In this document: positions 1 to 64,000 of the stretch, one piece after another
Layout: each line of letters begins with the position of its first letter
How positions within the stretch are numbered: the stretch's first letter is position 1
Program-made: the position numbers and the translations under genes
Assembly (NCBI RefSeq): GCF_029633915.1
Contig: NZ_CP091092.1
Location: 1,054,001-1,118,000, forward strand
Length of the DNA stretch: 64,000 nt
DNA from: Methanomicrobium antiquum
GTDB lineage: Archaea; Halobacteriota; Methanomicrobia; Methanomicrobiales; Methanomicrobiaceae
Direction: 5' to 3'
Notes under the pieces: generated by a model
Told to the model about the DNA's origin: nothing
Database searches by the model: none
Seen by the model: only the letters and a program-made list of their open reading frames with translations

Positions 1-553
1 TAAAGAAATTCGTCTGTGATTCATTTGAGTACACTCTGGCAAAACGGTAAAGAGAATTGTTGAGGACGACAACGATGAGGCTGTACTTTGATTTCTTCTC
101 TTTAATTCTCAGATGGACTTTGCCCCAGTCACATTACGCACGATATCCGGATTCATAATCCTGGCCAATACAGATGTCCTTGAAGACGTTATTCTGTTTC
201 CATTTTCGTACTTCGCGCTTTACCGTTGAGTAGCTGATCTCTGTGCCATTGTACCTGAGTATCAGATATATCTGGTGTGCATTCAGTCGCTGTTTTTTAG
301 GCCTTTTCTGATTTTCTTCAAGATATGTATGTATTTTATTGACGACATCATCTGAAAGAGCTGATTTGGTTCTTTGTAGATTTCGAGTTGTAGGAAGGAT
401 CTCTTCGGCATTGCCGTTCTGGCAATCTTCTATTCTGTTCAGATATTTTGTAACGGTATTTCGAGAAATGCCCATGATATCTGCTACTTTTCTGTAAGAT
501 CCTGTTTCCTGATACAGCTGACGAATACGGTCAACATCTTCCATTGTTTTCAC
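1..553 (-). pseudogene. istA: IS21-family transposase IstA, interrupted by a nonsense codon and cut by the window edge
   Basis: The first 139 residues match the N-terminal part of IS21 transposases: a helix-turn-helix (GSYRKVADIMGISRNTVTKYL, about residues 18-38) followed by a second HTH-like region with YSTVKREVRKW. After GYRA the frame meets TAA (134-136 on the plus strand). It then continues without interruption to the window edge as CDWGKVHLRIKEKKS and a typical RNase H-fold core, in which DWG carries the first catalytic Asp. IstA proteins usually read GYRAQ-VDWG here, so TAA looks like a CAA codon that mutated. The gene is therefore a pseudogene unless the stop is suppressed. It reads away from the IS end at about 667, as expected for IS21. 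The rest of istA and any istB lie outside the window. Confidence 0.85.
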
Positions 554-605
554 CTCCGTGAGTATGTTGTTAAAGGCAGTTTCAGTTACTGCCGGTGTTA
601 CTGAG

Positions 606-667
606 GTGGATCAATTCTTAGTGAGCGTTTTCGTGAAAAGTGGATCAATTTTTAATGAGCGTTTACA
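606..667 (-). repeat. IS21-type terminal end with two internal direct repeats
   Basis: Two near-identical copies of GTGGATCAATTyTTArTGAG begin at 606 and 640, 34 bp apart. The outer one ends in GTTTACA (661-667), which on the minus strand is TGTAAAC. IS21 elements carry multiple terminal repeats of this kind and start with TG. This marks the transposase-proximal end of the element whose istA occupies the start of the window. The other end is not in the window, so target duplications cannot be checked. Confidence 0.75.
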
Positions 668-850
668 ATTTTTGAAAATGTTACCAAAAATAGCATCATT
701 CTGGGCTTAAATTCTAAATGACTTTGGCATTATAAAAATAAAATTGATGTTTTGCATGCAAATATGCCTCAACTGTCAAATTCAATAACGATTATTTTTG
801 ATATTTTTGGGAATAATGCACTTCAAAAGACCAAGTGGCAAAGTCAGGTT
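668..850. repeat. Dispersed ~183-bp repeat, copy 1 (truncated by the IS21 end)
   Basis: This stretch matches 46630-46812 over its whole length with only four base differences seen by eye and no gaps. It contains an imperfect 11-bp inverted repeat (TGACTTTGGCA at 719-729 and TGGCAAAGTCA at 836-846). There is no convincing reading frame; a 69-codon run through it is AT-rich and has no family features. Its left boundary coincides with the end of the IS21 element, so the original repeat probably extended further left and was cut by that insertion. It may be a MITE-like non-autonomous element. Confidence 0.75.
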
Positions 851-949
851 AAAAAAATTCAAACTATTATTTTTGGTATGATTAAAGTCAGAATTAAAAA
901 AGCTAAAATTAATACAATTAGAAATTATTTTTTTAAAATTACCGGAAAA

Positions 950-1477
950 TTACTTTTGTGATGAATTTTTTCTTTTTAATACTCTGATTAAAACTGCATT
1001 TACTACAGGATCGCCTACAACAAAATATCTTTTAATAACTTGTCCATAAATTTCGACAACATCATTAACAGATGCATCTTCTGTTGGAGTGGTAAACATC
1101 TTCACTGAGATTTCTCCTGTTTTATCTGCAATAAGATACTGAGGTCTGTTTAATGACTTGAACAGAACTCTTTCAACAACTCCTTCAATTCTAACGATTT
1201 TGCCGACCATTGAAGGATTGATGTTTCTTATTTTTGTGTCATTTGCTTCGGCTTCATAAATCGGTGCCAGTACAGTGTATTGATCCTGGCTCATATAATT
1301 AAGAATGAGTGGAATTACGAACATTAACGCTACAAAGACCATTCCCATTAAAAAAAAGCCCCAGTCTCCACTTAACAAAAGATAGAAGACCATTGATAAT
1401 GCAATCATTCCAACAACTATAATGTTAATTATTGAAATTCTGACATTTTTACCTTTAATTTTCATTTTAAAAATCAC
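950..1477 (-). CDS. Membrane-anchored OB-fold (nucleic-acid-binding-like) protein
   Basis: The 175-residue protein has two hydrophobic segments at about residues 14-34 and 38-60, then a soluble domain of about 100 residues. That domain (IRNINPSMVGKIVRIEGVV, LIADKTGEISVKMF, VNDVVEIYGQVIKR) has the strand pattern and the G-x-V-x-x-V signature of an OB fold of the tRNA-anticodon/RPA type. The start could be this ATG or the next one at residue 5. It lies 13 bp downstream of fdhC on the same strand, so the two are probably cotranscribed. Its function is unknown; binding of nucleic acid is only a fold-based suggestion. Confidence 0.65.
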   Translation of the reverse strand: MIFKMKIKGKNVRISIINIIVVGMIALSMVFYLLLSGDWGFFLMGMVFVALMFVIPLILNYMSQDQYTVLAPIYEAEANDTKIRNINPSMVGKIVRIEGVVERVLFKSLNRPQYLIADKTGEISVKMFTTPTEDASVNDVVEIYGQVIKRYFVVGDPVVNAVLIRVLKRKNSSQK

Positions 1478-1490
1478 AAAAAATAGATGT

Positions 1491-2360
1491 TTATTTGTTC
1501 TCTATAATTTCCTGCCTGAATGAATAGTAATAAAGAACACCAACAAAGATCATTCCACCTACTATGTTACCAATAGTGACGACAATGATGTTTTGTGTCC
1601 ACATTGTAACCCAGGTAAGATTTGCAACTTTTGTTCCAAGAACTGCCAGCTGATCCGCTGACAGGAATGGGGCTGTAAATAAACCTGCAGGAATAAAGAA
1701 CATGTTTGCAACACAGTGCTCAAATCCTGATGCAACGAAAGCCATGATTGGGAACCATATTCCAACAATCTTTCCTATTGCATCATCTGCACAAATACCA
1801 AGAAGAATTGCAAGGTTAACTAACCAGTTACAACAAATTGCTTTGAGGAAACATGACCAGGTTGCCATAAGTCCTACATAACTTGTTTTTCCGGCTGCTA
1901 TACTTACTGCTGTCATACCAAATGATGTAACTGTTGCTGCACCTGTTGCAGACCATGAAAGATAAGGTCCGTATGCAACAAAGTATGCAAATACAATCGA
2001 ACCAATAAGGTTCCCTATGTATACCCATAGCCACAAATTCAATACAGATGCCCAACTCGTTTTGTGAATCATTGCCGCCATCGGGGCAAACATTGCATCA
2101 CCGGTGAATAATTCTGCACCAGTTAATACAATGATAATAAGTCCGACAGGGAACACTGCTCCCAGAACAAGTTTTGCCATACCGCCTCCGAGGGCATCCG
2201 CAACTCCTGTTGAACAAACAGTTGCAAGTGCGGCACCCATAGCAATATATGCTCCTGCCATAAATCCTCTGAGAAGCATGTTCCATGCCGGAAGTCCACA
2301 TTTGCCCTTACCGGCAAGTCCTACCTTTGCAATTATAACTGCTGGGGGATGAAATACCAT
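1491..2360 (-). CDS. fdhC: Formate/nitrite-family transporter, probable formate channel
   Basis: The 289-residue polytopic protein has the FNT family layout of six membrane helices, with FNT motifs such as MLLRGFMAGAYIAMG near the N terminus, LTGAELFTGDAM around residue 80, and GNLIGS. FNT proteins form pentameric channels; in methanogens FdhC supplies formate to formate dehydrogenase. No fdhA or fdhB is present in the window, so the substrate (formate, nitrite or another small anion) is inferred from the host type. A purine-rich RBS (TTAGGAGGT on the coding strand) sits just before the ATG and supports this start. The OB-fold gene follows closely and is likely in the same transcript. Confidence 0.85.
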   Translation of the reverse strand: MVFHPPAVIIAKVGLAGKGKCGLPAWNMLLRGFMAGAYIAMGAALATVCSTGVADALGGGMAKLVLGAVFPVGLIIIVLTGAELFTGDAMFAPMAAMIHKTSWASVLNLWLWVYIGNLIGSIVFAYFVAYGPYLSWSATGAATVTSFGMTAVSIAAGKTSYVGLMATWSCFLKAICCNWLVNLAILLGICADDAIGKIVGIWFPIMAFVASGFEHCVANMFFIPAGLFTAPFLSADQLAVLGTKVANLTWVTMWTQNIIVVTIGNIVGGMIFVGVLYYYSFRQEIIENK

Positions 2361-3492
2361 TTTTACCTCCTAATTAATTAAGACAAATACTATGTTGATT
2401 TGTCTGATTAAACAAATACATACGTCTAATTTACACTGACAAACTGTATTAAACCGGATTTAAATTCAGGATATATAATCCCGCAGACTGCACCTTCTTT
2501 CAATTTTTAAAATTCAGGCACATTCTGAAAATTTAAATCCAGGTCACTTAATCCATCTGACCACTTTATGGATTTAAGTTATTATCAGCAATTCAAATTG
2601 CGATAAAACACTATTTAAGGTTATTCTATTGATATCTGATATAACAGATATTTGAGAGATGATGAAAATTTTATAAATCTTTTTTTTAGAGAGTATATAT
2701 TAACAAACATCCAAAATTAATTTGATTTGAAATATATTTTTTTAGACACGCACTTTTAAGAAAAAAGCCTGATGGTCTGATTTTAAAAATTAAACTAAAT
2801 TAAGGGCATAAAAAAATATCATATATCTCTTTTGTCAACTCAATTATTTATTTGAAAAATAATTGCCAAATGATTGCTTCATAACTCTTTTGGTTAATTT
2901 TTTTTAAAAAAAAGAATTATATTAGATATATTAATTAAATTCGGCTAAAATAGTCATTTTTTATTTTTTTGATCAAATTAATGGTTTTGCAAATTAGTTA
3001 GTCTCTTTTGATCATCTATTGAGATTGGATGACGCGCATAACGAATTTGTTTAGATTACTTTCTAATTTTTTAAATTTAAAATCATTTGTTCACTCACAA
3101 AAAAGAAAAAGATCTTTAAAGATTTATTTTTAAGACTATCTAAAATTCTTTAAACAGTAAAATTTGAATCCGGTTAAAAAAATTCTGATTTATCTAATTA
3201 GAATCAGAATAAATTTTAAAATAATCTAAATAAAAATTTCTGTGAGAGATCAGTTTTTTAAAAAAAGATCTCTGCCCGGTAGTTAAACCTTTTTTCATAG
3301 ATACAATAATTAGCTATATCAATACGTAAATCTGAGGTAATTTTTTTTTGGAAAAACAGATTTGTTAGAGAAAATAGTATATGCTTTAACTCATTAAATT
3401 AACATGATTCACCTAAAAACAGATCTATCTGATTATAAAAATTATTGATTTTAGATCCTTGTAAAAATTTTTATAATTTAAATTAGATCTCT
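2361..3492. other. 1.1-kb intergenic region without a gene
   Basis: This very AT-rich stretch lies between the divergent fdhC and chemoreceptor genes. No reading frame of useful length, tRNA or rRNA is visible. It contains many oligo-A/T tracts and a small inverted repeat (ATTCTGATT/AATCAGAAT) near 3182-3210. Promoters for both flanking genes must lie at its ends. Its length is unusual for this gene-dense genome. Confidence 0.6.
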
Positions 3493-3513
3493 TTGGAAAA
3501 AGGACGTATTAAA

Positions 3514-6500
3514 ATGATAAACAATGAATTTGGTGAAACAGTCAGAAATTTTATTGCTGACAAAAAAAAGCCCATAATTAATCCACAGGCTTATAATGAT
3601 GAAGAAAGAGAATATGCAGAATTAATCAGACTCCTGATGACGGAGATTCAAAAGATTGACTCTGAAAGAGAAAATGACATTAAAGAGGCACAAAGACTTC
3701 AGAAACGTGCCGAAGCATTCTTAAAAGACAATCCTCAGGGAATTACTGTTTTAGCGGCTGATAAGCACAGGCTGGATTTAAACAAGGAGTATGAACGCAT
3801 CTGGCGTGGCAGTTATGATGAATTAATGGCCAAAAAGCTCTATGACTTTGATATAACAATCACCGGCGGAGACGATTTCTATGCATCATATGAAACCAAG
3901 AAAAAAGCAGTTTCGGATATGGAGATTCGCTGGCCTGATGGTGATGTTAGTTACCTGAGACTTTTCCAGACGCCAATTCTTGATGATAACGGAGAAATTG
4001 ATGTTAATTACTACATCTATCAGGACTTAACCGAGGATACTGTAAAACTAAAAGAGATTCAGAAATTAGAACAGCAGTCTGATTCCATAGTCCAGGAAAA
4101 TCCAATGCCTATTGTCCTTTGGAATCTGGATCTTTCAATCAGAAAATCTAACAAAGCCTTCTTTGATCTCTCAGGATATTCTGAAAATGAAACACAGAGT
4201 CTAACTGCAAATGACTTTAATTATCTGGCACAATCCGGGCGGTCTCTTGGCCAGACGATTGAAGCAAAAGCCGCAAGCCATGGAGAGGCAACAATTGAAT
4301 TCCCATCAGGAATTAAAACTCTTGAAAGATATAATATCCCCTTGTTTGACGTTAATGGGGAATTAGACTGTATTTTAACTGTTTATAATGACATAACCAA
4401 ATTAAGGGAAGAAATTAATAATTCTGAAAAACTTCAGAAGCGTGCCGAAGCATTCTTAAAAGACAATCCTCAGGGAATTACTGTTTTAGCGCCTGACAAG
4501 CACAGGCTTGATTTAAACAAAGAGTATGAACGCATCTGGCGTGGCAGTTATGAAGAATTGATGGCCAAAAAGCTCTATGACTTTGACATAACCATCACCG
4601 GCGGAGATGATTTCTATGCATCATATGAAACCAGGAAGAGAGCAGTTTCAGATATGGAGATCAGATGGGAAGACGGCGATGTAAGTTATCTGAGACTTTT
4701 CCAGACACCGATTCTTGATGAAAACGGAGAAATTGATGTCAACTACTATATCTATCAGGATCTTACTGAACAGACAAAGGAACTAAAAGAAATTAAGAAA
4801 CTTCAAAAACGTGCTGATACTTTCTTACAGGACAATCCTCAGGGAATTACTGTTTTGGCGCCAGACAAGCACAGACTGGATTTGAATAAGGAATATGAAA
4901 ATATCTGGCGTGGCAGTTATGAAGAATTGATGGCCAAAAAGCTCTATGACTTCGATATTGACGTCACAGGTGATGATTTCTATGCATCATATGAAACCAA
5001 GAAGAGAGCAGTTTCAGATATGGAGATCAGATGGCCTGATAAAACAAAGTCATACCTGAGACTTTTCCAGACGCCGATTCTTGATGAAAACGGAGAAATT
5101 GATGTTAATTATTATATCTATCAGGACAGGACCCCTGAAGTAACACAAAGCCTCTATATGGACAAAGAAGTAGAGAAAGTTGCATCTGATCTTGAAGCAA
5201 TTGCGGCAGGAAGGCCACAGGACATAAAGCTTGATGTGGGCGAAGCAGATAAATACACAAAAGAAATACGTGAGAAATTTGTGGAAATTACATCCTCAAT
5301 AGGATCTGTAGGCAATACACTTCAGGATTTAATAACTGATATCGATACACTTGTTCAGGCAGGACAAAACGGTGATCTCGGTGTAAAAGCTGAAAGTATA
5401 AAGTATCAGGGTGTTTACACAGAACTTGTTGATAACCTCAACAATCTTATGAATGCAGTTGCAACACCTCTGAATGAAGCAATGAAATTGTCCAATCAGT
5501 ATGCAGAAGGCAACTTTACTGCGAGATTCTCAAATGATATCATAGTGAAAGGAGACTTTGATAAGTTCAGAAATGAGCTTAATAATATCGGAATAAGTGT
5601 ATCTGAAAATCTTAAAGTAGCAAATGAAGTAACAAAACAGGTTGCTGTTAATTCATCCGAAGTCACCCGTGGAACAGATGAGGTCGCAAAAGCGGCTGAG
5701 AGTGTTGCATTTACAAGCCAGAAAGCGGCTGATTTAACCAAAGAACTGTTTGAAAGCATTGATGAGATAAATCATCAGATATCAGATCTCTCTGCATCCA
5801 ATGAAGAGATTGCAAGTACTTCACAAGAAGTTTATAATGCGGCAAATCATGTTGTTGATATCGGAAAGAATGCTCAGGTCTTAGGAAATGATGCAAACAA
5901 GAAGATGAACAACGTAGAAAAGATTGCAAGTGAAAGTGTTGTCAGCATTAATGAGCTGACTGAAAAGATAAAAGAAGTTAGTAATGTTGTCAGAATGATC
6001 AACGCAATTGCCGGCCAGATTAATCTCTTAGCACTCAATGCCGCAATAGAAGCCGCACGTGCAGGTGAGCATGGAAGAGGATTTGCAGTTGTTGCAGGAG
6101 AAGTTAAAAACTTAGCCGCAGAAGCAAGATCTGCAACAGAGTCAATAGACAACGTTGTGTCAATGGTTCAGGTAAGCAGTGAAAAGACAGCCGCTGCCAT
6201 AACATCAGCCAGCAATGAAATAGTTGATGGTGTCGAAAGTGTAAACAAGACAATTGATGCATTAAATACCATCATTACGAATGCAGGACAGGTCTCAAAC
6301 GATATTGGCGAAATTACAAAGGCAATTGAGGACCAGGCTAATATCTCAAACAACGTTGTACGCTCTGCAGAGAATGGAACGCAAAAAACCAGGGATGTTC
6401 AGAAAGAAACAGAGGAGCTTGCGGCACTTGCAGAAGAAGCCAGTGCATCTGTTGAGGAGATTGGAAGTGCAATTCACGAAGTTGGCGAACTTGTAAAGAA

Positions 6501-6534
6501 GCTGGAGGATGCAAATTCCAGGTTCAAATACTGA
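3514..6534 (+). CDS. Soluble methyl-accepting chemotaxis protein with four PAS domains
   Basis: The protein has about 1006 residues and no transmembrane segment, so it is probably a cytoplasmic receptor. From the N terminus there is a short helical lead, then PAS domains at about residues 65-185, 190-300, 307-425 and 430-545. A HAMP-like linker follows, then an MCP signalling domain from about 680, whose hairpin tip reads INLLALNAAIEAARAGEHGR near residue 830-850. PAS domains 1, 3 and 4 are nearly identical at protein and DNA level, a recent duplication; PAS 2 is divergent. I prefer ATG 3514, preceded by AAGGACG at a normal distance; an in-frame TTG exists 7 codons upstream. cheW follows 21 bp later, so receptor and coupling protein form an operon. 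The ligand is unknown. Confidence 0.9.
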   Translation: MINNEFGETVRNFIADKKKPIINPQAYNDEEREYAELIRLLMTEIQKIDSERENDIKEAQRLQKRAEAFLKDNPQGITVLAADKHRLDLNKEYERIWRGSYDELMAKKLYDFDITITGGDDFYASYETKKKAVSDMEIRWPDGDVSYLRLFQTPILDDNGEIDVNYYIYQDLTEDTVKLKEIQKLEQQSDSIVQENPMPIVLWNLDLSIRKSNKAFFDLSGYSENETQSLTANDFNYLAQSGRSLGQTIEAKAASHGEATIEFPSGIKTLERYNIPLFDVNGELDCILTVYNDITKLREEINNSEKLQKRAEAFLKDNPQGITVLAPDKHRLDLNKEYERIWRGSYEELMAKKLYDFDITITGGDDFYASYETRKRAVSDMEIRWEDGDVSYLRLFQTPILDENGEIDVNYYIYQDLTEQTKELKEIKKLQKRADTFLQDNPQGITVLAPDKHRLDLNKEYENIWRGSYEELMAKKLYDFDIDVTGDDFYASYETKKRAVSDMEIRWPDKTKSYLRLFQTPILDENGEIDVNYYIYQDRTPEVTQSLYMDKEVEKVASDLEAIAAGRPQDIKLDVGEADKYTKEIREKFVEITSSIGSVGNTLQDLITDIDTLVQAGQNGDLGVKAESIKYQGVYTELVDNLNNLMNAVATPLNEAMKLSNQYAEGNFTARFSNDIIVKGDFDKFRNELNNIGISVSENLKVANEVTKQVAVNSSEVTRGTDEVAKAAESVAFTSQKAADLTKELFESIDEINHQISDLSASNEEIASTSQEVYNAANHVVDIGKNAQVLGNDANKKMNNVEKIASESVVSINELTEKIKEVSNVVRMINAIAGQINLLALNAAIEAARAGEHGRGFAVVAGEVKNLAAEARSATESIDNVVSMVQVSSEKTAAAITSASNEIVDGVESVNKTIDALNTIITNAGQVSNDIGEITKAIEDQANISNNVVRSAENGTQKTRDVQKETEELAALAEEASASVEEIGSAIHEVGELVKKLEDANSRFKY
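3700..5135 (+). repeat. Three near-identical PAS-coding repeats inside the chemoreceptor gene
   Basis: DNA blocks at about 3706-4041, 4431-4766 and 4801-5130 share long identical runs, for example the stretch coding for LQKRAEAFLKDNPQGITVLA and the stretch coding for DVNYYIYQD. The third block lacks one or two codons (ITITGGDD versus IDVTGDD). The first and second blocks are separated by a divergent PAS domain, while the second and third are directly adjacent. This indicates recent intragenic duplication or ongoing gene conversion. Confidence 0.9.
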
Positions 6535-6555
6535 ACAGCAAAGGATGTATGACTT

Positions 6556-7008
6556 ATGATTGATGTTGTTCAGTTTGATATATCAGGGGTTCATTATGCC
6601 CTTGATATCCAGATTGCAAGAGAAATTGTTGAGATGATGCCCATCACGCCTGTCCCGAGAGCACCTGCTCACATTGCAGGAATTATAAATCTTAGGGGAG
6701 AGATTACAAATATTTTAAATTTAAACTACCTGATGGGTCTTCCAACAGACAATAGTGTAGAAAACAAAAAGATAATTGTTCTTGCGCCTGATGCTGCACA
6801 AGGCTCTAATGTTGGTTTAATTGTTGATGATGTCCACAGCGTATTACGAATCTCGGAAGAAGATATTGATCAGATAGATGAAGCTCTCTCAAAAGAGGCC
6901 TATGTAAAAGGCATTATCAAAATTAAAAAAGAAGATTCCAATGATGAAGAAAATCTGGTAATCTGGATCGATATCGGAAAAATAATTTCTGAAAACCTCT
7001 CAGAATAA
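6556..7008 (+). CDS. cheW: Chemotaxis coupling protein CheW
   Basis: This is a 150-residue single CheW domain, the size expected for the family. It begins VQFDISGVHYALDIQIAREIVE and contains the conserved core PRAPAHIAGIINLRGEI, followed by a conserved ILNLNYLMGLP strand and GLIVDDVHSVL. CheW bridges chemoreceptors and the CheA histidine kinase at the receptor array. It follows the multi-PAS chemoreceptor by 21 bp, so this pair is a dedicated receptor-adaptor operon; cheA and cheY are not in the window. The 28-residue C-terminal region is rich in acidic residues. Confidence 0.93.
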   Translation: MIDVVQFDISGVHYALDIQIAREIVEMMPITPVPRAPAHIAGIINLRGEITNILNLNYLMGLPTDNSVENKKIIVLAPDAAQGSNVGLIVDDVHSVLRISEEDIDQIDEALSKEAYVKGIIKIKKEDSNDEENLVIWIDIGKIISENLSE

Positions 7009-7017
7009 CAAAAAAAA

Positions 7018-7034
7018 TATCATTTTTTTTAATT
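7018..7034 (+). terminator. Possible T-tract terminator after cheW
   Basis: An eight-T run (7023-7030) lies about 15 nt after the cheW stop in an otherwise A-rich context. Archaeal RNA polymerase can terminate at such T tracts without a hairpin. The sequence is generally T-rich, so this is only a plausible site. Confidence 0.35.
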
Positions 7035-7135
7035 TTATAATGAAAAGTAAAAAAAATTTTAAAAATTACATATTTTCAAAAAAAACTTAGAAGAATACCG
7101 ATAAATAATTAGTATTGAAAGTTTAATTTTTTAAA

Positions 7136-8965
7136 ATGTTGCCACAGGATGAAAAAGCTTCTTCTTTTAAAAAGATGATGCTTCTCGGTATAGTTGTTGG
7201 AATAATATCCGGTGTTGGAGCACTTCTCTTCTTTTGGGGACTGGAATATGGCACCCGTTTTGTGATGGATATTCTAATAGGCTATAATTATCCTGTTGAG
7301 GGACAATCAATAGAGAGCATTTCAAATTGGTCTCCTCCTCCTTTTATCTGGCTTATTCTTCCGGTAATATGTACAGGAGCTTTTTTATCAGGTCTTCTGG
7401 TTTATAAATTTGCACCGGAAGCAGAAGGGCATGGTACAGATGCGGCAATAGAAGCATTTCATGGCGATGGCAAAATCAGATGGAGAGTTCCTGTAATAAA
7501 GGCAATAGCTTCAATTCTTACAATTTCAACAGGAGGAAGTGCCGGAAGAGAAGGACCGACTGCACAAATATCAGCCGGATTTGGGTCTATAGCTGCGGAT
7601 GCTTTAAAATTATCCCCCAGAGAAAGAAGGATAGCTCTTGCTACAGGTATAGGAGCAGGTATTGGAACAATATTCAAAGCACCTCTTGGAGGAGCTATTC
7701 TTGCGGCAGAAATATTATATACCTGAGATTTTGAAGCAGATGTCGTTATGCCATCTTTTTTGGCATCAATAATAGGATATTCAATATTTGGATTTTTTGA
7801 GGGTTATAATCCAATATTTGGAACAGCAGATATTACATGGGAAATTGTTCAGATACCATTATTTTTATTATTGGGCGTTTCTTCTGCATTTGTTGGTCTT
7901 TTGTATATTAAATCATTTTATGGAGCAAGAAAAATTTTTTCAGACTTTTTTGAGAAAAATAATTTACCTAAATACCTAAAGCCTGTTTCAGGAGCATTTT
8001 TTATAGCAATCTTTGTTTTGATTTTAGCTCACCTGTCTCCTTATACAATGTTAGCAGCGCTTGGAAGTCTTGGAACAGGTTATGGTTTTATTCAACTTGC
8101 CATATATAATATGCTTCCACTAACAGTTCTTATAATACTTCCTTTTGCCAAAATTCTCACTACATCTCTTACAATAGGTTCTGGAGGAAGCGGTGGTGTT
8201 TTTGCACCCGGACTTGCAATAGGAGGAGCCGCCGGAGGTGCATTAGGGATGATTTTGCATAATCTGATTCCAAATTTTGTTCCTTTGGCATCTGTTCCTG
8301 CATTTGTTATAGTTGGGATGATTGCCCTGTTTGGAGGAATTGCAAATGCTCCAATATCTGTTATGATAATGGTAGTGGAGATGACGAGCGATTTTTCACT
8401 TCTGGTCCCGGCAATGGGTGCAGTTGCAGTATCCTGTCTTATCACCGGAGAAAACACTATCTTTAGAAAACAGGTTAAAACAAAAGCTCAGTCTTCTGCC
8501 CACAGAGGAGAATATCAGATTGAGATACTTGAGGAAATAACCGCAGGAAGTGCGATGAAAAAATTCAGTGACTTAATTTATTTAAGTCCAAAAGATCCCT
8601 GTCAAATTGTATTTTCTACAATTGACAGAACAAGACACACCGGTTTTCCTGTGATTGATAATGGTCAGCTTGTAGGCATAGTAACACACAGGGACATACA
8701 ACCACATAAAGAGGATAATCTTTTAATCAGTGATATAATGAATACCTCGGTTTATACATTAAATACAGACTCAAATCTTGAAGAAGCGCTCTCTATTATG
8801 ATAGAAAACGAGATTCACCATATACCTGTTGTTGATAACAATGATCCAAAAATTCTATTAGGATTTATAACATCTACAGACATCATGCGTTCATATACAA
8901 AGAAAATGACACTTGATTATAAATCTGTTAGTAATAAATATTTAAAAGAAAATTTGAAATTTTAA
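7136..8965 (+). pseudogene. ClC-type chloride channel/antiporter with C-terminal CBS pair, split by an in-frame TGA
   Basis: The two reading segments (7136-7726 and from 7727 onward) are in the same frame and together make one ClC protein of about 609 residues. The first part carries the conserved STGGSAGREGPTAQIS selectivity signature. The second has GSGGSGGVFAPGLAIGGAAG, then two CBS domains (about residues 460-590). The break is TGA at 7724-7726 in LGGAILAAEILYT-stop-DFEADVVMPSF, where ClC proteins normally have Arg (LYRRDFE type). A single CGA or AGA to TGA change explains it. Intact ClC proteins exchange Cl- and H+ or conduct Cl- across the membrane. The downstream part could restart at ATG 7748, but each half lacks part of the pore. 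A sequencing error cannot be excluded. Confidence 0.85.
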
Positions 8966-9052
8966 GCATTATTTTTTAGACTTTTTTGATATATTGCATA
9001 ATTTCTAATTGTACAGATTTTTTATGCGGATAATGACTAGTTATATAGATAT

Positions 9053-9493
9053 ATGGTAAAGACAGCCGGAGTTAAAAAAGGAGATATTGTATCAATTCAT
9101 TTTACAAGCAGGACTCTGGAAGGAGAATTATTTGAGACATCAAAAAACGAAGAGCCACTAAAAATTAAGATCGGAGACGGAAAAATTAATCCGGCATTTG
9201 AAGAGGCTCTCACAGGAATGACTGTTGGTGAAAAAACAGAAATAATTCTTCCTGCTGAAAAAGCATATGGTGAATACAAAAAGCGTCTTATATTTAAGAT
9301 GAGAAAATCCGGACTGAATCTCTTGTGTGATCCAAATCCCGGAGACATTGTGTCAATAAAACTTCCAACAGGACAAAAATCTCTTGTCAGTGTAGTAGAA
9401 ATTACTAAAAAATCAATAAAGGTTGATGCAAATCATCCAATGGCAGGAAAAGACTTGAAATATGAACTTGAGCTTTTGGAGATTCAGGAATAA
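9053..9493 (+). CDS. FKBP-type peptidyl-prolyl isomerase, SlyD-like
   Basis: The 146-residue protein starts with an FKBP half-domain (GDIVSIHFTSRTLEGELFETS, then GKINPAFEEALTGMTVGEKTEI and PAEKAYGEY). An inserted flap domain follows, ending in LKYELELLEI, the typical last FKBP strand. The family catalyses cis-trans isomerisation of prolyl bonds and acts as a chaperone in the cytoplasm. Archaeal short FKBPs are 140-160 residues, so it is full length. It lacks the His-rich metal-binding tail of bacterial SlyD. It is monocistronic, between the broken channel gene and the convergent uvrB. Confidence 0.85.
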   Translation: MVKTAGVKKGDIVSIHFTSRTLEGELFETSKNEEPLKIKIGDGKINPAFEEALTGMTVGEKTEIILPAEKAYGEYKKRLIFKMRKSGLNLLCDPNPGDIVSIKLPTGQKSLVSVVEITKKSIKVDANHPMAGKDLKYELELLEIQE

Positions 9494-9616
9494 CAAATTT
9501 CATGTATATAAAAAACATATAGTTGTAAATTTCAGCATAAAAATGTTAAAATCAGAATAGAATGCCTGATAAGACATTTTCATATGATAAAATTAAAATC
9601 AATTCAAGGAAATTAA

Positions 9617-11557
9617 TCAGAGACTACTACCAGCCCTTATCTTTTTTATCTGGTCTCTTAATTTAATCGCCCTTTCAAATTCAAGTGAATTAGCTGCCAT
9701 CTGCATCTCTGATTCAAGTTCAATTAAAAGATTTGGGATCTCTTTTTTTGGCAGGTGTTTTATGTCTGTAAGATCTGCCTCTTTTTCTTTTATTGGTTTA
9801 ATAATTGTTTTTGGATGTATTCCGTGTTTTTTATTGAATTCTATTTGTATCTCACGTCGTCTTTTTGTCTCAGCAATGGCTGATTTCATCGAATCAGTCA
9901 TATTATCGGCATATAAAACCACATAGGATTCTGCATTTCTTGCTGCCCTGCCGATAATCTGAATGAGACTTTTTGCATCCCGCAAAAATCCTTCCTTGTC
10001 TGCATCAAGTATCCCAATAAAACCAACTTCAGGAATATCAAGACCTTCTCTTAAAAGATTGATTCCGACAAGACAGTCAAATTTGCCTAGGCGAAGTTGT
10101 CTTATAATCTCTGTCCTTTCTATTGTTTCAATATCTGAATGGAGGTATCTTGTTTTGATATTTTTTTCAGCTAAAAATTCCGTTAACTCCTCAGCAAGTT
10201 TCTTTGTCAGAGTAGTAATTAAAACACGGTTTTTATTTTTGATTGTCTTTTTTATCTCATTTAAAACATCCTGAGTCTGCCCTTCAACAGGACGTACGAA
10301 AACTTCTGGATCTACAAGGCCTGTGGGACGAATTATTTGCTCAACAAAGCTTTCTGAATGTTCTTTTTCATAAATGCCAGGTGTTGCAGAGACAAATATT
10401 ACATTATGCATATATTCTTCAAATTCCTCAAAGACAAGGGGGCGGTTATCAAATGCAGAAGGCAATCTGAATCCAAAATTGACAAGCGGCTCTTTTCTTG
10501 AACGATCACCATTATACATGCCTCTGACCTGAGGAAGAGTCTGATGACTTTCATCAACGACAAGCAAAAAATCATCAGGGAAATAATCCAGAAGACAAAA
10601 GGGCTTTTCACCTTTTTTCCGGTGATCAAAAAAACGTGAATAGTTTTCAATTCCCTTGCATGAACCTGTCTCCTCTATCATTTCAATATCAAAAAGAGTC
10701 CTTTGACGAAGTCTGTGTGCCTCAAATGGTCCAAGTTCTTTTAATCTTTCCTCAAGCTCTGTTTTTATCTTTGCTATTGCATCTGTTTTGTCATCATCTG
10801 GAATTACATAATGTCTTGCCGGATAAACAAAGAAATAATCCTTAGATTCGATTTTTTCTCCTGTAAGCTTATCAATCTCCAGAATTTTTTCTATTTCATC
10901 ACCAAAAGTTTCAATGCGGATTATGTTGTTAAAATATCCCGGGATGAAATCAATAGTATCTCCTTTTACCCGGAATCTTCCAGGCATTAGTTCAAGATCA
11001 TTTCTCTCGAATAAAATATCCACAAGATTTTTCAAAATATCGGTTCTTTTGATTTTCTCGCCGACATTAATCTCAAAGCCCATATTTTCAAAATTTTCAG
11101 GGTTTCCAAGACCATATATTGCTGAAACAGACGCCACAACAATAACATCTTCTCTTGAGAGAAGAGAGGCTGTTGCAGAAAGTCGCATCTGTTCAATTTT
11201 AGGATTAATCTGGGCATCTTTTTCAATATACTGATCTTTTGAAGGAATATATGATTCAGGCTGATAGTAATCATAGTATGATACAAAATATTCAACCCGG
11301 TTATTTGGAAAAAAGTCTTTAAATTCATTATAAAGCTGTGCGGCAAGTGTTTTATTATGCGCGAGAACAAGTGTGGGTTTTTGAGTGTTCTGAATTACAT
11401 TTGCGATTGTAAAAGTCTTTCCCGAGCCTGTAACTCCCAAAAGAGTCTGAGATTTATAGCCTTTATTAAAGCCATCGGTTAATTTTTTTATTGCATCCGG
11501 TTGTGAACCTTTAGGTTTAAAGTCACTTACAAGATCAAATCCGGTAATATTTTGCAT
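9617..11557 (-). CDS. uvrB: Excinuclease ABC subunit B
   Basis: UvrB is the helicase-like damage-verification subunit of nucleotide excision repair. Visible motifs are the P-loop GVTGSGKT near residue 40, the YYDYYQPE beta-hairpin region near 95, the DEXH-like box VVDESHQT, the C-terminal helicase block QIIGRAARN, and a terminal UVR domain ([24 protein letters not shown]) that contacts UvrC. At 646 residues it is complete. It is the last gene of the uvrA-uvrC-uvrB series, with a 115-bp gap from uvrC. Methanogens are thought to have acquired the Uvr system from bacteria. Confidence 0.97.
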
Positions 11558-11672
11558 ATCTAAATCCCGTTTTATTTTTTTTTCTTTTAAGGCCTTTTCG
11601 ATTAAATTTTATTAACTATATGAAACATTTATAATTACTTTTCTTGTAAATTCCTGTTTTTGGATTTTTGTT

Positions 11673-13268
11673 TTATTTTATCCTGTAGTTATCTTTAATC
11701 TCTTTTGATTTTAAAAGCCGGTTGTAACTTATAGCAAATCTGTGCGCCTCATCCCGTATCTCCTGAATAAATAAAGAAGCCTTTTCATTTTTTTTAAGAG
11801 GCAGAGGGGAGGAGAATCCTGGAACAAAAATTTCTTCTTCTCTTTTAGCAACTGAAATTATTGGAATTTTTACATTTAACTCATCAAGAGATTTTTTTGC
11901 GGCTGATAACTGACCTTTTCCGCCATCAATAATAATGAGATCAGGAAAATTTAGACCATCGTTTTTAAGTCTAAAATATCGTCTTTTGACAACTTCTGCT
12001 ATTGATGCAAAATCATCAATTTTGTCAACTGTCTTAATTTTAAATCTCCTGTAGTTTCTTTTGTCAGGTTTTCCATATCGAAACTGAACCATTGAACCTA
12101 CCATATTAGTTCCCGAAAGATGTGAAATATCAAAGCATTCTATAATATCAGGATTTTCAGAAAGATGAAGACGCTTTTTTAGTTCTTTTACTTTTATTTC
12201 ACCTCCAAAAAAGACAGATTCAACGTTCTGGTAAACTAAATCCAGAAGAACTTTTTTATCACCTTTTTTGGGAACAGTTATGGTTACTTTTCGTTCTTTT
12301 CTCTCTGTTAAAAACTCATTTAATGCAGAGTCTGTTTCAACAGGCAAAATAAGCTCTGATGGCGGTTCATTTTCTGAATAATACTGAATAATAAACTCTT
12401 CAAGTGAATCTTCGCCTGCATCAAAGACAAACTCCTGTTTATCTGCCAGACAGCCATTGTAAACAGAAAAAAGGATGAGGTAAAAAACACCGTCCCTTAC
12501 TGAGTAATTTATAATGTCTTCATCAGTAAATTTATTCCTGTCCACATGTTGTCTGGTTGCAAGATTTTTTAAGGCTTCAATCTGTTCGCGAAGAACCATT
12601 GCCGCTTCAAAATCAAGTGATTCTGATTTTTCCTTCATTTCCAGCTCAAGAGAATGTATAATCTCTTTAGTATTCCCATTTAGAACAGATTCAGCCTTTC
12701 TAACCTGATTTTTATATTCCTCTTCTGAAATTTTCCCAATGCATGGAGCACTGCAGGTGTCAATGTGTGCTCTGAGACAACCCTTTTTTTTTATTTTTTT
12801 GCAGGATCGGAGTCGAAATATTTTTTTAACTACTGAAAGAAGATAATCACGCTCTCTGGCTGAGACGAAAGGCCCAAAATATTCACCCGAAGCCTCTTTT
12901 TTTCTTGCTATACGAATTGCCGGATATTTTTCATCAGAAATTTTGATATAAGCGTAATTTTTTGAATCTTTTAAATCAATATTATATTTTGGCTGATATC
13001 TCTTGATAAGATTATTCTCAAGAATCAGTGCCTCCACTTCAGTATCGGTTATAATGTAGTCGATTGAATCTATTGATTTTAAAAGTGCTTTTGTCTTTAA
13101 ATCAGTAATGGTTCTGTTAAAGTAGCTTGAAACCCTTTTTTTCAGATTTTTTGCTTTACCTACATAGATTACATTGCCTTTGTTATCTTTATAGAGATAA
13201 CAGCCGGGATTATCAGGTATAAGCGAAAGGTCAGGCATAAATAACATTGTTTGGATTTTAGTCTTCAA
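11673..13268 (-). CDS. uvrC: Excinuclease ABC subunit C
   Basis: UvrC makes both incisions flanking a DNA lesion. The N-terminal GIY-YIG-type nuclease is seen in IPDNPGCYLYKD and VIYVGKAKNLKKRV (residues 17-50). A Cys cluster follows (RSCKKIKKKGCLRAHIDTCSAPC), then a UVR motif near residue 210, and the RNase H-like endonuclease with IECFDISHLSG and DLIIIDGGKGQL. The protein stops after AHRFAISYNRLL and a short tail. At 531 residues it therefore lacks the C-terminal tandem helix-hairpin-helix domain that many bacterial UvrC proteins (around 600 residues) carry. The start could also be the ATG at residue 8 or 11. It lies between uvrA (54 bp upstream) and uvrB. Confidence 0.95.
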   Translation of the reverse strand: MKTKIQTMLFMPDLSLIPDNPGCYLYKDNKGNVIYVGKAKNLKKRVSSYFNRTITDLKTKALLKSIDSIDYIITDTEVEALILENNLIKRYQPKYNIDLKDSKNYAYIKISDEKYPAIRIARKKEASGEYFGPFVSARERDYLLSVVKKIFRLRSCKKIKKKGCLRAHIDTCSAPCIGKISEEEYKNQVRKAESVLNGNTKEIIHSLELEMKEKSESLDFEAAMVLREQIEALKNLATRQHVDRNKFTDEDIINYSVRDGVFYLILFSVYNGCLADKQEFVFDAGEDSLEEFIIQYYSENEPPSELILPVETDSALNEFLTERKERKVTITVPKKGDKKVLLDLVYQNVESVFFGGEIKVKELKKRLHLSENPDIIECFDISHLSGTNMVGSMVQFRYGKPDKRNYRRFKIKTVDKIDDFASIAEVVKRRYFRLKNDGLNFPDLIIIDGGKGQLSAAKKSLDELNVKIPIISVAKREEEIFVPGFSSPLPLKKNEKASLFIQEIRDEAHRFAISYNRLLKSKEIKDNYRIK

Positions 13269-13322
13269 ATATTTTATTTTCCAATTTTCAAATTATAGAT
13301 TATTTATTTTTGATTCTATAAT

Positions 13323-16130
13323 TTATTTTATTAAGAGTGGTGAAAGGAATTGTCCTGTAAAACTTTTTTTATTTCCGGCTACTTCTTCAGGCGTTCCTGC
13401 TGCGATGATTTCTCCTCCCTTATCTCCTCCTTCAGGACCGAGATCGATTATATGATCAGCCGATTTAATAACATCTAGGTTATGCTCTATCACTACGACA
13501 GTATTTCCCTTTTCAACTAAAGAGTTTAAAACACCTATCAATTTTTTCACATCGTGAAAATGAAGACCTGTTGTTGGCTCATCAAGAAGATATATGGTCT
13601 GTCCGGTTGATCTTTTTGAAAGTTCACGTGTTATTTTAATTCGTTGAGCCTCTCCGCCCGAAAGAGTGGTTGAACTCTGTCCAAGTTTTAAATAACCAAG
13701 TCCGACTTTACATAATGTTTCAAGTTTGTTTTTAACAGACGGAATATTCTGAAAAATCTCATAGGCTTCTTCAACTGTCATATCCAGAACATCAGCTATG
13801 GATTTTCCCTTATATTTGACTTCAAGTGTTTCGGCATTATATCTTTTTCCTTTACACTCTTCACATTCTACATAAACATCAGGGAGGAAGTTCATCTCTA
13901 TCTTTATTAGGCCGTCTCCACTACAGGCTTCGCATCGTCCTCCTTTAACATTGAAAGAAAACCTCCCGGGTTTATATCCTCTAATTTTAGCCTCTTTTGT
14001 CTCTGCAAAGATGTTTCTGATATCATCAAAAACTTTCGTGTAAGTTGCCGGATTTGATCGGGGTGTCCTTCCAATTGGGCTTTGATCAATTACAATTACC
14101 TTGTCAACAGGATTATCAAAGCTGAGTTCTTCAAATTTTCCAGACTCTGTTTGTGATTTGTTGACCTCTTTCATAAGAGCACGATATAGCGTGTCATAAA
14201 TAAGTGTGGATTTTCCGCTTCCGGAAACTCCTGTAACAGCCGTGAATACACCGAGTGGAATGTCTGCGTCAATTGATTTTAAGTTGTTTTCGGAACAGCC
14301 TTTGATATGAATAAAAGACTCAGAAATCCGTCTTTTTGTAGGAACGTTTATTTTCTCTTTCCCTGACATATACATTCCTGTGATTGAAGACGGGTCTTTT
14401 TCTATTTCATCAGGTGTTCCTATTGATACGATATATCCGCCATGGACTCCTGCACCAGGGCCTATATCAACAACATAGTCTGCTTTTCTTATTGTATCTT
14501 CGTCATGTTCCACGACAACAAGCGTGTTTCCAAGATCACGAAGTTTTTGCAGAGTTTCAATAAGTTTATGGTTATCGCGCTGATGAAGGCCGATTGAGGG
14601 TTCATCAAGGACATACAAAACGCCCATTAAATTAGAACCAATTTGTGTTGCAAGACGAATTCTCTGTGCCTCGCCTCCGGAAAGAGTTCCGGAATTTCTT
14701 GAAAGTGTAAGGTAGCCAAGTCCTACCTCCTCAAGAAATTTCAGCCGTGATTTTATCTCTTTTAAAACCTGTTTTGCTATTTCTGCATCTTTTTCATTCA
14801 GTTCAATATTTTGAAAGAAACTCAAACATGAAGATATTGATAAGTCAGTAATATCAATTATTGATTTATCTGCAATTTTAACAGAAAGTGCCTTGTCGCT
14901 AAGCCTTTTCCCACTACATTTTTGACAGGGAGAGACTCTCATAAATTTTTCAAGCTCTTTTTTACGGTATTCAGATTTTGTCTGGCAGTAAAGCCTTGAG
15001 GCCTGTGGCAAAAGCCCCTCCCATTTTCCGTTGTGAGACCAGGAAGTTTCGCCACCTTTCATACTCATATTGAATTTTATTGTATCATCTGAGCCATACA
15101 TCAGGGCTTTGTACTGGTTTTTTGTAAGATTTTTAACAGGAGTAAAGATATCAAATCCATAATGTTTCGCTACTGCCGCCAGATACTGAACACGATAGCC
15201 GTCTAAGAAATTTCTGTAAGTTGCGACAGCACCTTCTGATAATGATTTGGTTTTGTCAGGGATTATTAAATCCGGATCAAACTCCATTTTTATCCCTAGT
15301 CCGTTGCATTCAGGACATGCCCCAAAAGGACTGTTAAACGAAAACATTCTCGGCTGTAGCTCATCATAGGAAAAACCACAAACAGGGCATGCCATTTTTG
15401 AGGAGTAACTCTTTTCAAAGCCGCTCTCAGATAAAGCGATTACAAGGCCTTCGGAATTATTAACAGCAGATTCTACTGCTTCAACAAGTCTAAAACGATC
15501 TTCAGATGGATTTAACCTGTCGATTACGATGTCAATGTCGTGCTTTACATAGCGTTTCAAATCAATCTCCTCATCTGTTCTGACAATATTTCCATCAACC
15601 CTGGCCCTTGTATAACCCTGATTGTTCAGACTTCTCAGTACATGCTGATATGTTCCTTTTTTCTGACGTATTACAGGAGATAAGATTGTAACTGATTCTG
15701 AAAAATCAGATTCTATACTATCAGATATTTTTTCGGGTGATCTTGATTCGATTACAATATTATGCTTAGGACAGAATGGCAGACCTATGCGTGCATAGAG
15801 AAGGCGCAGATAGTCATAAATTTCTGTTACGGTCCCAACTGTACTTCGCGGATTTTTAGATGTTGTTTTCTGCTCTATTGATATTGCAGGAGATAGTCCG
15901 TCTATAGAGTCAACATCCGGTTTATTCATAAGGCCGAGAAACTGCCTTGCGTATGCTGATAATGATTCTACATACCTTCTCTGACCTTCTGCATAGATTG
16001 TATCAAAAGCAAGTGTTGACTTGCCTGATCCTGATACGCCCGTAATAACAATTAGTCTGTCTCTTGGAAGTTCAAGGGAAATATTCTTTAAATTGTGCTC
16101 CCTTGCACCCCGTATTTTTATTGTGTCCAT
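13323..16130 (-). CDS. uvrA: Excinuclease ABC subunit A
   Basis: UvrA is the dimeric ATPase that first recognises distorted DNA and loads UvrB. The 935-residue protein has two ABC ATPase modules with Walker [10 protein letters not shown] (residues about 31-39 and again near 630) and signature motifs [12 protein letters not shown] and [12 protein letters not shown]. Two zinc modules are visible: [16 protein letters not shown]...CPECNGLG, and [14 protein letters not shown]...CEECKGKRY. Length and motifs are those of intact bacterial-type UvrA. It is the first gene of the uvrACB series and is divergent from the DNA glycosylase gene across a 310-bp gap, which suggests a DNA-repair island. Confidence 0.97.
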
Positions 16131-16441
16131 TTTCTGCTATCAGAAATCTATCTGATTCTTCATATAAATGAGTATACAGGCATGCGGGGTGAAAGTGATA
16201 ACCGGTATTTTGCAAATTTTAAATCCCTCTTGACAATTTCTAATACCTTAAAGTGATTTGTTCTCCAAAATTAAGCATTACGAAATTTTAAGCAGTTATA
16301 TTGATGCTGAATAATTTTAACAATTGATAATTTAGCACTGAAGATTTAGCACATCACAGTTTATAACCCAACATTTTAATACTGAATATTTAATGCCCAA
16401 AACAATTATCTACAAAATCTTTTAATCATATATGTTATTCA
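16131..16441. other. Intergenic region between divergent repair genes
   Basis: This 311-bp AT-rich stretch separates uvrA (minus) from the DNA glycosylase gene (plus). It must hold both promoters. A short direct repeat (ATTTAGCACTGAA and ATTTAGCAC) lies near 16331-16352. I see no RNA gene or reading frame. Confidence 0.5.
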
Positions 16442-16954
16442 ATGAATGAATTTAAATGTGGACTTTTACCGGTAGCAGGCATTGAACCTGTAATTCTGAT
16501 TTTAGGGAGTTTTCCCGGAATTATGTCTTTAGAAAAAAATGAGTACTATGGAAATCCAAACAATCATTTCTGGAAAATTATTGAAGCTGTTTTTGGAATA
16601 AACCGGAATTTATCTTATGATAAAAAAATACTAAATCTGAAATCAAAGGGGATTTCTCTTTGGGATTCTGCTTCAGAGTGTAGAAGAAAAGGAAGTAACG
16701 ACAGCACAATGACTGATATAATCCCAAATGATATTACCTCTTTTCTTAAAAATAACAGGACAATAAGAGTTGTTGCTTTAAATGGAATAACAGGTGCAGG
16801 AAAAATATTCAAAAAGCACAATCCTGATTTTTCTGATTTATTTCCGTATGTGACTGTAATTATTCTTCCATCTTCAAGTGCTGCAAATGCAAAGATCAGC
16901 CCTGAACAAAAGATTCAGCAATGGAAAGTGCTGAATAATTATCTATTAGAATAA
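16442..16954 (+). CDS. Family-6 type uracil/hypoxanthine-DNA glycosylase (COG3663, HDG-like)
   Basis: The 170-residue protein has the signature of the UDG superfamily HDG branch. Motif 1 is ILGSFPGIMSLEKNEYYGNP followed by NNHFWKII (residues about 22-50), and the NP-NHFW Asn is the likely catalytic residue. Motif 2 is visible as ILPSSSAANA near residue 140. Characterised relatives, including one from Methanosarcina barkeri, excise hypoxanthine from deaminated adenine in DNA. Length matches the family. Its place opposite uvrA supports a repair role. Hypoxanthine as substrate is inferred from the family; uracil or another deaminated base is possible. Confidence 0.82.
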   Translation: MNEFKCGLLPVAGIEPVILILGSFPGIMSLEKNEYYGNPNNHFWKIIEAVFGINRNLSYDKKILNLKSKGISLWDSASECRRKGSNDSTMTDIIPNDITSFLKNNRTIRVVALNGITGAGKIFKKHNPDFSDLFPYVTVIILPSSSAANAKISPEQKIQQWKVLNNYLLE

Positions 16955-17070
16955 AAAGAATTAGAATAATGAGAATTATCTTTTTCGATTTTTAGGACTA
17001 TACCGGCCTTTTTTTATTCCTGATTAAATTCCAAGTCAGTTTAAATGGAATTGGAACACATTATTTTTTT

Positions 17071-17089
17071 ATAAGGAGGAATTTAAATT
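17071..17089 (+). promoter_or_regulatory. Strong Shine-Dalgarno in front of a non-ATG start (ATT)
   Basis: GGAGG at 17075-17079 is followed after seven bases by ATT (17087-17089), which opens the frame of the peroxiredoxin. An in-frame TAA at 17084-17086 excludes a start further upstream. The first ATG is 60 bases further on and would remove the first strand of the fold. Confidence 0.7.
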
Positions 17090-17560
17090 ACAGACCTGTC
17101 TATACTCAAACCAGGAGACAATGCACCTGACTTTTGTCTTTATGATATGAATAACAGTGAAATTTGTCTTTCTGTTTTTAAAGGGAAAAGAATTGTCTTA
17201 TATTTTTATCCTAAAGATAATACATCTGCCTGCACAAAAGAGGCTGTTTCCTTCACAGAAAAGGATAATAAATTTGGAGAGCATAACGCCGTCATAATTG
17301 GAATAAGTCCAGATTCCTGCGAAAGTCACAAAAAATTTTCAGAGAAGCATAACCTGTCAGTTATACTTCTTTCAGACCCTGAACATAAAGTACTTGATTC
17401 GTATGGCGTCTGGAAGCTGAAGAAAATGTATGGCCGTGAATATATGGGTGTTGAGAGAACTACTTTTCTTATATCTGAAACCGGAAAAATTGAATTCATC
17501 TGGAGAAAAGTCCGGGTTAAAGGACATGTTGAAGAAGTTCTGGAAAAATTAATTTCTTAA
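17087..17560 (+). CDS. bcp: Peroxiredoxin of the Bcp/PrxQ type, apparent ATT start
   Basis: The protein reduces peroxides in the cytoplasm through a peroxidatic Cys. The core motif is YFYPKDNTSACTKEAVSFTE, whose Cys is the peroxidatic residue. The Cys five residues later, found in many Bcp proteins as the resolving Cys, is Val here, so this may be a 1-Cys or atypical enzyme; another Cys follows in PDSCESHKKF. From the ATT the protein starts (M)TDLSILKPGDNAPDFCLYD, the usual PrxQ N terminus with PGDxAPDF. Starting at the first ATG would delete this. Length from ATT is 157 residues, normal for the family. Alternative starts are CTG at 17096 or the ATG at 17147. A palindromic repeat begins right after the stop. 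Confidence 0.82.
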   Translation: MTDLSILKPGDNAPDFCLYDMNNSEICLSVFKGKRIVLYFYPKDNTSACTKEAVSFTEKDNKFGEHNAVIIGISPDSCESHKKFSEKHNLSVILLSDPEHKVLDSYGVWKLKKMYGREYMGVERTTFLISETGKIEFIWRKVRVKGHVEEVLEKLIS

Positions 17561-17564
17561 AAAA

Positions 17565-17739
17565 CGTTCATGAAACAAATTTTTCATGGACTTTTTAATG
17601 AAAACATCCATGAAATTATATTTCATGCACCGGTTTCATGTAAGTTACGAAGTAACTTTCATGTAAAACGCACATGATGAGCGTTTTTCATCACACAAAA
17701 AGTGATGAAAGTTTATCAGGAATTTTGACTTTCATAGCA
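17565..17739 (+). repeat. Modular palindromic repeat, full-length copy A
   Basis: This element begins 5 bp after the peroxiredoxin stop. It has a leading hairpin (CATGAAAC...TTTTCATG, 17569-17588), module 1 CATGAAATTATATTTCATG (17609-17627), module 2 with stem AAGTTAC-GAA-GTAACTT inside CATG ends (17637-17663), module 3 with stem TTTCATCAC...GTGATGAAA (17686-17710), and a closing motif ATCAGGAATTTTGACTTTCA with TAGCA. The same order is found at 48749-48885 and, inverted, at 62708-62850. No coding potential is seen. Confidence 0.85.
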
Positions 17740-17820
17740 AATATAACAATCATCTTTCTATTTTTATCCGGTTCCCAAATGTCTGAATTTAGATACTAAA
17801 ACAATTTAAATCGAAATTAT

Positions 17821-18799
17821 GGCCTTGTAGAAATCCTCTTGTAGAATAGCGACCGAAAGATCGATCGTACAGGAACTCCAACATTATTTAACCACAAATA
17901 AACGAGGAGTTCCCAATTAAATGTCGCAGAACAGGTACATCAATCTTGTGAAAATCTCTCAGGAGATCATAAAAGAATCAAGAGTACCTCTTCGTTCATC
18001 TATTTTTTCTAAAAAGAAATTTAATCAGCATCAGCTTCTTTCACTAATCATTCTAAAAGAAGAAATTGGAATTGATTATCGTGATTTCTGCGATATTTTA
18101 GAGATTTTAACACCAATAAGAGAATTATTGGATTTAAAAGAAATACCTCATTTCACTACTCTTCATAAATTTTTCACACGGTTTTCCGGACTTCTATTTA
18201 ACAGAATTCTTGCGAAAACAATTAGAAAATTGTTGCAGAAGGGAACCCAAATCCCGGTTACATCAATTGATGCCACCGGATTTACTAGTGCTTATGCTAG
18301 TCATTACTATTCAAACAGGATTGGTAAAACGCGTAAAACTTTTGTAAAAACGTCAATAGCGGTTGATTCCAAGAGTTTGCTGATCTTGGGATGGAAGTTC
18401 TCAAAAAATCCTGTGAATGATCGAAGACATGCAAAATCATTGATTAATCAGACACAAAGAGTTACAAAAAGCCAGTGTTTTACGATGGATAAAGGATACG
18501 ATGCAGAATGGCTGCATGAATATATTAGAGATTCTATCGGGGCCGATTCACAAATTCCTGTAAGAAAATGGGGTGGAATGATTCACTCTGGAAAATACAG
18601 ATTTGAGATGTTTGATAACCTTGATCGAGAAAAATATGGGCAAAGGAATCTTGTAGAATGCGCCTTTTCAATGATTAAAAGGAAATATGGGGATACTCTA
18701 CGTTCAAGAAAATACTATAATCAGCTTAAGGAAATCAAAATCAGGATAGTTCTTCACAACATGTTGCTTGAAAAATGTGAATAGGTTTTCTACAGAGCC
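17821..18799 (+). mobile_element. IS5-family insertion sequence, ISH1-like, complete with 8-bp target duplication
   Basis: Imperfect terminal inverted repeats are GGCCTTGTAGAAATCCT at the left and, read inwards, GGCTCTGTAGAAAACCT at the right (14 of 17 matches). They are flanked by direct repeats GAAATTAT at 17813-17820 and 18800-18807. The 979-bp element encodes one transposase. An 8-bp duplication and a size near 1 kb fit the ISH1 group of IS5. Intact ends, an intact gene and perfect target duplications suggest a recent insertion that may still be active. It sits between a palindromic repeat and tRNA-Leu. Confidence 0.9.
17921..18784 (+). CDS. IS5-family (ISH1 group) DDE transposase
   Basis: The 287-residue protein has an N-terminal all-helical region (LSLIILKEEIGIDYRDFCDIL) and an RNase H-fold DDE domain. 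The first catalytic Asp is in TSIDATGFTSAYAS, the second in FTMDKGYDAEWL, and the Glu in NLVECAFSMIKRKYGD (a Y-2R-3E-6K like block). The motif set is that of the IS4/IS5 superfamily. It is uninterrupted and occupies most of the IS, with about 100 bp of leader that contains the left terminal repeat. A GAGG-like RBS (AACGAGGAG) precedes the ATG. Confidence 0.9.
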   Translation: MSQNRYINLVKISQEIIKESRVPLRSSIFSKKKFNQHQLLSLIILKEEIGIDYRDFCDILEILTPIRELLDLKEIPHFTTLHKFFTRFSGLLFNRILAKTIRKLLQKGTQIPVTSIDATGFTSAYASHYYSNRIGKTRKTFVKTSIAVDSKSLLILGWKFSKNPVNDRRHAKSLINQTQRVTKSQCFTMDKGYDAEWLHEYIRDSIGADSQIPVRKWGGMIHSGKYRFEMFDNLDREKYGQRNLVECAFSMIKRKYGDTLRSRKYYNQLKEIKIRIVLHNMLLEKCE

Positions 18800-18850
18800 G
18801 AAATTATACAAAAAACATCAGAAATTCATCAAAAAAGTTCGCAATTAAAT

Positions 18851-18934
18851 GCGAGGGAAGGGATTCGAACCCTCGAATACCTACGTAACAAGGCCCTCAA
18901 CCTTGCGCCTTTGACCTGGCTCGGCAACCCTCGC
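18851..18934 (-). tRNA. tRNA-Leu (anticodon GAG)
   Basis: The minus strand folds as an 84-nt class II tRNA. The acceptor stem is GCGAGGG/CCCTCGC, the anticodon arm is CAAGG-TTGAGGG-CCTTG giving anticodon GAG, there is a long variable arm around TTACGTAGGTAT, and the T arm is CGAGGGTTCGAATCCCT. The long variable arm and GAG anticodon identify a leucine tRNA for CUC/CUU codons. No intron is seen and the 3' CCA is not encoded. The IS upstream inserted about 50 bp from its 3' end without damaging it. Confidence 0.96.
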
Positions 18935-19126
18935 CTGTGTTACCCTAATAACAATGATCTTTTAACTAAAATAGCTTCCGATTTATTGCTGGCAAAAAGA
19001 GATTTATAAAAATATTAAGTTTTAAATTTCAAATCAGAGTTGAAATTATCGAGTTTTATTTCTTATAATATATCTAATAAATAACATCGGGCAAAAAGAA
19101 CAGTAAAACCTACTGCAAAATAAATG

Positions 19127-19135
19127 TATATATAT
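19127..19135 (+). promoter_or_regulatory. TATA box for the ACT-domain regulator gene
   Basis: TATATATAT is centred about 29 bp upstream of the ATG at 19160. That is the archaeal TATA-to-start spacing for a leaderless or very short-leader transcript. An in-frame ATG at 19124 overlaps this box and is therefore unlikely to be translated. Confidence 0.55.
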
Positions 19136-19159
19136 GTGCATAAATGTAAACAATCTAAC

Positions 19160-19660
19160 ATGTGGGCTGCTATATTAGAAAAATTTTCAGACTCACCTTC
19201 GCAGACAATAATCATCAGATTTCTGCTGGAAAATGGTTTTGGCGTAAATGAGGAGGGAAGGATAGTATGCAACGGAATTGAGATTCCTGCAACACATATC
19301 GGAAAAGTTACCAAAACTGACAGAAGGGTAGTTGACGCAACCGCAAAAAGAATTTTAGCTATTCCTCAGATCAAAGAGATTTTCATGAATCTGCGCGCAA
19401 CTCCCGATCTTTCAAATGTCGCCGAGCATATGGGGCTTTCAGTTATAACTATCTATCCGAAAGATGCTGGTCAGAAAGGAATTGTTGGCGCCGCCGTTGA
19501 AGTTCTTAGCAGATTTGATCTGTCAATAAGGCAAATCTTTGTTACTGATTCTCAGTTGTCAGAAGATCCAAAACTTGTAATAATCGTTGAAAAAAATCCG
19601 CCTGCAATAGTATATGAAGAGCTAAGACAACTTCCACAGATAAGAAAAATTATAATTTAA
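19160..19660 (+). CDS. Predicted amino-acid metabolism regulator with ACT domain (COG2150)
   Basis: The protein has 166 residues from the preferred ATG. The N-terminal half resembles an HTH unit (FLLENGFGVNEEGRIVCNGI, HIGKVTKTDRRVVDATAKRI) and the C-terminal half is an ACT-like fold (GLSVITIYPKDAGQKGIVGA...PKLVIIVEKNP). ACT domains bind small ligands, often amino acids. The family is conserved in methanogens and predicted to regulate amino-acid metabolism; no target is evident nearby. The start was chosen because a TATA box overlaps the upstream in-frame ATG and the family begins near MWAAI. It stands alone, with convergent orientation to the HD-domain operon. Confidence 0.78.
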   Translation: MWAAILEKFSDSPSQTIIIRFLLENGFGVNEEGRIVCNGIEIPATHIGKVTKTDRRVVDATAKRILAIPQIKEIFMNLRATPDLSNVAEHMGLSVITIYPKDAGQKGIVGAAVEVLSRFDLSIRQIFVTDSQLSEDPKLVIIVEKNPPAIVYEELRQLPQIRKIII

Positions 19661-19791
19661 ACCTGTGAATTAAAATTAAAGCTAAAATAATAATATAAGA
19701 TTAAAGACTGAAATTATTATTATTTATGAAGTAGATTTTTTTTTTAAAAAGGGTATAAATAATTCTTAAGTTAATTTTTTCTGCTTCCTGT

Positions 19792-20322
19792 TTATTTTTC
19801 TCTGTTTATTCTTTTTGTACCTTTTGTATTTTTACCGGAAAATTTCTCAATCTCTTCTGAAAGCTTTTTCAGTCTTTTTATTGCATCGGGATTCAGTTTT
19901 GATGAGAGAGAAAGTCTTTCTTCAACAGATATTACCTTTGTTCCTTTAATCAGATTATCACAGTGCGCAACTATTTTTTCTTCAGGAGAAAGAGGGATGC
20001 AGTCCTTTGGAACAAGGCCATATTCTCTGCATTCTTCTGCTGAAAGCCCTGCGCCGACATGCCTTTCAATAATAAGACAGATCTCCTCTGAAATGCCAAA
20101 CCTGCGGGAAATATCTGCTCCAATTTGTCCATGTGCAACTGAATGTGTCTGAGAACGCCCGATGTCGTGTAACAGCGCGCCTGCATTGACAAGTTCAATA
20201 TCAGCACCTGCATTCTTTGCATAAATTAAACTTAAGTCCCTTACGGCAATGCAGTGCTGAATTACCTTTTCATCACATCCTGCTTTCTTTAAAAGAAGGA
20301 TATATTCATCTTGTGTTTTCAA
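19792..20322 (-). CDS. HD-domain phosphohydrolase-like protein (TIGR00295 type)
   Basis: The 176-residue protein contains an HD domain: H in [12 protein letters not shown], then [17 protein letters not shown] (the HD pair) near residue 50, a distal H in ERHVGAG, and D in HCDNLIKG. These are the usual metal ligands of HD hydrolases. Archaeal members of this small family are annotated as HDIG proteins of unknown substrate. The start overlaps the stop of tfe by 4 bp (ATGA), so it is the last gene of the wHTH-trm56-ATP-grasp-tfe-HD operon. The basic C terminus ([13 protein letters not shown]) could bind nucleic acid, but this is only a guess. Confidence 0.8.
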
Positions 20323-20840
20323 ACCCTGCCCAGATTTTCTTTAATTTTGTCAACACGGCGTTTCAGTGCCTCTGCGATAAGTTCATTGTCAAAGTGTTCC
20401 ATTTTTAAATCACAATTCTGGCAGACAAAATCACGGTTCAGAGCCTCATCAAAAGTATATCTAAGGCCACATCCCGGGCACATGTAGAAATCATTCATAG
20501 TTTCATACTGCTCTCTTGTCTCAAGAATTTCCAAAACTGCGTCTATATCCTCATCAAGACAGCTGTCAATATTTCCAAGCTTTAATACCCATAAATATGT
20601 CAGCCATCCTGTCTCGGAATTTTTAATTCTCCTGTATTCTGCAAGTCTTTTCCCATAAAGAGTATATAGAGTATGCCTGACTGTATTGAGATTTATCTGT
20701 GTTTTTTCAGCAAGATCCTCATCACTGTATTCACCCTCCGGCGGAAACTTTTCAAGCAGTTCCATCCCTTCTTCTCCTATCATTCGAAGAAGATAAGCCC
20801 GGATTGCATCATTTTTTAGTATGTCTTCCTGTGCTACCAT
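20319..20840 (-). CDS. tfe: Transcription initiation factor E subunit alpha
   Basis: Archaeal TFE helps RNA polymerase open the promoter and stay in open-complex form. The 173-residue protein has an N-terminal extended winged helix ([40 protein letters not shown], residues 28-70), a coiled linker, and a C-terminal zinc ribbon with CPGCGLRY and CQNCDL. Length and order match archaeal TFE alpha. Its start overlaps the end of the ATP-grasp gene by 7 bp, and its stop overlaps the start of the HD gene, so translation is probably coupled. Confidence 0.95.
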
Positions 20841-21946
20841 CTGCTTATATATCTGCCAATGTCTTTTATAGTTTTATCCAGTGATTCAAGTGCATCACTT
20901 CTTGTACTTCCAAAACCGTATATGCTGACAACAGCACAGCCTTCTTCAATTTCAGTCCAGATTAATGGAATATCAGCGATATATGGTGAAAAAACACTCA
21001 AATCATCTTTTACAACAATATCTTTTGGTGCAAAAAGAACTTTTCTTGCAGTATACTGTTTTGCTCTTCTGATATCAGGATGCGGCAGTAACCCTGTGCA
21101 GGCAGACATATGCGCATTAAAAAGATTTATCCCATAAGATTTTTCAACAATATCCATTGTCGCCTGAAAACGGGGATTTATTTCAATTGCATAAAAATAA
21201 TCCTCTCCGGCAATAAAATCCACGCCAACAGAACCTATGCATCCGCTTAATGACACAATTTTCTCAGCTGTCTTTACAATTTCTTTTTCCATTGGATGTG
21301 TAAATGGTGTAATAGCACCTGAAAAACCGTAAGATTTGTCTTTATTGCCCCCTCTTAGGAACTGTTCATTAAAAGATACTGCAACTGCTCTCTTACCGTT
21401 ACTTATACATGAAACACTGCATGGAATACCCTCGGCAACCTCCTGTCTGACATAAGGTACATCCGGCCACAAATCAGTCCATTCCTTCTCTTCCAAAAAA
21501 TTATCTACCTTTTTATTTCTCCATCCGCCTGCACCAACACAGGGCTTGATGAAGGCAGGGTATATTCCCGGCTGTCTAATTTTTGGAGCAGGAATATTGT
21601 TTGATTCAAAAAAGTTCTGTATATTTTTTTTATCCAGATAAAAAGAGGCAGTTTTGGAGTCAGTCCCCGATATTTTCTTTTTTAAGGTTAAATCTTCAGC
21701 GCCCGATGTTGCAACAATGATGTCAAAATTTTCTTCCCTGTCAAATTCATCAATTATTCCAACAAGCTCTGATAAATCATCAAAGGTTCTGCAGGCGACT
21801 ACAATATCTTTTAAATCCTTATCACAAAAGTTATCTACCGCATAGACACTGTATCCTGCATTATGGGCCGAACAGGCAACATGGCGTGTAGTAAAACCTA
21901 CAACAAGAACTTTTTTTTTAACTCTCAAATCTTTTGCCATGTTCAC
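20834..21946 (-). CDS. ATP-grasp superfamily carboligase-like protein (COG2232)
   Basis: The 370-residue protein starts with a Rossmann-like pre-ATP-grasp domain ([30 protein letters not shown]), followed by an ATP-grasp fold. The latter shows [15 protein letters not shown] (ATP loop), an [21 protein letters not shown] block with metal-binding Glu and Asn, and a C-terminal domain. The family is annotated as predicted ATP-dependent carboligases with unknown substrates, common in methanogens. The second Met (residue 3) is an equally good start. Its 5' end overlaps trm56 by 29 bp and its 3' end overlaps tfe, so it is cotranscribed with both. No metabolic partner is visible to suggest a substrate. 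Confidence 0.78.
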
Positions 21947-22439
21947 AGGGTATGATTTTTATTTCAGAATCAGGAAAATCGAGGTTCAGTGTTGTGCCTT
22001 CAAATAAATGATCCATAACAAGGGCAAGACTGGATATTTCAGAATGGGGCTGGGATGTGACTGAAATGTTATAGTCGGCAAGTTCGTAAAGATCTCCCGG
22101 AACTTTCTCTGCGCCAACGACAATTAAAATTTTATCATGTTCACGTATATTTTCTTCAACGTCAGTAAGCTTTAACCCGTACATTGTAAGGTGAACTACA
22201 ATTCCGCCTGATTTTTTCCATTCGCTGATGCACTTTTTCCATGAGACGTTATTTTCAACAAAGAAACTGCCGCCCCAGCGTTTGGCAACATCTTCTACTG
22301 AATTTTTTACACCTGAATCATCGGAGGCCAGATACATTCCCTTTGCACCAAGTGCCCTTGCTGTAAGACCAACATGTGTAGTCACACGCTGATCCCGCTC
22401 AGGCCTGTGACCTATTCTTAAAACACAGACTTCTTTCAT
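21918..22439 (-). CDS. trm56: tRNA (cytidine-2'-O-)-methyltransferase aTrm56
   Basis: aTrm56 is the SPOUT methyltransferase that forms 2'-O-methylcytidine at position 56 in the T loop of archaeal tRNAs, using S-adenosylmethionine. The 173-residue protein has the family opening [20 protein letters not shown], the internal [11 protein letters not shown] segment, and the knot region [25 protein letters not shown] with [12 protein letters not shown]. Its length is typical. It lies between a small winged-helix gene (6 bp away) and the ATP-grasp gene (overlapping), in one operon that includes tfe. Confidence 0.93.
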
Positions 22440-22444
22440 TAAAA

Positions 22445-22735
22445 CTATCCTTTATAATTTGGATTTTCTTTTATAATTCCATTTTGAATTATAACAGGGC
22501 TGTTTGTATCAGTGAGAGCATTTTTTAAGCAGTTTTTCATTATTGTCTCCTGAAGGGATAATATCTCAGCATTTTCATCATTAAATTTAACAAGGCAATT
22601 TTTCTCAAGCCTTTTTAAAGATAGCAAAACCTTGTTGCTGTCAGTACCGCTCAAATCTACAAGTAAGGATATCGGGCATTTCTTTTTTTCTACGATTATA
22701 TGATATATTTTCCAGTCAAGGTCTTCTTCACGCAT
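22445..22735 (-). CDS. Small winged-helix-like protein, function unknown
   Basis: The 96-residue protein has the helix pattern of a MarR/ArsR-like winged helix ([46 protein letters not shown]), then a less ordered C terminus. No named family is recognised with certainty. It is the first gene of the operon that continues with trm56, an ATP-grasp gene, tfe and an HD gene, with 5 bp before trm56. DNA binding is suggested by fold pattern only. Confidence 0.65.
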
Positions 22736-22814
22736 GGCTTAAACATTTCATCGAATGTACAATATATTTTTTTACATGACAGACCATAAATCTGAACAGG
22801 AGATGATTTTATAA

Positions 22815-23213
22815 TTGACTGATTATTATGAACTGGCCGAACTGGCTGACCAGCTTCTTGGAATTGCAGATGAGGACAATGAGAAATTATCTGAAATACT
22901 ACAGGAGCTTGAACCTCCTGTGCGCGAGGAACTTATTGATTCTGACTTTTTAAATGCATATCAGGTATTTTATTATTACTTCAGAACTGAACCGGAGGAG
23001 ATTGAAAAAGACAGATTGATGCTTGAGCCTGCAACTTCAGTTAAAAATGGAATTCACATCAATGATTTTGATATTCTGGAAATCTATTTTTCACATAACA
23101 AAAATATTCCTGAGATTATTATATCAGACGGAGATAATGAATTAAAAAGGTTTTCTGGAAAAAATGCATATATTGACGCAATGCTATATTTAAAAGAAGG
23201 ATTTGATTATTGA
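22815..23213 (+). CDS. Hypothetical acidic protein, TTG start
   Basis: The 132-residue acidic protein has a helical N-terminal half (YYELAELADQLLGIADEDNEKLSEILQELEPPVREELIDSD) and a C-terminal half with alternating strands (NDFDILEIYFSHNKNIPEIIISDGDNELKRF). I do not recognise a family. The start is a TTG preceded by GGAGATGAT about 10 bp upstream, a good match to the anti-Shine-Dalgarno sequence; no ATG gives a comparable N terminus. It is divergent from the trm56-tfe operon and convergent with the sulfur operon. A protein-protein interaction role would be a guess. Confidence 0.65.
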   Translation: MTDYYELAELADQLLGIADEDNEKLSEILQELEPPVREELIDSDFLNAYQVFYYYFRTEPEEIEKDRLMLEPATSVKNGIHINDFDILEIYFSHNKNIPEIIISDGDNELKRFSGKNAYIDAMLYLKEGFDY

Positions 23214-23290
23214 TACATATGAATATCTGTATTATCTGGAAATTTTAACAATTTAATATTTTTAACTCAAACAATTAATCATTTACAGGA

Positions 23291-24007
23291 TTAACCCGAT
23301 GTAATCAGCCGCTCATCAACATCTGCGGATGTGATTTTGGGAATTAATCCCCATTTTATAATAATATCGTCTATCACTCCAAAAAGGCCGTCAACTCCTG
23401 AAGTTTCAATTTTTTCAATCAGGGATTCATTTTTATTTGGTGTTAGTATATTGCATGTATATGTAGCCCACGCATCTGCCAGTGAAACATCGGAAGAAAA
23501 AACAGTTGTTGAATCAGCAGTACCAAAAGAGATTGAAGGACCAACTGAGGCAGATGAAGTGCAGACCCCGTAAATTTTATCTGTGGGCGGCAATACAAAA
23601 GCCATTTTTTTACTAATAGCTGAATTGCCGGAGTAAAGTCCAATCTTTAAAGGTCTGTCTGAAACAAATGCTATGTCTCCTCCATTATCAATCACTGCAT
23701 ATTTTGCACCGGCATCTATCATAGCCTCAACCCCTGACCATGCAATGGTTCCGGCAACTGCAGACATTGGACCTGTTCCGGCAGATATTGAAGCATTAAG
23801 CATCCTGTTAATTACAGTAGACTCTGTTCTTAATTCATCTGGGAAAAGAGGTTCTAAAGATGATCCAAAAAGAGGATAATCAAGAATAGTTCGTTCAATC
23901 TCCTGCCTTGCAGAGATCATGGCCTCTTTTGCCGCTCCAATATGAATTTCAGATTCGGCCAAAATAGTAGTTATTGTGGTTTTATACCTGAAATGTTCTC
24001 TAATCAT
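23291..24007 (-). CDS. UPF0280/COG2122 ApbE-like protein for sulfide assimilation
   Basis: The 238-residue protein belongs to the UPF0280 family, distantly related to ApbE. Conserved blocks are GPMSAVAGTIAWSGVEAM, AKYAVIDNGGDIAF and GVCTSSASVGPSISFG. The Methanosarcina acetivorans member MA1715 was reported to be needed for efficient sulfide assimilation. Here it is the last gene of an operon with the DUF39 sulfurtransferase and NIL-ferredoxin genes, with its ATG directly abutting the ferredoxin stop. That context supports a role in sulfide-dependent homocysteine (and perhaps cysteine) synthesis. The exact reaction is not known to me. Confidence 0.88.
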   Translation of the reverse strand: MIREHFRYKTTITTILAESEIHIGAAKEAMISARQEIERTILDYPLFGSSLEPLFPDELRTESTVINRMLNASISAGTGPMSAVAGTIAWSGVEAMIDAGAKYAVIDNGGDIAFVSDRPLKIGLYSGNSAISKKMAFVLPPTDKIYGVCTSSASVGPSISFGTADSTTVFSSDVSLADAWATYTCNILTPNKNESLIEKIETSGVDGLFGVIDDIIIKWGLIPKITSADVDERLITSG

Positions 24008-24403
24008 CTATGAGAGTAGTTTTAAGGCACCATGCGGGCATGCAGTTGTGCACTTGCCACAAAGAACACATTTGTCAGTATCCATTTGAATTGACCAGTC
24101 CTCATCAAAAGAAAATACCTCCTGAGGGCAGATACTTATACACTCCCCACAGTCTATGCATTCTTTTTCATCGCGGCTTACAGATTCATCAAGTTTTTCA
24201 ACATTTGCACCATACTCTCTTAATTTATTGCATACTTTTGATGCATCAGAATCAGGTACATCTATTAAGACCTCACCAGACATTGACTCTATATAGGCTC
24301 TTTCTACATTGATCAAAACGCCGGTTTCCATTACAGTCTTTGCAATAAGCGGCTCGAATCCGCGCTTTCTGGAAAAACTTACAAGGAGTTTCATTTCATC
24401 CAT
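24008..24403 (-). CDS. NIL-domain polyferredoxin of homocysteine biosynthesis
   Basis: The 131-residue protein has an N-terminal NIL domain (KLLVSFSRKRGFEPLIAKTV...GEVLIDVPDSDA) and a C-terminal bacterial-type ferredoxin with two [4Fe-4S] motifs, CIDCGECISICPQE and CVLCGKCTTACPHG. It corresponds to MA1822 of Methanosarcina, which works with the DUF39 protein to make homocysteine from aspartate semialdehyde and sulfide, supplying electrons. Its start overlaps the DUF39 gene by 13 bp, and UPF0280 follows without a gap, so all three are translationally coupled. Confidence 0.92.
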   Translation of the reverse strand: MDEMKLLVSFSRKRGFEPLIAKTVMETGVLINVERAYIESMSGEVLIDVPDSDASKVCNKLREYGANVEKLDESVSRDEKECIDCGECISICPQEVFSFDEDWSIQMDTDKCVLCGKCTTACPHGALKLLS

Positions 24404-25899
24404 CTCCTGCCAAAGAGTTTTCCAAGATCTATTGCACTCAATAGTCCTGCAAGTTTTCCCTCCTTATCGACAACCGGAAGAGCACTGATGTTATTTCTCT
24501 CAAGCTTCATTGCAGCAATATCAACTGCCTCATCAGGAGATGTTGTAATAACATTCTTAGACATGATATCGGCAACTATGTTTTGTTTATTCTCGCGTAC
24601 AACCGCTTTTGAAATGTCATAGGTTGTAACTATTCCAACCACTTTTCCTTCATTATTGATTACCGGAAGATGGTTTGTCTCATCACGAAGAAGTTTTTTA
24701 GCGGCTGTTTTTATCTCTTCCTCCTCTTTGATGCACGTCACTTTTGTGTTCATTATTTCACGAACTGAAGGTGCACGTTTTGATTCTCTCATTGGGTTTA
24801 CTGAAAGTCTCAAATCTGATTTTATTGTTGGTAGTGACAGAGTGAAATCTCCCTTTTCTATCCAGGCTCTCAGTTCGTTTGCAACCTCTCTTGCTTTTTT
24901 GAAACTTGAAAGAGAAGAGGTTCTAACAATTTCATCTTTTATTTCAACAGTTCCGCTCTTTAATTCTGCATAACTCACTTCTATAATATCAGGCCTGTTT
25001 CTGCTTGGTACACCATAATCAACAACCGATGTTTTAATGTCTTCATCACGTATGGCAGTGTTTCTGACAACTTCTATATCTGTAACAGGTATCGGGACTC
25101 CAAGACCTAAATACAATGAAACACCATAGCCGGTAAAGGAGGCCGCACGAAGAAAATCAGGCGACATATCTTTCAGATTTCCTGTTGTCATCAGGGTTGC
25201 AAAAAGACTTGAAGGCGAAGTCTGTGTTCCCTGCCCTATTACCATTCCCCTGGCACCGCACAGGAAAATTGGAACACCGCTTCCAATCATTTTTAATTTT
25301 GGATCGTTTATAAGCGGAGATAAACATCCTGCACCAGAGTAGCTGACATTTCCAAAACCGGGGAGTAGTGTACCCATATATGTATGAAGTGTATTTTCGG
25401 TTGAATTTGTAGCGGCAGCATATCTTTGGTACGAATTTCTGGGATTGCACATTATTGCCTGATTTAGATCTTCAAGAAGAAGTTCGGTTGTGATTGTTTT
25501 TCTGGGGTAGCAGTCCGTGCCTTTGGATGAGGCACGAAGCTCAACCGATTTCCCTGATATGAAATCCTCAAATACATTTGCACCACCGTATTCAATTCCG
25601 CGTGTTTCGGATTCCTGTGTTGCTCCAAGATAAGCATCAACTGCGGCTATTCCGGAATATGCTTCCACATCATTAAGCCATGCTCTTTCCATTCGTATTG
25701 GAGGATCTGCATGTCCAAAATTGAAGAATACTCCTGATGAACACATAGCGCCAAAGGTACCAGTTGTTACAACATCTACTTCCTTTAGCGCACCTTCTTC
25801 ACCAAGTTCGGCAACAATGTCAGGCATCTCCTCTGCTGTGACAACTCTTGCATTGCCGTTTCTTATTCTGCTGTTTATTTCTTCAATGGACTTATCCAT
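24391..25899 (-). CDS. L-aspartate semialdehyde sulfurtransferase (DUF39 plus CBS pair), homocysteine synthesis
   Basis: The 502-residue protein has an N-terminal DUF39/HcyB domain of about 360 residues, with family blocks TTGTFGAMCSSGVFFNFGH, GYTGYG-type segments and YSGAGCLSPLINDP, and two CBS domains at the C terminus (REIMNTKVTCIKEEEEIKTA and VADIMSKNVITTSPDEA). Orthologues MA1821 and MJ0100 are required for making homocysteine from aspartate semialdehyde in methanogens without the canonical route. Conserved cysteines in the SGAGC and CYPRK regions are candidates for persulfide chemistry. CBS domains may sense adenosyl ligands. It leads the operon with the NIL-ferredoxin and UPF0280 genes; asd, which makes the substrate, is 12 kb away. 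Confidence 0.93.
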   Translation of the reverse strand: MDKSIEEINSRIRNGNARVVTAEEMPDIVAELGEEGALKEVDVVTTGTFGAMCSSGVFFNFGHADPPIRMERAWLNDVEAYSGIAAVDAYLGATQESETRGIEYGGANVFEDFISGKSVELRASSKGTDCYPRKTITTELLLEDLNQAIMCNPRNSYQRYAAATNSTENTLHTYMGTLLPGFGNVSYSGAGCLSPLINDPKLKMIGSGVPIFLCGARGMVIGQGTQTSPSSLFATLMTTGNLKDMSPDFLRAASFTGYGVSLYLGLGVPIPVTDIEVVRNTAIRDEDIKTSVVDYGVPSRNRPDIIEVSYAELKSGTVEIKDEIVRTSSLSSFKKAREVANELRAWIEKGDFTLSLPTIKSDLRLSVNPMRESKRAPSVREIMNTKVTCIKEEEEIKTAAKKLLRDETNHLPVINNEGKVVGIVTTYDISKAVVRENKQNIVADIMSKNVITTSPDEAVDIAAMKLERNNISALPVVDKEGKLAGLLSAIDLGKLFGRRWMK

Positions 25900-25993
25900 A
25901 ATTATATTTCTGATTTTCTGAATATTTAGATATATTGTTTATTACCAACAGTAATATGAAAATATATCACTTCAAAAGAATTAATGAATACAC

Positions 25994-26701
25994 ATGGATA
26001 TTGAAGATTTAATTGATTATCTCAATATAATTGCTCCACCAGAACTGTCTGAAGATTTTGATGAAGGAAGAATAGGATTAATTGTGGAAGGCAGGAAAAA
26101 TATTGAAAAAATTGCATGCGCTCTTGATGCAACTGAATATACTGTGTCTGAAGCAGTAAAAGCTAAAGCCGATATACTGATTGTTCATCATACACCTATA
26201 TGGAATCCTGTAACAAAGATCTCAGGGAATTTAAAATCAATTTTAAAAACTTCGTTAAAAGCAGATCTTAACATCTTTGTTATGCACACAAATTTTGATC
26301 ACGCTGATGAGGGTATAAATCACGCTCTTGCAGAGATTTTAAATCTTGAAAATAGAGAAAAGCTTTCTTTAGGGATACTTGGAAGATGTTGTCTGAATGT
26401 GGATGAGCTTTCAAAAATACTTGGTGGAAATATTAGAATTTATAAAAATCCCGGAAAAATCGAAAAACTTGCGGTTGCCGGTGGAAGTGGTTTTGACACA
26501 GAATTAATAAAAGAAGCTGAATTAAAAGGTGCAGATGCCTATCTCTCATCTGAACTTAAGCATAGTGTATTATTATCGGCAGGTATTCCCCTTATTGAAT
26601 CAACACACTATGCACTTGAATCACCGGGGATGAAAGCTCTAGCAAAAAGAGAAGGATGGATATTTATTGAAGAAAAACCCCATTTAAAAACAGTTTTATA
26701 A
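25994..26701 (+). CDS. NIF3-family dinuclear metal protein
   Basis: The 235-residue protein shows the NIF3/YqfO/GTP cyclohydrolase I type 2-like pattern: CALDATEYTVSEAVKAKADILIVHHTPIWNP (the HH metal ligands), FVMHTNFDHADEGINHALAE, and a distal ESTHYALESPGMKAL with His and Glu ligands. NIF3 proteins bind two metal ions in a toroidal hexamer; their physiological role is uncertain despite the GTP cyclohydrolase annotation. The length fits the family without a PII-like insert. The gene is divergent from the sulfur operon across 94 bp and followed 3' by a palindromic repeat. Confidence 0.88.
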   Translation: MDIEDLIDYLNIIAPPELSEDFDEGRIGLIVEGRKNIEKIACALDATEYTVSEAVKAKADILIVHHTPIWNPVTKISGNLKSILKTSLKADLNIFVMHTNFDHADEGINHALAEILNLENREKLSLGILGRCCLNVDELSKILGGNIRIYKNPGKIEKLAVAGGSGFDTELIKEAELKGADAYLSSELKHSVLLSAGIPLIESTHYALESPGMKALAKREGWIFIEEKPHLKTVL

Positions 26702-26704
26702 AAA

Positions 26705-26765
26705 AGTTCATGAAATTATATTTCATGCAACAGTTTCATGTAAATTACGAAGTAATTTTATAGCA
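26705..26765 (+). repeat. Modular palindromic repeat, short copy
   Basis: Module 1 CATGAAATTATATTTCATG (26709-26727) and module 2 with stem AAATTAC-GAA-GTAATTT follow the NIF3 stop by a few bases. The element then jumps to the closing TAGCA motif, so module 3 is missing. Relative to other copies, both arms of module 2 changed together (G to A and C to T), which keeps the stem. Confidence 0.8.
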
Positions 26766-26791
26766 AACCAAACCGGCAAAAAAATACATCA

Positions 26792-27109
26792 ATGGATAAA
26801 AAAATCACAGATAAGAAATACAAAGGCGACCTTACAAAATCCCTAAGAGATAAAATTATCGCCAGATACGGCAAAAAAGGAGTGAATGCGTTAATAGCTG
26901 TCGATAATAAAAGAGTTTTAAAATATCTTGATTTTTTTGTTGTTATTGGAAACTCAGGGGAGTATGTTATAGCAGATGATTTCTGTACATGCCATGATTT
27001 TTCATACAGACAAAATAAATGCTGGCATATCCTTGCAGTCAAAATCGCCGAATATACAGGTGTTTATACTGAAATGCCTGAGTGGTATCAGGACAGATGG
27101 GCCAAATAG
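26792..27109 (+). CDS. SWIM zinc-finger protein
   Basis: The 105-residue protein ends in a SWIM-type zinc site, CTCHDFSYRQNKCWHILAVKI (CxC and CxH ligands, residues 70-90). It has a preceding strand pair (FFVVIGNSGEYVIADDF) typical of the stand-alone archaeal SWIM family. SWIM domains bind DNA or proteins, and some archaeal forms occur with recombination factors, but no partner is evident here. It lies between a palindromic repeat and alaS on the same strand. Confidence 0.8.
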   Translation: MDKKITDKKYKGDLTKSLRDKIIARYGKKGVNALIAVDNKRVLKYLDFFVVIGNSGEYVIADDFCTCHDFSYRQNKCWHILAVKIAEYTGVYTEMPEWYQDRWAK

Positions 27110-27182
27110 GATAATCATGAATAATTGCAAACACTAATACTACTTAAACATTATAAATTGTTGAGATATAGCGTGGTTTTTT

Positions 27183-29918
27183 ATGCTCGAGGAAGAGTAT
27201 CATCTTAATTATTTCAAATCCCAGGGCCTTATAAGGAAAATATGCACCAAATGTGGTGCTGCTTTCTGGACAAGAGATCCTGATCGTGAACTTTGCGGTG
27301 ATGCACCCTGTGTGCCTTATAGTTTTATAGGCAATCCGGTCTTCAAACCGCACTCACTTGATGAGATGCGTGAAGCCTATCTTTCTTTCTTTGAAAGCAA
27401 TGGCCATACAAGAATAAACAGATACCCTGTTGCTGCCCGATGGAGGGATGATATATATCTGACAATTGCTTCAATTGCAGATTTTCAGCCCTTTGTTACC
27501 AGCGGAGTCGTACCTCCTCCGGCAAATCCTCTTACAATATCCCAGCCTTGTATCAGGCTAAATGATCTGGATTCTGTCGGACGCTCCGGAAGACATCTTA
27601 CCACATTTGAGATGATGGCACATCATGCCTTCAATTCGGATGATGAAGAAATATACTGGAAAGACAGAACAGTTGAATTGTGCGATCAGTTCCTTGAATC
27701 TATCGGCGGCAACTTAATGGATGTTACATATAAAGAGCATCCCTGGATTGGCGGGGGGAATGCCGGCCCAAGTGTAGAGATAATGATTGGCGGACTGGAA
27801 GTTGCAACGCTTGTTTTCATGAGTCTTGGAAAGACCAAAAATGATAAAACTCCTGTTGAACTTGATGGTGTTCCTTATTATCCAATTGATCTTAGAATTG
27901 TTGATACCGGATATGGTCTGGAACGCCTTGTCTGGGCTTCAAAAGGTTCTCCGACAATTTACGATGCAGTCTTTCCTGAGATGGTCAATGATCTGATGGT
28001 TTCTGCCGGAATTGAACATCTTCTTGACGAACCGGAATTTACAAAAATCCTGGGTATGAATGCCAAATATGCAGGTATGATGGATATTTCCGGCTCAAAC
28101 CTTGTAACAATGAGAAAGCAGGTTGCTAAAAATATCAATGTCTCTTATGAAAAACTCCAGTCTATAATGGAGCCTGTTGAGCGCATATATGCAATAGCAG
28201 ATCACACAAGGTGCCTTGCTTACATGCTTGGGGACTGCATTGTGCCTTCAAATGCGCAGGAAGGATACCTTGCGCGTCTTGTCATCAGAAGAACACTTCG
28301 TATGATGAATGAAATCAGGATGGACAATCAGTTATTTGATCTTATAGAAGCACAGATGCGATTCATTGGTTTAGATTCTTTTGAACAAAAACTGGATGTA
28401 ATACGCGAAATTATCGCAAATGAAACGGAAAAATACAACCAGACAATGAGTCGCGGAGCAAGAATCGTTCAAAAGCTTGCAGAAACCTACAAAAAAGAGA
28501 ATAAGAACATACCCTTAAAGGAACTTATGACACTTTATGATTCTCATGGTATTCCTCCGGAGATTGTAAGGGATATTGCCCGGGATGAGGGAACAGGAGT
28601 TGAACTTCCTGACAACTTCTACTCGCTTGTTGCAGATCTTCATTCAGAATCAGAAGATGAAGTAAAAGAAGATCCATATACAGAAATCCGGCAGAGAATA
28701 AGTGCTCTTCCACCGACCCATCGCTTATATTATGAACAGACGTCTGATACTGAATTTGAGGCTATGGTAATTGATCAGTTTAATGATTACATTGTTTTGG
28801 ATCAGACTCTCTTTTATCCGGAAGGCGGAGGACAGCCTGCTGATATCGGATGCCTTGTATCAAAGGATTCTATGGTTAAAGTAATCAGCACTGTTAAAAT
28901 CGGGGAGGTTATTCTCCATAAAATAAAAGGTGACAGTATAAAGAGGGGAACTCCGATAAAAGGACTCGTTGATGAAAATTTCCGCTGGACAATGATGCGC
29001 CACCATACAGGAACACATATTCTTCTTCATGCCGCAAAGGAGGTTTTAGGCGCACATATCCACCAGGCCGGTGCCCAGAAAGGATTTGATTCATCAAGAC
29101 TTGATTTGCGCCATTTCAGGCACATAACTCCTGATGAACTGAAAAAAATTGAGATTGCCGCCAACAGACTGGTTCTTTCAAATGTTCATGTATATACAGA
29201 ATGGGAGGACAGGACAAAGGCTGAGCAAAAATATGGGTTCTGTCTGTATCAGGGTGGTGTCCCTCCCGGAAAGGAGATTAGGATTGTAAAGGTTGCAGGT
29301 GATATTCAGGCATGTGCAGGTACACACTGTCGCAGTACAGGCGAGGTTGGACCAGTTAAAATAATAAGGGTTGAACATGTTCAGGACGGAATTGAAAGGG
29401 TTGAGTTTGCAGCCGGCCTTTCAGCTATCAGCTACATGCAAAAGACTGACGACATTGTTGACAAATCATCTGAAATCTTAAGTGTTCAGCGTGAAGTTTT
29501 GCCCTCATCAGTTGAGAGATTCTTTTCTGAATGGAAAGAGCAGAAGAAAACCATTGAAAATCTGCAAAAAGAACTTGTTGAGTTAAAAATCCAGTCACTT
29601 CCTGGAGAAGAAATAAACGGAGTTTTGGTTGCAGTATATGAAGTGAATGCATCTCCAAAAGAATTAGTTTCAATTGCAACCGGTTTCGCAAATAAAGGCG
29701 GTGTTGGTCTTATTGTCGGAGGCGATGAGAAAATTCATGTTGTTGCAGCATCAGGCATTGAAAATGTTGACGCCGGGGAAATAGTAAAGACTGTATGCAA
29801 TATCCTGGGTGGAAAAGGGGGAGGAAAAGCCGGACTTGCGCAGGGTGTTGGAAAAGACAAAACACAAATAAAAAATGCGCTTGATGCAGGAAAAGAACTG
29901 ATAACCAAATTTATCTAA
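27183..29918 (+). CDS. alaS: Alanyl-tRNA synthetase, archaeal type
   Basis: AlaRS charges tRNA-Ala and edits Ser and Gly mischarging. The 911-residue protein has an archaeal N-terminal extension with a Cys-rich block (ICTKCGAAFWTRDPDRELCGDAPC). The class II catalytic core contains RDDIYLTIASIADFQPF and the GGGNAGPSVEIM-type motif. A tRNA-binding helical region follows. The editing domain carries HHTGTHILLHA (HxxxH) and CAGTHCRSTG zinc ligands. A C-terminal C-Ala domain ends in GGKGGGKAGLAQGVG. The length is right for archaeal AlaRS. The gene starts at ATG with a nearby TATA-like AT-rich region and is followed after 26 bp by a membrane regulator gene. Confidence 0.97.
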   Translation: MLEEEYHLNYFKSQGLIRKICTKCGAAFWTRDPDRELCGDAPCVPYSFIGNPVFKPHSLDEMREAYLSFFESNGHTRINRYPVAARWRDDIYLTIASIADFQPFVTSGVVPPPANPLTISQPCIRLNDLDSVGRSGRHLTTFEMMAHHAFNSDDEEIYWKDRTVELCDQFLESIGGNLMDVTYKEHPWIGGGNAGPSVEIMIGGLEVATLVFMSLGKTKNDKTPVELDGVPYYPIDLRIVDTGYGLERLVWASKGSPTIYDAVFPEMVNDLMVSAGIEHLLDEPEFTKILGMNAKYAGMMDISGSNLVTMRKQVAKNINVSYEKLQSIMEPVERIYAIADHTRCLAYMLGDCIVPSNAQEGYLARLVIRRTLRMMNEIRMDNQLFDLIEAQMRFIGLDSFEQKLDVIREIIANETEKYNQTMSRGARIVQKLAETYKKENKNIPLKELMTLYDSHGIPPEIVRDIARDEGTGVELPDNFYSLVADLHSESEDEVKEDPYTEIRQRISALPPTHRLYYEQTSDTEFEAMVIDQFNDYIVLDQTLFYPEGGGQPADIGCLVSKDSMVKVISTVKIGEVILHKIKGDSIKRGTPIKGLVDENFRWTMMRHHTGTHILLHAAKEVLGAHIHQAGAQKGFDSSRLDLRHFRHITPDELKKIEIAANRLVLSNVHVYTEWEDRTKAEQKYGFCLYQGGVPPGKEIRIVKVAGDIQACAGTHCRSTGEVGPVKIIRVEHVQDGIERVEFAAGLSAISYMQKTDDIVDKSSEILSVQREVLPSSVERFFSEWKEQKKTIENLQKELVELKIQSLPGEEINGVLVAVYEVNASPKELVSIATGFANKGGVGLIVGGDEKIHVVAASGIENVDAGEIVKTVCNILGGKGGGKAGLAQGVGKDKTQIKNALDAGKELITKFI

Positions 29919-29944
29919 ATTAAATAACTAATTTATTCTTATCC

Positions 29945-30826
29945 ATGACAGATAGTGTTGTTCTGCTTGAACCAGGCGATGACAGAGCCAAAAAAATAGG
30001 CAAGGCCATGGCAAGTCAGACAGCAAACGACATTCTGTCGAATCTAAAAAAAGGTAATCAGACACTTTCAGAGATAGCAGAAAATCTAAACCAGCCGCTT
30101 ACAACAATAAAATATCATATTGAAAATCTTCTTGACGCCGGGCTTATAGAAGTTAAAAAAATAAAATACAGCGAAAAGGGAAGAGAAGTAAAGGTTTACG
30201 GGGTTTGTGAACAGATTGTTATTGTATCTGCCGGAAACAATGACATCCGACAGGTTTTAATGAAATATGCGTCTGTATTCAGCTTCTTTATTTTATCTGT
30301 GATAGCGCTTGGAATAATTACCAGTACTATTTTTTCAGGTATTGGAGGTTTGGGGAATACGCAGGCTCAAAGTGCCGGCATTAGTCCTTCTGGGGATTTC
30401 GTCTCTGCTGACTATATATCAGAGTCTGAATTGTATTCAGAAGCTGTATATGATAATACGACAGATGATTCATCTGTCAAAGGGTTAACATTAAGGACAT
30501 TACAGCCTTCAGAGGATGCTTTAGAAGATGATGAAAATCATACCTCTGCTAATGCTAAAATATATGATCCGGAACCTCAATCAAAGCCGTTATTAACAAA
30601 AGATTTATCCGGAAATTTTGGAAGCGGAATCAGGTATGATACAACTTTGGATGAGAAAAAACCTGAATATGTGATGCATATCGCCGTATTATCATTCTTT
30701 GCAGGAGGTTGTGTAATAATCGTCCTTCTAATGTTATATGAGGCTTTAATCTGGAGAAAAGAAAAAAAATACTGGAAAATAATTGAGGAAAAAGAAAATA
30801 CAGAAAATGATAATGAAAAAGACTAA
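29945..30826 (+). CDS. Membrane-anchored winged-helix regulator
   Basis: The 293-residue protein has an ArsR-type winged helix at residues 20-75 (ANDILSNLKKGNQTLSEIAENLNQPLTTIKYHIENLLDAGLIEV). It also has a membrane helix at about 107-130 (VFSFFILSVIALGIITSTIF), an acidic, Ser/Asp-rich extracytoplasmic segment of about 110 residues, a second helix near 245-268, and a charged cytoplasmic tail. This topology suggests DNA binding controlled from the membrane. It lies 26 bp after alaS and may share its transcript. Many Methanomicrobia have similar HTH-TM proteins; the signal is unknown. Confidence 0.75.
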   Translation: MTDSVVLLEPGDDRAKKIGKAMASQTANDILSNLKKGNQTLSEIAENLNQPLTTIKYHIENLLDAGLIEVKKIKYSEKGREVKVYGVCEQIVIVSAGNNDIRQVLMKYASVFSFFILSVIALGIITSTIFSGIGGLGNTQAQSAGISPSGDFVSADYISESELYSEAVYDNTTDDSSVKGLTLRTLQPSEDALEDDENHTSANAKIYDPEPQSKPLLTKDLSGNFGSGIRYDTTLDEKKPEYVMHIAVLSFFAGGCVIIVLLMLYEALIWRKEKKYWKIIEEKENTENDNEKD

Positions 30827-30922
30827 ATTAAAAGAATTAGTGAGTTTTAAAATCAGAATATTTATTTCATTTAGTTTTTTATTTAGATTTGACAGGAGAT
30901 TTCTCTTAGAATCTGTTTAAAT

Positions 30923-31516
30923 TTAATTTTTGTTAAAAAAAATTTCAGCTCTTTTAAGTTCATCCTGAGTATTGATATTAAAAGTAAGTTCTGGGCGGTT
31001 TAATAGAATTTTAAATTCCTTTTGTTCATTTTCAATTTCAGCTCCATTAAGTATATTTAGACCAACAGGACAGGAAATAGACCCGTTTATTGTTTCATGA
31101 TAACTACATTTGCAGTTATTCTCATCAAATAGGTCACGGGGAACCCAGACTGAGCATGCCTGTATGTCCTGTTTTTTATATTCTGCATAAACTTCATGAA
31201 TGATTTCCGGAGTAATCCCCGGTATATCTGACACGCATGAAAAGAAAGGATTTGTTTCTTCAATCTCTTTTATACAGCTTACCATGTCATCAACATAGCC
31301 TGCCCCGTCACTTTGATAAAAATCAATACTGTTTGCCCTGCACCAGTTTTTTGTCATTGGAACTTTTCTGGTTACAACAACAAGAACATCATATCCTGCA
31401 TTTTCAAATGCCGAGATTACATACGAAATCATTGGACGGTCGGCGACTTTCACAAGAGGCTTTTCACCCAGGTTCATTCTTGTGCCAAGACCTCCTGCCA
31501 TTATCAGCGCCAGCAC
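30923..31516 (-). CDS. cobY: Adenosylcobinamide-phosphate guanylyltransferase
   Basis: CobY is the archaeal GTP:adenosylcobinamide-phosphate guanylyltransferase that activates cobinamide for attachment of the lower nucleotide. The 197-residue protein starts (M)LALIMAGGLGTRMNLGEKPLVKVADRPMI, a classic nucleotidyltransferase loop, and keeps VSDIPGITPEII downstream. I choose GTG at 31516, preceded by GGAGG at good spacing; a longer in-frame start would add 29 residues lying inside the upstream gene. The length then equals known CobY (about 196). It overlaps the aminotransferase gene by 13 bp, so the two form a cobamide-assembly operon. Confidence 0.88.
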   Translation of the reverse strand: MLALIMAGGLGTRMNLGEKPLVKVADRPMISYVISAFENAGYDVLVVVTRKVPMTKNWCRANSIDFYQSDGAGYVDDMVSCIKEIEETNPFFSCVSDIPGITPEIIHEVYAEYKKQDIQACSVWVPRDLFDENNCKCSYHETINGSISCPVGLNILNGAEIENEQKEFKILLNRPELTFNINTQDELKRAEIFFNKN

Positions 31517-32505
31517 TTCTGTAAAGCCTCCACAAGACAGATATTTTCGCGTCTTGTCCTTACTGCAACCCTGACAGATTGTAAGAGTCCAAAAGAAGCA
31601 CAATCTCTGATAAAAATTCCTTCTTTTAACATTTCTTTTATAAAATCTTTGGAATCACGATTTATATTTAGAAGAATAAAATTTGCGCCGGAAGGCAGAT
31701 ACTCTATGCCTATTTCGTCTAATTTTTTATAGAGCCATTCTCTTTCGATATTGATTAGATTTCTTGACTTTTCAAGTTCATCATAAATCTCAATAGCTTT
31801 TGATGCGAAATCTTCTGCAAAACCATTCAGGGTCCAGGGCGGTCTTATAACTTCAATTTTTTCTATGATTTCAGGACTCCCAAAACCAAACCCTATTCTA
31901 AGACCCGGGACTGAAAATGATTTGGTAAGAGATCTGCTCACAAACACATTTGAAATGCCTTCTCCAATAAGAGTTTCCGCCTTATCTGAAAGATCATTGA
32001 ATGCTTCATCTACAAAAAGAAATGAATCCTTTTCATTGCAGGCATCTGCCATTTTTAAAAGTTCATCTTTTGGATATACATAACCTGTTGGATTGTTGGG
32101 ATTGCAGACGACACGAATACGAATTGCCTTATCTTCCGTTGTTGTGTGGATTCCTCCTGCAAGTTTTATTGAAAGAGCATATTCTCCAAATGTATGCAAA
32201 TCGGTCTTTACATAATCGCCTTTTTTCACAGTGGCGTAAAAAAATGATCTTATTACTTCAATTGATCCGTTTCCAACACAAATCTCATCTTCATGACAGC
32301 CAAATCTACGCGCAACCTTTGTTTTTAGCTCATGATATGAGTCGTCAGGATATGCTGATATAAGAGCAGGGTTAGGTTTCCAGTCAAAAACAGGAGGGAA
32401 TGGGTTTAAATTTGCACTAAAGTCCATTATGCTGTTTTTATCTTTATCAAGACGAAGCTGTGATGCACCTCCATGGCTCACTTTCCGGGGAAAACCTGAT
32501 TCCAA
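31504..32505 (-). CDS. cobD: Threonine-phosphate decarboxylase-like aminotransferase, cobalamin synthesis
   Basis: This is a class I/II PLP enzyme of 333 residues, related to HisC and to CobD/CobC. It has the N-terminal HGGASQLRLDK and NLNPFPP segment typical of threonine-phosphate decarboxylases, VCNPNNPTGYVYP, FVDEAFNDLSD, and the PLP lysine in SLTKSFSVPGLRIGFGFG. CobD decarboxylates L-threonine-O-3-phosphate to aminopropanol phosphate, the linker of the nucleotide loop. Overlap with cobY supports this over histidinol-phosphate aminotransferase, but HisC cannot be ruled out by sequence alone. Confidence 0.85.
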   Translation of the reverse strand: MESGFPRKVSHGGASQLRLDKDKNSIMDFSANLNPFPPVFDWKPNPALISAYPDDSYHELKTKVARRFGCHEDEICVGNGSIEVIRSFFYATVKKGDYVKTDLHTFGEYALSIKLAGGIHTTTEDKAIRIRVVCNPNNPTGYVYPKDELLKMADACNEKDSFLFVDEAFNDLSDKAETLIGEGISNVFVSRSLTKSFSVPGLRIGFGFGSPEIIEKIEVIRPPWTLNGFAEDFASKAIEIYDELEKSRNLINIEREWLYKKLDEIGIEYLPSGANFILLNINRDSKDFIKEMLKEGIFIRDCASFGLLQSVRVAVRTRRENICLVEALQKCWR

Positions 32506-32585
32506 AAAAATCTCTCCTTCTTCATTTTAGTTGAATTTAGATGAATAAAACAATTTTGTCAGAATTTCGCCATTGAATGATAATG

Positions 32586-32694
32586 TTTATATAGTTAGGG
32601 ATTGTATCAATGATTGTCTGAAAACTAAATGTCTGACAAAAAGTAAACATATGTCAGACAATAAGCAGACAAATGTCTGCTAAATGTCGGACAC
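32586..32694 (+). promoter_or_regulatory. TATA box and multi-palindrome operator of the cdrS-ftsZ locus
   Basis: A TATA box (TTTATATAG, 32586-32594) is followed by repeated TGTCnGACA palindromes at 32630-32638, 32652-32660 and 32685-32693. There is a half site TGTCTGA at 32615, and a split inverted pair GCAGACAAATGTCTGC at 32665-32680. Palindrome centres are 22 and 33 bp apart, two and three helical turns. This layout suits cooperative binding by ribbon-helix-helix dimers, most simply by the product of the next gene. Binding downstream of the TATA box would be expected to repress. Confidence 0.7.
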
Positions 32695-32703
32695 GTGGTT
32701 TCT

Positions 32704-32883
32704 ATGATGGAGCGAGTTACAATCAGATTACCTTCTCAGCAGGTTGCAACACTTGAAAAACTGGTGGAGGCAGGCGAATTTCCAACAGTATCTGAGGCAA
32801 TCAGATACTCAGTTAGAGAACTCATCGGAAAACACGCAAACAGGGTAATTAGAGACAGTGAACAGATTTCTTTTGAGATGTAA
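32704..32883 (+). CDS. cdrS: Short ribbon-helix-helix DNA-binding protein, CdrS-like
   Basis: The 59-residue protein is a single RHH (CopG/MetJ-type) domain: the beta strand ERVTIRLPSQQVATLEKLVE, then FPTVSEAIRYSVRELI. In Halobacterium, the short RHH protein CdrS is encoded with ftsZ2 and controls cell-division genes. Here the same pair occurs, with ftsZ starting 91 bp downstream. The start is ATG 32704 or 32707; an in-frame GTG at 32695 overlaps the operator and is less likely. The clustered TGTCnGACA palindromes upstream suggest autoregulation. Assignment to CdrS rests on domain type, size and synteny. Confidence 0.82.
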   Translation: MMERVTIRLPSQQVATLEKLVEAGEFPTVSEAIRYSVRELIGKHANRVIRDSEQISFEM

Positions 32884-32974
32884 ATTTTGTGGGGCAAGTG
32901 GAGCTTTACAAAACATCTCTGGTTAAGAAATTCGAAAATGTCAGTTTAATTCAAAAGGTAAGGAGGAATATTGG

Positions 32975-34156
32975 ATGCAATCAATAATTAACGAAGCATT
33001 AAAACATGCAGAATATGAACAACAGGGAGCAAAGAAAACATCCGGAGTAATTGGTGAAGAAGATTTTATAGGTCAGCCCAGAATTGTTATCGTCGGTTGT
33101 GGTGGAGCAGGTAATAACACAATCAACCGGTTGTATCATATGAAAGTAAAAGGTGCCGAGACAATTGCAGTTAATACTGATAAACAGCACCTTGAGATGA
33201 TTCAGGCTGATAAGAGAGTTCTCGTTGGAAAATCACTTACAAAAGGTCTTGGAGCAGGAGGTTTCCCTGATGTTGGAAAGCGTGCCGCTGAGATGGCAAG
33301 AACAACACTTGAAGGACTCTTACAGGATGCAGATCTTGTGTTCATCACTGCAGGTATGGGTGGTGGAACAGGTACTGGTGTTGCACCGGTTGTTGCACAG
33401 ATAGCAAAAGAACAGGGGGCAATCGTTGTAGGTATGGTAAGCTACCCCTTCCAGGTTGAGAAAGCAAGACTTATCCGTGCAGAAGAGGGTCTTGAAGCAT
33501 TATCAAACGCGGCAGACTCCGTAATTGTTCTTGATAACAACCGTCTGATGACATTTGTTCCAAATCTGCCACTTGGCCAGGCCTTCTCTGTAATGGACCA
33601 GTTAATCGCAGAAACTGTAAAAGGAATCTCTGAGACAATTACAGAGCCTTCACTTATCAACATCGATTATGCAGATGTTCGTGCCATAATGAGCAAGGGC
33701 GGAGTTGCAGTTATGCTTGTTGGAGAAAGCAAGCAACAGAACAAAGCAGAAAGTGTTGTTCATGAATGTCTTAACCATCCGCTTCTTGACATAGATTACA
33801 GGGGCGCTACAGGAAGTCTTATTCACATCACAGGTGGCAGTGATTTAACACTTGCAGATGCAGAAGAAATTGCAAGTACACTCACATACGAACTTGATGC
33901 TCATGCAGATGTTATCTGGGGCGCACGTATTAATAGTGACTTTGAAGGAAAGGTTCGCGTCATGGCAATCATGACCGGTGTAAAAAGCGCACAGGTTATC
34001 GGACACTGCAAACAGCCCGCTATTTCAAGAAATGAAATTGCACAGGGTCCTTTTGAGAGAAGTTACTCCAGAAACAGCAGCCCGGCAATGAGCTCGTCAG
34101 GAAGAAGAGCTGCAACAGAGCAGACCAGTGGCGGTCTGATTGATTTTATCCGTTAA
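32975..34156 (+). CDS. ftsZ: Cell division protein FtsZ (FtsZ2-like)
   Basis: FtsZ is the tubulin-like GTPase that forms the division ring. The 393-residue protein has an N-terminal extension of about 35 residues, [15 protein letters not shown], the tubulin signature [13 protein letters not shown], the synergy loop with [22 protein letters not shown], and a variable Ser/Gly-rich C-terminal linker ending in GGLIDFIR. The conserved C-terminal tail may contact SepF-like anchors. An RBS (AAGGAGGA) lies 7 bp before the ATG. It is preceded by the CdrS-like gene, matching the haloarchaeal cdrS-ftsZ2 arrangement, so I call it FtsZ2-like. Confidence 0.95.
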
Positions 34157-34792
34157 GTATGAAGTTAAATGAAAAACTTTGGTTAAAAAAAGAATATTCA
34201 GATTCGGGATAGATATTCATTTGAATAATTATCATGGAATTCTGTATTATTCTGTTTAATCAAAGAATTCAACTTTCTATCAAGAGGTACGGTTAAAATC
34301 TTAAATCATAAAAAAATTAATGCATAGATATCAGACTAAAACAATTAAATTTGCCTTTAAAAATTCCATAACTCCGCCTAAAATAAATTTACCAATAATT
34401 TATTTTTTATGCGGTCAAATTCAAATTGATTTTAATCCTTTTCAGTTTCTATCAGCTTTTTTAAATTCAACATTGAATCTTTCAGAATTCTTACGATATT
34501 TTTATATACATATGATAGCAAATTTATAGAAATCATTGTGCAGAACTGAAAAGAATGCACAGATAACTTAAACAGGCCATTTAGCAAAATCATAAATCGG
34601 CTCTGTGATGGAATAGGAAGTAGAACAAAAGACGAACAGCAAGAAGAACACGGATATTTCAAAATTGGTTAATATTCGGAAAAAAGATCTTTTGTTTGTA
34701 AATTTTATTTATCCTAATGTTTCCTTAACAGTTATTTGTAATATTCTCTCGTTTCAGAACTGCCGTGTTATAATTACAGGTATGTGTTGAGC
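34157..34792. other. 630-bp region without a recognised gene; possible small RNA
   Basis: No convincing reading frame is present; runs of 69-76 codons here lack any family feature. A TATA-like TTTTTATATAC (about 34498-34508) lies about 30 bp before a less AT-rich segment (34540-34660). That segment contains a possible hairpin, GTGC...GCAC at 34540-34562, in TGTGCAGAACTGAAAAG. It could encode a noncoding RNA, but there is no recognised RNA family. Confidence 0.4.
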
Positions 34793-35656
34793 ATGTTGAA
34801 CGAATTGATAGAAAAAAGAAAAGTTGTTCTCCAGCAGTCGGAGGAACATAAAGAAAAAAGAAATGAACTTAATGCTCTTGCAAGTGCACAGGCACGCGAG
34901 CGTAACCAGCTTAATGCACAGACACGCGAGTTCGTTGACGAAGCACAAAAAAACAAGGAACTGCGCGATCAGGCAAATAATGATGTTCACCGTATAAAAG
35001 ACGAGAGAAATGTCTACAATGATCAGGCTAACGCTCTTTTTGAAGAAATTGACGCTCATAAAAAAGAACATGGCGCAATAAACAGCAATCGCGGCATAAA
35101 AGAACTTCAAAAGCAGATTGAACATCTTGAGATGGAACAGCAGACCCGCGTTATGAATACAGAAAAGGAACGCGAGTTAATAGAGAAGATAAAACAGCTC
35201 AGAAATTCAATTAAAGAGCAGGAAGAAGAACTTGAGCAGAACAAGGAAGTACACACAAAACTCCAGGAAGCTCGTGATCTTCGCAAAAAGGCATCTGATC
35301 TTCATGCAACTGTAACAGAAGCAGCAGAACTTGCTCAAAAATATCATGATCTGATGGTTGAATGTTACAGAAAAGCAGATAAGTCCCGTGAGGCGGCTGA
35401 TGAGGCACACAAGAAATTTGTTGAGGCACAGGAATCTGCAGATGCCGAACACAATCAGTTCATCGCATGCCAAAAAGAAATCCGTGATTATGACAAAGTA
35501 ATCGGCGGCCTTCGCAAGAAAACCAAAAAGTCAAAGGTTACAAAAGAGCAAAAAGCTGTACGCAAAGAAGCTGAACAGGTATTCCAGCAGTTCAGAAGCG
35601 GTGAAAAACTCACCACTGACGACATTCTTCTTCTTCAGCGTGCAAAACTTATCTAA
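34793..35656 (+). CDS. Archaeal coiled-coil protein (COG1340)
   Basis: The protein has 287 residues, almost entirely heptad-rich helix from residue 1 to about 235, with high Glu, Lys, Gln and Ala and no membrane segment. A basic stretch (RKKTKKSKVTKEQKAVRKEAEQ) and a compact end (FRSGEKLTTDDILLLQRAKLI) close it. This matches the uncharacterised archaeal coiled-coil family COG1340. The start is taken at ATG; an in-frame GTG lies three codons upstream. Codons such as CGC are commoner here than in neighbours, suggesting high expression. Its role is unknown; a structural or chromosome-associated role would be speculation. The DUF373 gene follows on the same strand. Confidence 0.8.
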   Translation: MLNELIEKRKVVLQQSEEHKEKRNELNALASAQARERNQLNAQTREFVDEAQKNKELRDQANNDVHRIKDERNVYNDQANALFEEIDAHKKEHGAINSNRGIKELQKQIEHLEMEQQTRVMNTEKERELIEKIKQLRNSIKEQEEELEQNKEVHTKLQEARDLRKKASDLHATVTEAAELAQKYHDLMVECYRKADKSREAADEAHKKFVEAQESADAEHNQFIACQKEIRDYDKVIGGLRKKTKKSKVTKEQKAVRKEAEQVFQQFRSGEKLTTDDILLLQRAKLI

Positions 35657-35714
35657 TTTCTTTATCTTTTATTTTTAGGCAATTTTTTATACATACAGAA
35701 TGAATTTTATTTAG

Positions 35715-36836
35715 ATGCCGGATATGAAGACACTTATATTATGTGTCGATCGTGATGACGATATCGGATTTAAGGCAAATATAAAAGAGCCGGTTTTCGG
35801 AAGAGATAACTGTCTTGATGCAGCCAACAGGCTGGCTCTTGCTGATCCTGAAGATTCGGATGTTAATGCAATATTTCAGGGTTTAAAAACCTTTGATGAA
35901 TTAAAAGAAAAAGGAGAAGATGTTTATATTGCAGTCATTGGCGGCAGTCACACAAATGAAATTGAAGGCGACAGAAGAATTTCATTTGAGCTTGGAAAAA
36001 TTGTCTGGGATAATGAAATAAATGAATGTATTCTTGTAACAGACGGTGCTGAAGATGAATTTGTTCTTCCAATAATTCAGTCCGTTGTAGATGTAAAAAG
36101 CATTAAAAGAGTTATTGTAAAACAGATGCCAAATCTGGAAGGAACTTATTACATCATAAAGAAATTTTTAGACGATCCTGAGATTTCAAGGACATTTCTG
36201 GTTCCTGTAGGAGTTGCAATGCTTATTTATGCGATTGCCAATCTTTTTGGAAATCCGGAGATTGCAATAGTTATTGTGGTGGGAGTTTTAGGAATATTTC
36301 TGCTCTTCAAAGGACTTGGTATTGATGAATACTTCAATTATACGATAAATGCACTTCAGACCTCATTTGTAGGGGGACGGTTCACGTTTATTGCCTATAT
36401 TTCAGCTCTCCTTATGGGAATTATCGGATTTATTTTGGGCCTTACAAGTCTTCTTGAGTGGTATTCTGCAGATCAGGGAATACTTTTCTATATGCTTTCA
36501 TTTATCTATGGATCTGTCGGGTACTTCACAGCTGCAGCTTTGATTGCGTCCATTGGAAAATTAATTGATATTTATCTAAATGATATTGCAGCGCTCGGCA
36601 GATATATTGCAATTCCCTTCTTTATTGGATCAGTTGGAGTAATAGCATATGGCGCAAGCATATATATTCTTGCAATAAGCAGTAGTCTTGAGTTTCCATT
36701 TCTGGGAATAGAAGGAGTAAGGACAATTATTTATGCAACAATTATCGGCCTTTTAATTGCAGGTACGGGGATGTATCTGCAAAAATATGTAGCAAAATGG
36801 ACAAGGATAAAAAACGGTAATAATCCTGAATTATAA
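35715..36836 (+). CDS. DUF373 family membrane protein (COG2237)
   Basis: The 373-residue protein has a soluble N-terminal half beginning MKTLILCVDRDDDIGFKANI, the DUF373 signature, followed by VYIAVIGGSHTNEIEGDRRISFELG. From about residue 155 there are roughly seven hydrophobic segments (for example VGVAMLIYAIANLFG and FIAYISALLMGIIGFILGL). DUF373 is restricted to archaea and of unknown function. The start may be the first Met or the Met at residue 4. It follows the coiled-coil gene by 58 bp; a link between the two is possible. Confidence 0.85.
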   Translation: MPDMKTLILCVDRDDDIGFKANIKEPVFGRDNCLDAANRLALADPEDSDVNAIFQGLKTFDELKEKGEDVYIAVIGGSHTNEIEGDRRISFELGKIVWDNEINECILVTDGAEDEFVLPIIQSVVDVKSIKRVIVKQMPNLEGTYYIIKKFLDDPEISRTFLVPVGVAMLIYAIANLFGNPEIAIVIVVGVLGIFLLFKGLGIDEYFNYTINALQTSFVGGRFTFIAYISALLMGIIGFILGLTSLLEWYSADQGILFYMLSFIYGSVGYFTAAALIASIGKLIDIYLNDIAALGRYIAIPFFIGSVGVIAYGASIYILAISSSLEFPFLGIEGVRTIIYATIIGLLIAGTGMYLQKYVAKWTRIKNGNNPEL

Positions 36837-37061
36837 TTTTTTCTTTTATTTTTTTTTGTTGATTGTATATCCTGAAATAATCTGGTACCATATTTACACA
36901 TTGAAGATTTACACATTGATGTTTAAAATTATCCAATCGATGAACTTTTAACAGGTCAAATGGTTAATACCCTTAGATGTTCCTGAATCAGGATTTTTAT
37001 AATGTGAAATCCCTGAGTTAAATCTAACAGACATCACATAGAATGGATGAGAAAAATTAAT

Positions 37062-37097
37062 TCATGAATTAAGTTATGAATTAAGTTATGAATTAAT
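37062..37097. repeat. Three tandem 12-bp units (TyATGAATTAAk)
   Basis: TCATGAATTAAG, TTATGAATTAAG and TTATGAATTAAT lie head to tail just 3' of the secreted-protein gene. The inner parts are partly self-complementary (TTAATTCATGAATTAA at the left edge). Function is unknown; a transcription end or simple replication slippage is possible. Confidence 0.6.
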
Positions 37098-37106
37098 TTT
37101 TTTGAA

Positions 37107-37580
37107 TTAATTTTGTTGTGGTAAAGCATCAGCGAAGTAACCCATTCCGGGTATTTCACTGGCATCTATGAAATTACGAGTTGAACGTGGAGTCTTTACA
37201 GTAATTTCCGGAACAGTAACCTCCAGGTCTTTTCTTGGAAACCACAATGATCCATCACCGTTGTCAATAGAAGGATTGTCAAAAATAATAATTGCGTTGT
37301 CCATCTCAACATTTTCGAATCTGCAGTTATCAGAATTCATAATTTTGCAAAGTTTATTTTTTAGATCAGATTTTCCAAGGAAAACTACTAAAATCTGAAT
37401 ACCATCGTCTATTTTGTAATTAATATTGTATTCAGCAGTATTCTTTGTTAATTCAAGAGTAATATTTTCCACTTCAATATAACTGTACTTTGAATCATCT
37501 CCTGCTGATGCAATTGGTATTGTGCTGATTACGAAAATAACAGAGATAATCAGTACAGAAAGTACAGAATATTTTTTCAT
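37107..37580 (-). CDS. Secreted or surface hypothetical protein
   Basis: The 157-residue protein starts with a clear Sec signal peptide (KYSVLSVLIISVIFVISTIPIASAG, cleavage likely near residue 27). The mature part has strand-like segments (YSYIEVENITLELTKNTAEYNINY) and two Cys in KLCKIMNSDNCRF that could form a disulfide. I do not recognise a family. It stands between the DUF373 gene and alba; an 88-bp gap separates it from alba and orientation is shared. Confidence 0.7.
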   Translation of the reverse strand: MKKYSVLSVLIISVIFVISTIPIASAGDDSKYSYIEVENITLELTKNTAEYNINYKIDDGIQILVVFLGKSDLKNKLCKIMNSDNCRFENVEMDNAIIIFDNPSIDNGDGSLWFPRKDLEVTVPEITVKTPRSTRNFIDASEIPGMGYFADALPQQN

Positions 37581-37668
37581 TGTACATTATAGTTTAATAT
37601 GAATTGATTAAATCTTTTATGGTTAAAATTTAGAAAAATACAAAAAAAAATTAAAAATCCAGGTTATC

Positions 37669-37938
37669 TTAGATTTTTGTTAGTTTAATCTCAATACTGG
37701 AAACATTTGTTTTTCCGCTTTCAGTATCAACAATTTCTGTGGATGTTTCAATTACTGATTTTTGTACATCCTCCAGAAAACGGTTTAATGCAATCTCTGT
37801 TGTATCAACCGCACGTGAAATAGCTTTGCCGCGCGCCTTTACTGAAACCTCTTCAGCTCCCTGATTGAATTGTGTTACTACTGCAAGAACATAGTTCATT
37901 ACAGGTTTGTTTCCTACGAATACTGTATTGTCTGACAA
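37669..37938 (-). CDS. albA: DNA/RNA-binding chromatin protein Alba
   Basis: Alba is a small dimeric nucleic-acid-binding protein that coats archaeal DNA and RNA. The 89-residue protein begins with [21 protein letters not shown], followed by [26 protein letters not shown], the conserved Alba core with basic residues for binding, and ends in [10 protein letters not shown]. Size and motifs are typical. A good RBS (GGAGGGGAA on the coding strand) precedes it. It is 18 bp downstream of asd, so both are likely cotranscribed. Confidence 0.95.
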
Positions 37939-37956
37939 TTAGTTCCCCTCCTTTTT

Positions 37957-38973
37957 TTAAAGATACTTTTTGCTCACAATTAACTCTGCATTAAGGACAG
38001 AAGCACCTGCCGCACCACGTATGGTGTTATGTCCCATTGCAATAAAACGCACGCCTTCACGAATTCTTCCAACAGAAACAGTCATTCCACGTCCACGATT
38101 GCGATCCAGTCTTGGCTGCGGCCTGTCCTCCTGTTCAAACAAAAGCACGGATTTTTCCGGCTGTGTCGGAAGACCAGTGAAAGGTGCTTTGTAATTTCTA
38201 AAGTCGTTTTTTAACTCTTCAACAGAAGCTTTTGTATCAACCCAGATTGCCATTGTATGGCCGTCAATTACAGGCACTCTGTGACAGCTTGCACTGATAC
38301 TAAATGGCGCATTAGTTATCACTGAACCGTCAAAACTGCCCATAATTTTCAAGGTCTCAGCTTCCATCTTCTTCTCTTCCGAACCAATGTATGGTATGAC
38401 ATTGTCATAAATTGACATTGCAGAAATCCCCTCAAAACCAGCTCCTGATATGGCCTGCATGGTGGCTACCCGAATATCAGACAGACCACGATGCTGAATA
38501 GGATTTAATGCTGATACCATTGTGATTGTAGAGCAGTTTGGATTTGTAACAATAAACCCGTCATTACCACTGTCACGCTGTAGATCTATCAGCCCGAGAT
38601 GATCCGGATTTACCTCTGGCACCACAAGTGGAACATTTTTGTCCATCCTGTGAGATGATGCATTACTGCATACTGCAACTCCGGCGCGTGAGATATCTGT
38701 TTCAAGATTTGTTGCAAGATCAGCCGGAAGAGCTGAGAAAACAATATCCAAACCCTTTACACTGTCAACATCTGTCTTGCTCACAACAATATCCCCGACA
38801 GAATCAGGGAAAGGTTCATCAAGACGCCAGTTGACAGCATCACGGTAATTTTTTCCTGCACTGCGCTCAGATGCTGTTAACGTCTGAAGATTGAACCAGG
38901 GATGGCTGGCAAGCAGTTGTACAAACCGCTGGCCGACTGCACCGGTTGCACCTAAAACTCCTACATTGATCAT
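37957..38973 (-). CDS. asd: Aspartate-semialdehyde dehydrogenase
   Basis: Asd reduces aspartyl phosphate to aspartate semialdehyde, the branch point to lysine, threonine and methionine. The 338-residue protein has the NADP-binding [18 protein letters not shown], the catalytic Cys in [15 protein letters not shown], and the substrate-binding His region [12 protein letters not shown]. The archaeal/fungal type is indicated by the overall pattern. It leads a same-strand group with alba, and dapB and dapA lie just upstream on the same strand, so semialdehyde feeds into lysine here. It also feeds the DUF39 homocysteine route encoded 12 kb away. Confidence 0.95.
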
Positions 38974-39035
38974 GGATTAAAAGAGAATACGTTGAAGTAA
39001 GTATAAAATATTTGTTTTTGATTATTTTATACTGT

Positions 39036-39209
39036 TTATTCCATGTGAATGGCTTCAGCAGGACATTCGTCCACGCAGGCCTCACAATCTACGCACATAT
39101 CAGCATCTACAACTGCAATACCGTCTTCCATTGAAATAGCTTCTGAAGGACATGTATCTACACAGGTTTCACACCCTGTGCACTTATCTGCATCGACTAC
39201 AGCTACCAT
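39036..39209 (-). CDS. Small 2[4Fe-4S] ferredoxin
   Basis: The 57-residue protein is coded on the minus strand and reads MVAVVDADKCTGCETCVDTC followed by PSEAISMEDGIAVVDADMC and VDCEACVDECPAEAIHME. It has two complete CxxCxxCxxxCP motifs for two [4Fe-4S] clusters and an internal duplication of about 28 residues. A GAGGATT Shine-Dalgarno precedes the ATG. Such clostridial-type ferredoxins are low-potential electron carriers. It sits between asd and dapB, both on the same strand; a role as electron donor for a nearby enzyme is not evident. Confidence 0.93.
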   Translation of the reverse strand: MVAVVDADKCTGCETCVDTCPSEAISMEDGIAVVDADMCVDCEACVDECPAEAIHME

Positions 39210-39363
39210 AGTTATAATCCTCGAAAATAAATCAGCAGATATCTTAAAATAGATTTCGTTTTTTTCAAAAAACAGTTATCAATTAATCTTTTCATGCATT
39301 TTTTTACAAAAATCATACTGGATTAATAAGATATAATCAGATTAAAAGGAGAAATATGGAATT

Positions 39364-40131
39364 TTAGTTGTTAAATCCCAAAACGTCATCCATATTGTAT
39401 ATGCCCGGAGGTTTTTGATGTATCCATGAAACAGAGCGAATGACGCCGTGCGCAAAAACAAGTCTGTCATATGCGCGATGAGTAAGTTCAATAACCTCAT
39501 CATTTCCTGCAAACATAACAGTGTGATCTCCGATTATATCTCCGCCGCGAACAACATGAACACCAATTTCATTGCCGCGCTCACCAACCATACCTTCGCG
39601 TCCGTATATCTCTTCTCTATCGCCTGCTTCTTCTTTTATGATGTTAATTATTGTTTTTGCAGTACCGCTTGGTGCATCTTTCTTAAAATGATGATGAGCT
39701 TCGATTACTTCGATATCATAATCTTTGAGCTGTTTTGCCGCCTCTCTTATAAGATGCCAGAAAATATTTACGCCAAGGCTGAAGTTGCTTGATATAACTG
39801 CAGGAATTTTACCGTTTATTGCCTCTTCCATCTCTTTTCTTTGTTCATCAGAAAGACCGGTTGTTCCAACAAGCACTGCAACGCCGTTTCTTGAAGCGGC
39901 TTTCACATTTTCAACAGAGGCATGTGCAATTGTGAAATCAATCAAAACATCAGGCTTTTTTTCTTTTAAGAATTCATCAATCCTCGATGATTCATATACT
40001 TCTGTACCGTAAAAAGAACCGGTCTTTAAATCAATTCCACCTACAAGTTCAAGATCAGGGGATTCGGTTACAAGACCTCCTATTTTTGTTCCCATTCTTC
40101 CAAGCGCACCGCAGATTCCAACTTTAATCAT
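39364..40131 (-). CDS. dapB: 4-hydroxy-tetrahydrodipicolinate reductase
   Basis: DapB carries out the NAD(P)H-dependent step after DapA in lysine synthesis. The 255-residue protein shows the nucleotide-binding VGICGALGRMGTKIGGL, the VLIDFTIAHASVENV block, VGTTGLSDEQR, and the catalytic motif EAHHHFKKDAPSGTAKTI. Length is typical. It overlaps dapA by 8 bp, giving coupled expression. Confidence 0.96.
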   Translation of the reverse strand: MIKVGICGALGRMGTKIGGLVTESPDLELVGGIDLKTGSFYGTEVYESSRIDEFLKEKKPDVLIDFTIAHASVENVKAASRNGVAVLVGTTGLSDEQRKEMEEAINGKIPAVISSNFSLGVNIFWHLIREAAKQLKDYDIEVIEAHHHFKKDAPSGTAKTIINIIKEEAGDREEIYGREGMVGERGNEIGVHVVRGGDIIGDHTVMFAGNDEVIELTHRAYDRLVFAHGVIRSVSWIHQKPPGIYNMDDVLGFNN

Positions 40132-40999
40132 AATTTCTTAAAACCTCTTTTAATCTATTAGTCTTATCTTCACCCATCTCATCAAGAGGAAGTCTTAAAG
40201 GCCCTGATGCAAGTCCCCTGATGTCAAGCGCTGTTTTTACCGGAATTGGATTTGTGTCAATAAACAATGCTCGAATAAGTGGTGAAATTAAATAGTGCAA
40301 ATTCTGTGCCTCTTTTAGATTGCCTTTTTTAAACATCTCATACATCTTAACCATCATATCAGGCGCAACATTTGCAGAAACGCTTATAACTCCTCCTCCG
40401 CCTAATGCAAGAACTGGAAGTGTCATTGCGTCATCTCCGGATATGACATTGAAATCTTCATCCCGTGTTCCTTCTATTATCTCAGAAATCTGAACAATAT
40501 CACCACTTGCCTCTTTTACTCCAACAATGTTTGGATGCTTTGCCAGTTCAATGATAAGATCAGGTGGGAGATTCTGGCCGGTCCTTCCCGGAACATTGTA
40601 AATCACAATTGGCAGATCAAGGTCTGCAAGTCTGGTATAATGTTTTACAAGTCCTGAACGATTTGGTTTGTTGTAATAAGGGCTTAAAACCAAAGCCCCG
40701 TCCGCGTTAAGATCTTTTGCAGCCTTTGTAAAGCGCACTGCTTCTGCAGTGTTGTTTGAACCTGTACCTGCAAGAACCGGAACACGACCATCTGATACTT
40801 CTATGGCCTTTCCAATTACCTCTTCATGCTCTTCAAAAGTGAGTGTAGCTGATTCTCCGGTAGAACCGCATGGAACAATCCCATGAACTCCATGGGATAT
40901 AAGAAAGTCGATATTGGATTTAAGACCATCAAGGTCCAGATCCCTTTGTTGATTCTCCTTAAATGGAGTTATTAATGCTGGGTAAACTCCCTCAAACAT
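40124..40999 (-). CDS. dapA: 4-hydroxy-tetrahydrodipicolinate synthase
   Basis: DapA condenses aspartate semialdehyde with pyruvate. The 291-residue TIM-barrel protein has GSTGESATLTFEEHEEV, the catalytic Tyr in IVIYNVPGRTGQNLPPDL, and the Schiff-base Lys in NIVGVKEASGDIVQ. It is full length. Upstream on the same strand lies the ribosomal gene S17e (7 bp away), downstream dapB, so the transcript combines translation and lysine genes, an arrangement seen in related methanogens. Confidence 0.96.
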   Translation of the reverse strand: MFEGVYPALITPFKENQQRDLDLDGLKSNIDFLISHGVHGIVPCGSTGESATLTFEEHEEVIGKAIEVSDGRVPVLAGTGSNNTAEAVRFTKAAKDLNADGALVLSPYYNKPNRSGLVKHYTRLADLDLPIVIYNVPGRTGQNLPPDLIIELAKHPNIVGVKEASGDIVQISEIIEGTRDEDFNVISGDDAMTLPVLALGGGGVISVSANVAPDMMVKMYEMFKKGNLKEAQNLHYLISPLIRALFIDTNPIPVKTALDIRGLASGPLRLPLDEMGEDKTNRLKEVLRNYD

Positions 41000-41006
41000 G
41001 AGGAGT

Positions 41007-41198
41007 TTATATGATTTTCCTTCTATTTACTTTTCTGGTAATTGAGCCTGCAACTCTGTTGCGGACACACTTTGATCCGATTACTGCAACCTCATCAACT
41101 GCATGTTTGTTGTGGTCGAAATCGTTTGTGAATTTATCTCCGTGCTTGGAGAGCAGTTCCTGGCTGAGTGCCTTAATGTATGTTGGTTTAATTCCCAT
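41007..41198 (-). CDS. rps17e: Ribosomal protein S17e
   Basis: The 63-residue basic protein has the S17e pattern (MGIKPTYIKALSQELLSKHG, DFDHNKHAVDEVA, SKCVRNRVAGSITRKV), full length for archaeal S17e. It is a small-subunit ribosomal protein absent from bacteria. It lies between the ThiN gene (11 bp upstream) and dapA (7 bp downstream), all on the minus strand. Confidence 0.95.
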   Translation of the reverse strand: MGIKPTYIKALSQELLSKHGDKFTNDFDHNKHAVDEVAVIGSKCVRNRVAGSITRKVNRRKII

Positions 41199-41209
41199 AG
41201 TAACACCTA

Positions 41210-41776
41210 TTAGTTTTTATTATTTATGCGCTCGGCTATCATAATAATATTATTGACAACTGTCATAGGATCTTCTCCAAAAATCCTTATGAGAGGCTCT
41301 TTAATATTTGTTCCGCGATCATATATTAAATCCGGAACGTTGTCTTCTTCACAGCAAAAAGCAGTGCCCCAGTCTATTGTACTGATACCAGCAGGTTCTT
41401 TTTCACGGTTAAATGATCGAACTTCAAGGAGTAGTTCATCTGCTTTTTGAATAATATCGTCTGAAAAATGAATGATTCCGGCAGAGCGTATGTCCTGATC
41501 AAATTTCATTGCAGTAAGAACTGTTTTGGAAATATTACTTTGAACACCAAATTTAACACTGCCTTTGTAAAAGACACTGCCATTCAAAACTATTATTCCG
41601 CCATCTGTTACTGCTAAATCAGACAGCATACGCGCATGATAAGTGGCATATGCAAGGTTTGTGCCGGCATCAGGTATGAACGATACAGGTATGTGTTCTG
41701 TAAGCTTTGAAACAGCATTTTCAAGTTTGTCAATTATCAGTTTCTTTTCTATTTCAGACATTTTTATGCAGTACAC
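41210..41776 (-). CDS. ThiN-domain protein (thiamine-phosphate synthase family)
   Basis: The 188-residue protein is a stand-alone ThiN domain: FIPDAGTNLAYATYHARMLSDLAV at the N terminus, then a C-terminal block DWGTAFCCEEDNVPDLIYDRGTNIKEPLIRIFGEDPMTVVNNI, which is the ThiN signature. ThiN domains either act as thiamine-phosphate synthases, often fused to ThiD, or serve as the ligand-binding part of the regulator ThiR. No HTH or kinase domain is fused here, so an enzyme is more likely. The ATG may be the first Met or the Met at residue 6. It is first in the S17e-dapA-dapB operon. Confidence 0.82.
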   Translation of the reverse strand: MYCIKMSEIEKKLIIDKLENAVSKLTEHIPVSFIPDAGTNLAYATYHARMLSDLAVTDGGIIVLNGSVFYKGSVKFGVQSNISKTVLTAMKFDQDIRSAGIIHFSDDIIQKADELLLEVRSFNREKEPAGISTIDWGTAFCCEEDNVPDLIYDRGTNIKEPLIRIFGEDPMTVVNNIIMIAERINNKN

Positions 41777-41966
41777 CTGAAAAATTTTAATTAGATATTC
41801 TTAATTCTATAACTTCAATTATTGTATCGTAATTTGGTATTGTATCATATTTCGGGGTTTACTATTTTATTATAATCAGTTTCAGGTAAAATATCCGCTG
41901 TCCTGTAAAGCCTGGACTTGTTAATAAACATACAGGCCTGAAGGATAAAAAGAAGAAGTAATATAC

Positions 41967-42170
41967 ATGATAAAAATTAGAGATTATCATATGAATTCTG
42001 TCGTTTTAGACTGTGCAACTGCAATAAGCAGTATAATAATTCTTATTTTATGTATAGCAATTCTCCCTGTATTTTTGCCTGCAGGCTATGCAACACTTGT
42101 TGCAATCGTCTTATTTATAATATTTATGAGCGGTGGCGGATATTACATCAGCAAAAATTATGTAAAATAA
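41967..42170 (+). CDS. Small membrane protein
   Basis: The 67-residue protein has two predicted membrane helices (ISSIIILILCIAILPVF and ATLVAIVLFIIFMSGGGYY) with a short loop containing Pro and Gly. The ATG at residue 9 (MNSVVLDCATA) is an alternative start. No family is recognised. It stands alone between the ThiN operon and the convergent priL gene. Confidence 0.55.
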   Translation: MIKIRDYHMNSVVLDCATAISSIIILILCIAILPVFLPAGYATLVAIVLFIIFMSGGGYYISKNYVK

Positions 42171-42359
42171 ACCATTTGTTATATCGTTTAAAAAAAACAG
42201 ATGTAAAAATAAATAAAATAGATATGTAAAAAATATAATTTTTTAATAATTTTGTTTCTCTAATTTTTTATCATTATTTAGCGCCAACCTCTTTCGTTAA
42301 AATTTTCAGTGATTTTTTCATTTTTTTTATCTATGAGTTCAGTTCAAAAAATTGTAATT

Positions 42360-43475
42360 TCATATCATCTCTTCTTTCTGGATATTGGAGTCTTTGGAAT
42401 TATTTTCTTTTTCTGAATCTTTTTCTTTTGCATCCTTATTTTTTTCATTAACCTTTGAATACTTTTTTTTATATTTGTAGTAACTCAACGGATGAATTAT
42501 ATTTTTATTTCTGCAGATACTGTCCGGACCTACACACAGACCATATGTTTTCATTGTGGCACAACCAGGGGGTGTATATTCAGTACCGCTTCTGCCGGAT
42601 ATATGCTCTACCTGATATAATGTCTTTTCAACATCAAAATCCGGTGCCCTTGTGTATACCTCAACTATGCCTGTTGTATCCATGCCAATTGTATGCATAA
42701 AAGCTGTTAATGAGAATCTTGCTGTGTGTGGGATGTTTGTTCCTGCCGAAACTGCGTTTATTATCGCTTTCATACAGGGCGGAAATGATCCTTCATCGAC
42801 TTCTCCAAACTGTTCAAGAAGTTTTTCCTGATAAACTGCAGAAATTTCACCTGCAAAAGAATCTAGAAGACTGCATATACCATCTGTTACCGGCAGAGGC
42901 AGTTGCCCGTGTAGAACAACTCTGATTCTTTCTTTTAAAAGTTCTTCAAGTTCCTCTTTTTTTATAGAAACACTGCCTTCTGACACATCACGATTGACAA
43001 GCTGCCATCTTGAATCCCTAAGGTTTGGAACAAGTTCAACATATTCCGGAACACTTATTTTTTCAACATCAAGTTTAATTCCAACATTTCGCGCGACATA
43101 ATCTTTTTTTTGAGAATCTTCTGTCTGAAGAAAATAAAAGGCTCTTTCAGACTCATATCTGCAAAGTTTATCAATCATCTGTCTCTCTTTCATGCAAGAG
43201 ACAATCAGTCTTGAGACTGCATAAGACAAAATTTCATCATCAGGTTTTTCAAGCCTAATTTCATCGAATACAAATTTGCTTTCTAGTGCCGCTTTTATTC
43301 GATTTTGTGCAGATATACAAATTCTTTCTCCAAAACGGCTTTTTAAAAAATTTTCAATAGAATATGCCCGCTGACTAACAAAATTATGGGCTTCTTTTAA
43401 AAAAGGATATTTTGCAAGATCTTTATTCTCAAGTTCAACCGGCATATAAGTCTGCTTTAATTCAGTCTGCTTCAA
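42360..43475 (-). CDS. priL: DNA primase large subunit PriL
   Basis: PriL partners with PriS in the archaeo-eukaryotic primase that makes replication primers. The 371-residue protein has a helical N-terminal domain and a C-terminal [4Fe-4S] domain with four cysteines visible in FPPCMKAII, PPGCATMK, YGLCVGP and DSICRNK, followed by HPLSYYKYKKK. After this comes an unusual highly charged tail of about 35 residues (Lys, Glu, Asn-rich), probably disordered. Its start overlaps the PCNA stop by 14 bp, so clamp and primase subunit are coexpressed. priS is not in the window. Confidence 0.93.
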   Translation of the reverse strand: MKQTELKQTYMPVELENKDLAKYPFLKEAHNFVSQRAYSIENFLKSRFGERICISAQNRIKAALESKFVFDEIRLEKPDDEILSYAVSRLIVSCMKERQMIDKLCRYESERAFYFLQTEDSQKKDYVARNVGIKLDVEKISVPEYVELVPNLRDSRWQLVNRDVSEGSVSIKKEELEELLKERIRVVLHGQLPLPVTDGICSLLDSFAGEISAVYQEKLLEQFGEVDEGSFPPCMKAIINAVSAGTNIPHTARFSLTAFMHTIGMDTTGIVEVYTRAPDFDVEKTLYQVEHISGRSGTEYTPPGCATMKTYGLCVGPDSICRNKNIIHPLSYYKYKKKYSKVNEKNKDAKEKDSEKENNSKDSNIQKEEMI

Positions 43476-44205
43476 TACGCGGAGCTAAGAGATACTCGAC
43501 TTTGCCATTGCCTCCGGCAATGCTGAATCCAAATTTTACAGGATGATCAAGCCCTATCTGAATTTCAACTTCTTCGGCTCTGCTCATAACGCGCCCCATG
43601 TCCTTTAAATAATCAAGTGAAAACAGTGAGCGCGCCTCAGCAGGCGTGAATGACTTCAAATCACTACCTTTTATCTCAAGGTTTATGTGATCTGTATCGC
43701 CATCAGCTTCCATGTAAAATGTGCCCTTCTCAGGATTTATGCCAAAAGCAATCTTGTCAGATACAAGTGCCGCGGCTTTTATCGCATTGTTCAACTCTGT
43801 TCCGGATATTACTACTTTTCCAGGGAGCTGAATGGTGGGCATATTTGGATCTTTTCGAACAGTTGCTACATCCAAAAGTGCCAGCGAATATTTGTATCCG
43901 CCAAAGGCAAGCTCCATTTTGTAGCCACCTTCTGGAAGCTCTAAAGATAAAACGTCAACTTTTCCCATCATGCTGACGATGTTTTTCATCTTGTTTATAT
44001 CCAGTCCTACGACATTTTCATCTGCGGTATAAGATGAGAATGCTTCAGGACTAAGCTCAATTGATATCATCGCTACATTTGCAGTATCAACTGCGCGTGT
44101 CATGAATCCGGCTTCACTTACATTCAGGCGGCATTCAGTGACTATCGCCGCAATAACATCAACTGTTTCTTTAAAAATCTCTGCATCAATTGTTGCCTTT
44201 AACAT
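43462..44205 (-). CDS. pcn: DNA polymerase sliding clamp PCNA
   Basis: PCNA is the homotrimeric ring that tethers DNA polymerases, Fen1 and ligase. The 247-residue protein has the two-domain clamp fold with SIELSPEAFSSYTADENVVGLDINKMKNIV around residue 50, the interdomain connector near residue 120, and the C-terminal VEYLLAPRIEAD that binds PIP-box partners. Length is standard. It leads the pcn-priL operon and faces an 809-bp gap upstream. Confidence 0.95.
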   Translation of the reverse strand: MLKATIDAEIFKETVDVIAAIVTECRLNVSEAGFMTRAVDTANVAMISIELSPEAFSSYTADENVVGLDINKMKNIVSMMGKVDVLSLELPEGGYKMELAFGGYKYSLALLDVATVRKDPNMPTIQLPGKVVISGTELNNAIKAAALVSDKIAFGINPEKGTFYMEADGDTDHINLEIKGSDLKSFTPAEARSLFSLDYLKDMGRVMSRAEEVEIQIGLDHPVKFGFSIAGGNGKVEYLLAPRIEAD

Positions 44206-45014
44206 TTGTTTACCCCGTTATTCTTTCTATAAATAGATTATAGTCATAAATATAAGAAACCGTTGTTATTTTTTTATCCGCTGGATTAATATTGGTTTCT
44301 TAGAAAGCATCCGGTTTCAGAAGTATTTCTCTGGCATACAGAAAATTTCTGATTTGTAGAAAGTCACTGCAAATACAATGAAACAATACAATGAGTCCGT
44401 AACTGACTGATGTAATCTAATGAGAACTGTTGTTAAATATTAAATTTAATCCCATTTTCTGATTAATCTTATTTTTTTGAATTTATATGTAATTTAGAAA
44501 TTCACACATACCAGATAATAAGAAAACCAATTATCAACATAATTAATTATCAATTAATGTGCAAAGGCTTCATAAGCGGTTTTCTTATTCAGCTTTATCC
44601 TGAATTACATCGCCCATTTGATCATTATTAATCATTATATCTGATTTTTTCGTTGTTAACAGAATTTTCTGCCGGTTATATGCTTATTATAAACTATATT
44701 ATAAAGTATATAAGGATAATTTTTGCCTTTTTTAATTTTGTTTTTTTAAGATGCGTTAAACTCATAACATATATCAGATGAAAAACAGATAATTTAGTTA
44801 GCATTGAAATATCCTGTCCAAAATTATGTACAGGACATTTAATTGTTAGTACATTCAAAATTTATTTAATTCAAATTTCTTTCTTAGAATTTGAAAATTG
44901 TGGATTGGATAATAAAAGATACTAATGATTCGAATTGCATGAATAAATATCCGGATTTAGATAAGGATATAAAGATACAGCAAAAAAAAGTTTTAATTAA
45001 AGGTTAGGGAAAAA
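44206..45014. other. 809-bp intergenic region upstream of pcn
   Basis: This AT-rich gap lies between the divergent pcn and rlmE genes. No tRNA, rRNA or reading frame is supported. An inverted repeat AAGAAAACC (44520-44528) / GGTTTTCTT (44578-44586) encloses 49 bp, and a TATA-like AT cluster (TATATTATAAAGTATATAAGG) lies at about 44694-44714. I see no clear origin-recognition-box repeats. Confidence 0.5.
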
Positions 45015-45623
45015 ATGGGATCTCAGTGGGGCGCAGACAGGTATTACCAAAAATCCAGACGTGAAGGGTACAGGTCACGTGCGGCTTATAAAATTCTTGA
45101 TATTCAAAACAAATTCAACATTATCAGGTCTGATGATAATATTGTTGATTTGGGAGCGGCTCCCGGAAGCTGGTCACAGGCACTTCGTGATATGACTGAC
45201 GGGCAGGTAATTGCAGTTGATCTAAATCCAATTGTGCCAATTGAAAATGTCATAACAATAAAAGGTGATTTTACAACTGAAAAGGTTCAGTCACAAATTC
45301 TGTCACATGTTGATTTAGTAAATGTTGTTGTATGCGATGCATCTCCAAAACTGTCAGGTCAAAAAGCATATGATCAGGCAAGAGCAATAGGGCTTTGTGA
45401 ACAGGCCCTTCATTTTGCATGCCTTATTTTGAAACCCGGAGGGAATTTTGTTATTAAATCTTTCCAGGGTGAAATGTTTAAGGAGCTTTTGGACGAGGCA
45501 AGAGAGAATTTTTATGCAGTAAAAGTTTACAGATCAAAGGCTACCAGAAGAGGGAGTACTGAAGCATATATAGTTGCTAGAAATTTTAAGGGATTTTCAA
45601 ATGTTTCTGACAGACAGTTATAA
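45015..45623 (+). CDS. rlmE: 23S rRNA uridine 2'-O-methyltransferase RlmE/FtsJ family
   Basis: The 202-residue protein has the RrmJ pattern: YYQKSRREGYRSRAAYKILDI with catalytic Lys, the SAM motif VDLGAAPGSWSQALRD, DLNPI, VVCDASPKLSG with catalytic Asp, and KPGGNFVIKSFQGE with catalytic Lys. The family methylates U2552 of 23S rRNA in E. coli; the archaeal target is inferred. The TRAM domain present in some euryarchaeal versions is absent. The 3' end overlaps moaA. Confidence 0.93.
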   Translation: MGSQWGADRYYQKSRREGYRSRAAYKILDIQNKFNIIRSDDNIVDLGAAPGSWSQALRDMTDGQVIAVDLNPIVPIENVITIKGDFTTEKVQSQILSHVDLVNVVVCDASPKLSGQKAYDQARAIGLCEQALHFACLILKPGGNFVIKSFQGEMFKELLDEARENFYAVKVYRSKATRRGSTEAYIVARNFKGFSNVSDRQL

Positions 45624-46479
45624 CCGACCGGTAACTAATCTTCGAATCAGTTTAACAGCAAGATGCAACCTTAAATGTAAATACTGCCACAGGGAAGGCG
45701 AAGTATCTCCAAAAGATGAGATGAGTCTTGATGATATTTCTGAGATTCTTAAAACTGCGGCAAAATTCAATATGAATAGCGTAAAACTTACCGGTGGAGA
45801 GCCTACAATGCGAAAAGACATTGTTGACATAATCCACAGTGTCCCAAAGTCAATGGAGGCATCCATGACAACAAATGGAACTCTTCTTGCACCAATTGCA
45901 CAGGATTTAAAGGATGCAGGACTTTCAAGAGTTAATATCAGCATTGACAGCTTAAACAGGGAAAAGTATAAAGAAATTTCAGGTCTTGATTATCTTCCTC
46001 GTGTTTTAGATGGAATCGATGCTGCGATTGATGCCAATCTTACTCCTGTTAAACTAAACGTTGTACTTCTCAAGGACTTTAATGAGAATGAAATTGAGGA
46101 TTTTATCTCCTATGCAGGTAAGAAAAAAGATGTTATTCTGCAGTTTATTGAACTGATGGATCTTAATTCTGATGAAAAAAAATCTCAAATTCACTCTCTT
46201 GAGGAAGATCTTGAAAAAAGAGCCAAAACAATTATTACAAGAAGAATGCACCACAGAAAGAAATACTGTATTGAAGGAGCTGAGGTGGAAATAGTTCGCC
46301 CTATGCATAATAATGAATTTTGTGCTTTCTGCAACAGATTAAGAGTGACATCTGACGGTGAGTTAAAGCCATGTCTGTTAAGGCATGACAATCACATAAA
46401 CATTAAAGGAAAAAGAGGTGCTGAACTTGAATCTCTTTTTGAGCTCGCAGTAAGTAAAAGAGAACCTTTTTTTAAATAA
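45601..46479 (+). CDS. moaA: GTP 3',8-cyclase MoaA (molybdenum cofactor)
   Basis: MoaA starts molybdopterin synthesis by rearranging GTP with radical SAM chemistry. The 292-residue protein has the SAM cluster motif TARCNLKCKYCHREGE, the KLTGGEPTMRKDI region, and C-terminal cluster ligands FCAFCNRLRVTSDGELKPCLL. The preferred ATG overlaps rlmE by 23 bp; an in-frame ATG nine codons upstream is less likely. The chain ends at KREPFFK without the terminal Gly-Gly of bacterial MoaA. A role in cofactor for formate or formylmethanofuran dehydrogenase is expected. Confidence 0.92.
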   Translation: MFLTDSYNRPVTNLRISLTARCNLKCKYCHREGEVSPKDEMSLDDISEILKTAAKFNMNSVKLTGGEPTMRKDIVDIIHSVPKSMEASMTTNGTLLAPIAQDLKDAGLSRVNISIDSLNREKYKEISGLDYLPRVLDGIDAAIDANLTPVKLNVVLLKDFNENEIEDFISYAGKKKDVILQFIELMDLNSDEKKSQIHSLEEDLEKRAKTIITRRMHHRKKYCIEGAEVEIVRPMHNNEFCAFCNRLRVTSDGELKPCLLRHDNHINIKGKRGAELESLFELAVSKREPFFK

Positions 46480-46529
46480 ATTTCAAAAAAATGTAATTTT
46501 TGTTCTTCTAAGATTTTCTTTATAAAAAA

Positions 46530-46572
46530 CATTCATGAAATTATCATTTTAGGTACGGTTTCATCCTAAATT
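46530..46572 (+). repeat. Decayed left part of a modular palindromic repeat
   Basis: CATGAAATTAT begins as in other module 1 copies but then diverges into CATTTTAGGTACGGTTTCAT. The matching module 2 is found 250 bp further on at 46814-46840, so the element appears interrupted by the segment containing the ~183-bp repeat. Confidence 0.6.
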
Positions 46573-46611
46573 TGCCACATCTCTCAAATTCATTATATTG
46601 TGCAAGAATTA

Positions 46612-46812
46612 AATTTGACAGTTCCAGGAATTTTTGAAAATGTTACCAAAAATAGCATCATTCTGGGCTTAAATTCTAAATGACTTTGGCATTATAAAAA
46701 TAAAATTGATGTTTTGCATGCAAATATGTCCCAACTGTCAAATTCAATAACGATTATTTTTGACATTTTTGGGAATAATGCACTTCAAAAGAGCAAGTGG
46801 CAAAGTCAGGTT
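46612..46812. repeat. Dispersed ~183-bp repeat, copy 2, inside a palindromic element
   Basis: 46630-46812 is nearly identical to 668-850. In this copy a perfect 12-bp inverted repeat AATTTGACAGTT (46612-46623) and AACTGTCAAATT (46733-46744) extends the unit to the left, beyond the part retained in copy 1, where an IS21 end replaces it. The 11-bp inverted pair around TGACTTTGGCA is at 46681-46691 and 46798-46808. There is no open frame of note. Its position between two halves of a palindromic repeat suggests insertion. Confidence 0.7.
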
Positions 46813-46845
46813 TCATGTAAGTTACGAAATAATTTTCATGTAAAT
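46810..46845 (+). repeat. Module 2 of the interrupted palindromic repeat
   Basis: CATG ends enclose AAGTTAC-GAA-ATAATTT, a weakened version of the module 2 stem. It follows the ~183-bp repeat directly (GTCAGG then TTTCATG), matching the left flank of module 2 in other copies. Confidence 0.65.
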
Positions 46846-46939
46846 ATTTATAGAAAAATGTAATCATTTAATTTTCATGTCAGAATTCTTTAATGCTAAT
46901 TTGCAAATATTTTTTTGTATACTGGTTTAATACCTTATC

Positions 46940-47452
46940 ATGCTACATGAAAAAAATGAATACTATCCAGTTATTGACAGATTATATTCAAAATCACTTG
47001 TTCTTGAATCGGTCGGAGATTTTAACCCCGTTTTTTACTTTTATTTTATGGACACTTTGGCTCATATAGATTATTCGGTATCAATTCTTGCATATAATTT
47101 CCACAACATTAGAAATAAAATGAATATGGAATATATGCGTTGGAGAATTGATGAAGAGCAAAAAGGCGAAAGAACACTTTTCCCGGAATTTATTAACTGG
47201 CTCAAAGAAAATAACCCTGAAAAATTCAATTCACTTCCATATTTATGGAGAGCAATTTATGACAAGTCAAACCCAGCGGGATACAGAAGTTTTAGAATTG
47301 CTATTAATCCTGACAGCAATCAGCCAACACCGGTTTCATCATTTAATCAATGGATTGAGGAATTCTTTGACCAAAAATTTATAAAAAGTATCTATAAAGG
47401 CGGATCATTAGATATATTATATACAGAATTTCTGGCAAACAGAAATGGATAA
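46940..47452 (+). CDS. Hypothetical protein, orphan
   Basis: The 170-residue protein has no signal peptide or membrane helix. It is rich in aromatic residues (Tyr, Phe, Trp) with a helical N-terminal half (FYFYFMDTLAHIDYSVSILAYNFHNIRNKMNM) and a basic, Asn-rich C-terminal half (NPAGYRSFRIAINPDSN, FFDQKFIKSIYKGGSLD). I recognise no family. It is bounded on both sides by palindromic repeats, which together with low similarity to known families suggests accessory or acquired DNA. Its ATG lies close to a TATA-like stretch and an RBS is not obvious. Confidence 0.6.
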   Translation: MLHEKNEYYPVIDRLYSKSLVLESVGDFNPVFYFYFMDTLAHIDYSVSILAYNFHNIRNKMNMEYMRWRIDEEQKGERTLFPEFINWLKENNPEKFNSLPYLWRAIYDKSNPAGYRSFRIAINPDSNQPTPVSSFNQWIEEFFDQKFIKSIYKGGSLDILYTEFLANRNG

Positions 47453-47458
47453 AAAAAA

Positions 47459-47485
47459 ATCATGAAACAACAGTTTCATGCATTT
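47459..47485 (+). repeat. Single-hairpin member of the palindromic repeat family
   Basis: CATGAAAC-AACA-GTTTCATG (47461-47480) lies 8 bp after the orphan gene stop. Compared with the usual CATGAAAT/ATTTCATG, both arms changed (T to C and A to G), preserving the stem. Confidence 0.65.
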
Positions 47486-47560
47486 TTATCATATAATTCA
47501 GAAATTGAGTTTCAAACAATTGAATTTCACAGATAAAATCAAAAAAAATGATTCATACAG

Positions 47561-48730
47561 ATGAATGTCTCTAAAATATGCTCAGAACTTGTCAGGCTGA
47601 AAAGTGAAAATCCTCCGGGAATTACTAAGGGTACTGCACAATATATCGGAGATATTTTAAAATCACTTGATATCTCTTTTAAATTTACAGATGACGGAAA
47701 CGGCAGATGCAATATTTATACAGATTATCCTGATAAACCTCTTCTTTTAATGGGCCATCTGGATGTTGTTCCTGTATTAAATGACGGATGGGATAAAGAT
47801 CCTTTTTCTGGTGAGATTTCATCAGGTTATGTCTATGGAAGAGGATCAACTGATATGAAAGGTGGATGTGCGGCATTAATTTCCGCAGTTTACCAACATT
47901 TAAAAAACAGTTATGAATTGCCATGCAACCTCTGTTTTGTATGTGATGAAGAAAATGGGGGTAATGCCGGGATAAAACATCTTCTTTCTAAGAATGTTTA
48001 TAAGCCCTGTGACTGCATAATTGCCGAGCCAACGCCGTATCTGAATCCTGCAATCGGACAAAAAGGTCTTTTAAGAGCAGATATCGAAGTAAAAGGTGAA
48101 CCTGCTCATGGCTCGCTTTATCCGGCAGTCGGTGTAAGTGCTGTTATGAAATCAGTCGATCTTTTACATTTCATTCAGAGAATGCATGAACGAGAATATG
48201 TAAATGATAAAAAACTGGATGAAATTATAAAAAAATCATCTTCTGTTTTAGCAGAAATTTTTAATATCCAAAATCCTGAGAAGGTTTTAAGAAGAATTAC
48301 CTTCAATCCGGGAAAAATATGCGGTGGCGAAGAGATTAATATTGTTGCTCAAAAATGCAGGGTTAATCTTGAAATGAGGATCCCCTGGGGATGCAGTGCA
48401 TATGATATATTTGATGAAATATCTAAGAAAGAATCTTCTGCTGAAATTAAACCTCTGGAGATATGTAATCCAGGTCTGACGGAGCCAAATGAAAAAATTG
48501 TAAAAACGGCCTGTAGAAATATCAAAAAAGTATATAAAAAAGATTCATTTCCAATTCTTCAATGGGCGGCAAGTGATGCCAGATATTTAAGAGAGAAAAG
48601 TTTTAGAGTTATTGAATACGGTCCTGGAGATTTAAAAACAATTCATGGAATAAATGAAAAAGTGTCGATAAAAAACCTGAATAAATCTGTTGAAATTTAT
48701 GCAGGAATCTTGAAGGATTATGACTCATAA
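47561..48730 (+). CDS. M20-family metallopeptidase (DapE/ArgE-like)
   Basis: The 389-residue protein has the M20 zinc motifs: LLMGHLDVVPVLNDGWDKDPFSG (first His and Asp), YGRGSTDMKGGCAALI (bridging Asp), CDEENGGNAG (Glu pair), and a dimerisation domain with RADIEVKGEPAHGSLYPAVG. Members hydrolyse N-acylated amino acids or dipeptides; candidates are succinyl-diaminopimelate desuccinylase and acetylornithine deacetylase. The lysine genes asd, dapA and dapB in the same window make DapE-like function conceivable, but they are distant and the substrate cannot be fixed by sequence. A full-length palindromic repeat follows. Confidence 0.85.
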   Translation: MNVSKICSELVRLKSENPPGITKGTAQYIGDILKSLDISFKFTDDGNGRCNIYTDYPDKPLLLMGHLDVVPVLNDGWDKDPFSGEISSGYVYGRGSTDMKGGCAALISAVYQHLKNSYELPCNLCFVCDEENGGNAGIKHLLSKNVYKPCDCIIAEPTPYLNPAIGQKGLLRADIEVKGEPAHGSLYPAVGVSAVMKSVDLLHFIQRMHEREYVNDKKLDEIIKKSSSVLAEIFNIQNPEKVLRRITFNPGKICGGEEINIVAQKCRVNLEMRIPWGCSAYDIFDEISKKESSAEIKPLEICNPGLTEPNEKIVKTACRNIKKVYKKDSFPILQWAASDARYLREKSFRVIEYGPGDLKTIHGINEKVSIKNLNKSVEIYAGILKDYDS

Positions 48731-48748
48731 AAGTTCAGTTCCTAAAAA

Positions 48749-48885
48749 AACGTCCATGAAATTATATTTCATGCTAACTGTTTCATGTAAGTTACGAAGT
48801 AACTTTCATGTAAAACCCGCATGATGAGCTTTTTTTATCACACAAAAAGCGATGAAAATCTATCAGGAATTTTGACTTTCATAGC
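48749..48885 (+). repeat. Modular palindromic repeat, full-length copy B
   Basis: Modules 1 (48755-48773) and 2 (48784-48810) are identical to copy A. Module 3 is present with weaker pairing (TTATCACACAAAAAGCGATGA), and the closing ATCAGGAATTTTGACTTTCA with TAGCA ends at 48885. It starts about 19 bp after the M20 peptidase stop. Confidence 0.85.
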
Positions 48886-48960
48886 ACACAAAATCATGAT
48901 TTTCATTAAACACTGCATGGAAAAATTTGTTTCATTAACGTTTTTTGGAAAATCATCGAA

Positions 48961-49017
48961 AAGTATTTATGTTAACAGTGTTAATTAGGTAGTATGTCAA
49001 CAGTTAACAGCGTTAAC
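48961..49017 (+). promoter_or_regulatory. TATA box and GTTAAC operator cluster at the wHTH gene start
   Basis: AAGTATTTAT (48961-48970) resembles a TATA box 25-30 bp before the ATG at 48994, implying an almost leaderless transcript. GTTAACAGTGTTAA (48971-48984) and GTTAACAGCGTTAA (49003-49016) are the same motif 32 bp apart, three helical turns, one before and one after the start codon. A related GTCAAC lies between them. This fits autoregulation by the wHTH protein that follows. Confidence 0.6.
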
Positions 49018-49263
49018 AAGATCAGACTTCCGCCTTCAGCTAAAGTAGTACTTAGCATTCTTGAAGATGGAAAAGCAAAGACGTTTAAGGATATGACTGA
49101 TGAAGCGGAGATAGCACCAAGAACAATCAGATATGCACTAAAGCGCCTGAAGGAGAGCGGACTCATAATCGAAAAGTTCAATTTCAGAGATGCCAGACAG
49201 GTATTATATCAGAAGAATACAATTACAAAATCTGATAAAACTCCGGAAATGGCATCAACATGA
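48994..49263 (+). CDS. Small MarR-like winged-helix regulator
   Basis: The 89-residue protein has a compact winged helix (SAKVVLSILEDGKAKTFKDMTDEAEIAPRTIRYALKRLKESGLII, residues 15-60) with a recognition helix PRTIRYALKRL. The first codons overlap a repeated operator, and another operator lies just upstream. The stop overlaps the next gene start (ATGA), so two DNA-binding proteins are made from one transcript. The targets other than its own promoter are unknown. Confidence 0.8.
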   Translation: MSTVNSVNKIRLPPSAKVVLSILEDGKAKTFKDMTDEAEIAPRTIRYALKRLKESGLIIEKFNFRDARQVLYQKNTITKSDKTPEMAST

Positions 49264-49616
49264 GATCTCATTTATGCGATATTACAAGATGTGATGAAAT
49301 AGCGCGACTTTACCTTCCCCAGGTTAGAGCTGAATTAGTCTACAGGCTTGTTACAACCAGAGGAATTCCACAGGCAAGAGTTGCCAGATGGATGGGAATA
49401 ACAAGAGCCGCAGTATCACAGTACATAAGCAGAAAAAGAGGTTTTGGAGATATTAATATTTCACAGGATTTAGATGATATTATTGAGGCCTGGGCAGAGG
49501 GCATTATAACCGGAGAAGGCTCTGTAACTATCTGTGATCTTTGCAATTGTATTAATAATACAAACAATCTGGATAATAATCTCAAAAATAACGATAATAT
49601 GACAAATACAATCTAA
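49260..49616 (+). CDS. HTH regulator (COG2522-like) with Asn-rich tail
   Basis: The 118-residue protein carries a Cro/XRE-like helix-turn-helix (RLVTTRGIPQARVARWMGITRAAVSQYISRKRGF, residues 28-60), like the archaeal COG2522 predicted regulators. It also has Cys residues near the N terminus (CDITRCDE) and in VTICDLCNCI. The last 20 residues are almost all Asn, Asp, Leu and Lys, likely disordered. It is translationally coupled to the preceding wHTH gene and followed by a palindromic repeat. The Cys pairs could bind metal; that is inference. Confidence 0.75.
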   Translation: MRSHLCDITRCDEIARLYLPQVRAELVYRLVTTRGIPQARVARWMGITRAAVSQYISRKRGFGDINISQDLDDIIEAWAEGIITGEGSVTICDLCNCINNTNNLDNNLKNNDNMTNTI

Positions 49617-49644
49617 AAAATAATCTAAAGAAATTCTTTTCTAT

Positions 49645-49712
49645 GAAAACGTCCATGAAATTATATTTCATGCAATGGTTTCATGTAAGTTACGAAGTAA
49701 CTTTCATGTAAG
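49645..49712 (+). repeat. Modular palindromic repeat, modules 1 and 2
   Basis: Module 1 (49654-49672) and module 2 (49682-49708) are identical to copies A and B, separated by a variable ten-base spacer. Module 3 and the closing motif are absent. It lies about 30 bp after the HTH gene stop. Confidence 0.85.
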
Positions 49713-49862
49713 ATTTATAAGATTAACTAATTTAATAATTTATTATATTTTTAGTCATATTAAATTGTTTTTATTTATTTTATTTAATCGTATTTATCTT
49801 AATTTTAATTCTTTATTTAGAGAAAATTTTGAGAGTTAATTCTAATGAAATTCAGATGATAT

Positions 49863-51014
49863 TTAGATGAATTTCCCGTCGGTCTGAGTTGGAAGCACCA
49901 GATCATAAAATCTTTTCTCAAAATAATTGTCAGTCATCCCTGAGATAAAATCACAGACTATTTTTTCCGGAGATTCTTCTTTTAGATATGAATGTTTTCT
50001 TTTAAGATATTCAGCCTTAAGAAAATGCTGATATACAGGAGAATTTTGATTGTTATTATTCAGATCATCAAGATACTGTTCAAAAAGAACAGAATACATA
50101 TTTGCAATTTTTCCTTTCTGACAGGTAAGTTTGGGATTTTCATAAATATTTTTGTAGTTAAATTCTTTTAAAGCTGATAAAGCTTCAAATGCATCTTTGC
50201 TATATGAAAAAACTCCTTTTTTGGGATCACTGTTTTGTAATAAATTCATTATCAGACTGTTTACAATATCTCGATTACTGTTTCCAAGAACTTCTAATGA
50301 ATTTAGAGGATATTCTATATTATTATCAATTAGTCCAACTTCTTTTGCATCTTGTATATCTCTGCCTATGTATGCAATGGTGTCAGCAAGTCTTACAATA
50401 CAGCCCTCTGCAGTCATTGGATAAATGTGACAGTTTCTTTCTGCCTGTCTTATTTTTTTGTCAAATTCATCCCAGTTGTCATATACCAGGGGTTTTAAAT
50501 AACGATCGTTTACCTCACCATTGTGAGAAAGTATTCCATCAAGAACCTGTATTGTAAGATCAGTATCCTCAATATTATCCAAAAGCCTCACACTTTGGAC
50601 ATTATGCATAAAATTTCCGATATTGTGCTTTGGACATAATAAAGAAAGTTCTTTTTCGCCTGTATGTCCATATGGGGGATGCCCGATGTCATGACCCAAT
50701 GAAATTGCCTCGATTAAATCTTCGTTTAAATGAAGCGCTCTTCCTATTGTCCTTGCAATTTTAGAAACAATCTGGACATGAAGAGAACGGTGAGTTATGT
50801 GATCGTTTTTAACAAAATAAAATACCTGAGTTTTATCAATATATCGTGCAAATGCGTGAGAATGAATTATTCTGTCAGAATCACGGGAAAATTCTGATCT
50901 AATATTTGACTGATATGTATTTTTGCGCCTTTTTGCATTCTTATCTGGTGTTGCATAAGACGAATAAAGCGTTTCAAGACTCTTAATATAGTCTCTGTAC
51001 ATTTCTGACATCAA
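49863..51014 (-). CDS. dgt: HD-domain dNTP triphosphohydrolase (dGTPase-like)
   Basis: The 383-residue protein has the dGTPase layout: the SRDSDRIIHSHAFARYIDKTQVF region, then THRSLHVQIVSKIARTIG, the HD core ISLGHDIGHPPYGHTGEKEL, and VRLADTIAYIGRDIQDA with the distal Asp. These proteins hydrolyse dGTP or other dNTPs to nucleoside and tripolyphosphate. Length matches type 2 bacterial homologues rather than E. coli Dgt (about 505). The start may be the second Met. The function is inferred from family; activity may need nucleotide activation. An IS lies directly upstream. Confidence 0.85.
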   Translation of the reverse strand: MMSEMYRDYIKSLETLYSSYATPDKNAKRRKNTYQSNIRSEFSRDSDRIIHSHAFARYIDKTQVFYFVKNDHITHRSLHVQIVSKIARTIGRALHLNEDLIEAISLGHDIGHPPYGHTGEKELSLLCPKHNIGNFMHNVQSVRLLDNIEDTDLTIQVLDGILSHNGEVNDRYLKPLVYDNWDEFDKKIRQAERNCHIYPMTAEGCIVRLADTIAYIGRDIQDAKEVGLIDNNIEYPLNSLEVLGNSNRDIVNSLIMNLLQNSDPKKGVFSYSKDAFEALSALKEFNYKNIYENPKLTCQKGKIANMYSVLFEQYLDDLNNNNQNSPVYQHFLKAEYLKRKHSYLKEESPEKIVCDFISGMTDNYFEKRFYDLVLPTQTDGKFI

Positions 51015-51105
51015 AAATCCCGTATGAAAATAATTGCTCTTTAGTAATATGAAGATGTCTATTAACTCTTAAAACAGGCTATAAACCTAAATCTTTTAAT
51101 TAATG

Positions 51106-52825
51106 CCGACCATCCGCACTAAAAATCCACACATTTCACAATATTCGACCGCAAGATCCTTGTACTTTGAGGGAATAACTTATAATATGCCCTTCATTGA
51201 CGGTTTTGATGACGAATCAATCCTTTCCGTTGGCCATCTTGGCATCGTAGCCGGAGCCTACGACTCTCTTGGTATCGCGAATATAATCGACAATGCAATA
51301 CCCAAGACCCGAAACCATAATCTCACCCATTCTCAGGCCGTGAAAGCTATGGTGATCAATGGTCTTGGATTCATCGAACGCCGTCTTTATCTTTTTCCGG
51401 AATTTTTTGATGATATTGCCGTTGAAAGACTATTTGGGGAGGGAATTTCCCGAGAACAGATAAATGATGATGTATTAGGCAGAACACTGGATGCTATTGC
51501 AGAATATGGTCCAACTGAGTTATTCAACGATATCGTAGCAAATTGCCTTATTCCAACAGAATATGGCTCGCATTGCATTCACGTCGATACCACTAACTTT
51601 AGTGTGACAGGCGAATACGAATCCGATTTCAACACAGAAGGAATTCAGATTACCTACGGTCATCCGAAGGATGGCCGATGGGATCTCAAGCGTTTTGTCC
51701 TTGGCATGGCATCAAATCAGCATGGTGTACCATTATTTCTCCAGACTTTTTCCGGGAATGAATCGGATAAAGAGACACTCCGAATCATTATTGAAAAACT
51801 TCAGAACAGTCTCAAATCAGGCGAAAAAATCTATCATGTAGCTGATGCTGCATTTTATACCGAAAAAAATCTCCAGACTTTAGGTCAGCACACTTTCTGG
51901 ATTAGTCGTGTACCGGTTATCATTAAAGAGGCTAAGGAACTGGTCAAATCAGATTGTCAGTTCATACCGTGCGATGATAATCGCTATTCATATAGTGAAT
52001 CTTTCAGTGAATATGCAGGAATCAGACAGAAATGGGTGATGTACCATTCAAAACCAATGCATGAACAACAGAGTAAAACGTTTGATAAGAATCTGGTAAA
52101 AGAACTGGAAAAAGCCAAAACATCTCTTCGAAAAGTCTGTGCACAGGAATATGCATGTGAACCTGACGCACGCATTGCAGCAGAGAAATGGTTAGAAAAA
52201 AATCATAAGTATCAGTTTAGCGAGCTTGAAATTCTCATGATTCAAAGGAAAGAAGAGAAAAAACGAGGTAGACCAAAAGCCGGTGAACCATTAGTTAATT
52301 CATATAAGATTACTGCTGATATCGAATACAATGACAGCGTAGTCGAGCAGGAACGCCAAAATCTTGGACGTTTTGTTCTGGCAACGAATGACACTGAGAT
52401 GTCTGCCGATGAATTGCTCAGGAATTATAAAGCTCAAGGAACAGTTGAGAGAGGATTTAGGTTCCTGAAAGACAAGTCGTTCCGGGTTGCTGAGGTCTAT
52501 TTAAAGAAAAATTCGCGGATTCAGGCTTTGGCTATGATCATGGTATTGTGTCTTTTTATTTACTCTATGACTGAGTTTCGGCTGAGAAAGATGCTGGTAC
52601 AGTCTGGTGAAACAGTCACCAGCCAGACAAAAAAGCAGACACAAAGACCGGCATTGAAATGGACATTTTTCCTGTTCAGGAGGGTGAGGGAGTTCTCATT
52701 TGTTGAGGGTGATAAAAGAATAAAACGAATTACAAATCTGAATGATGAATTGAAAAAGATATTGCGGTTATTGGGGGGAGAGTATGAAAAATACTATTGT
52801 TGAAGAAATACCTGCGGAAAGTCGG
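51106..52825 (+). mobile_element. IS1634-type insertion sequence with 6-bp target duplication
   Basis: Terminal inverted repeats are CCGACCATCCGCA (51106-51118) and, at the other end read inwards, CCGACTTTCCGCA (52813-52825), 11 of 13 matching. They are flanked by TTAATG at 51100-51105 and 52826-52831. IS1634 elements make 5-6 bp duplications and are 1.5-2 kb, which fits the 1720-bp length. The intact transposase and intact duplications point to a recent insertion between dgt and mrp. Curiously, the ATG in frame with the transposase is part of the target duplication. Confidence 0.82.
51187..52803 (+). CDS. IS1634-family transposase
   Basis: The protein has about 538 residues from the Met beginning MPFIDGFDDESILSVGHLGIVAGA. 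The N-terminal DUF4277 domain (VKAMVINGLGFIERRLYLFPEFF, INDDVLGRTLDAI) is followed by a DDE nuclease core with the first Asp in IHVDTTNFSVTGEY, the second in YHVADAAFYTEKNL, and the Glu in GTVERGFRFLKDKSF. The frame is open 28 codons further upstream to an ATG at 51103, but that ATG lies in the target-site duplication outside the IS, so I use the internal Met as the element's own start. Use of the upstream ATG is possible in this insertion. Confidence 0.82.
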   Translation: MPFIDGFDDESILSVGHLGIVAGAYDSLGIANIIDNAIPKTRNHNLTHSQAVKAMVINGLGFIERRLYLFPEFFDDIAVERLFGEGISREQINDDVLGRTLDAIAEYGPTELFNDIVANCLIPTEYGSHCIHVDTTNFSVTGEYESDFNTEGIQITYGHPKDGRWDLKRFVLGMASNQHGVPLFLQTFSGNESDKETLRIIIEKLQNSLKSGEKIYHVADAAFYTEKNLQTLGQHTFWISRVPVIIKEAKELVKSDCQFIPCDDNRYSYSESFSEYAGIRQKWVMYHSKPMHEQQSKTFDKNLVKELEKAKTSLRKVCAQEYACEPDARIAAEKWLEKNHKYQFSELEILMIQRKEEKKRGRPKAGEPLVNSYKITADIEYNDSVVEQERQNLGRFVLATNDTEMSADELLRNYKAQGTVERGFRFLKDKSFRVAEVYLKKNSRIQALAMIMVLCLFIYSMTEFRLRKMLVQSGETVTSQTKKQTQRPALKWTFFLFRRVREFSFVEGDKRIKRITNLNDELKKILRLLGGEYEKYYC

Positions 52826-52989
52826 TTAATGGCAATTTTAACATATTATTTTTCTTTCAGCAGATTTCATTCCTGTAAATCCCTGCTTTAAGTCTCTATT
52901 ATCTCATGACAAAATTGATACCTTTATCTTAATTAATTTTGAATATTTAATCATAAATTTTGTATTTTTACAAATATAGGAGTTATTAA

Positions 52990-53886
52990 ATGAGTGAGAA
53001 TAAACCAGCGTCAGAATGTGATGGAAACTGCAAAGGATGTGCATCTGCAAACAGTTGTACAGATCCAAAAAAGACTGGATCAGGACTCCCTCCAAAAGTC
53101 GAGATGGATGTAAAACATGTGATTTTAGTCTTAAGCGGCAAAGGAGGAGTAGGCAAAAGTACTGTTGCAACAAATCTTGCAATGTCACTTGCAAACAAAG
53201 GATATAAAACAGGTATTGCCGATGTCGATATTCATGGCCCGAACATCCCAAAGATGCTTGGAATAGAAGATGAAAAACTTACGTCTATGGACGGAAAGAA
53301 GATAGATCCTGTAATGGTTATGGGCAACCTCGGTGTTGTTTCAATGGCGTTTCTGCTTCCTGATACTTCCAGTCCTGTAATCTGGAGGGGAGCTATGAAA
53401 AATACAGCAATTAAACAGTTCCTTGAAGATGTAAACTGGGGATCGCTTGACTTTTTAGTAGTAGATCTCCCACCAGGAACCGGTGATGAGGCATTATCTG
53501 TTGTTCAGATGGCCCCTAATATCTCCGGCGCGGTTATTGTTACAACACCACAGGATGTTGCAGTTCTTGATTCTTCCAAATCTGTTAAATTCATAGAAAA
53601 ACTTGATGTCAAAGTTCTTGGAATCATTGAGAACATGAGTGGTTTAATATGCCCTCACTGTGGAGAAAAAGTAGATCTCTTTGGTTCAGGCGGTGGAGAA
53701 AAAGCTGCAAAGGAATTGAATGTCCCATATCTTGGAGCAATTCCATTAGATCCTGATATGAGAAAAGCAGGGGATGAAGGAAAACCATTCATTGTCCGCC
53801 GTGACGGAACAGAACAGAACAAAGTTACATGGCAGCATGTTGATGATGTTATGGAAAATATTCTTAAAGAAATAAAAGAAGATTAA
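52990..53886 (+). CDS. mrp: Mrp/NBP35-family P-loop ATPase, Fe-S cluster carrier
   Basis: The 298-residue protein has N-terminal cysteines (CDGNCKGCASANSC) as in NBP35, a deviant Walker A motif SGKGGVGKSTVATN, DVDIHGPNIPKML, and the C-terminal CPHCG pair (CxxC) that bridges an Fe-S cluster in the dimer. Mrp/ApbC proteins bind and deliver [4Fe-4S] clusters to apoproteins in the cytoplasm. Length matches the archaeal family. An RBS (TAGGAGT) precedes the ATG. It is monocistronic between an IS and convergent gdhA. Confidence 0.93.
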   Translation: MSENKPASECDGNCKGCASANSCTDPKKTGSGLPPKVEMDVKHVILVLSGKGGVGKSTVATNLAMSLANKGYKTGIADVDIHGPNIPKMLGIEDEKLTSMDGKKIDPVMVMGNLGVVSMAFLLPDTSSPVIWRGAMKNTAIKQFLEDVNWGSLDFLVVDLPPGTGDEALSVVQMAPNISGAVIVTTPQDVAVLDSSKSVKFIEKLDVKVLGIIENMSGLICPHCGEKVDLFGSGGGEKAAKELNVPYLGAIPLDPDMRKAGDEGKPFIVRRDGTEQNKVTWQHVDDVMENILKEIKED

Positions 53887-53897
53887 ATTCTTTTTTT

Positions 53898-54075
53898 CCA
53901 TGAAAACATCCATGAATGTATATTTCATGTAAATAATTTCATGAACGTTTTCAGGGTAAACCATAAAAACTAAAATTAGTGTAAAAAAGAACAAATTTTT
54001 AAAAAATATATGATCTTTTCATAAAATCACATTGTGATTTAAATGATACTTTAGCATGAAAACATGTATTTCATG
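53898..54075 (+). repeat. Two degenerate palindromic repeats between convergent genes
   Basis: CATGAATGTATATTTCATG (53911-53929) resembles module 1 with a changed middle, followed by an irregular TTTCATG piece. A second palindrome, CATGAAAACATGTATTTCATG-like, lies at 54055-54075. Both are between the 3' ends of mrp and gdhA. Confidence 0.6.
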
Positions 54076-54090
54076 CACTTTTTTGGCAAA

Positions 54091-55341
54091 TTATACCCAG
54101 CCGCGAATTTTCATTGCTTCAACAACACGCTTTACTGCAACAACATATGCAGCCTGTCGCATGTTGATCCTGAATTCTTTTGATGCTGCAAGTACTTCAT
54201 GGTAGGATTTGGTCATTGCTTTGTCGAGTTTTGCATAAACGTCATCAAGAGTCCAGTAATGCATGTACATATTCTGAACCATCTCATAATATGAAACTGT
54301 TACTCCTCCTGCATTGCAAAGGAAATCCGGAATTACATGAACACCATTCTTAGCAAGAATTTCATCTCCCCCTGGTGTTGTCGGACCATTTGCTAGTTCA
54401 CAGATGATTTTAGCTTTTATTGTTTCTGCAACTTTTGCATTGATTGCTCCTTCATCAGGTGCTGCAGCAACAATGATGTCAACCGGAAGGGCTAAAACAT
54501 CATCGTTTGTAAGAACATCAAGTCCTTTGTATTTGATAACTGAGCGTGTATTCTTCTTGTGTTCAGCTAATGCCGCAATGTCTAGTCCGTTTGCGTCATA
54601 GACACCGCCTTTTGAATCAGTTACTGCAACAATCTTTGATCCAAACATCTCTTCTGCAAGTGTTGCAGCAAATGTTCCTGCATTTCCAAATCCAAGAATT
54701 GCAATGGTTGCCTTTGAGAGATCAATGTTTAATTCCTTTGCTGCCTCACGGAGTGTGTACATACCACCCTTTGCAGTTGCATCACTTCTTCCAAGTGAAC
54801 CACCGACTAATAATGGCTTTCCGGTAAGAAGGCCAAACTGGTTTTTCCCCTGAATAGTTGAGTATTCATCCATCATCCATGCCATAATCTGGCCATCGGT
54901 GTAGACATCAGGTGCAGGAACATCTGTATCAGGACCGAGGTTTTTCCAGATTGCTCTAATATACCCGCGGCTTAAACGTTCAAGCTCGCCTTTTGACATC
55001 TCTTTTGGATTGCATATGATGCCACCCTTTCCGCCTCCAAGAGGAAGACCTAAAACTGATGCTTTCCAGGTCATCCATGCCGCAAGTGCACGTACTGTGT
55101 CGATTGTCTCTTCAGGATGGTAGCGGATACCACCTTTGTATGGACCAAGTGCATTGTTGTACTGCACACGGAATCCCTGAAACACACGTGTTGTACCGTT
55201 ATCCATTTTTACAGGAATAGATACCTGAATCTGTCTCTGCGGCTGCATCAGGAGTTCAACAACGCTCTCCTCAAGATTAAGAATTTTAGCACAGTCTAAA
55301 AGCTGTTGCTGAGCCATTTCGAATGGGTTAACCTTTGACAT
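54091..55341 (-). CDS. gdhA: Glutamate dehydrogenase
   Basis: This hexameric enzyme interconverts glutamate with 2-oxoglutarate and ammonia. The 416-residue protein has GPYKGGIRYHPEE with substrate Lys, ALAAWMTWKASVLGLPLGGGKGGI with catalytic Lys, PAPDVYTDGQIMAWMMDEY, and the nucleotide-binding IAILGFGNAGTFAATLA. I chose the ATG of MSKVNPFEMAQQQ because GGAAG lies 7 bp upstream; a Met six codons earlier is also in frame. Cofactor (NAD or NADP) is not certain. Convergent to mrp with palindromes between them. Confidence 0.95.
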   Translation of the reverse strand: MSKVNPFEMAQQQLLDCAKILNLEESVVELLMQPQRQIQVSIPVKMDNGTTRVFQGFRVQYNNALGPYKGGIRYHPEETIDTVRALAAWMTWKASVLGLPLGGGKGGIICNPKEMSKGELERLSRGYIRAIWKNLGPDTDVPAPDVYTDGQIMAWMMDEYSTIQGKNQFGLLTGKPLLVGGSLGRSDATAKGGMYTLREAAKELNIDLSKATIAILGFGNAGTFAATLAEEMFGSKIVAVTDSKGGVYDANGLDIAALAEHKKNTRSVIKYKGLDVLTNDDVLALPVDIIVAAAPDEGAINAKVAETIKAKIICELANGPTTPGGDEILAKNGVHVIPDFLCNAGGVTVSYYEMVQNMYMHYWTLDDVYAKLDKAMTKSYHEVLAASKEFRINMRQAAYVVAVKRVVEAMKIRGWV

Positions 55342-55642
55342 ATTTTTGCTTCCTGTCACAGTAGTCCGTTATAATCAATATTTATAGACTACGTTTGACA
55401 GAAAATATTTGTCTTCACATATATAAATTATATAGGAATCAGATTTCTGATACATATTCTGGGAGATAAATTAACTGATCTTTTAAAAAACACAAAATGA
55501 GATTTAAATTTCAATAAAATTAAGATTTTTAGTTTTTTCAGATGGTTCTAAAAATACAGCATCAATCAAAAATAAAAAACATTTTTCAAATGCGCGAAAA
55601 AAAGGTTAATTTAATTTGTGTAATATACTTACTATAAAATAT

Positions 55643-56302
55643 TTATTTCATATAGATACTCAAATCTTTCAATTTGCTGTTTTGGGCAATATTTATTGTA
55701 AGAGGCGTAAGACTCTCGACAATACATGCAACATCCAGTTTTCCGGCATCAACCGGCTGAAGCTTTGAGATTTCAGATACAAATTCCATTACCTTCTTTT
55801 TTGCCTCAGCATCATCACTTGTAACTGCAACAGTGTAATCCAAAATTACATCTAGTTTAGCCCATTTTCGTGCCGCGATATTATTAAATGCGGTTACAAG
55901 TCTTGCAGATTCAGGAAGCATTTTCTTAATCGCAAGTGCCGCAGATCCTTCATCCGGCGGGCAGTACATGAAACATCCGTCTTTTCTTTCCATAGGATTG
56001 ACAGGAGAGATTACAATTTTGTTCTCGAAATATTCCGGATTTATTCCTGCAAGAGTTGAAGCTACATGTTGAAATGGAAGTGAGATTACAACCAGTTCAG
56101 CCTCTTTTACAGCATCTTCATTTGTAGTTCCGCGGCAGTTTCCTGTAATTCCGCGTTCTTTTAAAATATCTATAATTTTTTCTGCCGTCTCTACTGCTTT
56201 TGCAGGATCGCGTGAACCAAGTATTATTTCATGCCTGTCAGATACGCGAAGTGCAATTCCTTCGCCTATATCTCCGGTACCACCAATAATTCCAATTTTC
56301 AT
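55643..56302 (-). CDS. npdG: F420H2:NADP oxidoreductase
   Basis: Fno moves electrons between coenzyme F420 and NADP in methanogens. The 219-residue protein begins MKIGIIGGTGDIGEGIALRVSDRHEIILGSRDPAKA, an NADP-binding fold with Ser-Arg for the phosphate, and has VISLPFQHVASTLAGI, AFNNIAARKW, and DAGKLDVACIVESLTPLTINIA near the C terminus. Size and motifs match the archaeal family (about 220). It is monocistronic. Confidence 0.93.
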   Translation of the reverse strand: MKIGIIGGTGDIGEGIALRVSDRHEIILGSRDPAKAVETAEKIIDILKERGITGNCRGTTNEDAVKEAELVVISLPFQHVASTLAGINPEYFENKIVISPVNPMERKDGCFMYCPPDEGSAALAIKKMLPESARLVTAFNNIAARKWAKLDVILDYTVAVTSDDAEAKKKVMEFVSEISKLQPVDAGKLDVACIVESLTPLTINIAQNSKLKDLSIYMK

Positions 56303-56542
56303 TTATAAAACACCCATTATTTCCTAGTAATTAGTTTCCATGAAACATGTAATAAATATTGTGAATGGATAAAAGGAATAAAAAAATCAGCAAATTTCAA
56401 TTAAATTTTAAAAATATGAAAAAATATCGGGCAAATGAGTTTAAAAATGATTGATAATAACATATTGGATATCTTATTTTATGCATTGTGTATGTATACC
56501 GCTATAATATATTTCTGAAAAACATAGATTATTACAACAATT

Positions 56543-58234
56543 ATGTTTCTGCCGACAACAAAAGAAGATTTGAAAAAAAGAGGATGGGATTCATGCGATG
56601 TTGTTATAATAACACCTGATGCATATGTTGATCATCCATCTTTTGCCATGGCTATATTAGGACGATTTCTTGAAAGAAATGGTTTAAAGGCAGGTATTAT
56701 ATCCCAGCCAAAATGGAAGGAGCCTGAAAATTTTTTAAAACTGGGTATTCCAAATATTGCTTTTGCAGTCTCCGGCGGTCAGATGGATTCAATGGTGCTT
56801 AATTACACCGCAACAAAATTACCACGAAAAGAAGATTTTTTTTGTGAAGATAAAAATCCGTATTTTTCAAAACCGGGCGAAAATAAATACAGAATACGTC
56901 CTGACAGATGCATAAGCGTTTACTGTAGTCAGATTCGATCAGTATGTAAAGAAAAACCAATAATAATTGGCGGAATTGAAGCATCACTTAGAAGAATTGC
57001 TCACTATGACTATTGGTCAGATAAGATTAAAAAAAGTGTTTTGGTTGATTCAAAAGCACAGATCCTTCTTTACGGAATGGGGGAATATTCCTTATTAAGG
57101 ACATTAGATGCATTAAAGAGAGGTATATCTCCTGAAAATCTGCAGATCGAAAATTCGGTTATTTTAAAAAAGGAAAATGAAATTAAAGATTTATTAAGCA
57201 ATAATGATTATGTAAATCTTCCATCTTTTGAGGAGATTGTAAATAATAAGGACTCTTTTTCAAAAGCTCATACACTTTTTGAAGAAAATTGTGATGAAAA
57301 AATAGTTCTCCAAAAACAGGATACCAGGTACATTGTTCAGTACCCTGCGCATATAATATCTCAATCCGAACTGGATGCGATATATGATATTGATTTTGAG
57401 CGGAAAATTCATCCCTCATTCAAAAATGTACCTGCATTTGATATGATTAAAAATTCAGTAACATCTCACAGGGGATGTTTTGGTGACTGCTCGTTTTGCG
57501 CATTATCAATGCATCAGGGAAAAAGAGTTGTTTCCAGAAGTAAAACGTCTGTTGTTAATGAAATAAAAAAAATTGCCTCGAAAAAAGGTTTTTCAGGAAC
57601 AATTACTGATATTGGAGGACCTTCTGCAAATATGTATGCCACATCCTGCAGAATTTTTGGATGCAGTGAAAATAACTGCCTAAAAGACGGGAAGGGATGT
57701 AAAAATTTAATTTCAGGAACAGATGCCTATCTTGAGCTTTTAAGAAGCGCAGGTCAAATTCAGGGGGTTAAAAACATTCAGATTAATTCAGGAGTGAGGT
57801 TTGATCCATGCATTCTTGATGATAAATTTTTAAGGGAAATTTTAAAAAATTACATCTCCGGACAGATGAAAGTCGCACCCGAGTCAGGTTCTGATTTCGT
57901 ACTGGAATGTATGAATAAACCAAAATCAGAGATCTTTTTGGAATTTATTAAAAGATTTGAACGGATAAAAAAAGAAGAAAAACTAAAAAAATATATCATA
58001 CCCTATATTATCGCAGGACACCCTGGCGAAGGTGATAATGAAGCAAAGGAGACAGAAAATCTTCTCTCTAAAAACCATCTTTCCGGAAGGCAGTTTCAGA
58101 TATTTACACCAACACCAATGACACGTTCGACTGCAATGTATTATCTTGGATATGACCCTTATACTAAGAAAAAACTGGCTGTTGAAAAAGACAGGAAAAC
58201 TTTGATGAGAAGAAAAGAATCAATGCAGTATTAA
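56543..58234 (+). CDS. YgiQ-family radical SAM protein
   Basis: The 563-residue protein has the YgiQ N-terminal block (CDVVIITPDAYVDHPSFAMAILGRFLERNGLKAG, then KPIIIGGIEASLRRIAHYDYWSDKIKKSVL). The radical SAM motif is SHRGCFGDCSFCALSMHQGK near residue 310-330, and the GHPGEGDNEAKET region follows. Bacterial YgiQ is about 700 residues; this form lacks the basic C-terminal extension. The function of the family is unknown. A second Cys set (CRIFGCSENNCLKDGKGC) is inserted after the radical SAM cluster and may hold another metal. Confidence 0.9.
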   Translation: MFLPTTKEDLKKRGWDSCDVVIITPDAYVDHPSFAMAILGRFLERNGLKAGIISQPKWKEPENFLKLGIPNIAFAVSGGQMDSMVLNYTATKLPRKEDFFCEDKNPYFSKPGENKYRIRPDRCISVYCSQIRSVCKEKPIIIGGIEASLRRIAHYDYWSDKIKKSVLVDSKAQILLYGMGEYSLLRTLDALKRGISPENLQIENSVILKKENEIKDLLSNNDYVNLPSFEEIVNNKDSFSKAHTLFEENCDEKIVLQKQDTRYIVQYPAHIISQSELDAIYDIDFERKIHPSFKNVPAFDMIKNSVTSHRGCFGDCSFCALSMHQGKRVVSRSKTSVVNEIKKIASKKGFSGTITDIGGPSANMYATSCRIFGCSENNCLKDGKGCKNLISGTDAYLELLRSAGQIQGVKNIQINSGVRFDPCILDDKFLREILKNYISGQMKVAPESGSDFVLECMNKPKSEIFLEFIKRFERIKKEEKLKKYIIPYIIAGHPGEGDNEAKETENLLSKNHLSGRQFQIFTPTPMTRSTAMYYLGYDPYTKKKLAVEKDRKTLMRRKESMQY

Positions 58235-58434
58235 ATATTAAATTTCTATGGAATTTTTTCAATAGAATACAATCTGTATTATTAAGAATTTTATTAAGAA
58301 TTGAATTGTTAAAATTCAAGTTATTCAGGATTTAGTTACTTAAAAATAGTGTTTTTGAAAGGAAGACAATATTAAAACCAGTAAAATTAAAATCAACAAA
58401 ATAATGTCCTGAAGACAAAAAAAATCTGAATAGA

Positions 58435-58478
58435 TTTAAATTAACTTTAAATTAACTTTAAATTAACTTTAAATAAAC
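58435..58478 (+). repeat. Four tandem 11-bp units upstream of dph6
   Basis: TTTAAATTAAC occurs three times and TTTAAATAAAC once, head to tail, ending 18 bp before the dph6 start. The 11-bp period equals about one helical turn. The units contain TTTAAA and could act as TATA-like elements or a protein-binding array; slippage is the alternative. Confidence 0.75.
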
Positions 58479-58496
58479 TATTTATCCGGAGAAGAG

Positions 58497-59177
58497 ATGA
58501 AGCTTGGAGTTTTATTTTCAGGAGGGAAAGATTCAGTTTTTGTCTGTTATATGGCAATGCAGAGAGAGGAGGTTGAGTGTTTAATTACACTTGCTTCAAA
58601 AAACACAGAAAGTTACATGTTTCATACTCCCAATATAAGTTTAACATCACTTCAGTCTAAAGCCGCTGATATTCCTCTCCTTGAATTTGAAACTGACGGA
58701 GAAAAAGAAGATGAGCTTGAAGATTTAAAATCTGCTATAATATGTGCAAAAGATAAATATTGCATTGAAGGGATTGTAACAGGCGCAATAATGTCAGTTT
58801 ATCAGGCATCAAGAATCCAGAAAATTTGTGATTCACTTGATTTGTGGTGCTTCAATCCGTTATGGTACATAAATCAAAATGATTACATGAATAATATATT
58901 AGATTTGGGGTTTGAAGTTATAATTTCAGGCGTATTTTCATATCCTTTTGATGAATCATGGCTTGGTAGAAGAATTGATGAAAAAATGCTTGACGAACTT
59001 TCAACTTTCTCTGAAAAATACAAAATTACCCTGACAGGTGAGGGTGGAGAATTTGAGACATTTGTTCTTGACGCTCCTTTTTTTAAGAAAAAAATCATTA
59101 TCGATGATTTTGATACAAATTACAAAAACTATAATGGTTTATTCTCAATAAAAGCCGCCCATCTGGAGGATAAATGA
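58497..59177 (+). CDS. dph6: Diphthine-ammonia ligase Dph6
   Basis: Dph6 amidates diphthine on elongation factor 2 with ATP and ammonia. The 226-residue protein has the PP-loop LFSGGKDSVFVCYMA, the ISLTSLQSKAADIPL segment, IEGIVTGAIMSVYQASRIQKICDSLDL, and GEGGEFETFVLDAPFF, the COG2102 signature. Length fits the archaeal single-domain form. GGAGA lies upstream of the ATG, after an 11-bp repeat array. A class I glutamine amidotransferase gene overlaps its stop by 4 bp, so an ammonia-supplying partner is possible. Confidence 0.9.
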   Translation: MKLGVLFSGGKDSVFVCYMAMQREEVECLITLASKNTESYMFHTPNISLTSLQSKAADIPLLEFETDGEKEDELEDLKSAIICAKDKYCIEGIVTGAIMSVYQASRIQKICDSLDLWCFNPLWYINQNDYMNNILDLGFEVIISGVFSYPFDESWLGRRIDEKMLDELSTFSEKYKITLTGEGGEFETFVLDAPFFKKKIIIDDFDTNYKNYNGLFSIKAAHLEDK

Positions 59178-59797
59178 TAATAATCTGTGATCTTTCATAT
59201 AAATCTGAGTCTTTATCATTCTTTGAATATGTAAAGCCGATTGAAGAGATTATAAAAAAAACCGAAATGTCCTTTAAAACAGTTCACTACAGTGAACTTG
59301 AAAAAAAATCTGAATCAAGTAATAATAGTGAAGAATATAGTGGTTTGCAAAATTTTCTTCTTAAAAAAGCCACAGGAATAATCCTCTGCGGTACTGCTCT
59401 CAAAGATAATGAATTTTTGAAAAAAACAGAAATTTTCCAATTTTTAAAATATACTGAAATCCCTGTTCTTGGAATCTGCGCAGGTTTTCAGGTTATTGCA
59501 AAATTATTTGGCGGAAATATTATAGAGAACAAAAAAATTGGTATGACAACTGTAAAAACAATTTCAGACTCTCCTGTTTTAAGGGGTATGGATAAATTTG
59601 AGGCATATGAACTTCATAAAAATTCCTTTGAACTGCCTGCTGATTTTTTAATTCTTGCAGAGTCCGATACAGATATACAGGTGATAAAACACAGATACAA
59701 ACTGATATTTGGCGTAATTTTCCACCCGGAAGTTCGAAACGAAAGAGTTGTTGAAAATTTTTTAGGAATAATCAGAGGAACCTGTAAGTCTGTTTAA
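59174..59797 (+). CDS. Class I glutamine amidotransferase domain protein
   Basis: The 207-residue protein has the GATase I triad region: nucleophile Cys in PVLGICAGFQVIAKLFGG, and His-Glu in FGVIFHPEVRNERV. It resembles the glutamine-hydrolysing subunit of archaeal GMP synthase (GuaA A subunit) but is longer at the N terminus and lacks a synthetase domain. Such domains release ammonia from glutamine for a partner enzyme. Its start overlaps dph6 by 4 bp (ATGA), so it may feed Dph6; a GMP synthase partner elsewhere is the alternative. Its last 36 bp overlap the end of the convergent kinase gene. Confidence 0.8.
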   Translation: MIIICDLSYKSESLSFFEYVKPIEEIIKKTEMSFKTVHYSELEKKSESSNNSEEYSGLQNFLLKKATGIILCGTALKDNEFLKKTEIFQFLKYTEIPVLGICAGFQVIAKLFGGNIIENKKIGMTTVKTISDSPVLRGMDKFEAYELHKNSFELPADFLILAESDTDIQVIKHRYKLIFGVIFHPEVRNERVVENFLGIIRGTCKSV

Positions 59798-61453
59798 GTC
59801 ATCAAGAAACTCTTCAAGGCACCTGTATCTTTCATCAGGATCTTTTTTAAGACATCTCATTATCAGTTTGTCAAATTTTTTTGCATCAGAATTAACTGTA
59901 GAAGGCAACTTTGGATCATTGTGAATTATTGATGTTGAAAACTCACCAATACCATCGCCTGAGAATGGAAGATGACCAGTTAAAAGCTCATAAAAGACAA
60001 TTCCTATCTGAAAAATATCAGTTCGTTGATCGCTTCTTCCAAAAATTCCCGGTGCTACCTGTTCCGGAGAGGCATAGTTTAGAGAAAACGCAAGCGTCTT
60101 TGTCTCGTTGGTATCGCTTATTATCTTTCCAAGACCCCAGTCTGAGAGTTTGGGAGTTTTATCTTTACAAATTAGAATGTTCTGAGGTTTTATGTCGCGA
60201 TGGATTACTCCTCTGCAGTGAGCATACAAAAGTCCATTTGATATCTCTTTTATATAATATGCAGAAAGCTCAGGTGATACCGGCTTATTTATATCTGCAA
60301 GAGATTTTTCACAATATTCCATCTCAACATAAGGAACGGGGAGGATATTCACAGAATATACCTTTACAATGTTTTTGTGTTCAAGTTCTTTCCAAAGATT
60401 CATTTCCTTTAGAAAACTTCTGCCAGTCCTTTCATCAAAGCTGATTGGGACTTTTACAGCCACAACTTTACCGTCTTCACGTCTTTTAGCCTTAAAAATT
60501 CTTGCAGTGCCCCCTTTTCCAATATATTCTGAATCCATATAGCGTTCAGACAGATCAGGATGCAGGCAGTTGATTTTTTTTGCCTGCATAATTAGAGCTT
60601 TACCGTCATCACTAAAAGGCAAAGTGTTTTTCCCGGAATCTGTCTCTGAATCTTCATATAAATTTTCTGTTCCAGATTTGATTCTTGTATATGTTTTTCT
60701 TCTTTTAAGCATCATCAGGTGCATCAGCGGAATGGAAATTAAGATGGATGAAAATACTGCCGATATTAAAATTCCTGTCAGCATATCAGAAGATGAAGAA
60801 TATCTGCCTAAATCTGATATTGAAAAAAGAAAAAGAATAAAAGGTGCGGCAATCTCAAATCCAAGTATAAAAATAAACGCTCTTTTTATTACAATAGAAT
60901 ATGCAAGCCAGAGTGATGACATTGCGTATATAAAAAGAATTGTCGCAAATAAAAGTGATGACAAGGTATCCTGGGATGATATATCACTGGCATTTCCAAT
61001 AACTGCAATTGAAAAAAGAGAGACCAGCACAAGCAAAATTCCCATCACTGAGTAAGTCGGAATCAAAATTACACGCAAATAAAACCTTTCAAGGTAATAA
61101 TAAAGACCGGAATATTTTCTTCCTGTAATGCTTAAAGATATGAGTACCAAACCAGACACACATAATATAAAGAGAAGAATGATATTCGAGCTGAAGTTCC
61201 TCATATAATCTTTATATTCATCAGGAGATGCCAAATCAGGCAATATATCATTAGAAGCACTTATTATAGCTGAATTCTCTGAATTTTCTAAAATGTCTTT
61301 TGAATTTTGTGAAAAATCTTTTAAATTATCTGCCTGTGAGTCAGGAATATGTAAAGATTCATAAACAGATATATTTGCGGCATTTGCAGGTATAACCAGA
61401 GCAGGTGCTAAAACAGCTATAATAAAAAGATAAATTAGATATTTTCTGACCAA
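59762..61453 (-). CDS. Membrane-bound Ser/Thr protein kinase
   Basis: The 563-residue protein has an N-terminal signal-like helix (LIYLFIIAVLAPALVIPANAA), an extracytoplasmic segment of about 60 residues, and about five membrane helices between residues 90 and 250. The C-terminal part is a Hanks-type kinase domain (about 295-555): IGKGGTARIFKAKR, VVAVKV, the catalytic loop GVIHRDIKPQNIL, the metal loop LSDWGLGK (DWG rather than DFG), and NYASPEQVA. It lacks PASTA or other sensory repeats. An FHA-HTH gene is next on the same strand, a likely partner for phospho-Thr recognition. The stimulus is unknown. Confidence 0.87.
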   Translation of the reverse strand: MVRKYLIYLFIIAVLAPALVIPANAANISVYESLHIPDSQADNLKDFSQNSKDILENSENSAIISASNDILPDLASPDEYKDYMRNFSSNIILLFILCVSGLVLISLSITGRKYSGLYYYLERFYLRVILIPTYSVMGILLVLVSLFSIAVIGNASDISSQDTLSSLLFATILFIYAMSSLWLAYSIVIKRAFIFILGFEIAAPFILFLFSISDLGRYSSSSDMLTGILISAVFSSILISIPLMHLMMLKRRKTYTRIKSGTENLYEDSETDSGKNTLPFSDDGKALIMQAKKINCLHPDLSERYMDSEYIGKGGTARIFKAKRREDGKVVAVKVPISFDERTGRSFLKEMNLWKELEHKNIVKVYSVNILPVPYVEMEYCEKSLADINKPVSPELSAYYIKEISNGLLYAHCRGVIHRDIKPQNILICKDKTPKLSDWGLGKIISDTNETKTLAFSLNYASPEQVAPGIFGRSDQRTDIFQIGIVFYELLTGHLPFSGDGIGEFSTSIIHNDPKLPSTVNSDAKKFDKLIMRCLKKDPDERYRCLEEFLDDLNRLTGSSDYS

Positions 61454-61868
61454 CAGCCTGCATCTCCGGTAGATTATTTATTCCATTATTTTTATGTACT
61501 GGATAATTAATAATGATTTCAAATTAAATTTTGATGTTTATTTTTTAATTAATTTTTTAAAATCAATACCTGTTGAAAAAAATTCAGGAAATTGATAAAA
61601 ACAAAAAATAAAAAATGAAAATAAAAATTAAACATGATAAAAATGAAAAAAAAGAAAAAATTGAAATAAAACAGAACAGATTAAAAACTGGACGTTAATT
61701 AAAAAGAAAATTGAAAAGAATTGAAGAGATTTTTTAAAAAAACATTCATGAAACTAAGGTTTCATGCACCAGTTTCATGTAAATCAAAAAGTGATTTTCA
61801 TGGTAAATGAAAAAAAGTCTGATATTCACTATCCTGTTCCAACTTTTTTTTAAAGTTCCTTTAATCCT
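61454..61868. other. Intergenic region between kinase and FHA genes
   Basis: This 415-bp AT-rich gap contains a palindromic repeat (61743-61806) and an A-rich tract (61600-61740) with no reading frame. The kinase promoter should lie at its left edge. Confidence 0.5.
61743..61806 (+). repeat. Modular palindromic repeat, divergent modules 1 and 2
   Basis: Module 1 is CATGAAACTAAGGTTTCATG (61747-61766), and module 2 has arms AAATCA and TGATTT (61776-61802) instead of AAGTTAC/GTAACTT. In both modules the changes occur on both arms, so the hairpins survive sequence divergence. It lies about 60 bp 3' of the FHA gene stop. Confidence 0.8.
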
Positions 61869-62642
61869 TTAGGGAAATGAAACAAGAAGTTTTCCTGCCC
61901 TTGTTCCGCGTGAAAGTTCAATTACATCTCCGTCTGTTATTTTGTACCTTATTCCCTTCTCAAGAAGTACCCCGTTTAGAAAAGTCCCGCCAGTACTTTT
62001 TATGTCTTCAATATACCAGTCGTTTCCTTCATCGTAAAAATAGCAGTGAGGTTTTGTAATCCTTGATACAGCTCCATAAAATTCCGGGAAAACAATATCT
62101 CCCTCTTCAGGAACATAGGTATGGTCATTGTCATTTCTTCCAACACGAATTTTTTTGTGATTTAAAAGGTAAGCGGTTTCGTCATGTGGTCCGCCGACAA
62201 TAAACACAACAGGAATATCTCCTTTTATCTCATCAGAGATCTGAGCTTTGAGATTTTTTATTCTGTCTGCAAGGATTTCATTGTCAGGAGTCAGATTAAC
62301 ATCATTGAATATCTGAAGATTTTTAAAGACTGCTTCAAGTCCTCCAGGCATTATTGAATATTTCCAGACAGGATGGACACCTTTTGTTTTTCTGCTGCTT
62401 ATTCCGGTTTCTTTTTTAATAACTCCGGCAAGGTGAAGCTTTTGAATATGTTTTTTTGTATTTTCATAGCTTATGCCAATCTCATAGGAGATTTCACGAA
62501 CATCTTTTTGATTTTTTTCAATACATTTCAATATCTTAAGTCTTGCCGGATTGGACAAAACATCAAGATAATCGGATAATTCTTCGAGAAAATCATCATC
62601 ATTTTCAATAAATATTGTTCCTTTGGCTTCTTCCTGAGACAT
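61869..62642 (-). CDS. FHA-domain protein with N-terminal winged helix
   Basis: The 257-residue protein has an ArsR-like winged helix at residues 20-85 (LSDYLDVLSNPARLKILKCIEKNQKDVREISYEIGISYENTKKHIQKLHLAGVI). A C-terminal FHA domain at about 160-250 shows IRVGRNDNDH, the conserved SRITKPHCYFY-type block, and STGGTFLNG. FHA domains bind phosphothreonine peptides, so this looks like a transcription regulator controlled by Ser/Thr phosphorylation. The membrane kinase gene lies immediately downstream on the same strand (415 bp). This kinase-FHA-HTH arrangement suggests a direct phospho-signalling pair. Confidence 0.88.
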   Translation of the reverse strand: MSQEEAKGTIFIENDDDFLEELSDYLDVLSNPARLKILKCIEKNQKDVREISYEIGISYENTKKHIQKLHLAGVIKKETGISSRKTKGVHPVWKYSIMPGGLEAVFKNLQIFNDVNLTPDNEILADRIKNLKAQISDEIKGDIPVVFIVGGPHDETAYLLNHKKIRVGRNDNDHTYVPEEGDIVFPEFYGAVSRITKPHCYFYDEGNDWYIEDIKSTGGTFLNGVLLEKGIRYKITDGDVIELSRGTRAGKLLVSFP

Positions 62643-62707
62643 CTTCTGATATTCCCCTGTCCTTTTTTCTCAAACCCGAATTTTATAGAGATTTGCCCGG
62701 ATGCTTT

Positions 62708-62880
62708 TGTTATGAAAGTTAAGATTCCGGATAAACTTATCAGGATTTTTGTGTGATGAAAAACGCATTCATCATGAGGCTTTTTTATGAAATTTACTTC
62801 GTAACTTACATAAAGCCGTGCATGAAATTTAATTTTGGGCAACATTTTCATTTAAGTCACGAAGCAACTTTTATGTAAAT
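62708..62880 (-). repeat. Modular palindromic repeat, inverted full copy plus a forward module 2
   Basis: Read on the minus strand, 62850 to 62708 shows diverged module 1, module 2 (AAGTTAC-GAA-GTAAATT), module 3 with TTTTTCATCACACAAAAA, and the closing TTAACTTTCATAACA. A separate module 2 in plus orientation (stem AAGTCAC-GAA-GCAACTT) lies at 62849-62875. The element is between the HAD gene stop and the FHA gene. Confidence 0.8.
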
Positions 62881-63005
62881 CTATTAATTATTAGAGTAGT
62901 GACTCAGATAAAAATGTATCATACTATTTAGATACCCCTGTTTAACCGAATGGTTAAAGAGATAACTGTTAAAAAATAGTCATCAGGACAAAAGGATTAA
63001 AAAAA

Positions 63006-63986
63006 TCATTTCAGACCTAGTATTTCAGGAAGGTTTGATACGGAATTTAAGATAAAATCAGGTTTGATGCCGGATGATATCAGTTTATCCTCACGGAATT
63101 TACCAGTTCTAACAAGTGCACCGGAGATACCGGCATTTTTTGCTCCGCCGATATCTGTTATAATGTCATCACCAACCACCAGAGTTTCATGAGGATCTTT
63201 TCCAAGTGATGAAAGTGATGAGTTGAAAAAAAGAAGAGAAGGTTTTCCGATAAGATAAGCATTTGTTTCGGTCGCATATTCAAGTCCTTTTATGAAGGGT
63301 CCGGCTGAAAGAGAAAGACCGTCCTTATCCATCCAGTATTTATCCATTTCAAGAGCAAAAAAAGAAATTTGCTTACATTGAACCTTGTTTGCAGGAACAG
63401 AATTTATGTGTTCAGTCCTAATCTCTGTCATATTTTCATCCTTTTTTTCAGATTTTGCCATATTGTTTTTATTACTGTATCCATTTTTGTTTGTACTTTT
63501 ATCTACGATGATTTTCTTCCGGAAAAAAACCTCGTTGTTTTCGATAGATTTGTTTTTGTTATATCTGTTGTTTTCAATTAAAATTCTAAAAACACGGTTA
63601 AGTCTTTCATAATTAAAATTCTGACCTGCATCACCGATAACAACTGCCTCAGGATTTATTTCATCGGAAATAAGACCTGATGAGTAAAAATCATCACAAA
63701 CATCTTCCGTTACTAAGAAAAAGCATTTCTTTATATCCATGAGATTAAGTATTTTAGATACAACAACTGCAGGCGTTATAATATTCTCTTTTGGAATTAT
63801 AAATCCAAAATCTTTTAATTTTTCAGAGATCGAATCAGAGGATTTTCTTGTTGTGTTCGAAAGGCACCGGAATTGAATTTTTGCATCAGCTATAAGATTT
63901 AGTGCATAACATGCACCATCAACTGCTTCTTCGCCGGAGTATAAAACTCCGTCTATATCAAATATTATTCCGGTAATTTTTTTCAT
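63006..63986 (-). CDS. NagD-type HAD phosphatase with a low-complexity insert
   Basis: The 326-residue protein has HAD motif I IIFDIDGVLYSGEEAVDGA at the N terminus, motif II FRCLSNTTRKSSDSI, a C2 cap, and the C-terminal motifs GPFIKGLEYATET with a downstream GKPS Lys and VVGDDIITDIGGAKNAGISG. It is a member of the HAD-IIA (NagD) subfamily, which hydrolyses small phosphoesters. Within the cap there is an extra segment of about 65 residues rich in Asn, Lys and Glu (residues 145-210) that is absent from typical 250-260 residue relatives. The substrate is unknown. The gene starts close to the window edge and is complete. Confidence 0.85.
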   Translation of the reverse strand: MKKITGIIFDIDGVLYSGEEAVDGACYALNLIADAKIQFRCLSNTTRKSSDSISEKLKDFGFIIPKENIITPAVVVSKILNLMDIKKCFFLVTEDVCDDFYSSGLISDEINPEAVVIGDAGQNFNYERLNRVFRILIENNRYNKNKSIENNEVFFRKKIIVDKSTNKNGYSNKNNMAKSEKKDENMTEIRTEHINSVPANKVQCKQISFFALEMDKYWMDKDGLSLSAGPFIKGLEYATETNAYLIGKPSLLFFNSSLSSLGKDPHETLVVGDDIITDIGGAKNAGISGALVRTGKFREDKLISSGIKPDFILNSVSNLPEILGLK

Positions 63987-64000
63987 AAAAGGTTATTTTT

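Follow-up and report, generated by a model that had tools for sequence, protein, structure and literature searches.

A class I glutamine amidotransferase encoded as a unit with Dph6 in Methanomicrobium antiquum and its relatives: a probable glutamine-dependent diphthamide synthetase with repeated loss of the catalytic cysteine

Results and Discussion

The dph6-GATase gene pair

The window analysed here is a stretch of 64,000 nucleotides of Methanomicrobium antiquum (contig NZ_CP091092.1, positions 1,054,001 to 1,118,000 of the forward strand), and all coordinates below refer to it unless another locus is named. It carries a gene for the PP-loop enzyme Dph6 which overlaps a gene for a class I glutamine amidotransferase (GATase), with the following features:

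58497..59177, + strand: dph6, PP-loop diphthine--ammonia ligase, 226 aa (TIGR03679, PF01902, alignment with PH1257/PF0828)
58518..58535, + strand: PP-loop SGGKDS of Dph6 (translation, aligned with PH1257 and PF0828)
58845..58865, + strand: WCFNPLW motif at Dph6 residues 117-123, typical of Dph6s paired with a GATase
59174..59177, + strand: ATGA overlap of dph6 and the GATase gene, 4 bases (ORF coordinates)
59174..59797, + strand: class I GATase subunit, predicted to be dedicated to Dph6, 207 aa (PF00117, Dph6 linkage)
59477..59479, + strand: codon of Cys102, predicted glutaminase nucleophile (GICAG; alignment)
59723..59731, + strand: His184-Pro-Glu186, predicted catalytic triad residues (FHPE; alignment)

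The upstream product scores 279.2 bits against the NCBIfam model TIGR03679 (Dph6_archaeal; cut-off 197.3), also matches PF01902, and can be aligned from end to end with PH1257 (2d13, E 2e-62) and PF0828 (3rjz, E 2e-61). The downstream product matches PF00117 at 69.2 bits (cut-off 22.8) and has Cys102, His184 and Glu186 at the positions of the catalytic triad, as expected of a class I GATase. The first-pass annotation, which had described a Dph6 gene overlapping that of a stand-alone class I GATase, is therefore borne out: both reading frames are real, they share four bases, and both family assignments are confirmed. The ATGA overlap would allow translational coupling of the two genes.

Directly upstream of dph6 (58435-58479) lies a tandem repeat of the 11-base unit TTTAAATTAAC, with 4.1 copies and 97% matches. 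On the other side, a protein kinase gene (PF00069; 59762-61453, - strand), the product of which has a long, hydrophobic N-terminal half, runs convergently with the GATase gene, sharing 36 bases with the 3' end of the latter. A protein with an ArsR-type HTH and an FHA domain (61869-62642, - strand) is possibly a partner of this neighbouring kinase.

The GATase is neither GuaAa nor TrpG

The window GATase passes no NCBIfam equivalog; the best of them, GMP synthase subunit A, gives 83.7 bits where 198 are required. The corresponding model NF001975, compared with 25 relatives of the protein, yields an E-value of 1.3e-26 at best, and across these 26 sequences the family is covered by no NCBIfam model. 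Since no curated family covers them, such proteins are likely labelled only as generic glutamine amidotransferases or as GMP synthase in many of the genomes that carry them. The nearest solved structures are also GuaAa (1wl8, 65.6 bits), and a contig search with the single window protein as query returned only three matches, bacterial and distant.

Identity with GuaAa or with TrpG was ruled out, because the genome encodes both as separate genes: a true GuaAa elsewhere scores 235.4 bits against the same cut-off of 198, and TrpG lies in a trpE-trpG-trpD cluster, the order of which was read from the ORFs.

Conserved linkage and natural fusions

The distribution of the GATase was established within one archaeal phylum, from 150 genomes of the window's order, a phylum sample of 392 genomes and 50 genomes of a family coded f22. 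In the order search a clear gap separates the GATase family from the next matches (85.8 versus 53.6 bits). The family occurs in 83 of the 150 order genomes, and in 82 of these 83 it is the next gene after dph6, in the same orientation, a pairing beyond chance; in the remaining genome (G061) both genes sit at contig ends. Seventy-two of the 392 genomes of the phylum sample carry the gene, 25 of them outside the order (families f9, f22 and f30), and all 25 have it beside dph6. In family f22 it is found in 43 of 50 genomes and linked to dph6 in 42; in the unlinked one (G467) the assembly has a stretch of N at this locus. Counting once the 11 f22 genomes that also belong to the phylum sample, the GATase is present in 140 genomes and linked to dph6 in 138, of which 137 have the two genes adjacent or fused. 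Dph6 without the GATase was found in 58 sampled genomes, 54 of the order and four of f22.

Of the 81 pairs of the order that could be measured, 66 share the 4-base overlap seen in the window, while the flanks vary: a crude comparison, based on the longest open frame to either side, gave 50 clusters of upstream neighbours in 81 loci and 28 of downstream neighbours in 80. Since the two genes stay together in several families although their neighbours change, chance or the synteny of close kin is ruled out, and the Dph6-GATase pairing is a conserved unit. In one genome outside the order (G152, L148, 1016-2826), a TnpB-type gene (PF07282) stands between dph6 and the GATase gene, apparently inserted into a once-adjacent pair.

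Natural fusions of Dph6 and GATase occur in 16 genomes of two families. In the genus of the window, three genomes have both parts in one frame (465, 480 and 499 aa), and 13 genomes of f22 carry fusions, with Cys, Gln, His and Glu kept in all 14 of their fusion sequences. Because these two sets lie in distant families, they suggest two separate fusion events. Proteins found fused in this way usually function jointly; by linkage as well as by fusion, glutaminase and synthetase are encoded as one unit. One f22 genome (G487), for which 6% contamination is listed, has two different fusion genes (L251 and L302) on two contigs and perhaps represents two strains.

These observations also bear on a more trivial reading, namely that a GMP synthase subunit A has strayed next to dph6, or that an unrelated gene shares a conserved operon with it. 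The families and structures nearest to the GATase are indeed those of GuaAa, but the protein falls more than 100 bits short of the GuaAa cut-off that the genome's separate GuaAa passes, and neither a stray subunit nor a passive neighbour would account for 138 linked genomes out of 140, fusions in 16 and variable flanking genes; we regard this reading as having a negligible chance of being correct. The outcome that would have spoken against the first-pass proposal, namely a GATase that pairs elsewhere with the PP-ATPase of GMP synthase, did not occur: the linked partner among the 140 genomes is Dph6, and the conservation of the pair in methanogens that it called for extends over several families.

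Two kinds of Dph6

In a tree of 64 Dph6 sequences, all 39 that are paired with a GATase fall on one side of a single branch (support 95/89; 96% of 200 bootstrap trees). The clade of paired Dph6s groups at 100/99 with the branch that contains the AsnB-Dph6 fusions, and the order's own stand-alone Dph6s lie outside this group; a bigger tree built by a quick method (120 rows, of which 90 are paired, with eight of the 26 genomes of the Ser clade described below kept) gives the same picture. A short motif follows this division: [WFC][CS]x[NS]PLW at Dph6 residues 117-123 is present in 81 of 83 paired Dph6s of the order versus one of 54 unpaired ones, namely that of G050, which is truncated where its contig begins. 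As judged from these sequences, the Dph6 type and the GATase are matched, since the GATase is absent where the other type of Dph6 occurs. Co-occurrence is clearly broken in a single f22 genome (G445, L290): its Dph6 bears RCFNPLW, but no GATase was found within roughly 2.1 kb downstream, nor at E 1e-20 in the rest of the genome, which makes it a candidate case of secondary GATase loss.

The probable substrate

The genome of M. antiquum encodes Dph2, Dph5 and an EF-2 with the target-histidine site IHRGPAQ, and it has a single Dph6, so that the substrate of this enzyme is most probably diphthine on EF-2. The residues attributed to the EF-2 site of PF0828 in an earlier study (S44, Y45, E78, Y103, Q104, the GEGGEFE glutamates and A149; PMC3541065) are identical in the aligned window protein, except for Ser in place of A149. 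One might argue that the pair makes a different amide, the paired Dph6s having moved to another acid substrate: they carry specific changes of their own, and other roles have been proposed for DUF71 proteins in bacteria and in some archaea (PMC3541065). Against such a shift stand the agreement with PF0828 at all of these positions bar one, the score above the TIGR03679 equivalog cut-off, and a genome that encodes Dph2, Dph5 and EF-2 but no second Dph6; we consider it very improbable.

A predicted glutamine-dependent diphthamide synthetase

Textbook amidation of diphthine uses free ammonium. Dph6 is an N-type ATP pyrophosphatase, the same kind of ligase as in GMP synthetase and asparagine synthetase; in the former a class I glutaminase supplies the ligase with ammonia, in the latter a class II enzyme does so. 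It seems quite likely, on the comparative evidence, that the pair described here is a two-subunit glutamine-dependent diphthamide synthetase with a layout like that of GMP synthetase, in which the GATase delivers ammonia to Dph6. The GATase subunit would hydrolyse glutamine by means of its Cys-His-Glu triad and pass the ammonia on to Dph6; the PP-loop of Dph6 would adenylate the carboxylate of diphthine on EF-2, and attack of ammonia on the adenylated intermediate would yield diphthamide. What we observe in support are the two genes, which stay paired and are in places fused, their catalytic residues, a Dph6 clade that matches the GATase, and Dph2, Dph5 and EF-2 in the genome; from these we infer a physical complex, an ammonia channel and the use of glutamine. 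An AlphaFold2 single-sequence model of the GATase alone reached a pLDDT of 51, too poor for use.

The suggestion of the first-pass annotation that the pair may form a glutamine-dependent diphthine amidase is thus well supported at the sequence level by the conservation of the unit, the two sets of fusions, the single clade of paired Dph6s and a nucleophilic Cys in 107 of 140 genomes. On the other hand, free ammonia suffices elsewhere, since yeast Dph6 has been reported to use ammonium (PMC3585130 and PMC5354562) and 58 of our genomes have Dph6 without the GATase; G445 and, as described below, the genomes without the Cys and the variable Gln106 also count against this reading. The pair provides a testable nitrogen donor for archaeal diphthamide synthesis, and would tie the modification of a translation factor to glutamine and hence possibly to nitrogen status.

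Repeated loss of the catalytic cysteine

The position of Cys102 is not occupied by Cys throughout the family: the residue has been lost in 33 of the 140 genomes, which form two clades plus two single genomes. Among the 83 GATases of the order, 55 have Cys, 26 Ser and two Gly (G083 and G119, the former being one of the Dph6-GATase fusions). All 26 Ser-bearing sequences belong to a genus of the Methanoculleus type (g12), where His and Glu are mostly kept. In a Methanotrichaceae-type genus of f22 (g64), all five genomes have Ser or Ala instead of Cys102, and His184 is replaced by Asn, Asp or Ser. The GATase tree requires four independent changes for these losses; the GATase trees include 12 of the 26 Ser-clade genomes as representatives and leave out G116, with its frameshifted 3' end. 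Gln106 of the GxCxGxQ motif is variable even among some Cys-bearing GATases. Two individual copies deserve mention: that of G116 in g12, whose 3' end looks damaged, and that of G199 (L152), which has Cys but Tyr for the catalytic His (FYPE) and perhaps represents an inactivation in progress.

The Cys-less genes are not simply decaying. With sequence pairs of dS outside 0.1-1.5 omitted, the median dN/dS of the GATase is 0.32 in g12 and 0.26 in g64, against 0.13-0.32 in other groups (Dph6: 0.19 in g12 and 0.10 in g64); gene, position and purifying selection are all kept in both clades. Of 27 columns conserved in 75 Cys-bearing GATases (columns filled in fewer than 70 of these rows being skipped), the losses common to the two Cys-less clades are limited to C102 and A103. 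The WCFNPLW region of Dph6 is also kept in both, and a comparison of Dph6 residues that change alongside the loss of Cys found none common to the two clades (zero in g12, six in g64).

With 33 genomes of 140 lacking the Cys, glutaminase activity cannot be the sole reason for keeping the subunit. Could the GATase-like subunit then be mainly structural, allosteric or an entry path for ammonia in the family as a whole, glutamine hydrolysis being secondary or lost? Four separate losses of Cys with retention of the gene under purifying selection, and the narrow set of columns affected, fit such a role, for which CPS1 offers a precedent: its GATase-like domain is inactive through a Cys to Ser change and the enzyme takes free ammonia (PMC4655335). 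Set against it are the 107 genomes that keep the Cys and a further 33 of 33 sequences of one family in which Cys, Gln, His and Glu are all kept, a pattern that calls for selection on catalysis; as an account of the whole family we hold the structural role to be unlikely, and prefer the glutamine-dependent synthetase.

In the Cys-less lineages themselves, by analogy, the subunit has probably been retained because it gives structure to an ammonia-dependent enzyme or admits ammonia to it. In g12, where His and Glu mostly remain, Ser may still support a weak activity; in g64 this is unlikely. Genus g64 would include Methanothrix thermoacetophila PT, and f9 would be Archaeoglobaceae; the family of the second Cys-less clade is presumably that of the acetate-using Methanothrix, which are not known for high ammonia. 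For this reason a high-ammonia habitat would not be a general cause of Cys loss; as a guess, it fits Methanoculleus bourgensis, which has been associated with such a habitat (PMC5062929 and PMC4919398).

A broader scenario, for which we see even chances, is that one Dph6 branch gained a class I glutaminase and grew dependent on it, and that at least two lineages then retained it as a dead but obligate ammonia-admitting pseudo-enzyme, replaying the transition from CPS III to CPS I. The lineages concerned may be the Methanoculleus type and the one Methanotrichaceae-type genus. If true, this would be a second natural replay of that transition, here on the modification of a translation factor. The repeated loss of the glutaminase with close relatives on both sides makes the switch from glutamine to ammonia directly comparable, and the family also allows the roles of non-catalytic GATase subunits to be compared.

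Comparison with known systems

The first-pass annotation had considered a glutamine-dependent diphthine amidase to be undescribed. This stands for the class I version, as neither a class I GATase acting with Dph6 nor its repeated inactivation was found mentioned in the open-licence PMC papers searched; the concept of a glutamine-fed Dph6 is not wholly new, because in 2012 De Crecy-Lagard and co-workers predicted that Dph6 may be supplied with ammonia by RidA domains in eukaryotes and, in some archaea, by a class II AsnB domain fused to it (PMC3541065).

AsnB-Dph6 fusions were also found here, as frames of 706-749 aa that start with MCGIAGF or similar, and their Dph6 clade neighbours the paired one. 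Like the pair of the window, these fusions (Methanohalophilus, Methanosalsum and others) join a glutaminase to Dph6 and correspond to the ammonia source proposed in 2012 (PMC3541065). They differ in that the AsnB glutaminase is of class II, with an N-terminal Cys, is placed N-terminally and carries a second PP-loop domain, whereas the window-type GATase is of class I, with a triad, is C-terminal or separate, and comes without an extra synthetase. The known Dph6 (EC 6.3.1.14; TIGR03679, PF01902) shares with the window protein the full length of the archaeal enzyme, the PP-loop and the EF-2-site residues, but it has been described with free ammonium, while the window type has a putatively dedicated class I glutaminase and the WCFNPLW segment.

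Archaeal GMP synthetase (GuaAa/GuaAb) resembles the pair in combining a PP-loop ligase with a stand-alone class I GATase, and GuaAa is the nearest relative of the GATase; the window pair has another ligase and another predicted substrate, its GATase falls below the GuaAa cut-off, and a true GuaAa is present besides. CPS1, finally, has a Cys to Ser change in a retained class I GATase domain, as in the Ser clades (PMC4655335); its ligase is unrelated, and the use of ammonia, described for CPS1, is what we would predict for the Ser-type Dph6 pairs.

Follow-up and report, generated by a model that had tools for sequence, protein, structure and literature searches.

Locus and domain architecture

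Two genes lie side by side on the minus strand of the window, a 64,000-nucleotide stretch of the Methanomicrobium antiquum genome: a gene for an FHA-HTH regulator and, following it, the gene for a Hanks-type membrane Ser/Thr kinase. This agrees with a preliminary description of the sequence, and the coordinates, taken from the open reading frames of the window, are collected in Table 1. The gap of 415 bp is among the larger ones of the family, and the two genes may be transcribed separately; in several relatives they overlap by 4 nt.

Table 1. Features of the FHA-HTH/kinase locus (positions in the window)
Feature	Position	Strand	Basis
FHA-HTH regulator gene, 257 aa, first of the pair	61869..62642	-	ORF; Pfam HTH_5 and FHA; upstream of the kinase in 128/130
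Thr9 codon, proposed phosphoacceptor, N-terminal tail	62616..62618	-	Thr in 135/135 unique relatives
ArsR-type winged HTH, residues 31-77	62412..62552	-	PF01022 (HTH_5), E 3.1e-6
SYENTKKH motif, near-invariant, residues 58-65, probable DNA-recognition helix	62448..62471	-	132-136/136 per position
FHA domain, residues 165-243, with R169, S/T196, H199, N223	61914..62150	-	PF00498, E 8.8e-12
AT-rich intergenic region, 415 bp, carrying one copy of a repeat dispersed through the genome	61454..61868	.	
Kinase ribosome-binding site GGAG	61464-61467	-	precedes the TTG start codon
Membrane Ser/Thr kinase gene, 563 aa, TTG start, second of the pair	59762..61453	-	ORF; Pkinase, E 4.3e-46
Predicted signal peptide of the kinase, hydrophobic residues 5-23	61385..61441	-	hydropathy; model helix 2-23
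Five predicted membrane helices, residues 91-243	60725..61183	-	hydropathy; five long model helices
Kinase domain, residues 305-545	59819..60541	-	PF00069 (Pkinase), E 4.3e-46
DWG motif, residues 438-440	60134..60142	-	DWG in 127/127 readable paired kinases
Activation-loop T-x-T, residues 451-453, candidate autophosphorylation/FHA docking site	60095..60103	-	putative role

The regulator carries an HTH_5 domain (PF01022, 27.4 bits; cut-off 22), and the model for the metalloregulator ArsR/SmtB subfamily (NF033788) gave 31.6 bits, below its cut-off of 55. Within the HTH, the SYENTKKH motif falls where the structure model has a helix (residues 59-72), which by analogy with the ArsR fold is probably the one that recognizes DNA. 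The FHA domain, scoring above the PF00498 cut-off, conserves among relatives its phosphate-binding residues R169, S/T196, H199 and N223, and also G168. A Foldseek search with the model returned GarA, OdhI and EmbR, the top FHA match being GarA in the PknB-GarA complex 6i2p. Pfam found neither an OmpR-type HTH nor a BTA domain, which sets the protein outside the EmbR/SARP family, and its N-terminus is the ArsR-type HTH and not the zinc ribbon of ArnA.

Six hydrophobic segments are present in the kinase, starting at residues 5, 91, 135, 166, 192 and 225, and its AlphaFold model has one short N-terminal helix and five long ones. The five membrane helices originally described are thus borne out if the first segment is a signal peptide. 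Confidence in the models is moderate (pLDDT 75.6 for the regulator and 78.2 for the kinase), and the tail of the regulator is not bound in them. The domain hit and residues identify a Hanks-type, PknB-like enzyme with intact catalytic residues: K334, E350, H418-R419-D420, the metal-binding D438-W439-G440 and an APE-type loop. Its closest solved relatives are PknB, and the top match is PknB in complex 6i2p; the score against the curated PASTA-kinase equivalog was 187 bits (cut-off 450). Among relatives the kinase domain is conserved and the N-terminus varies as a sensor might (short, NosD beta-helix or PEGA).

The replacement of DFG by DWG, also noted from the outset, is a signature of the paired kinase family and not a lesion. 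Because it is universal in the readable members, DWG was discarded as a mark of inactivity; the few readable kinases outside Methanomicrobiales have DFG or DLG. In protein kinase CK2 the same substitution makes the DFG-out state unfavourable and accompanies constitutive activity (PMC9608649). The sequence and fold of the paired kinase are PknB-like and not CK2-like, and its DWG must have arisen independently.

Conservation and co-divergence of the pair

Among 199 Methanomicrobiales genomes, relatives of the FHA-HTH protein are present in 139 and of the kinase in 141; elsewhere in the phylum, matches reached the HTH only. The kinase gene lies directly downstream on the same strand in 128 of the 130 unique FHA-HTH relatives with enough flanking sequence, an arrangement too constant to be due to chance, and among the neighbouring matches listed, 114 of 115 share strand and order. 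Flanking regions carry a kinase beside nearly all FHA-HTH genes, so orphan copies were dismissed. The preliminary description had asked whether the gene pair is conserved and would have been weakened by a lack of conservation; these counts contradict such a lack.

The two proteins also diverge together. Their distances correlate at 0.78 over 56 pairs, and cross-genome partner assignments are concordant in 56/56. Genomes hold up to four pairs, each with its own partner, and for 27 paralogous pairs from 11 genomes the correlation is 0.73 versus a mean of 0.20 when partners are shuffled within genomes, with none of 5,000 shuffles matching the observed value. Cognate pairs are thus co-located and co-diverging, as the logic of two-component systems would have it. 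It is very probable that the regulator and the kinase are functional partners.

Only a PP2C phosphatase gene and a CARDB/ABC/MacB-type exporter cassette recur as neighbours of the pair. The phosphatase gene directly precedes 14 unique pairs in the same orientation. One of these is the sister pair in the source genome, where only two PP2C genes are present in all; no such gene adjoins the pair in the window. Most other neighbours reflect clade synteny, and a regulon drawn from neighbouring genes was therefore set aside.

A conserved threonine in the regulator tail

The position of Thr9 is never occupied by Ser, which is consistent with the recognition of phosphothreonine (pThr) by FHA domains. 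Its flanks are variable (entropy of 2.2-3.3 bits for the preceding residues and 1.7-3.2 bits for residues 10-16), with hydrophobic residues at +1 and +3 in 111/135 sequences. Residues 1-14 are predicted to be disordered in the structure model, and in the second FHA-HTH copy of L201, Thr9 is kept although the HTH lacks SYENTKKH. The distance from Thr9 to the first HTH helix is 13 residues in 134/135 sequences, and this constant spacing could mean that Thr9 is kept for a structural reason. The protein shares with OdhI and GarA a conserved Thr in a predicted disordered N-terminal tail combined with an FHA domain, making Thr9 a putative phosphosite.

On the kinase side, one activation-loop position is Thr or Ser in 83% of 128 loops and Thr in 51%. 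With a loop Thr that varies among the kinases and a T-x-x-hydrophobic motif confined to 34/128 loops, docking of the FHA domain at this site is uncertain.

Search for a DNA operator

Between the two genes, at about 61745-61790, lies the palindrome ATGAAAC-N4-GTTTCAT. Its core, TGAAAC-N4-GTTTCA, occurs at 108 places per strand in the genome versus 6 for a control, and a related 21-mer occurs at 112 places over both strands versus 0. As a member of a dispersed repeat, the palindrome was rejected as specific evidence for an operator. A different dyad, TTGAACC-N4-GGTTCAA, which was picked out after inspecting the sequences, is found at 11 or more of 14 positions in 27/116 regions upstream of FHA-HTH genes versus 12/323 control regions, about 90-135 bp from the gene. 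It occurs mostly in one family, is absent from the lineage of the window and, with at most one mismatch, occurs 0-2 times in each of 10 genomes. It is a weak lead toward an operator that might be common across Methanomicrobiales. A fixed-width motif scan was uninformative, since nearly all seeds outscored their shuffled controls.

Proposed mechanism and alternatives

In the mechanism proposed here, the N-terminal part of the kinase would sense something extracellular or in the membrane, and the kinase would phosphorylate Thr9 in the flexible tail of the regulator. The FHA domain would first help the regulator to dock on the autophosphorylated kinase and would then bind pThr9, either in the same protein or in a dimer partner, as in OdhI/GarA. 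This binding would rearrange the protein and alter how its ArsR-type winged HTH binds DNA, with a PP2C phosphatase returning the system to its starting state. The sequences show the gene pairing, the co-divergence of the partners, the intact catalytic and pThr-binding residues, the invariant Thr in a tail predicted to be disordered and the PP2C genes beside sister pairs. Every step of phosphorylation and docking is inferred, as are the role of Thr9 as phosphosite, an altered DNA binding and the direction in which it changes, the targets on the DNA and the stimulus. Phosphorylation of the regulator by the kinase is likely, and the complete Thr9-FHA switch is somewhat favoured.

Alternatively, the FHA domain could dock on the phosphorylated kinase and hold the regulator at the membrane, with its release controlling DNA binding and Thr9 being structural. 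A precedent for FHA docking on an autophosphorylated kinase exists in PknG and OdhI/GarA (PMC8546545), the constant spacing of Thr9 would suit such a role, and all of the pairing evidence fits equally well. Yet a structural Thr should sometimes be Ser or Val, which is not seen in any of the 135 sequences; in addition, the tail is predicted to be disordered, and Thr9 persists in a copy whose HTH is degenerate. Retention at the membrane is unlikely.

It is rather doubtful, too, that the kinase is a hub with many substrates, the FHA-HTH protein among them, as with mycobacterial STPKs, instead of forming an insulated line. Pleiotropy is usual among bacterial eSTKs, PknA, PknB and PknH all phosphorylate EmbR (PMC4601284), and there are few strong Hanks kinases per genome; but the partners co-divide and co-diverge within genomes, where up to four pairs keep their own partners as insulated lines should. 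That the genes are neighbours through operon history only, with no joint function, is highly improbable. The 415 bp between the window genes would fit this, as would the conservation of other neighbours within clades; between clades, however, those neighbours change while the pair persists in 128/130, and the paralogues co-diverge.

Comparison with known systems

In Mycobacterium tuberculosis, the membrane Hanks kinase PknH phosphorylates EmbR in an interaction that requires the FHA domain of EmbR, and PknA/PknB and the phosphatase MstP play a part as well (PMC4601284). The pair described here likewise joins a membrane Hanks kinase to a regulator with N-terminal DNA-binding and C-terminal FHA domains. 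It differs in having an archaeal host, a DWG kinase, an ArsR-type HTH with no BTA domain (EmbR has an OmpR-type HTH plus BTA) and an invariant N-terminal Thr. In OdhI/GarA of Actinobacteria, PknG/PknB phosphorylates a Thr in the disordered N-terminal tail, and the FHA domain is a docking site switched by the intramolecular pThr (PMC8546545). The likeness lies in an FHA protein with a Thr in a predicted disordered tail and in 6i2p being the top structural match of both proteins. In contrast, OdhI/GarA bind metabolic enzymes and lack a DNA-binding domain, and their tail motif is ETTS instead of T-hydrophobic-x-hydrophobic.

The Arn network of Sulfolobus (ArnA, ArnB, ArnC and ArnD), in the portions of the literature consulted, also uses an archaeal FHA protein with eukaryote-like kinases to control transcription (PMC6509490, PMC13286277). 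As described there, ArnA has a zinc ribbon and no HTH, its partner is the vWA protein ArnB, and those portions describe no dedicated pair of this design with an adjacent membrane kinase.

The preliminary description had suggested a membrane-to-DNA phospho-relay with two-component logic. A dedicated pair is well supported by adjacency and co-divergence; the term phospho-relay was wrong, since Pfam and NCBIfam find no histidine kinase, HATPase, receiver or His/Asp phosphotransfer domain in either protein, and the prediction is for a phosphorylated Thr that an FHA domain recognizes. The resemblance to bacterial and archaeal two-component systems, which do not use Ser/Thr chemistry and pThr reading, is one of logic only. 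Given its near-universal adjacency in Methanomicrobiales carriers and its evolution as partners, the pair is probably an undescribed eukaryote-style counterpart of the bacterial systems.

Archaeal links from eukaryote-like kinases to transcription are poorly known, and most examples in the literature searched come from Sulfolobus. The compact system described here extends across a whole methanogen order with the kinase, the reader, a probable phosphosite and sometimes a phosphatase genetically linked, so that two small proteins and a single point mutant would allow a direct test of kinase-to-DNA signalling in a methanogen. If the proposed reading is true, two-component systems are not the only origin of the cognate-pair design, which arose once more on the basis of Ser/Thr chemistry. 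There is perhaps an even chance that such pairs are a signalling currency of Methanomicrobiales, with several insulated pairs per genome, swappable sensors, a shared PP2C and a single tail pThr toggling DNA binding; the near-invariant recognition helix would then imply a common DNA site. Such pairs would have evolved independently as a Ser/Thr equivalent of two-component systems.

Conservation and co-divergence of the pair

The genome of Methanomicrobium antiquum (G000), a single contig of 2.44 Mb that is 99.7% complete, holds two kinase/regulator pairs, with the sister pair at 71.8–75.2 kb. In the window, the preliminary description had placed a membrane Ser/Thr kinase beside an FHA-HTH protein, and both open reading frames are found on the minus strand. 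Behind a signal peptide, the kinase is predicted from sequence and a structure model to have ~65 residues lying outside, then five membrane helices and a kinase domain resembling that of PknB. In the regulator, a tail predicted to be disordered (residues 1–14) precedes an ArsR-type winged HTH, which is joined to an FHA domain by a linker of weak prediction.

A genome search placed the regulator in 139 of the 199 genomes of the order Methanomicrobiales and the kinase in 141 of 199. Among the 148 regulator matches listed, 115 have a listed kinase match ≤6 kb away, which is downstream and on the same strand in 114 of the 115. The gene pair is conserved: in fetched regions, the kinase lies directly downstream of 128 of 139 unique regulators, some pairs overlapping by 4 nt. 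The remaining 11 comprise nine truncated by a contig end and two exceptions: a regulator followed by a PP2C phosphatase gene (locus L201) and one convergent with its kinase (L113). When 393 genomes of the phylum were searched with a profile, full-length regulator matches of at least ~150 bits came from inside the order and none from outside it, where the best (~41 bits) covered the HTH only. In addition, a scan of 84,980 species returned 131 relatives, the 80 listed being, by name, methanogens of this order or loosely labelled MAGs; one of the 80 listed is labelled Thermoplasmata, on a 4.7-kb contig. In the order and phylum searches, one genus (g4) lacks the regulator, and so do most genomes of one family (f6).

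Distance matrices of regulators and kinase domains correlate at 0.78 (56 pairs), and at 0.73 for paralogous pairs only (27 in 11 genomes). Shuffling partners within genomes lowers the mean to 0.20, with 0 of 5,000 trials reaching 0.73, and cross-genome partner assignments are concordant in 56 of 56. These comparisons indicate that each pair is duplicated, and then diverges, as one unit. The proposed two-protein membrane-to-DNA pairing is thereby strengthened by adjacency and co-divergence; the term "phospho-relay", which accompanied it, should be dropped.

The invariant Thr9 and the DWG motif

FHA domains bind phosphothreonine, not phosphoserine. When the 139 unique regulators were aligned, position 9 was Thr in all 135 covering the tail and never Ser, the other four being fragments. 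Residues 1–8, which precede it, have entropies of 2.2–3.3 bits, and hydrophobic residues occupy +1 and +3 in 111 of 135. Thr9 lies 13 residues from the first HTH helix in 134 of 135, and because of this fixed distance a structural reason for its conservation is possible. A second regulator copy at L201 has lost SYENTKKH, the near-invariant motif of the probable recognition helix, and has kept Thr9; the two L201 regulators are natural variants useful for testing the Thr9 model.

In OdhI/GarA, tail phosphorylation by kinases, with the FHA domain acting as docking site, leads to an intramolecular switch (PMC8546545). The regulator likewise carries a single invariant Thr within a tail predicted to be disordered, together with an FHA domain. 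The kinase and regulator models have as their top structural matches PknB and GarA, respectively, in one and the same complex (6i2p).

The DWG noted in place of DFG in the window kinase proved universal in the readable paired kinases (127/127). DFG or DLG is found in five readable kinases from outside the order, and DFG in a further kinase from within it. Because two kinases of a genome without a detected regulator also carry DWG, the motif characterises a clade of kinases that extends beyond the pairs. DWG kinases of ~920 aa at L236 (G006) and L237 (G001) lack an FHA-HTH partner and adjoin a PP2C gene; one has PEGA domains. The DWG of CK2 makes the inactive DFG-out state unfavourable (PMC9608649), so by analogy the paired kinases are likely active; their control may be exerted through docking or dimerisation.

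Inputs, phosphatase and candidate outputs

The kinase N-terminus is variable: not counting the signal peptide, about half of the kinases contain a single membrane helix and the other half four to five. Ectodomains are short or 220–380 aa, and NosD beta-helix or PEGA domains occur in some. A PP2C gene lies directly upstream of 14 unique pairs, including the sister pair. Apart from the pairs, G000 has a row of genes resembling a vWA-phosphatase-kinase triad.

Coordinates of the features (window positions unless a locus is named)
Feature	Location	Strand	Remark
FHA-HTH regulator gene	61869-62642	-	ORF in window
Kinase gene	59762-61453	-	ORF, 415 bp downstream of FHA-HTH gene
PP2C gene of sister pair	L066:9486-10190 (C1 75.6-76.1 kb)	-	Pfam
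Regulator then PP2C, and second regulator	L201:5001-6566 and 8936-10774		Nearby second regulator: degenerate HTH, tail Thr and own kinase kept
vWA protein, PP2C, divergent kinase	L238:6092-9737 (G000 C1 771-775 kb)	-	In a row
CARDB/ABC/MacB-FtsX cassette beside pair	L070:5041-8149		Also L077, L078, L101, L122, L222, L229, L241, L242
Dispersed repeat TTTCATGTAAGTTACGAAGTAA	17634, 26734, 46811, 48781, 49679, 62794, 62846

An exporter-type cassette (CARDB secreted protein, ABC ATPase, MacB/FtsX permease) adjoins 9 of 124 unique pairs on the same strand, six times upstream and three times downstream; it is complete in eight, the L078 permease not being called. One adjoins the G007 pair, a syntenic relative of the window pair. 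None lies beside the window pair itself, and other copies occur elsewhere in each genome. In Methanoregulaceae loci (e.g. L105, L155, L235), a position-conserved dyad, TTGAACC-N4-GGTTCAA, with further half-sites, lies ~90–135 bp upstream of FHA-HTH genes (27 of 116 upstream regions versus 12 of 323 controls) and is a possible autoregulatory site in this one family. The cassette and dyad autoregulation are leads to outputs. The near-invariant recognition helix predicts one DNA site common to the regulators.

Copies of a short MITE- or REP-like repeat, TTTCATGTAAGTTACGAAGTAA, flank the FHA-HTH gene, with seven in the window against 0 expected and 112 places in the genome (≤1 mismatch) against 0 for the control.

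Relation to known systems and proposed mechanism

The pair would work like PknH-EmbR with an OdhI-type tail switch added. The regulator is not a member of the EmbR group, lacking the OmpR-type HTH and BTA domain, nor of the ArnA group, lacking the zinc ribbon. The suggested analogy with two-component systems holds insofar as cognate pairs duplicate and co-diverge, but with neither histidine kinase nor receiver the pair falls outside them. No description of the pair was found in the open-access papers searched; it may be reported elsewhere, and automatic annotation of each single gene surely exists.

The sequences show the gene pairing, the co-divergence, intact catalytic and phosphothreonine-binding residues and the invariant Thr. 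In the mechanism proposed, the kinase would sense a signal and act on Thr9, the FHA domain would bind pThr9 in cis or within a dimer, DNA binding would be altered and PP2C would reset the switch. Our guess is that the regulator acts as a repressor until phosphorylation releases it.
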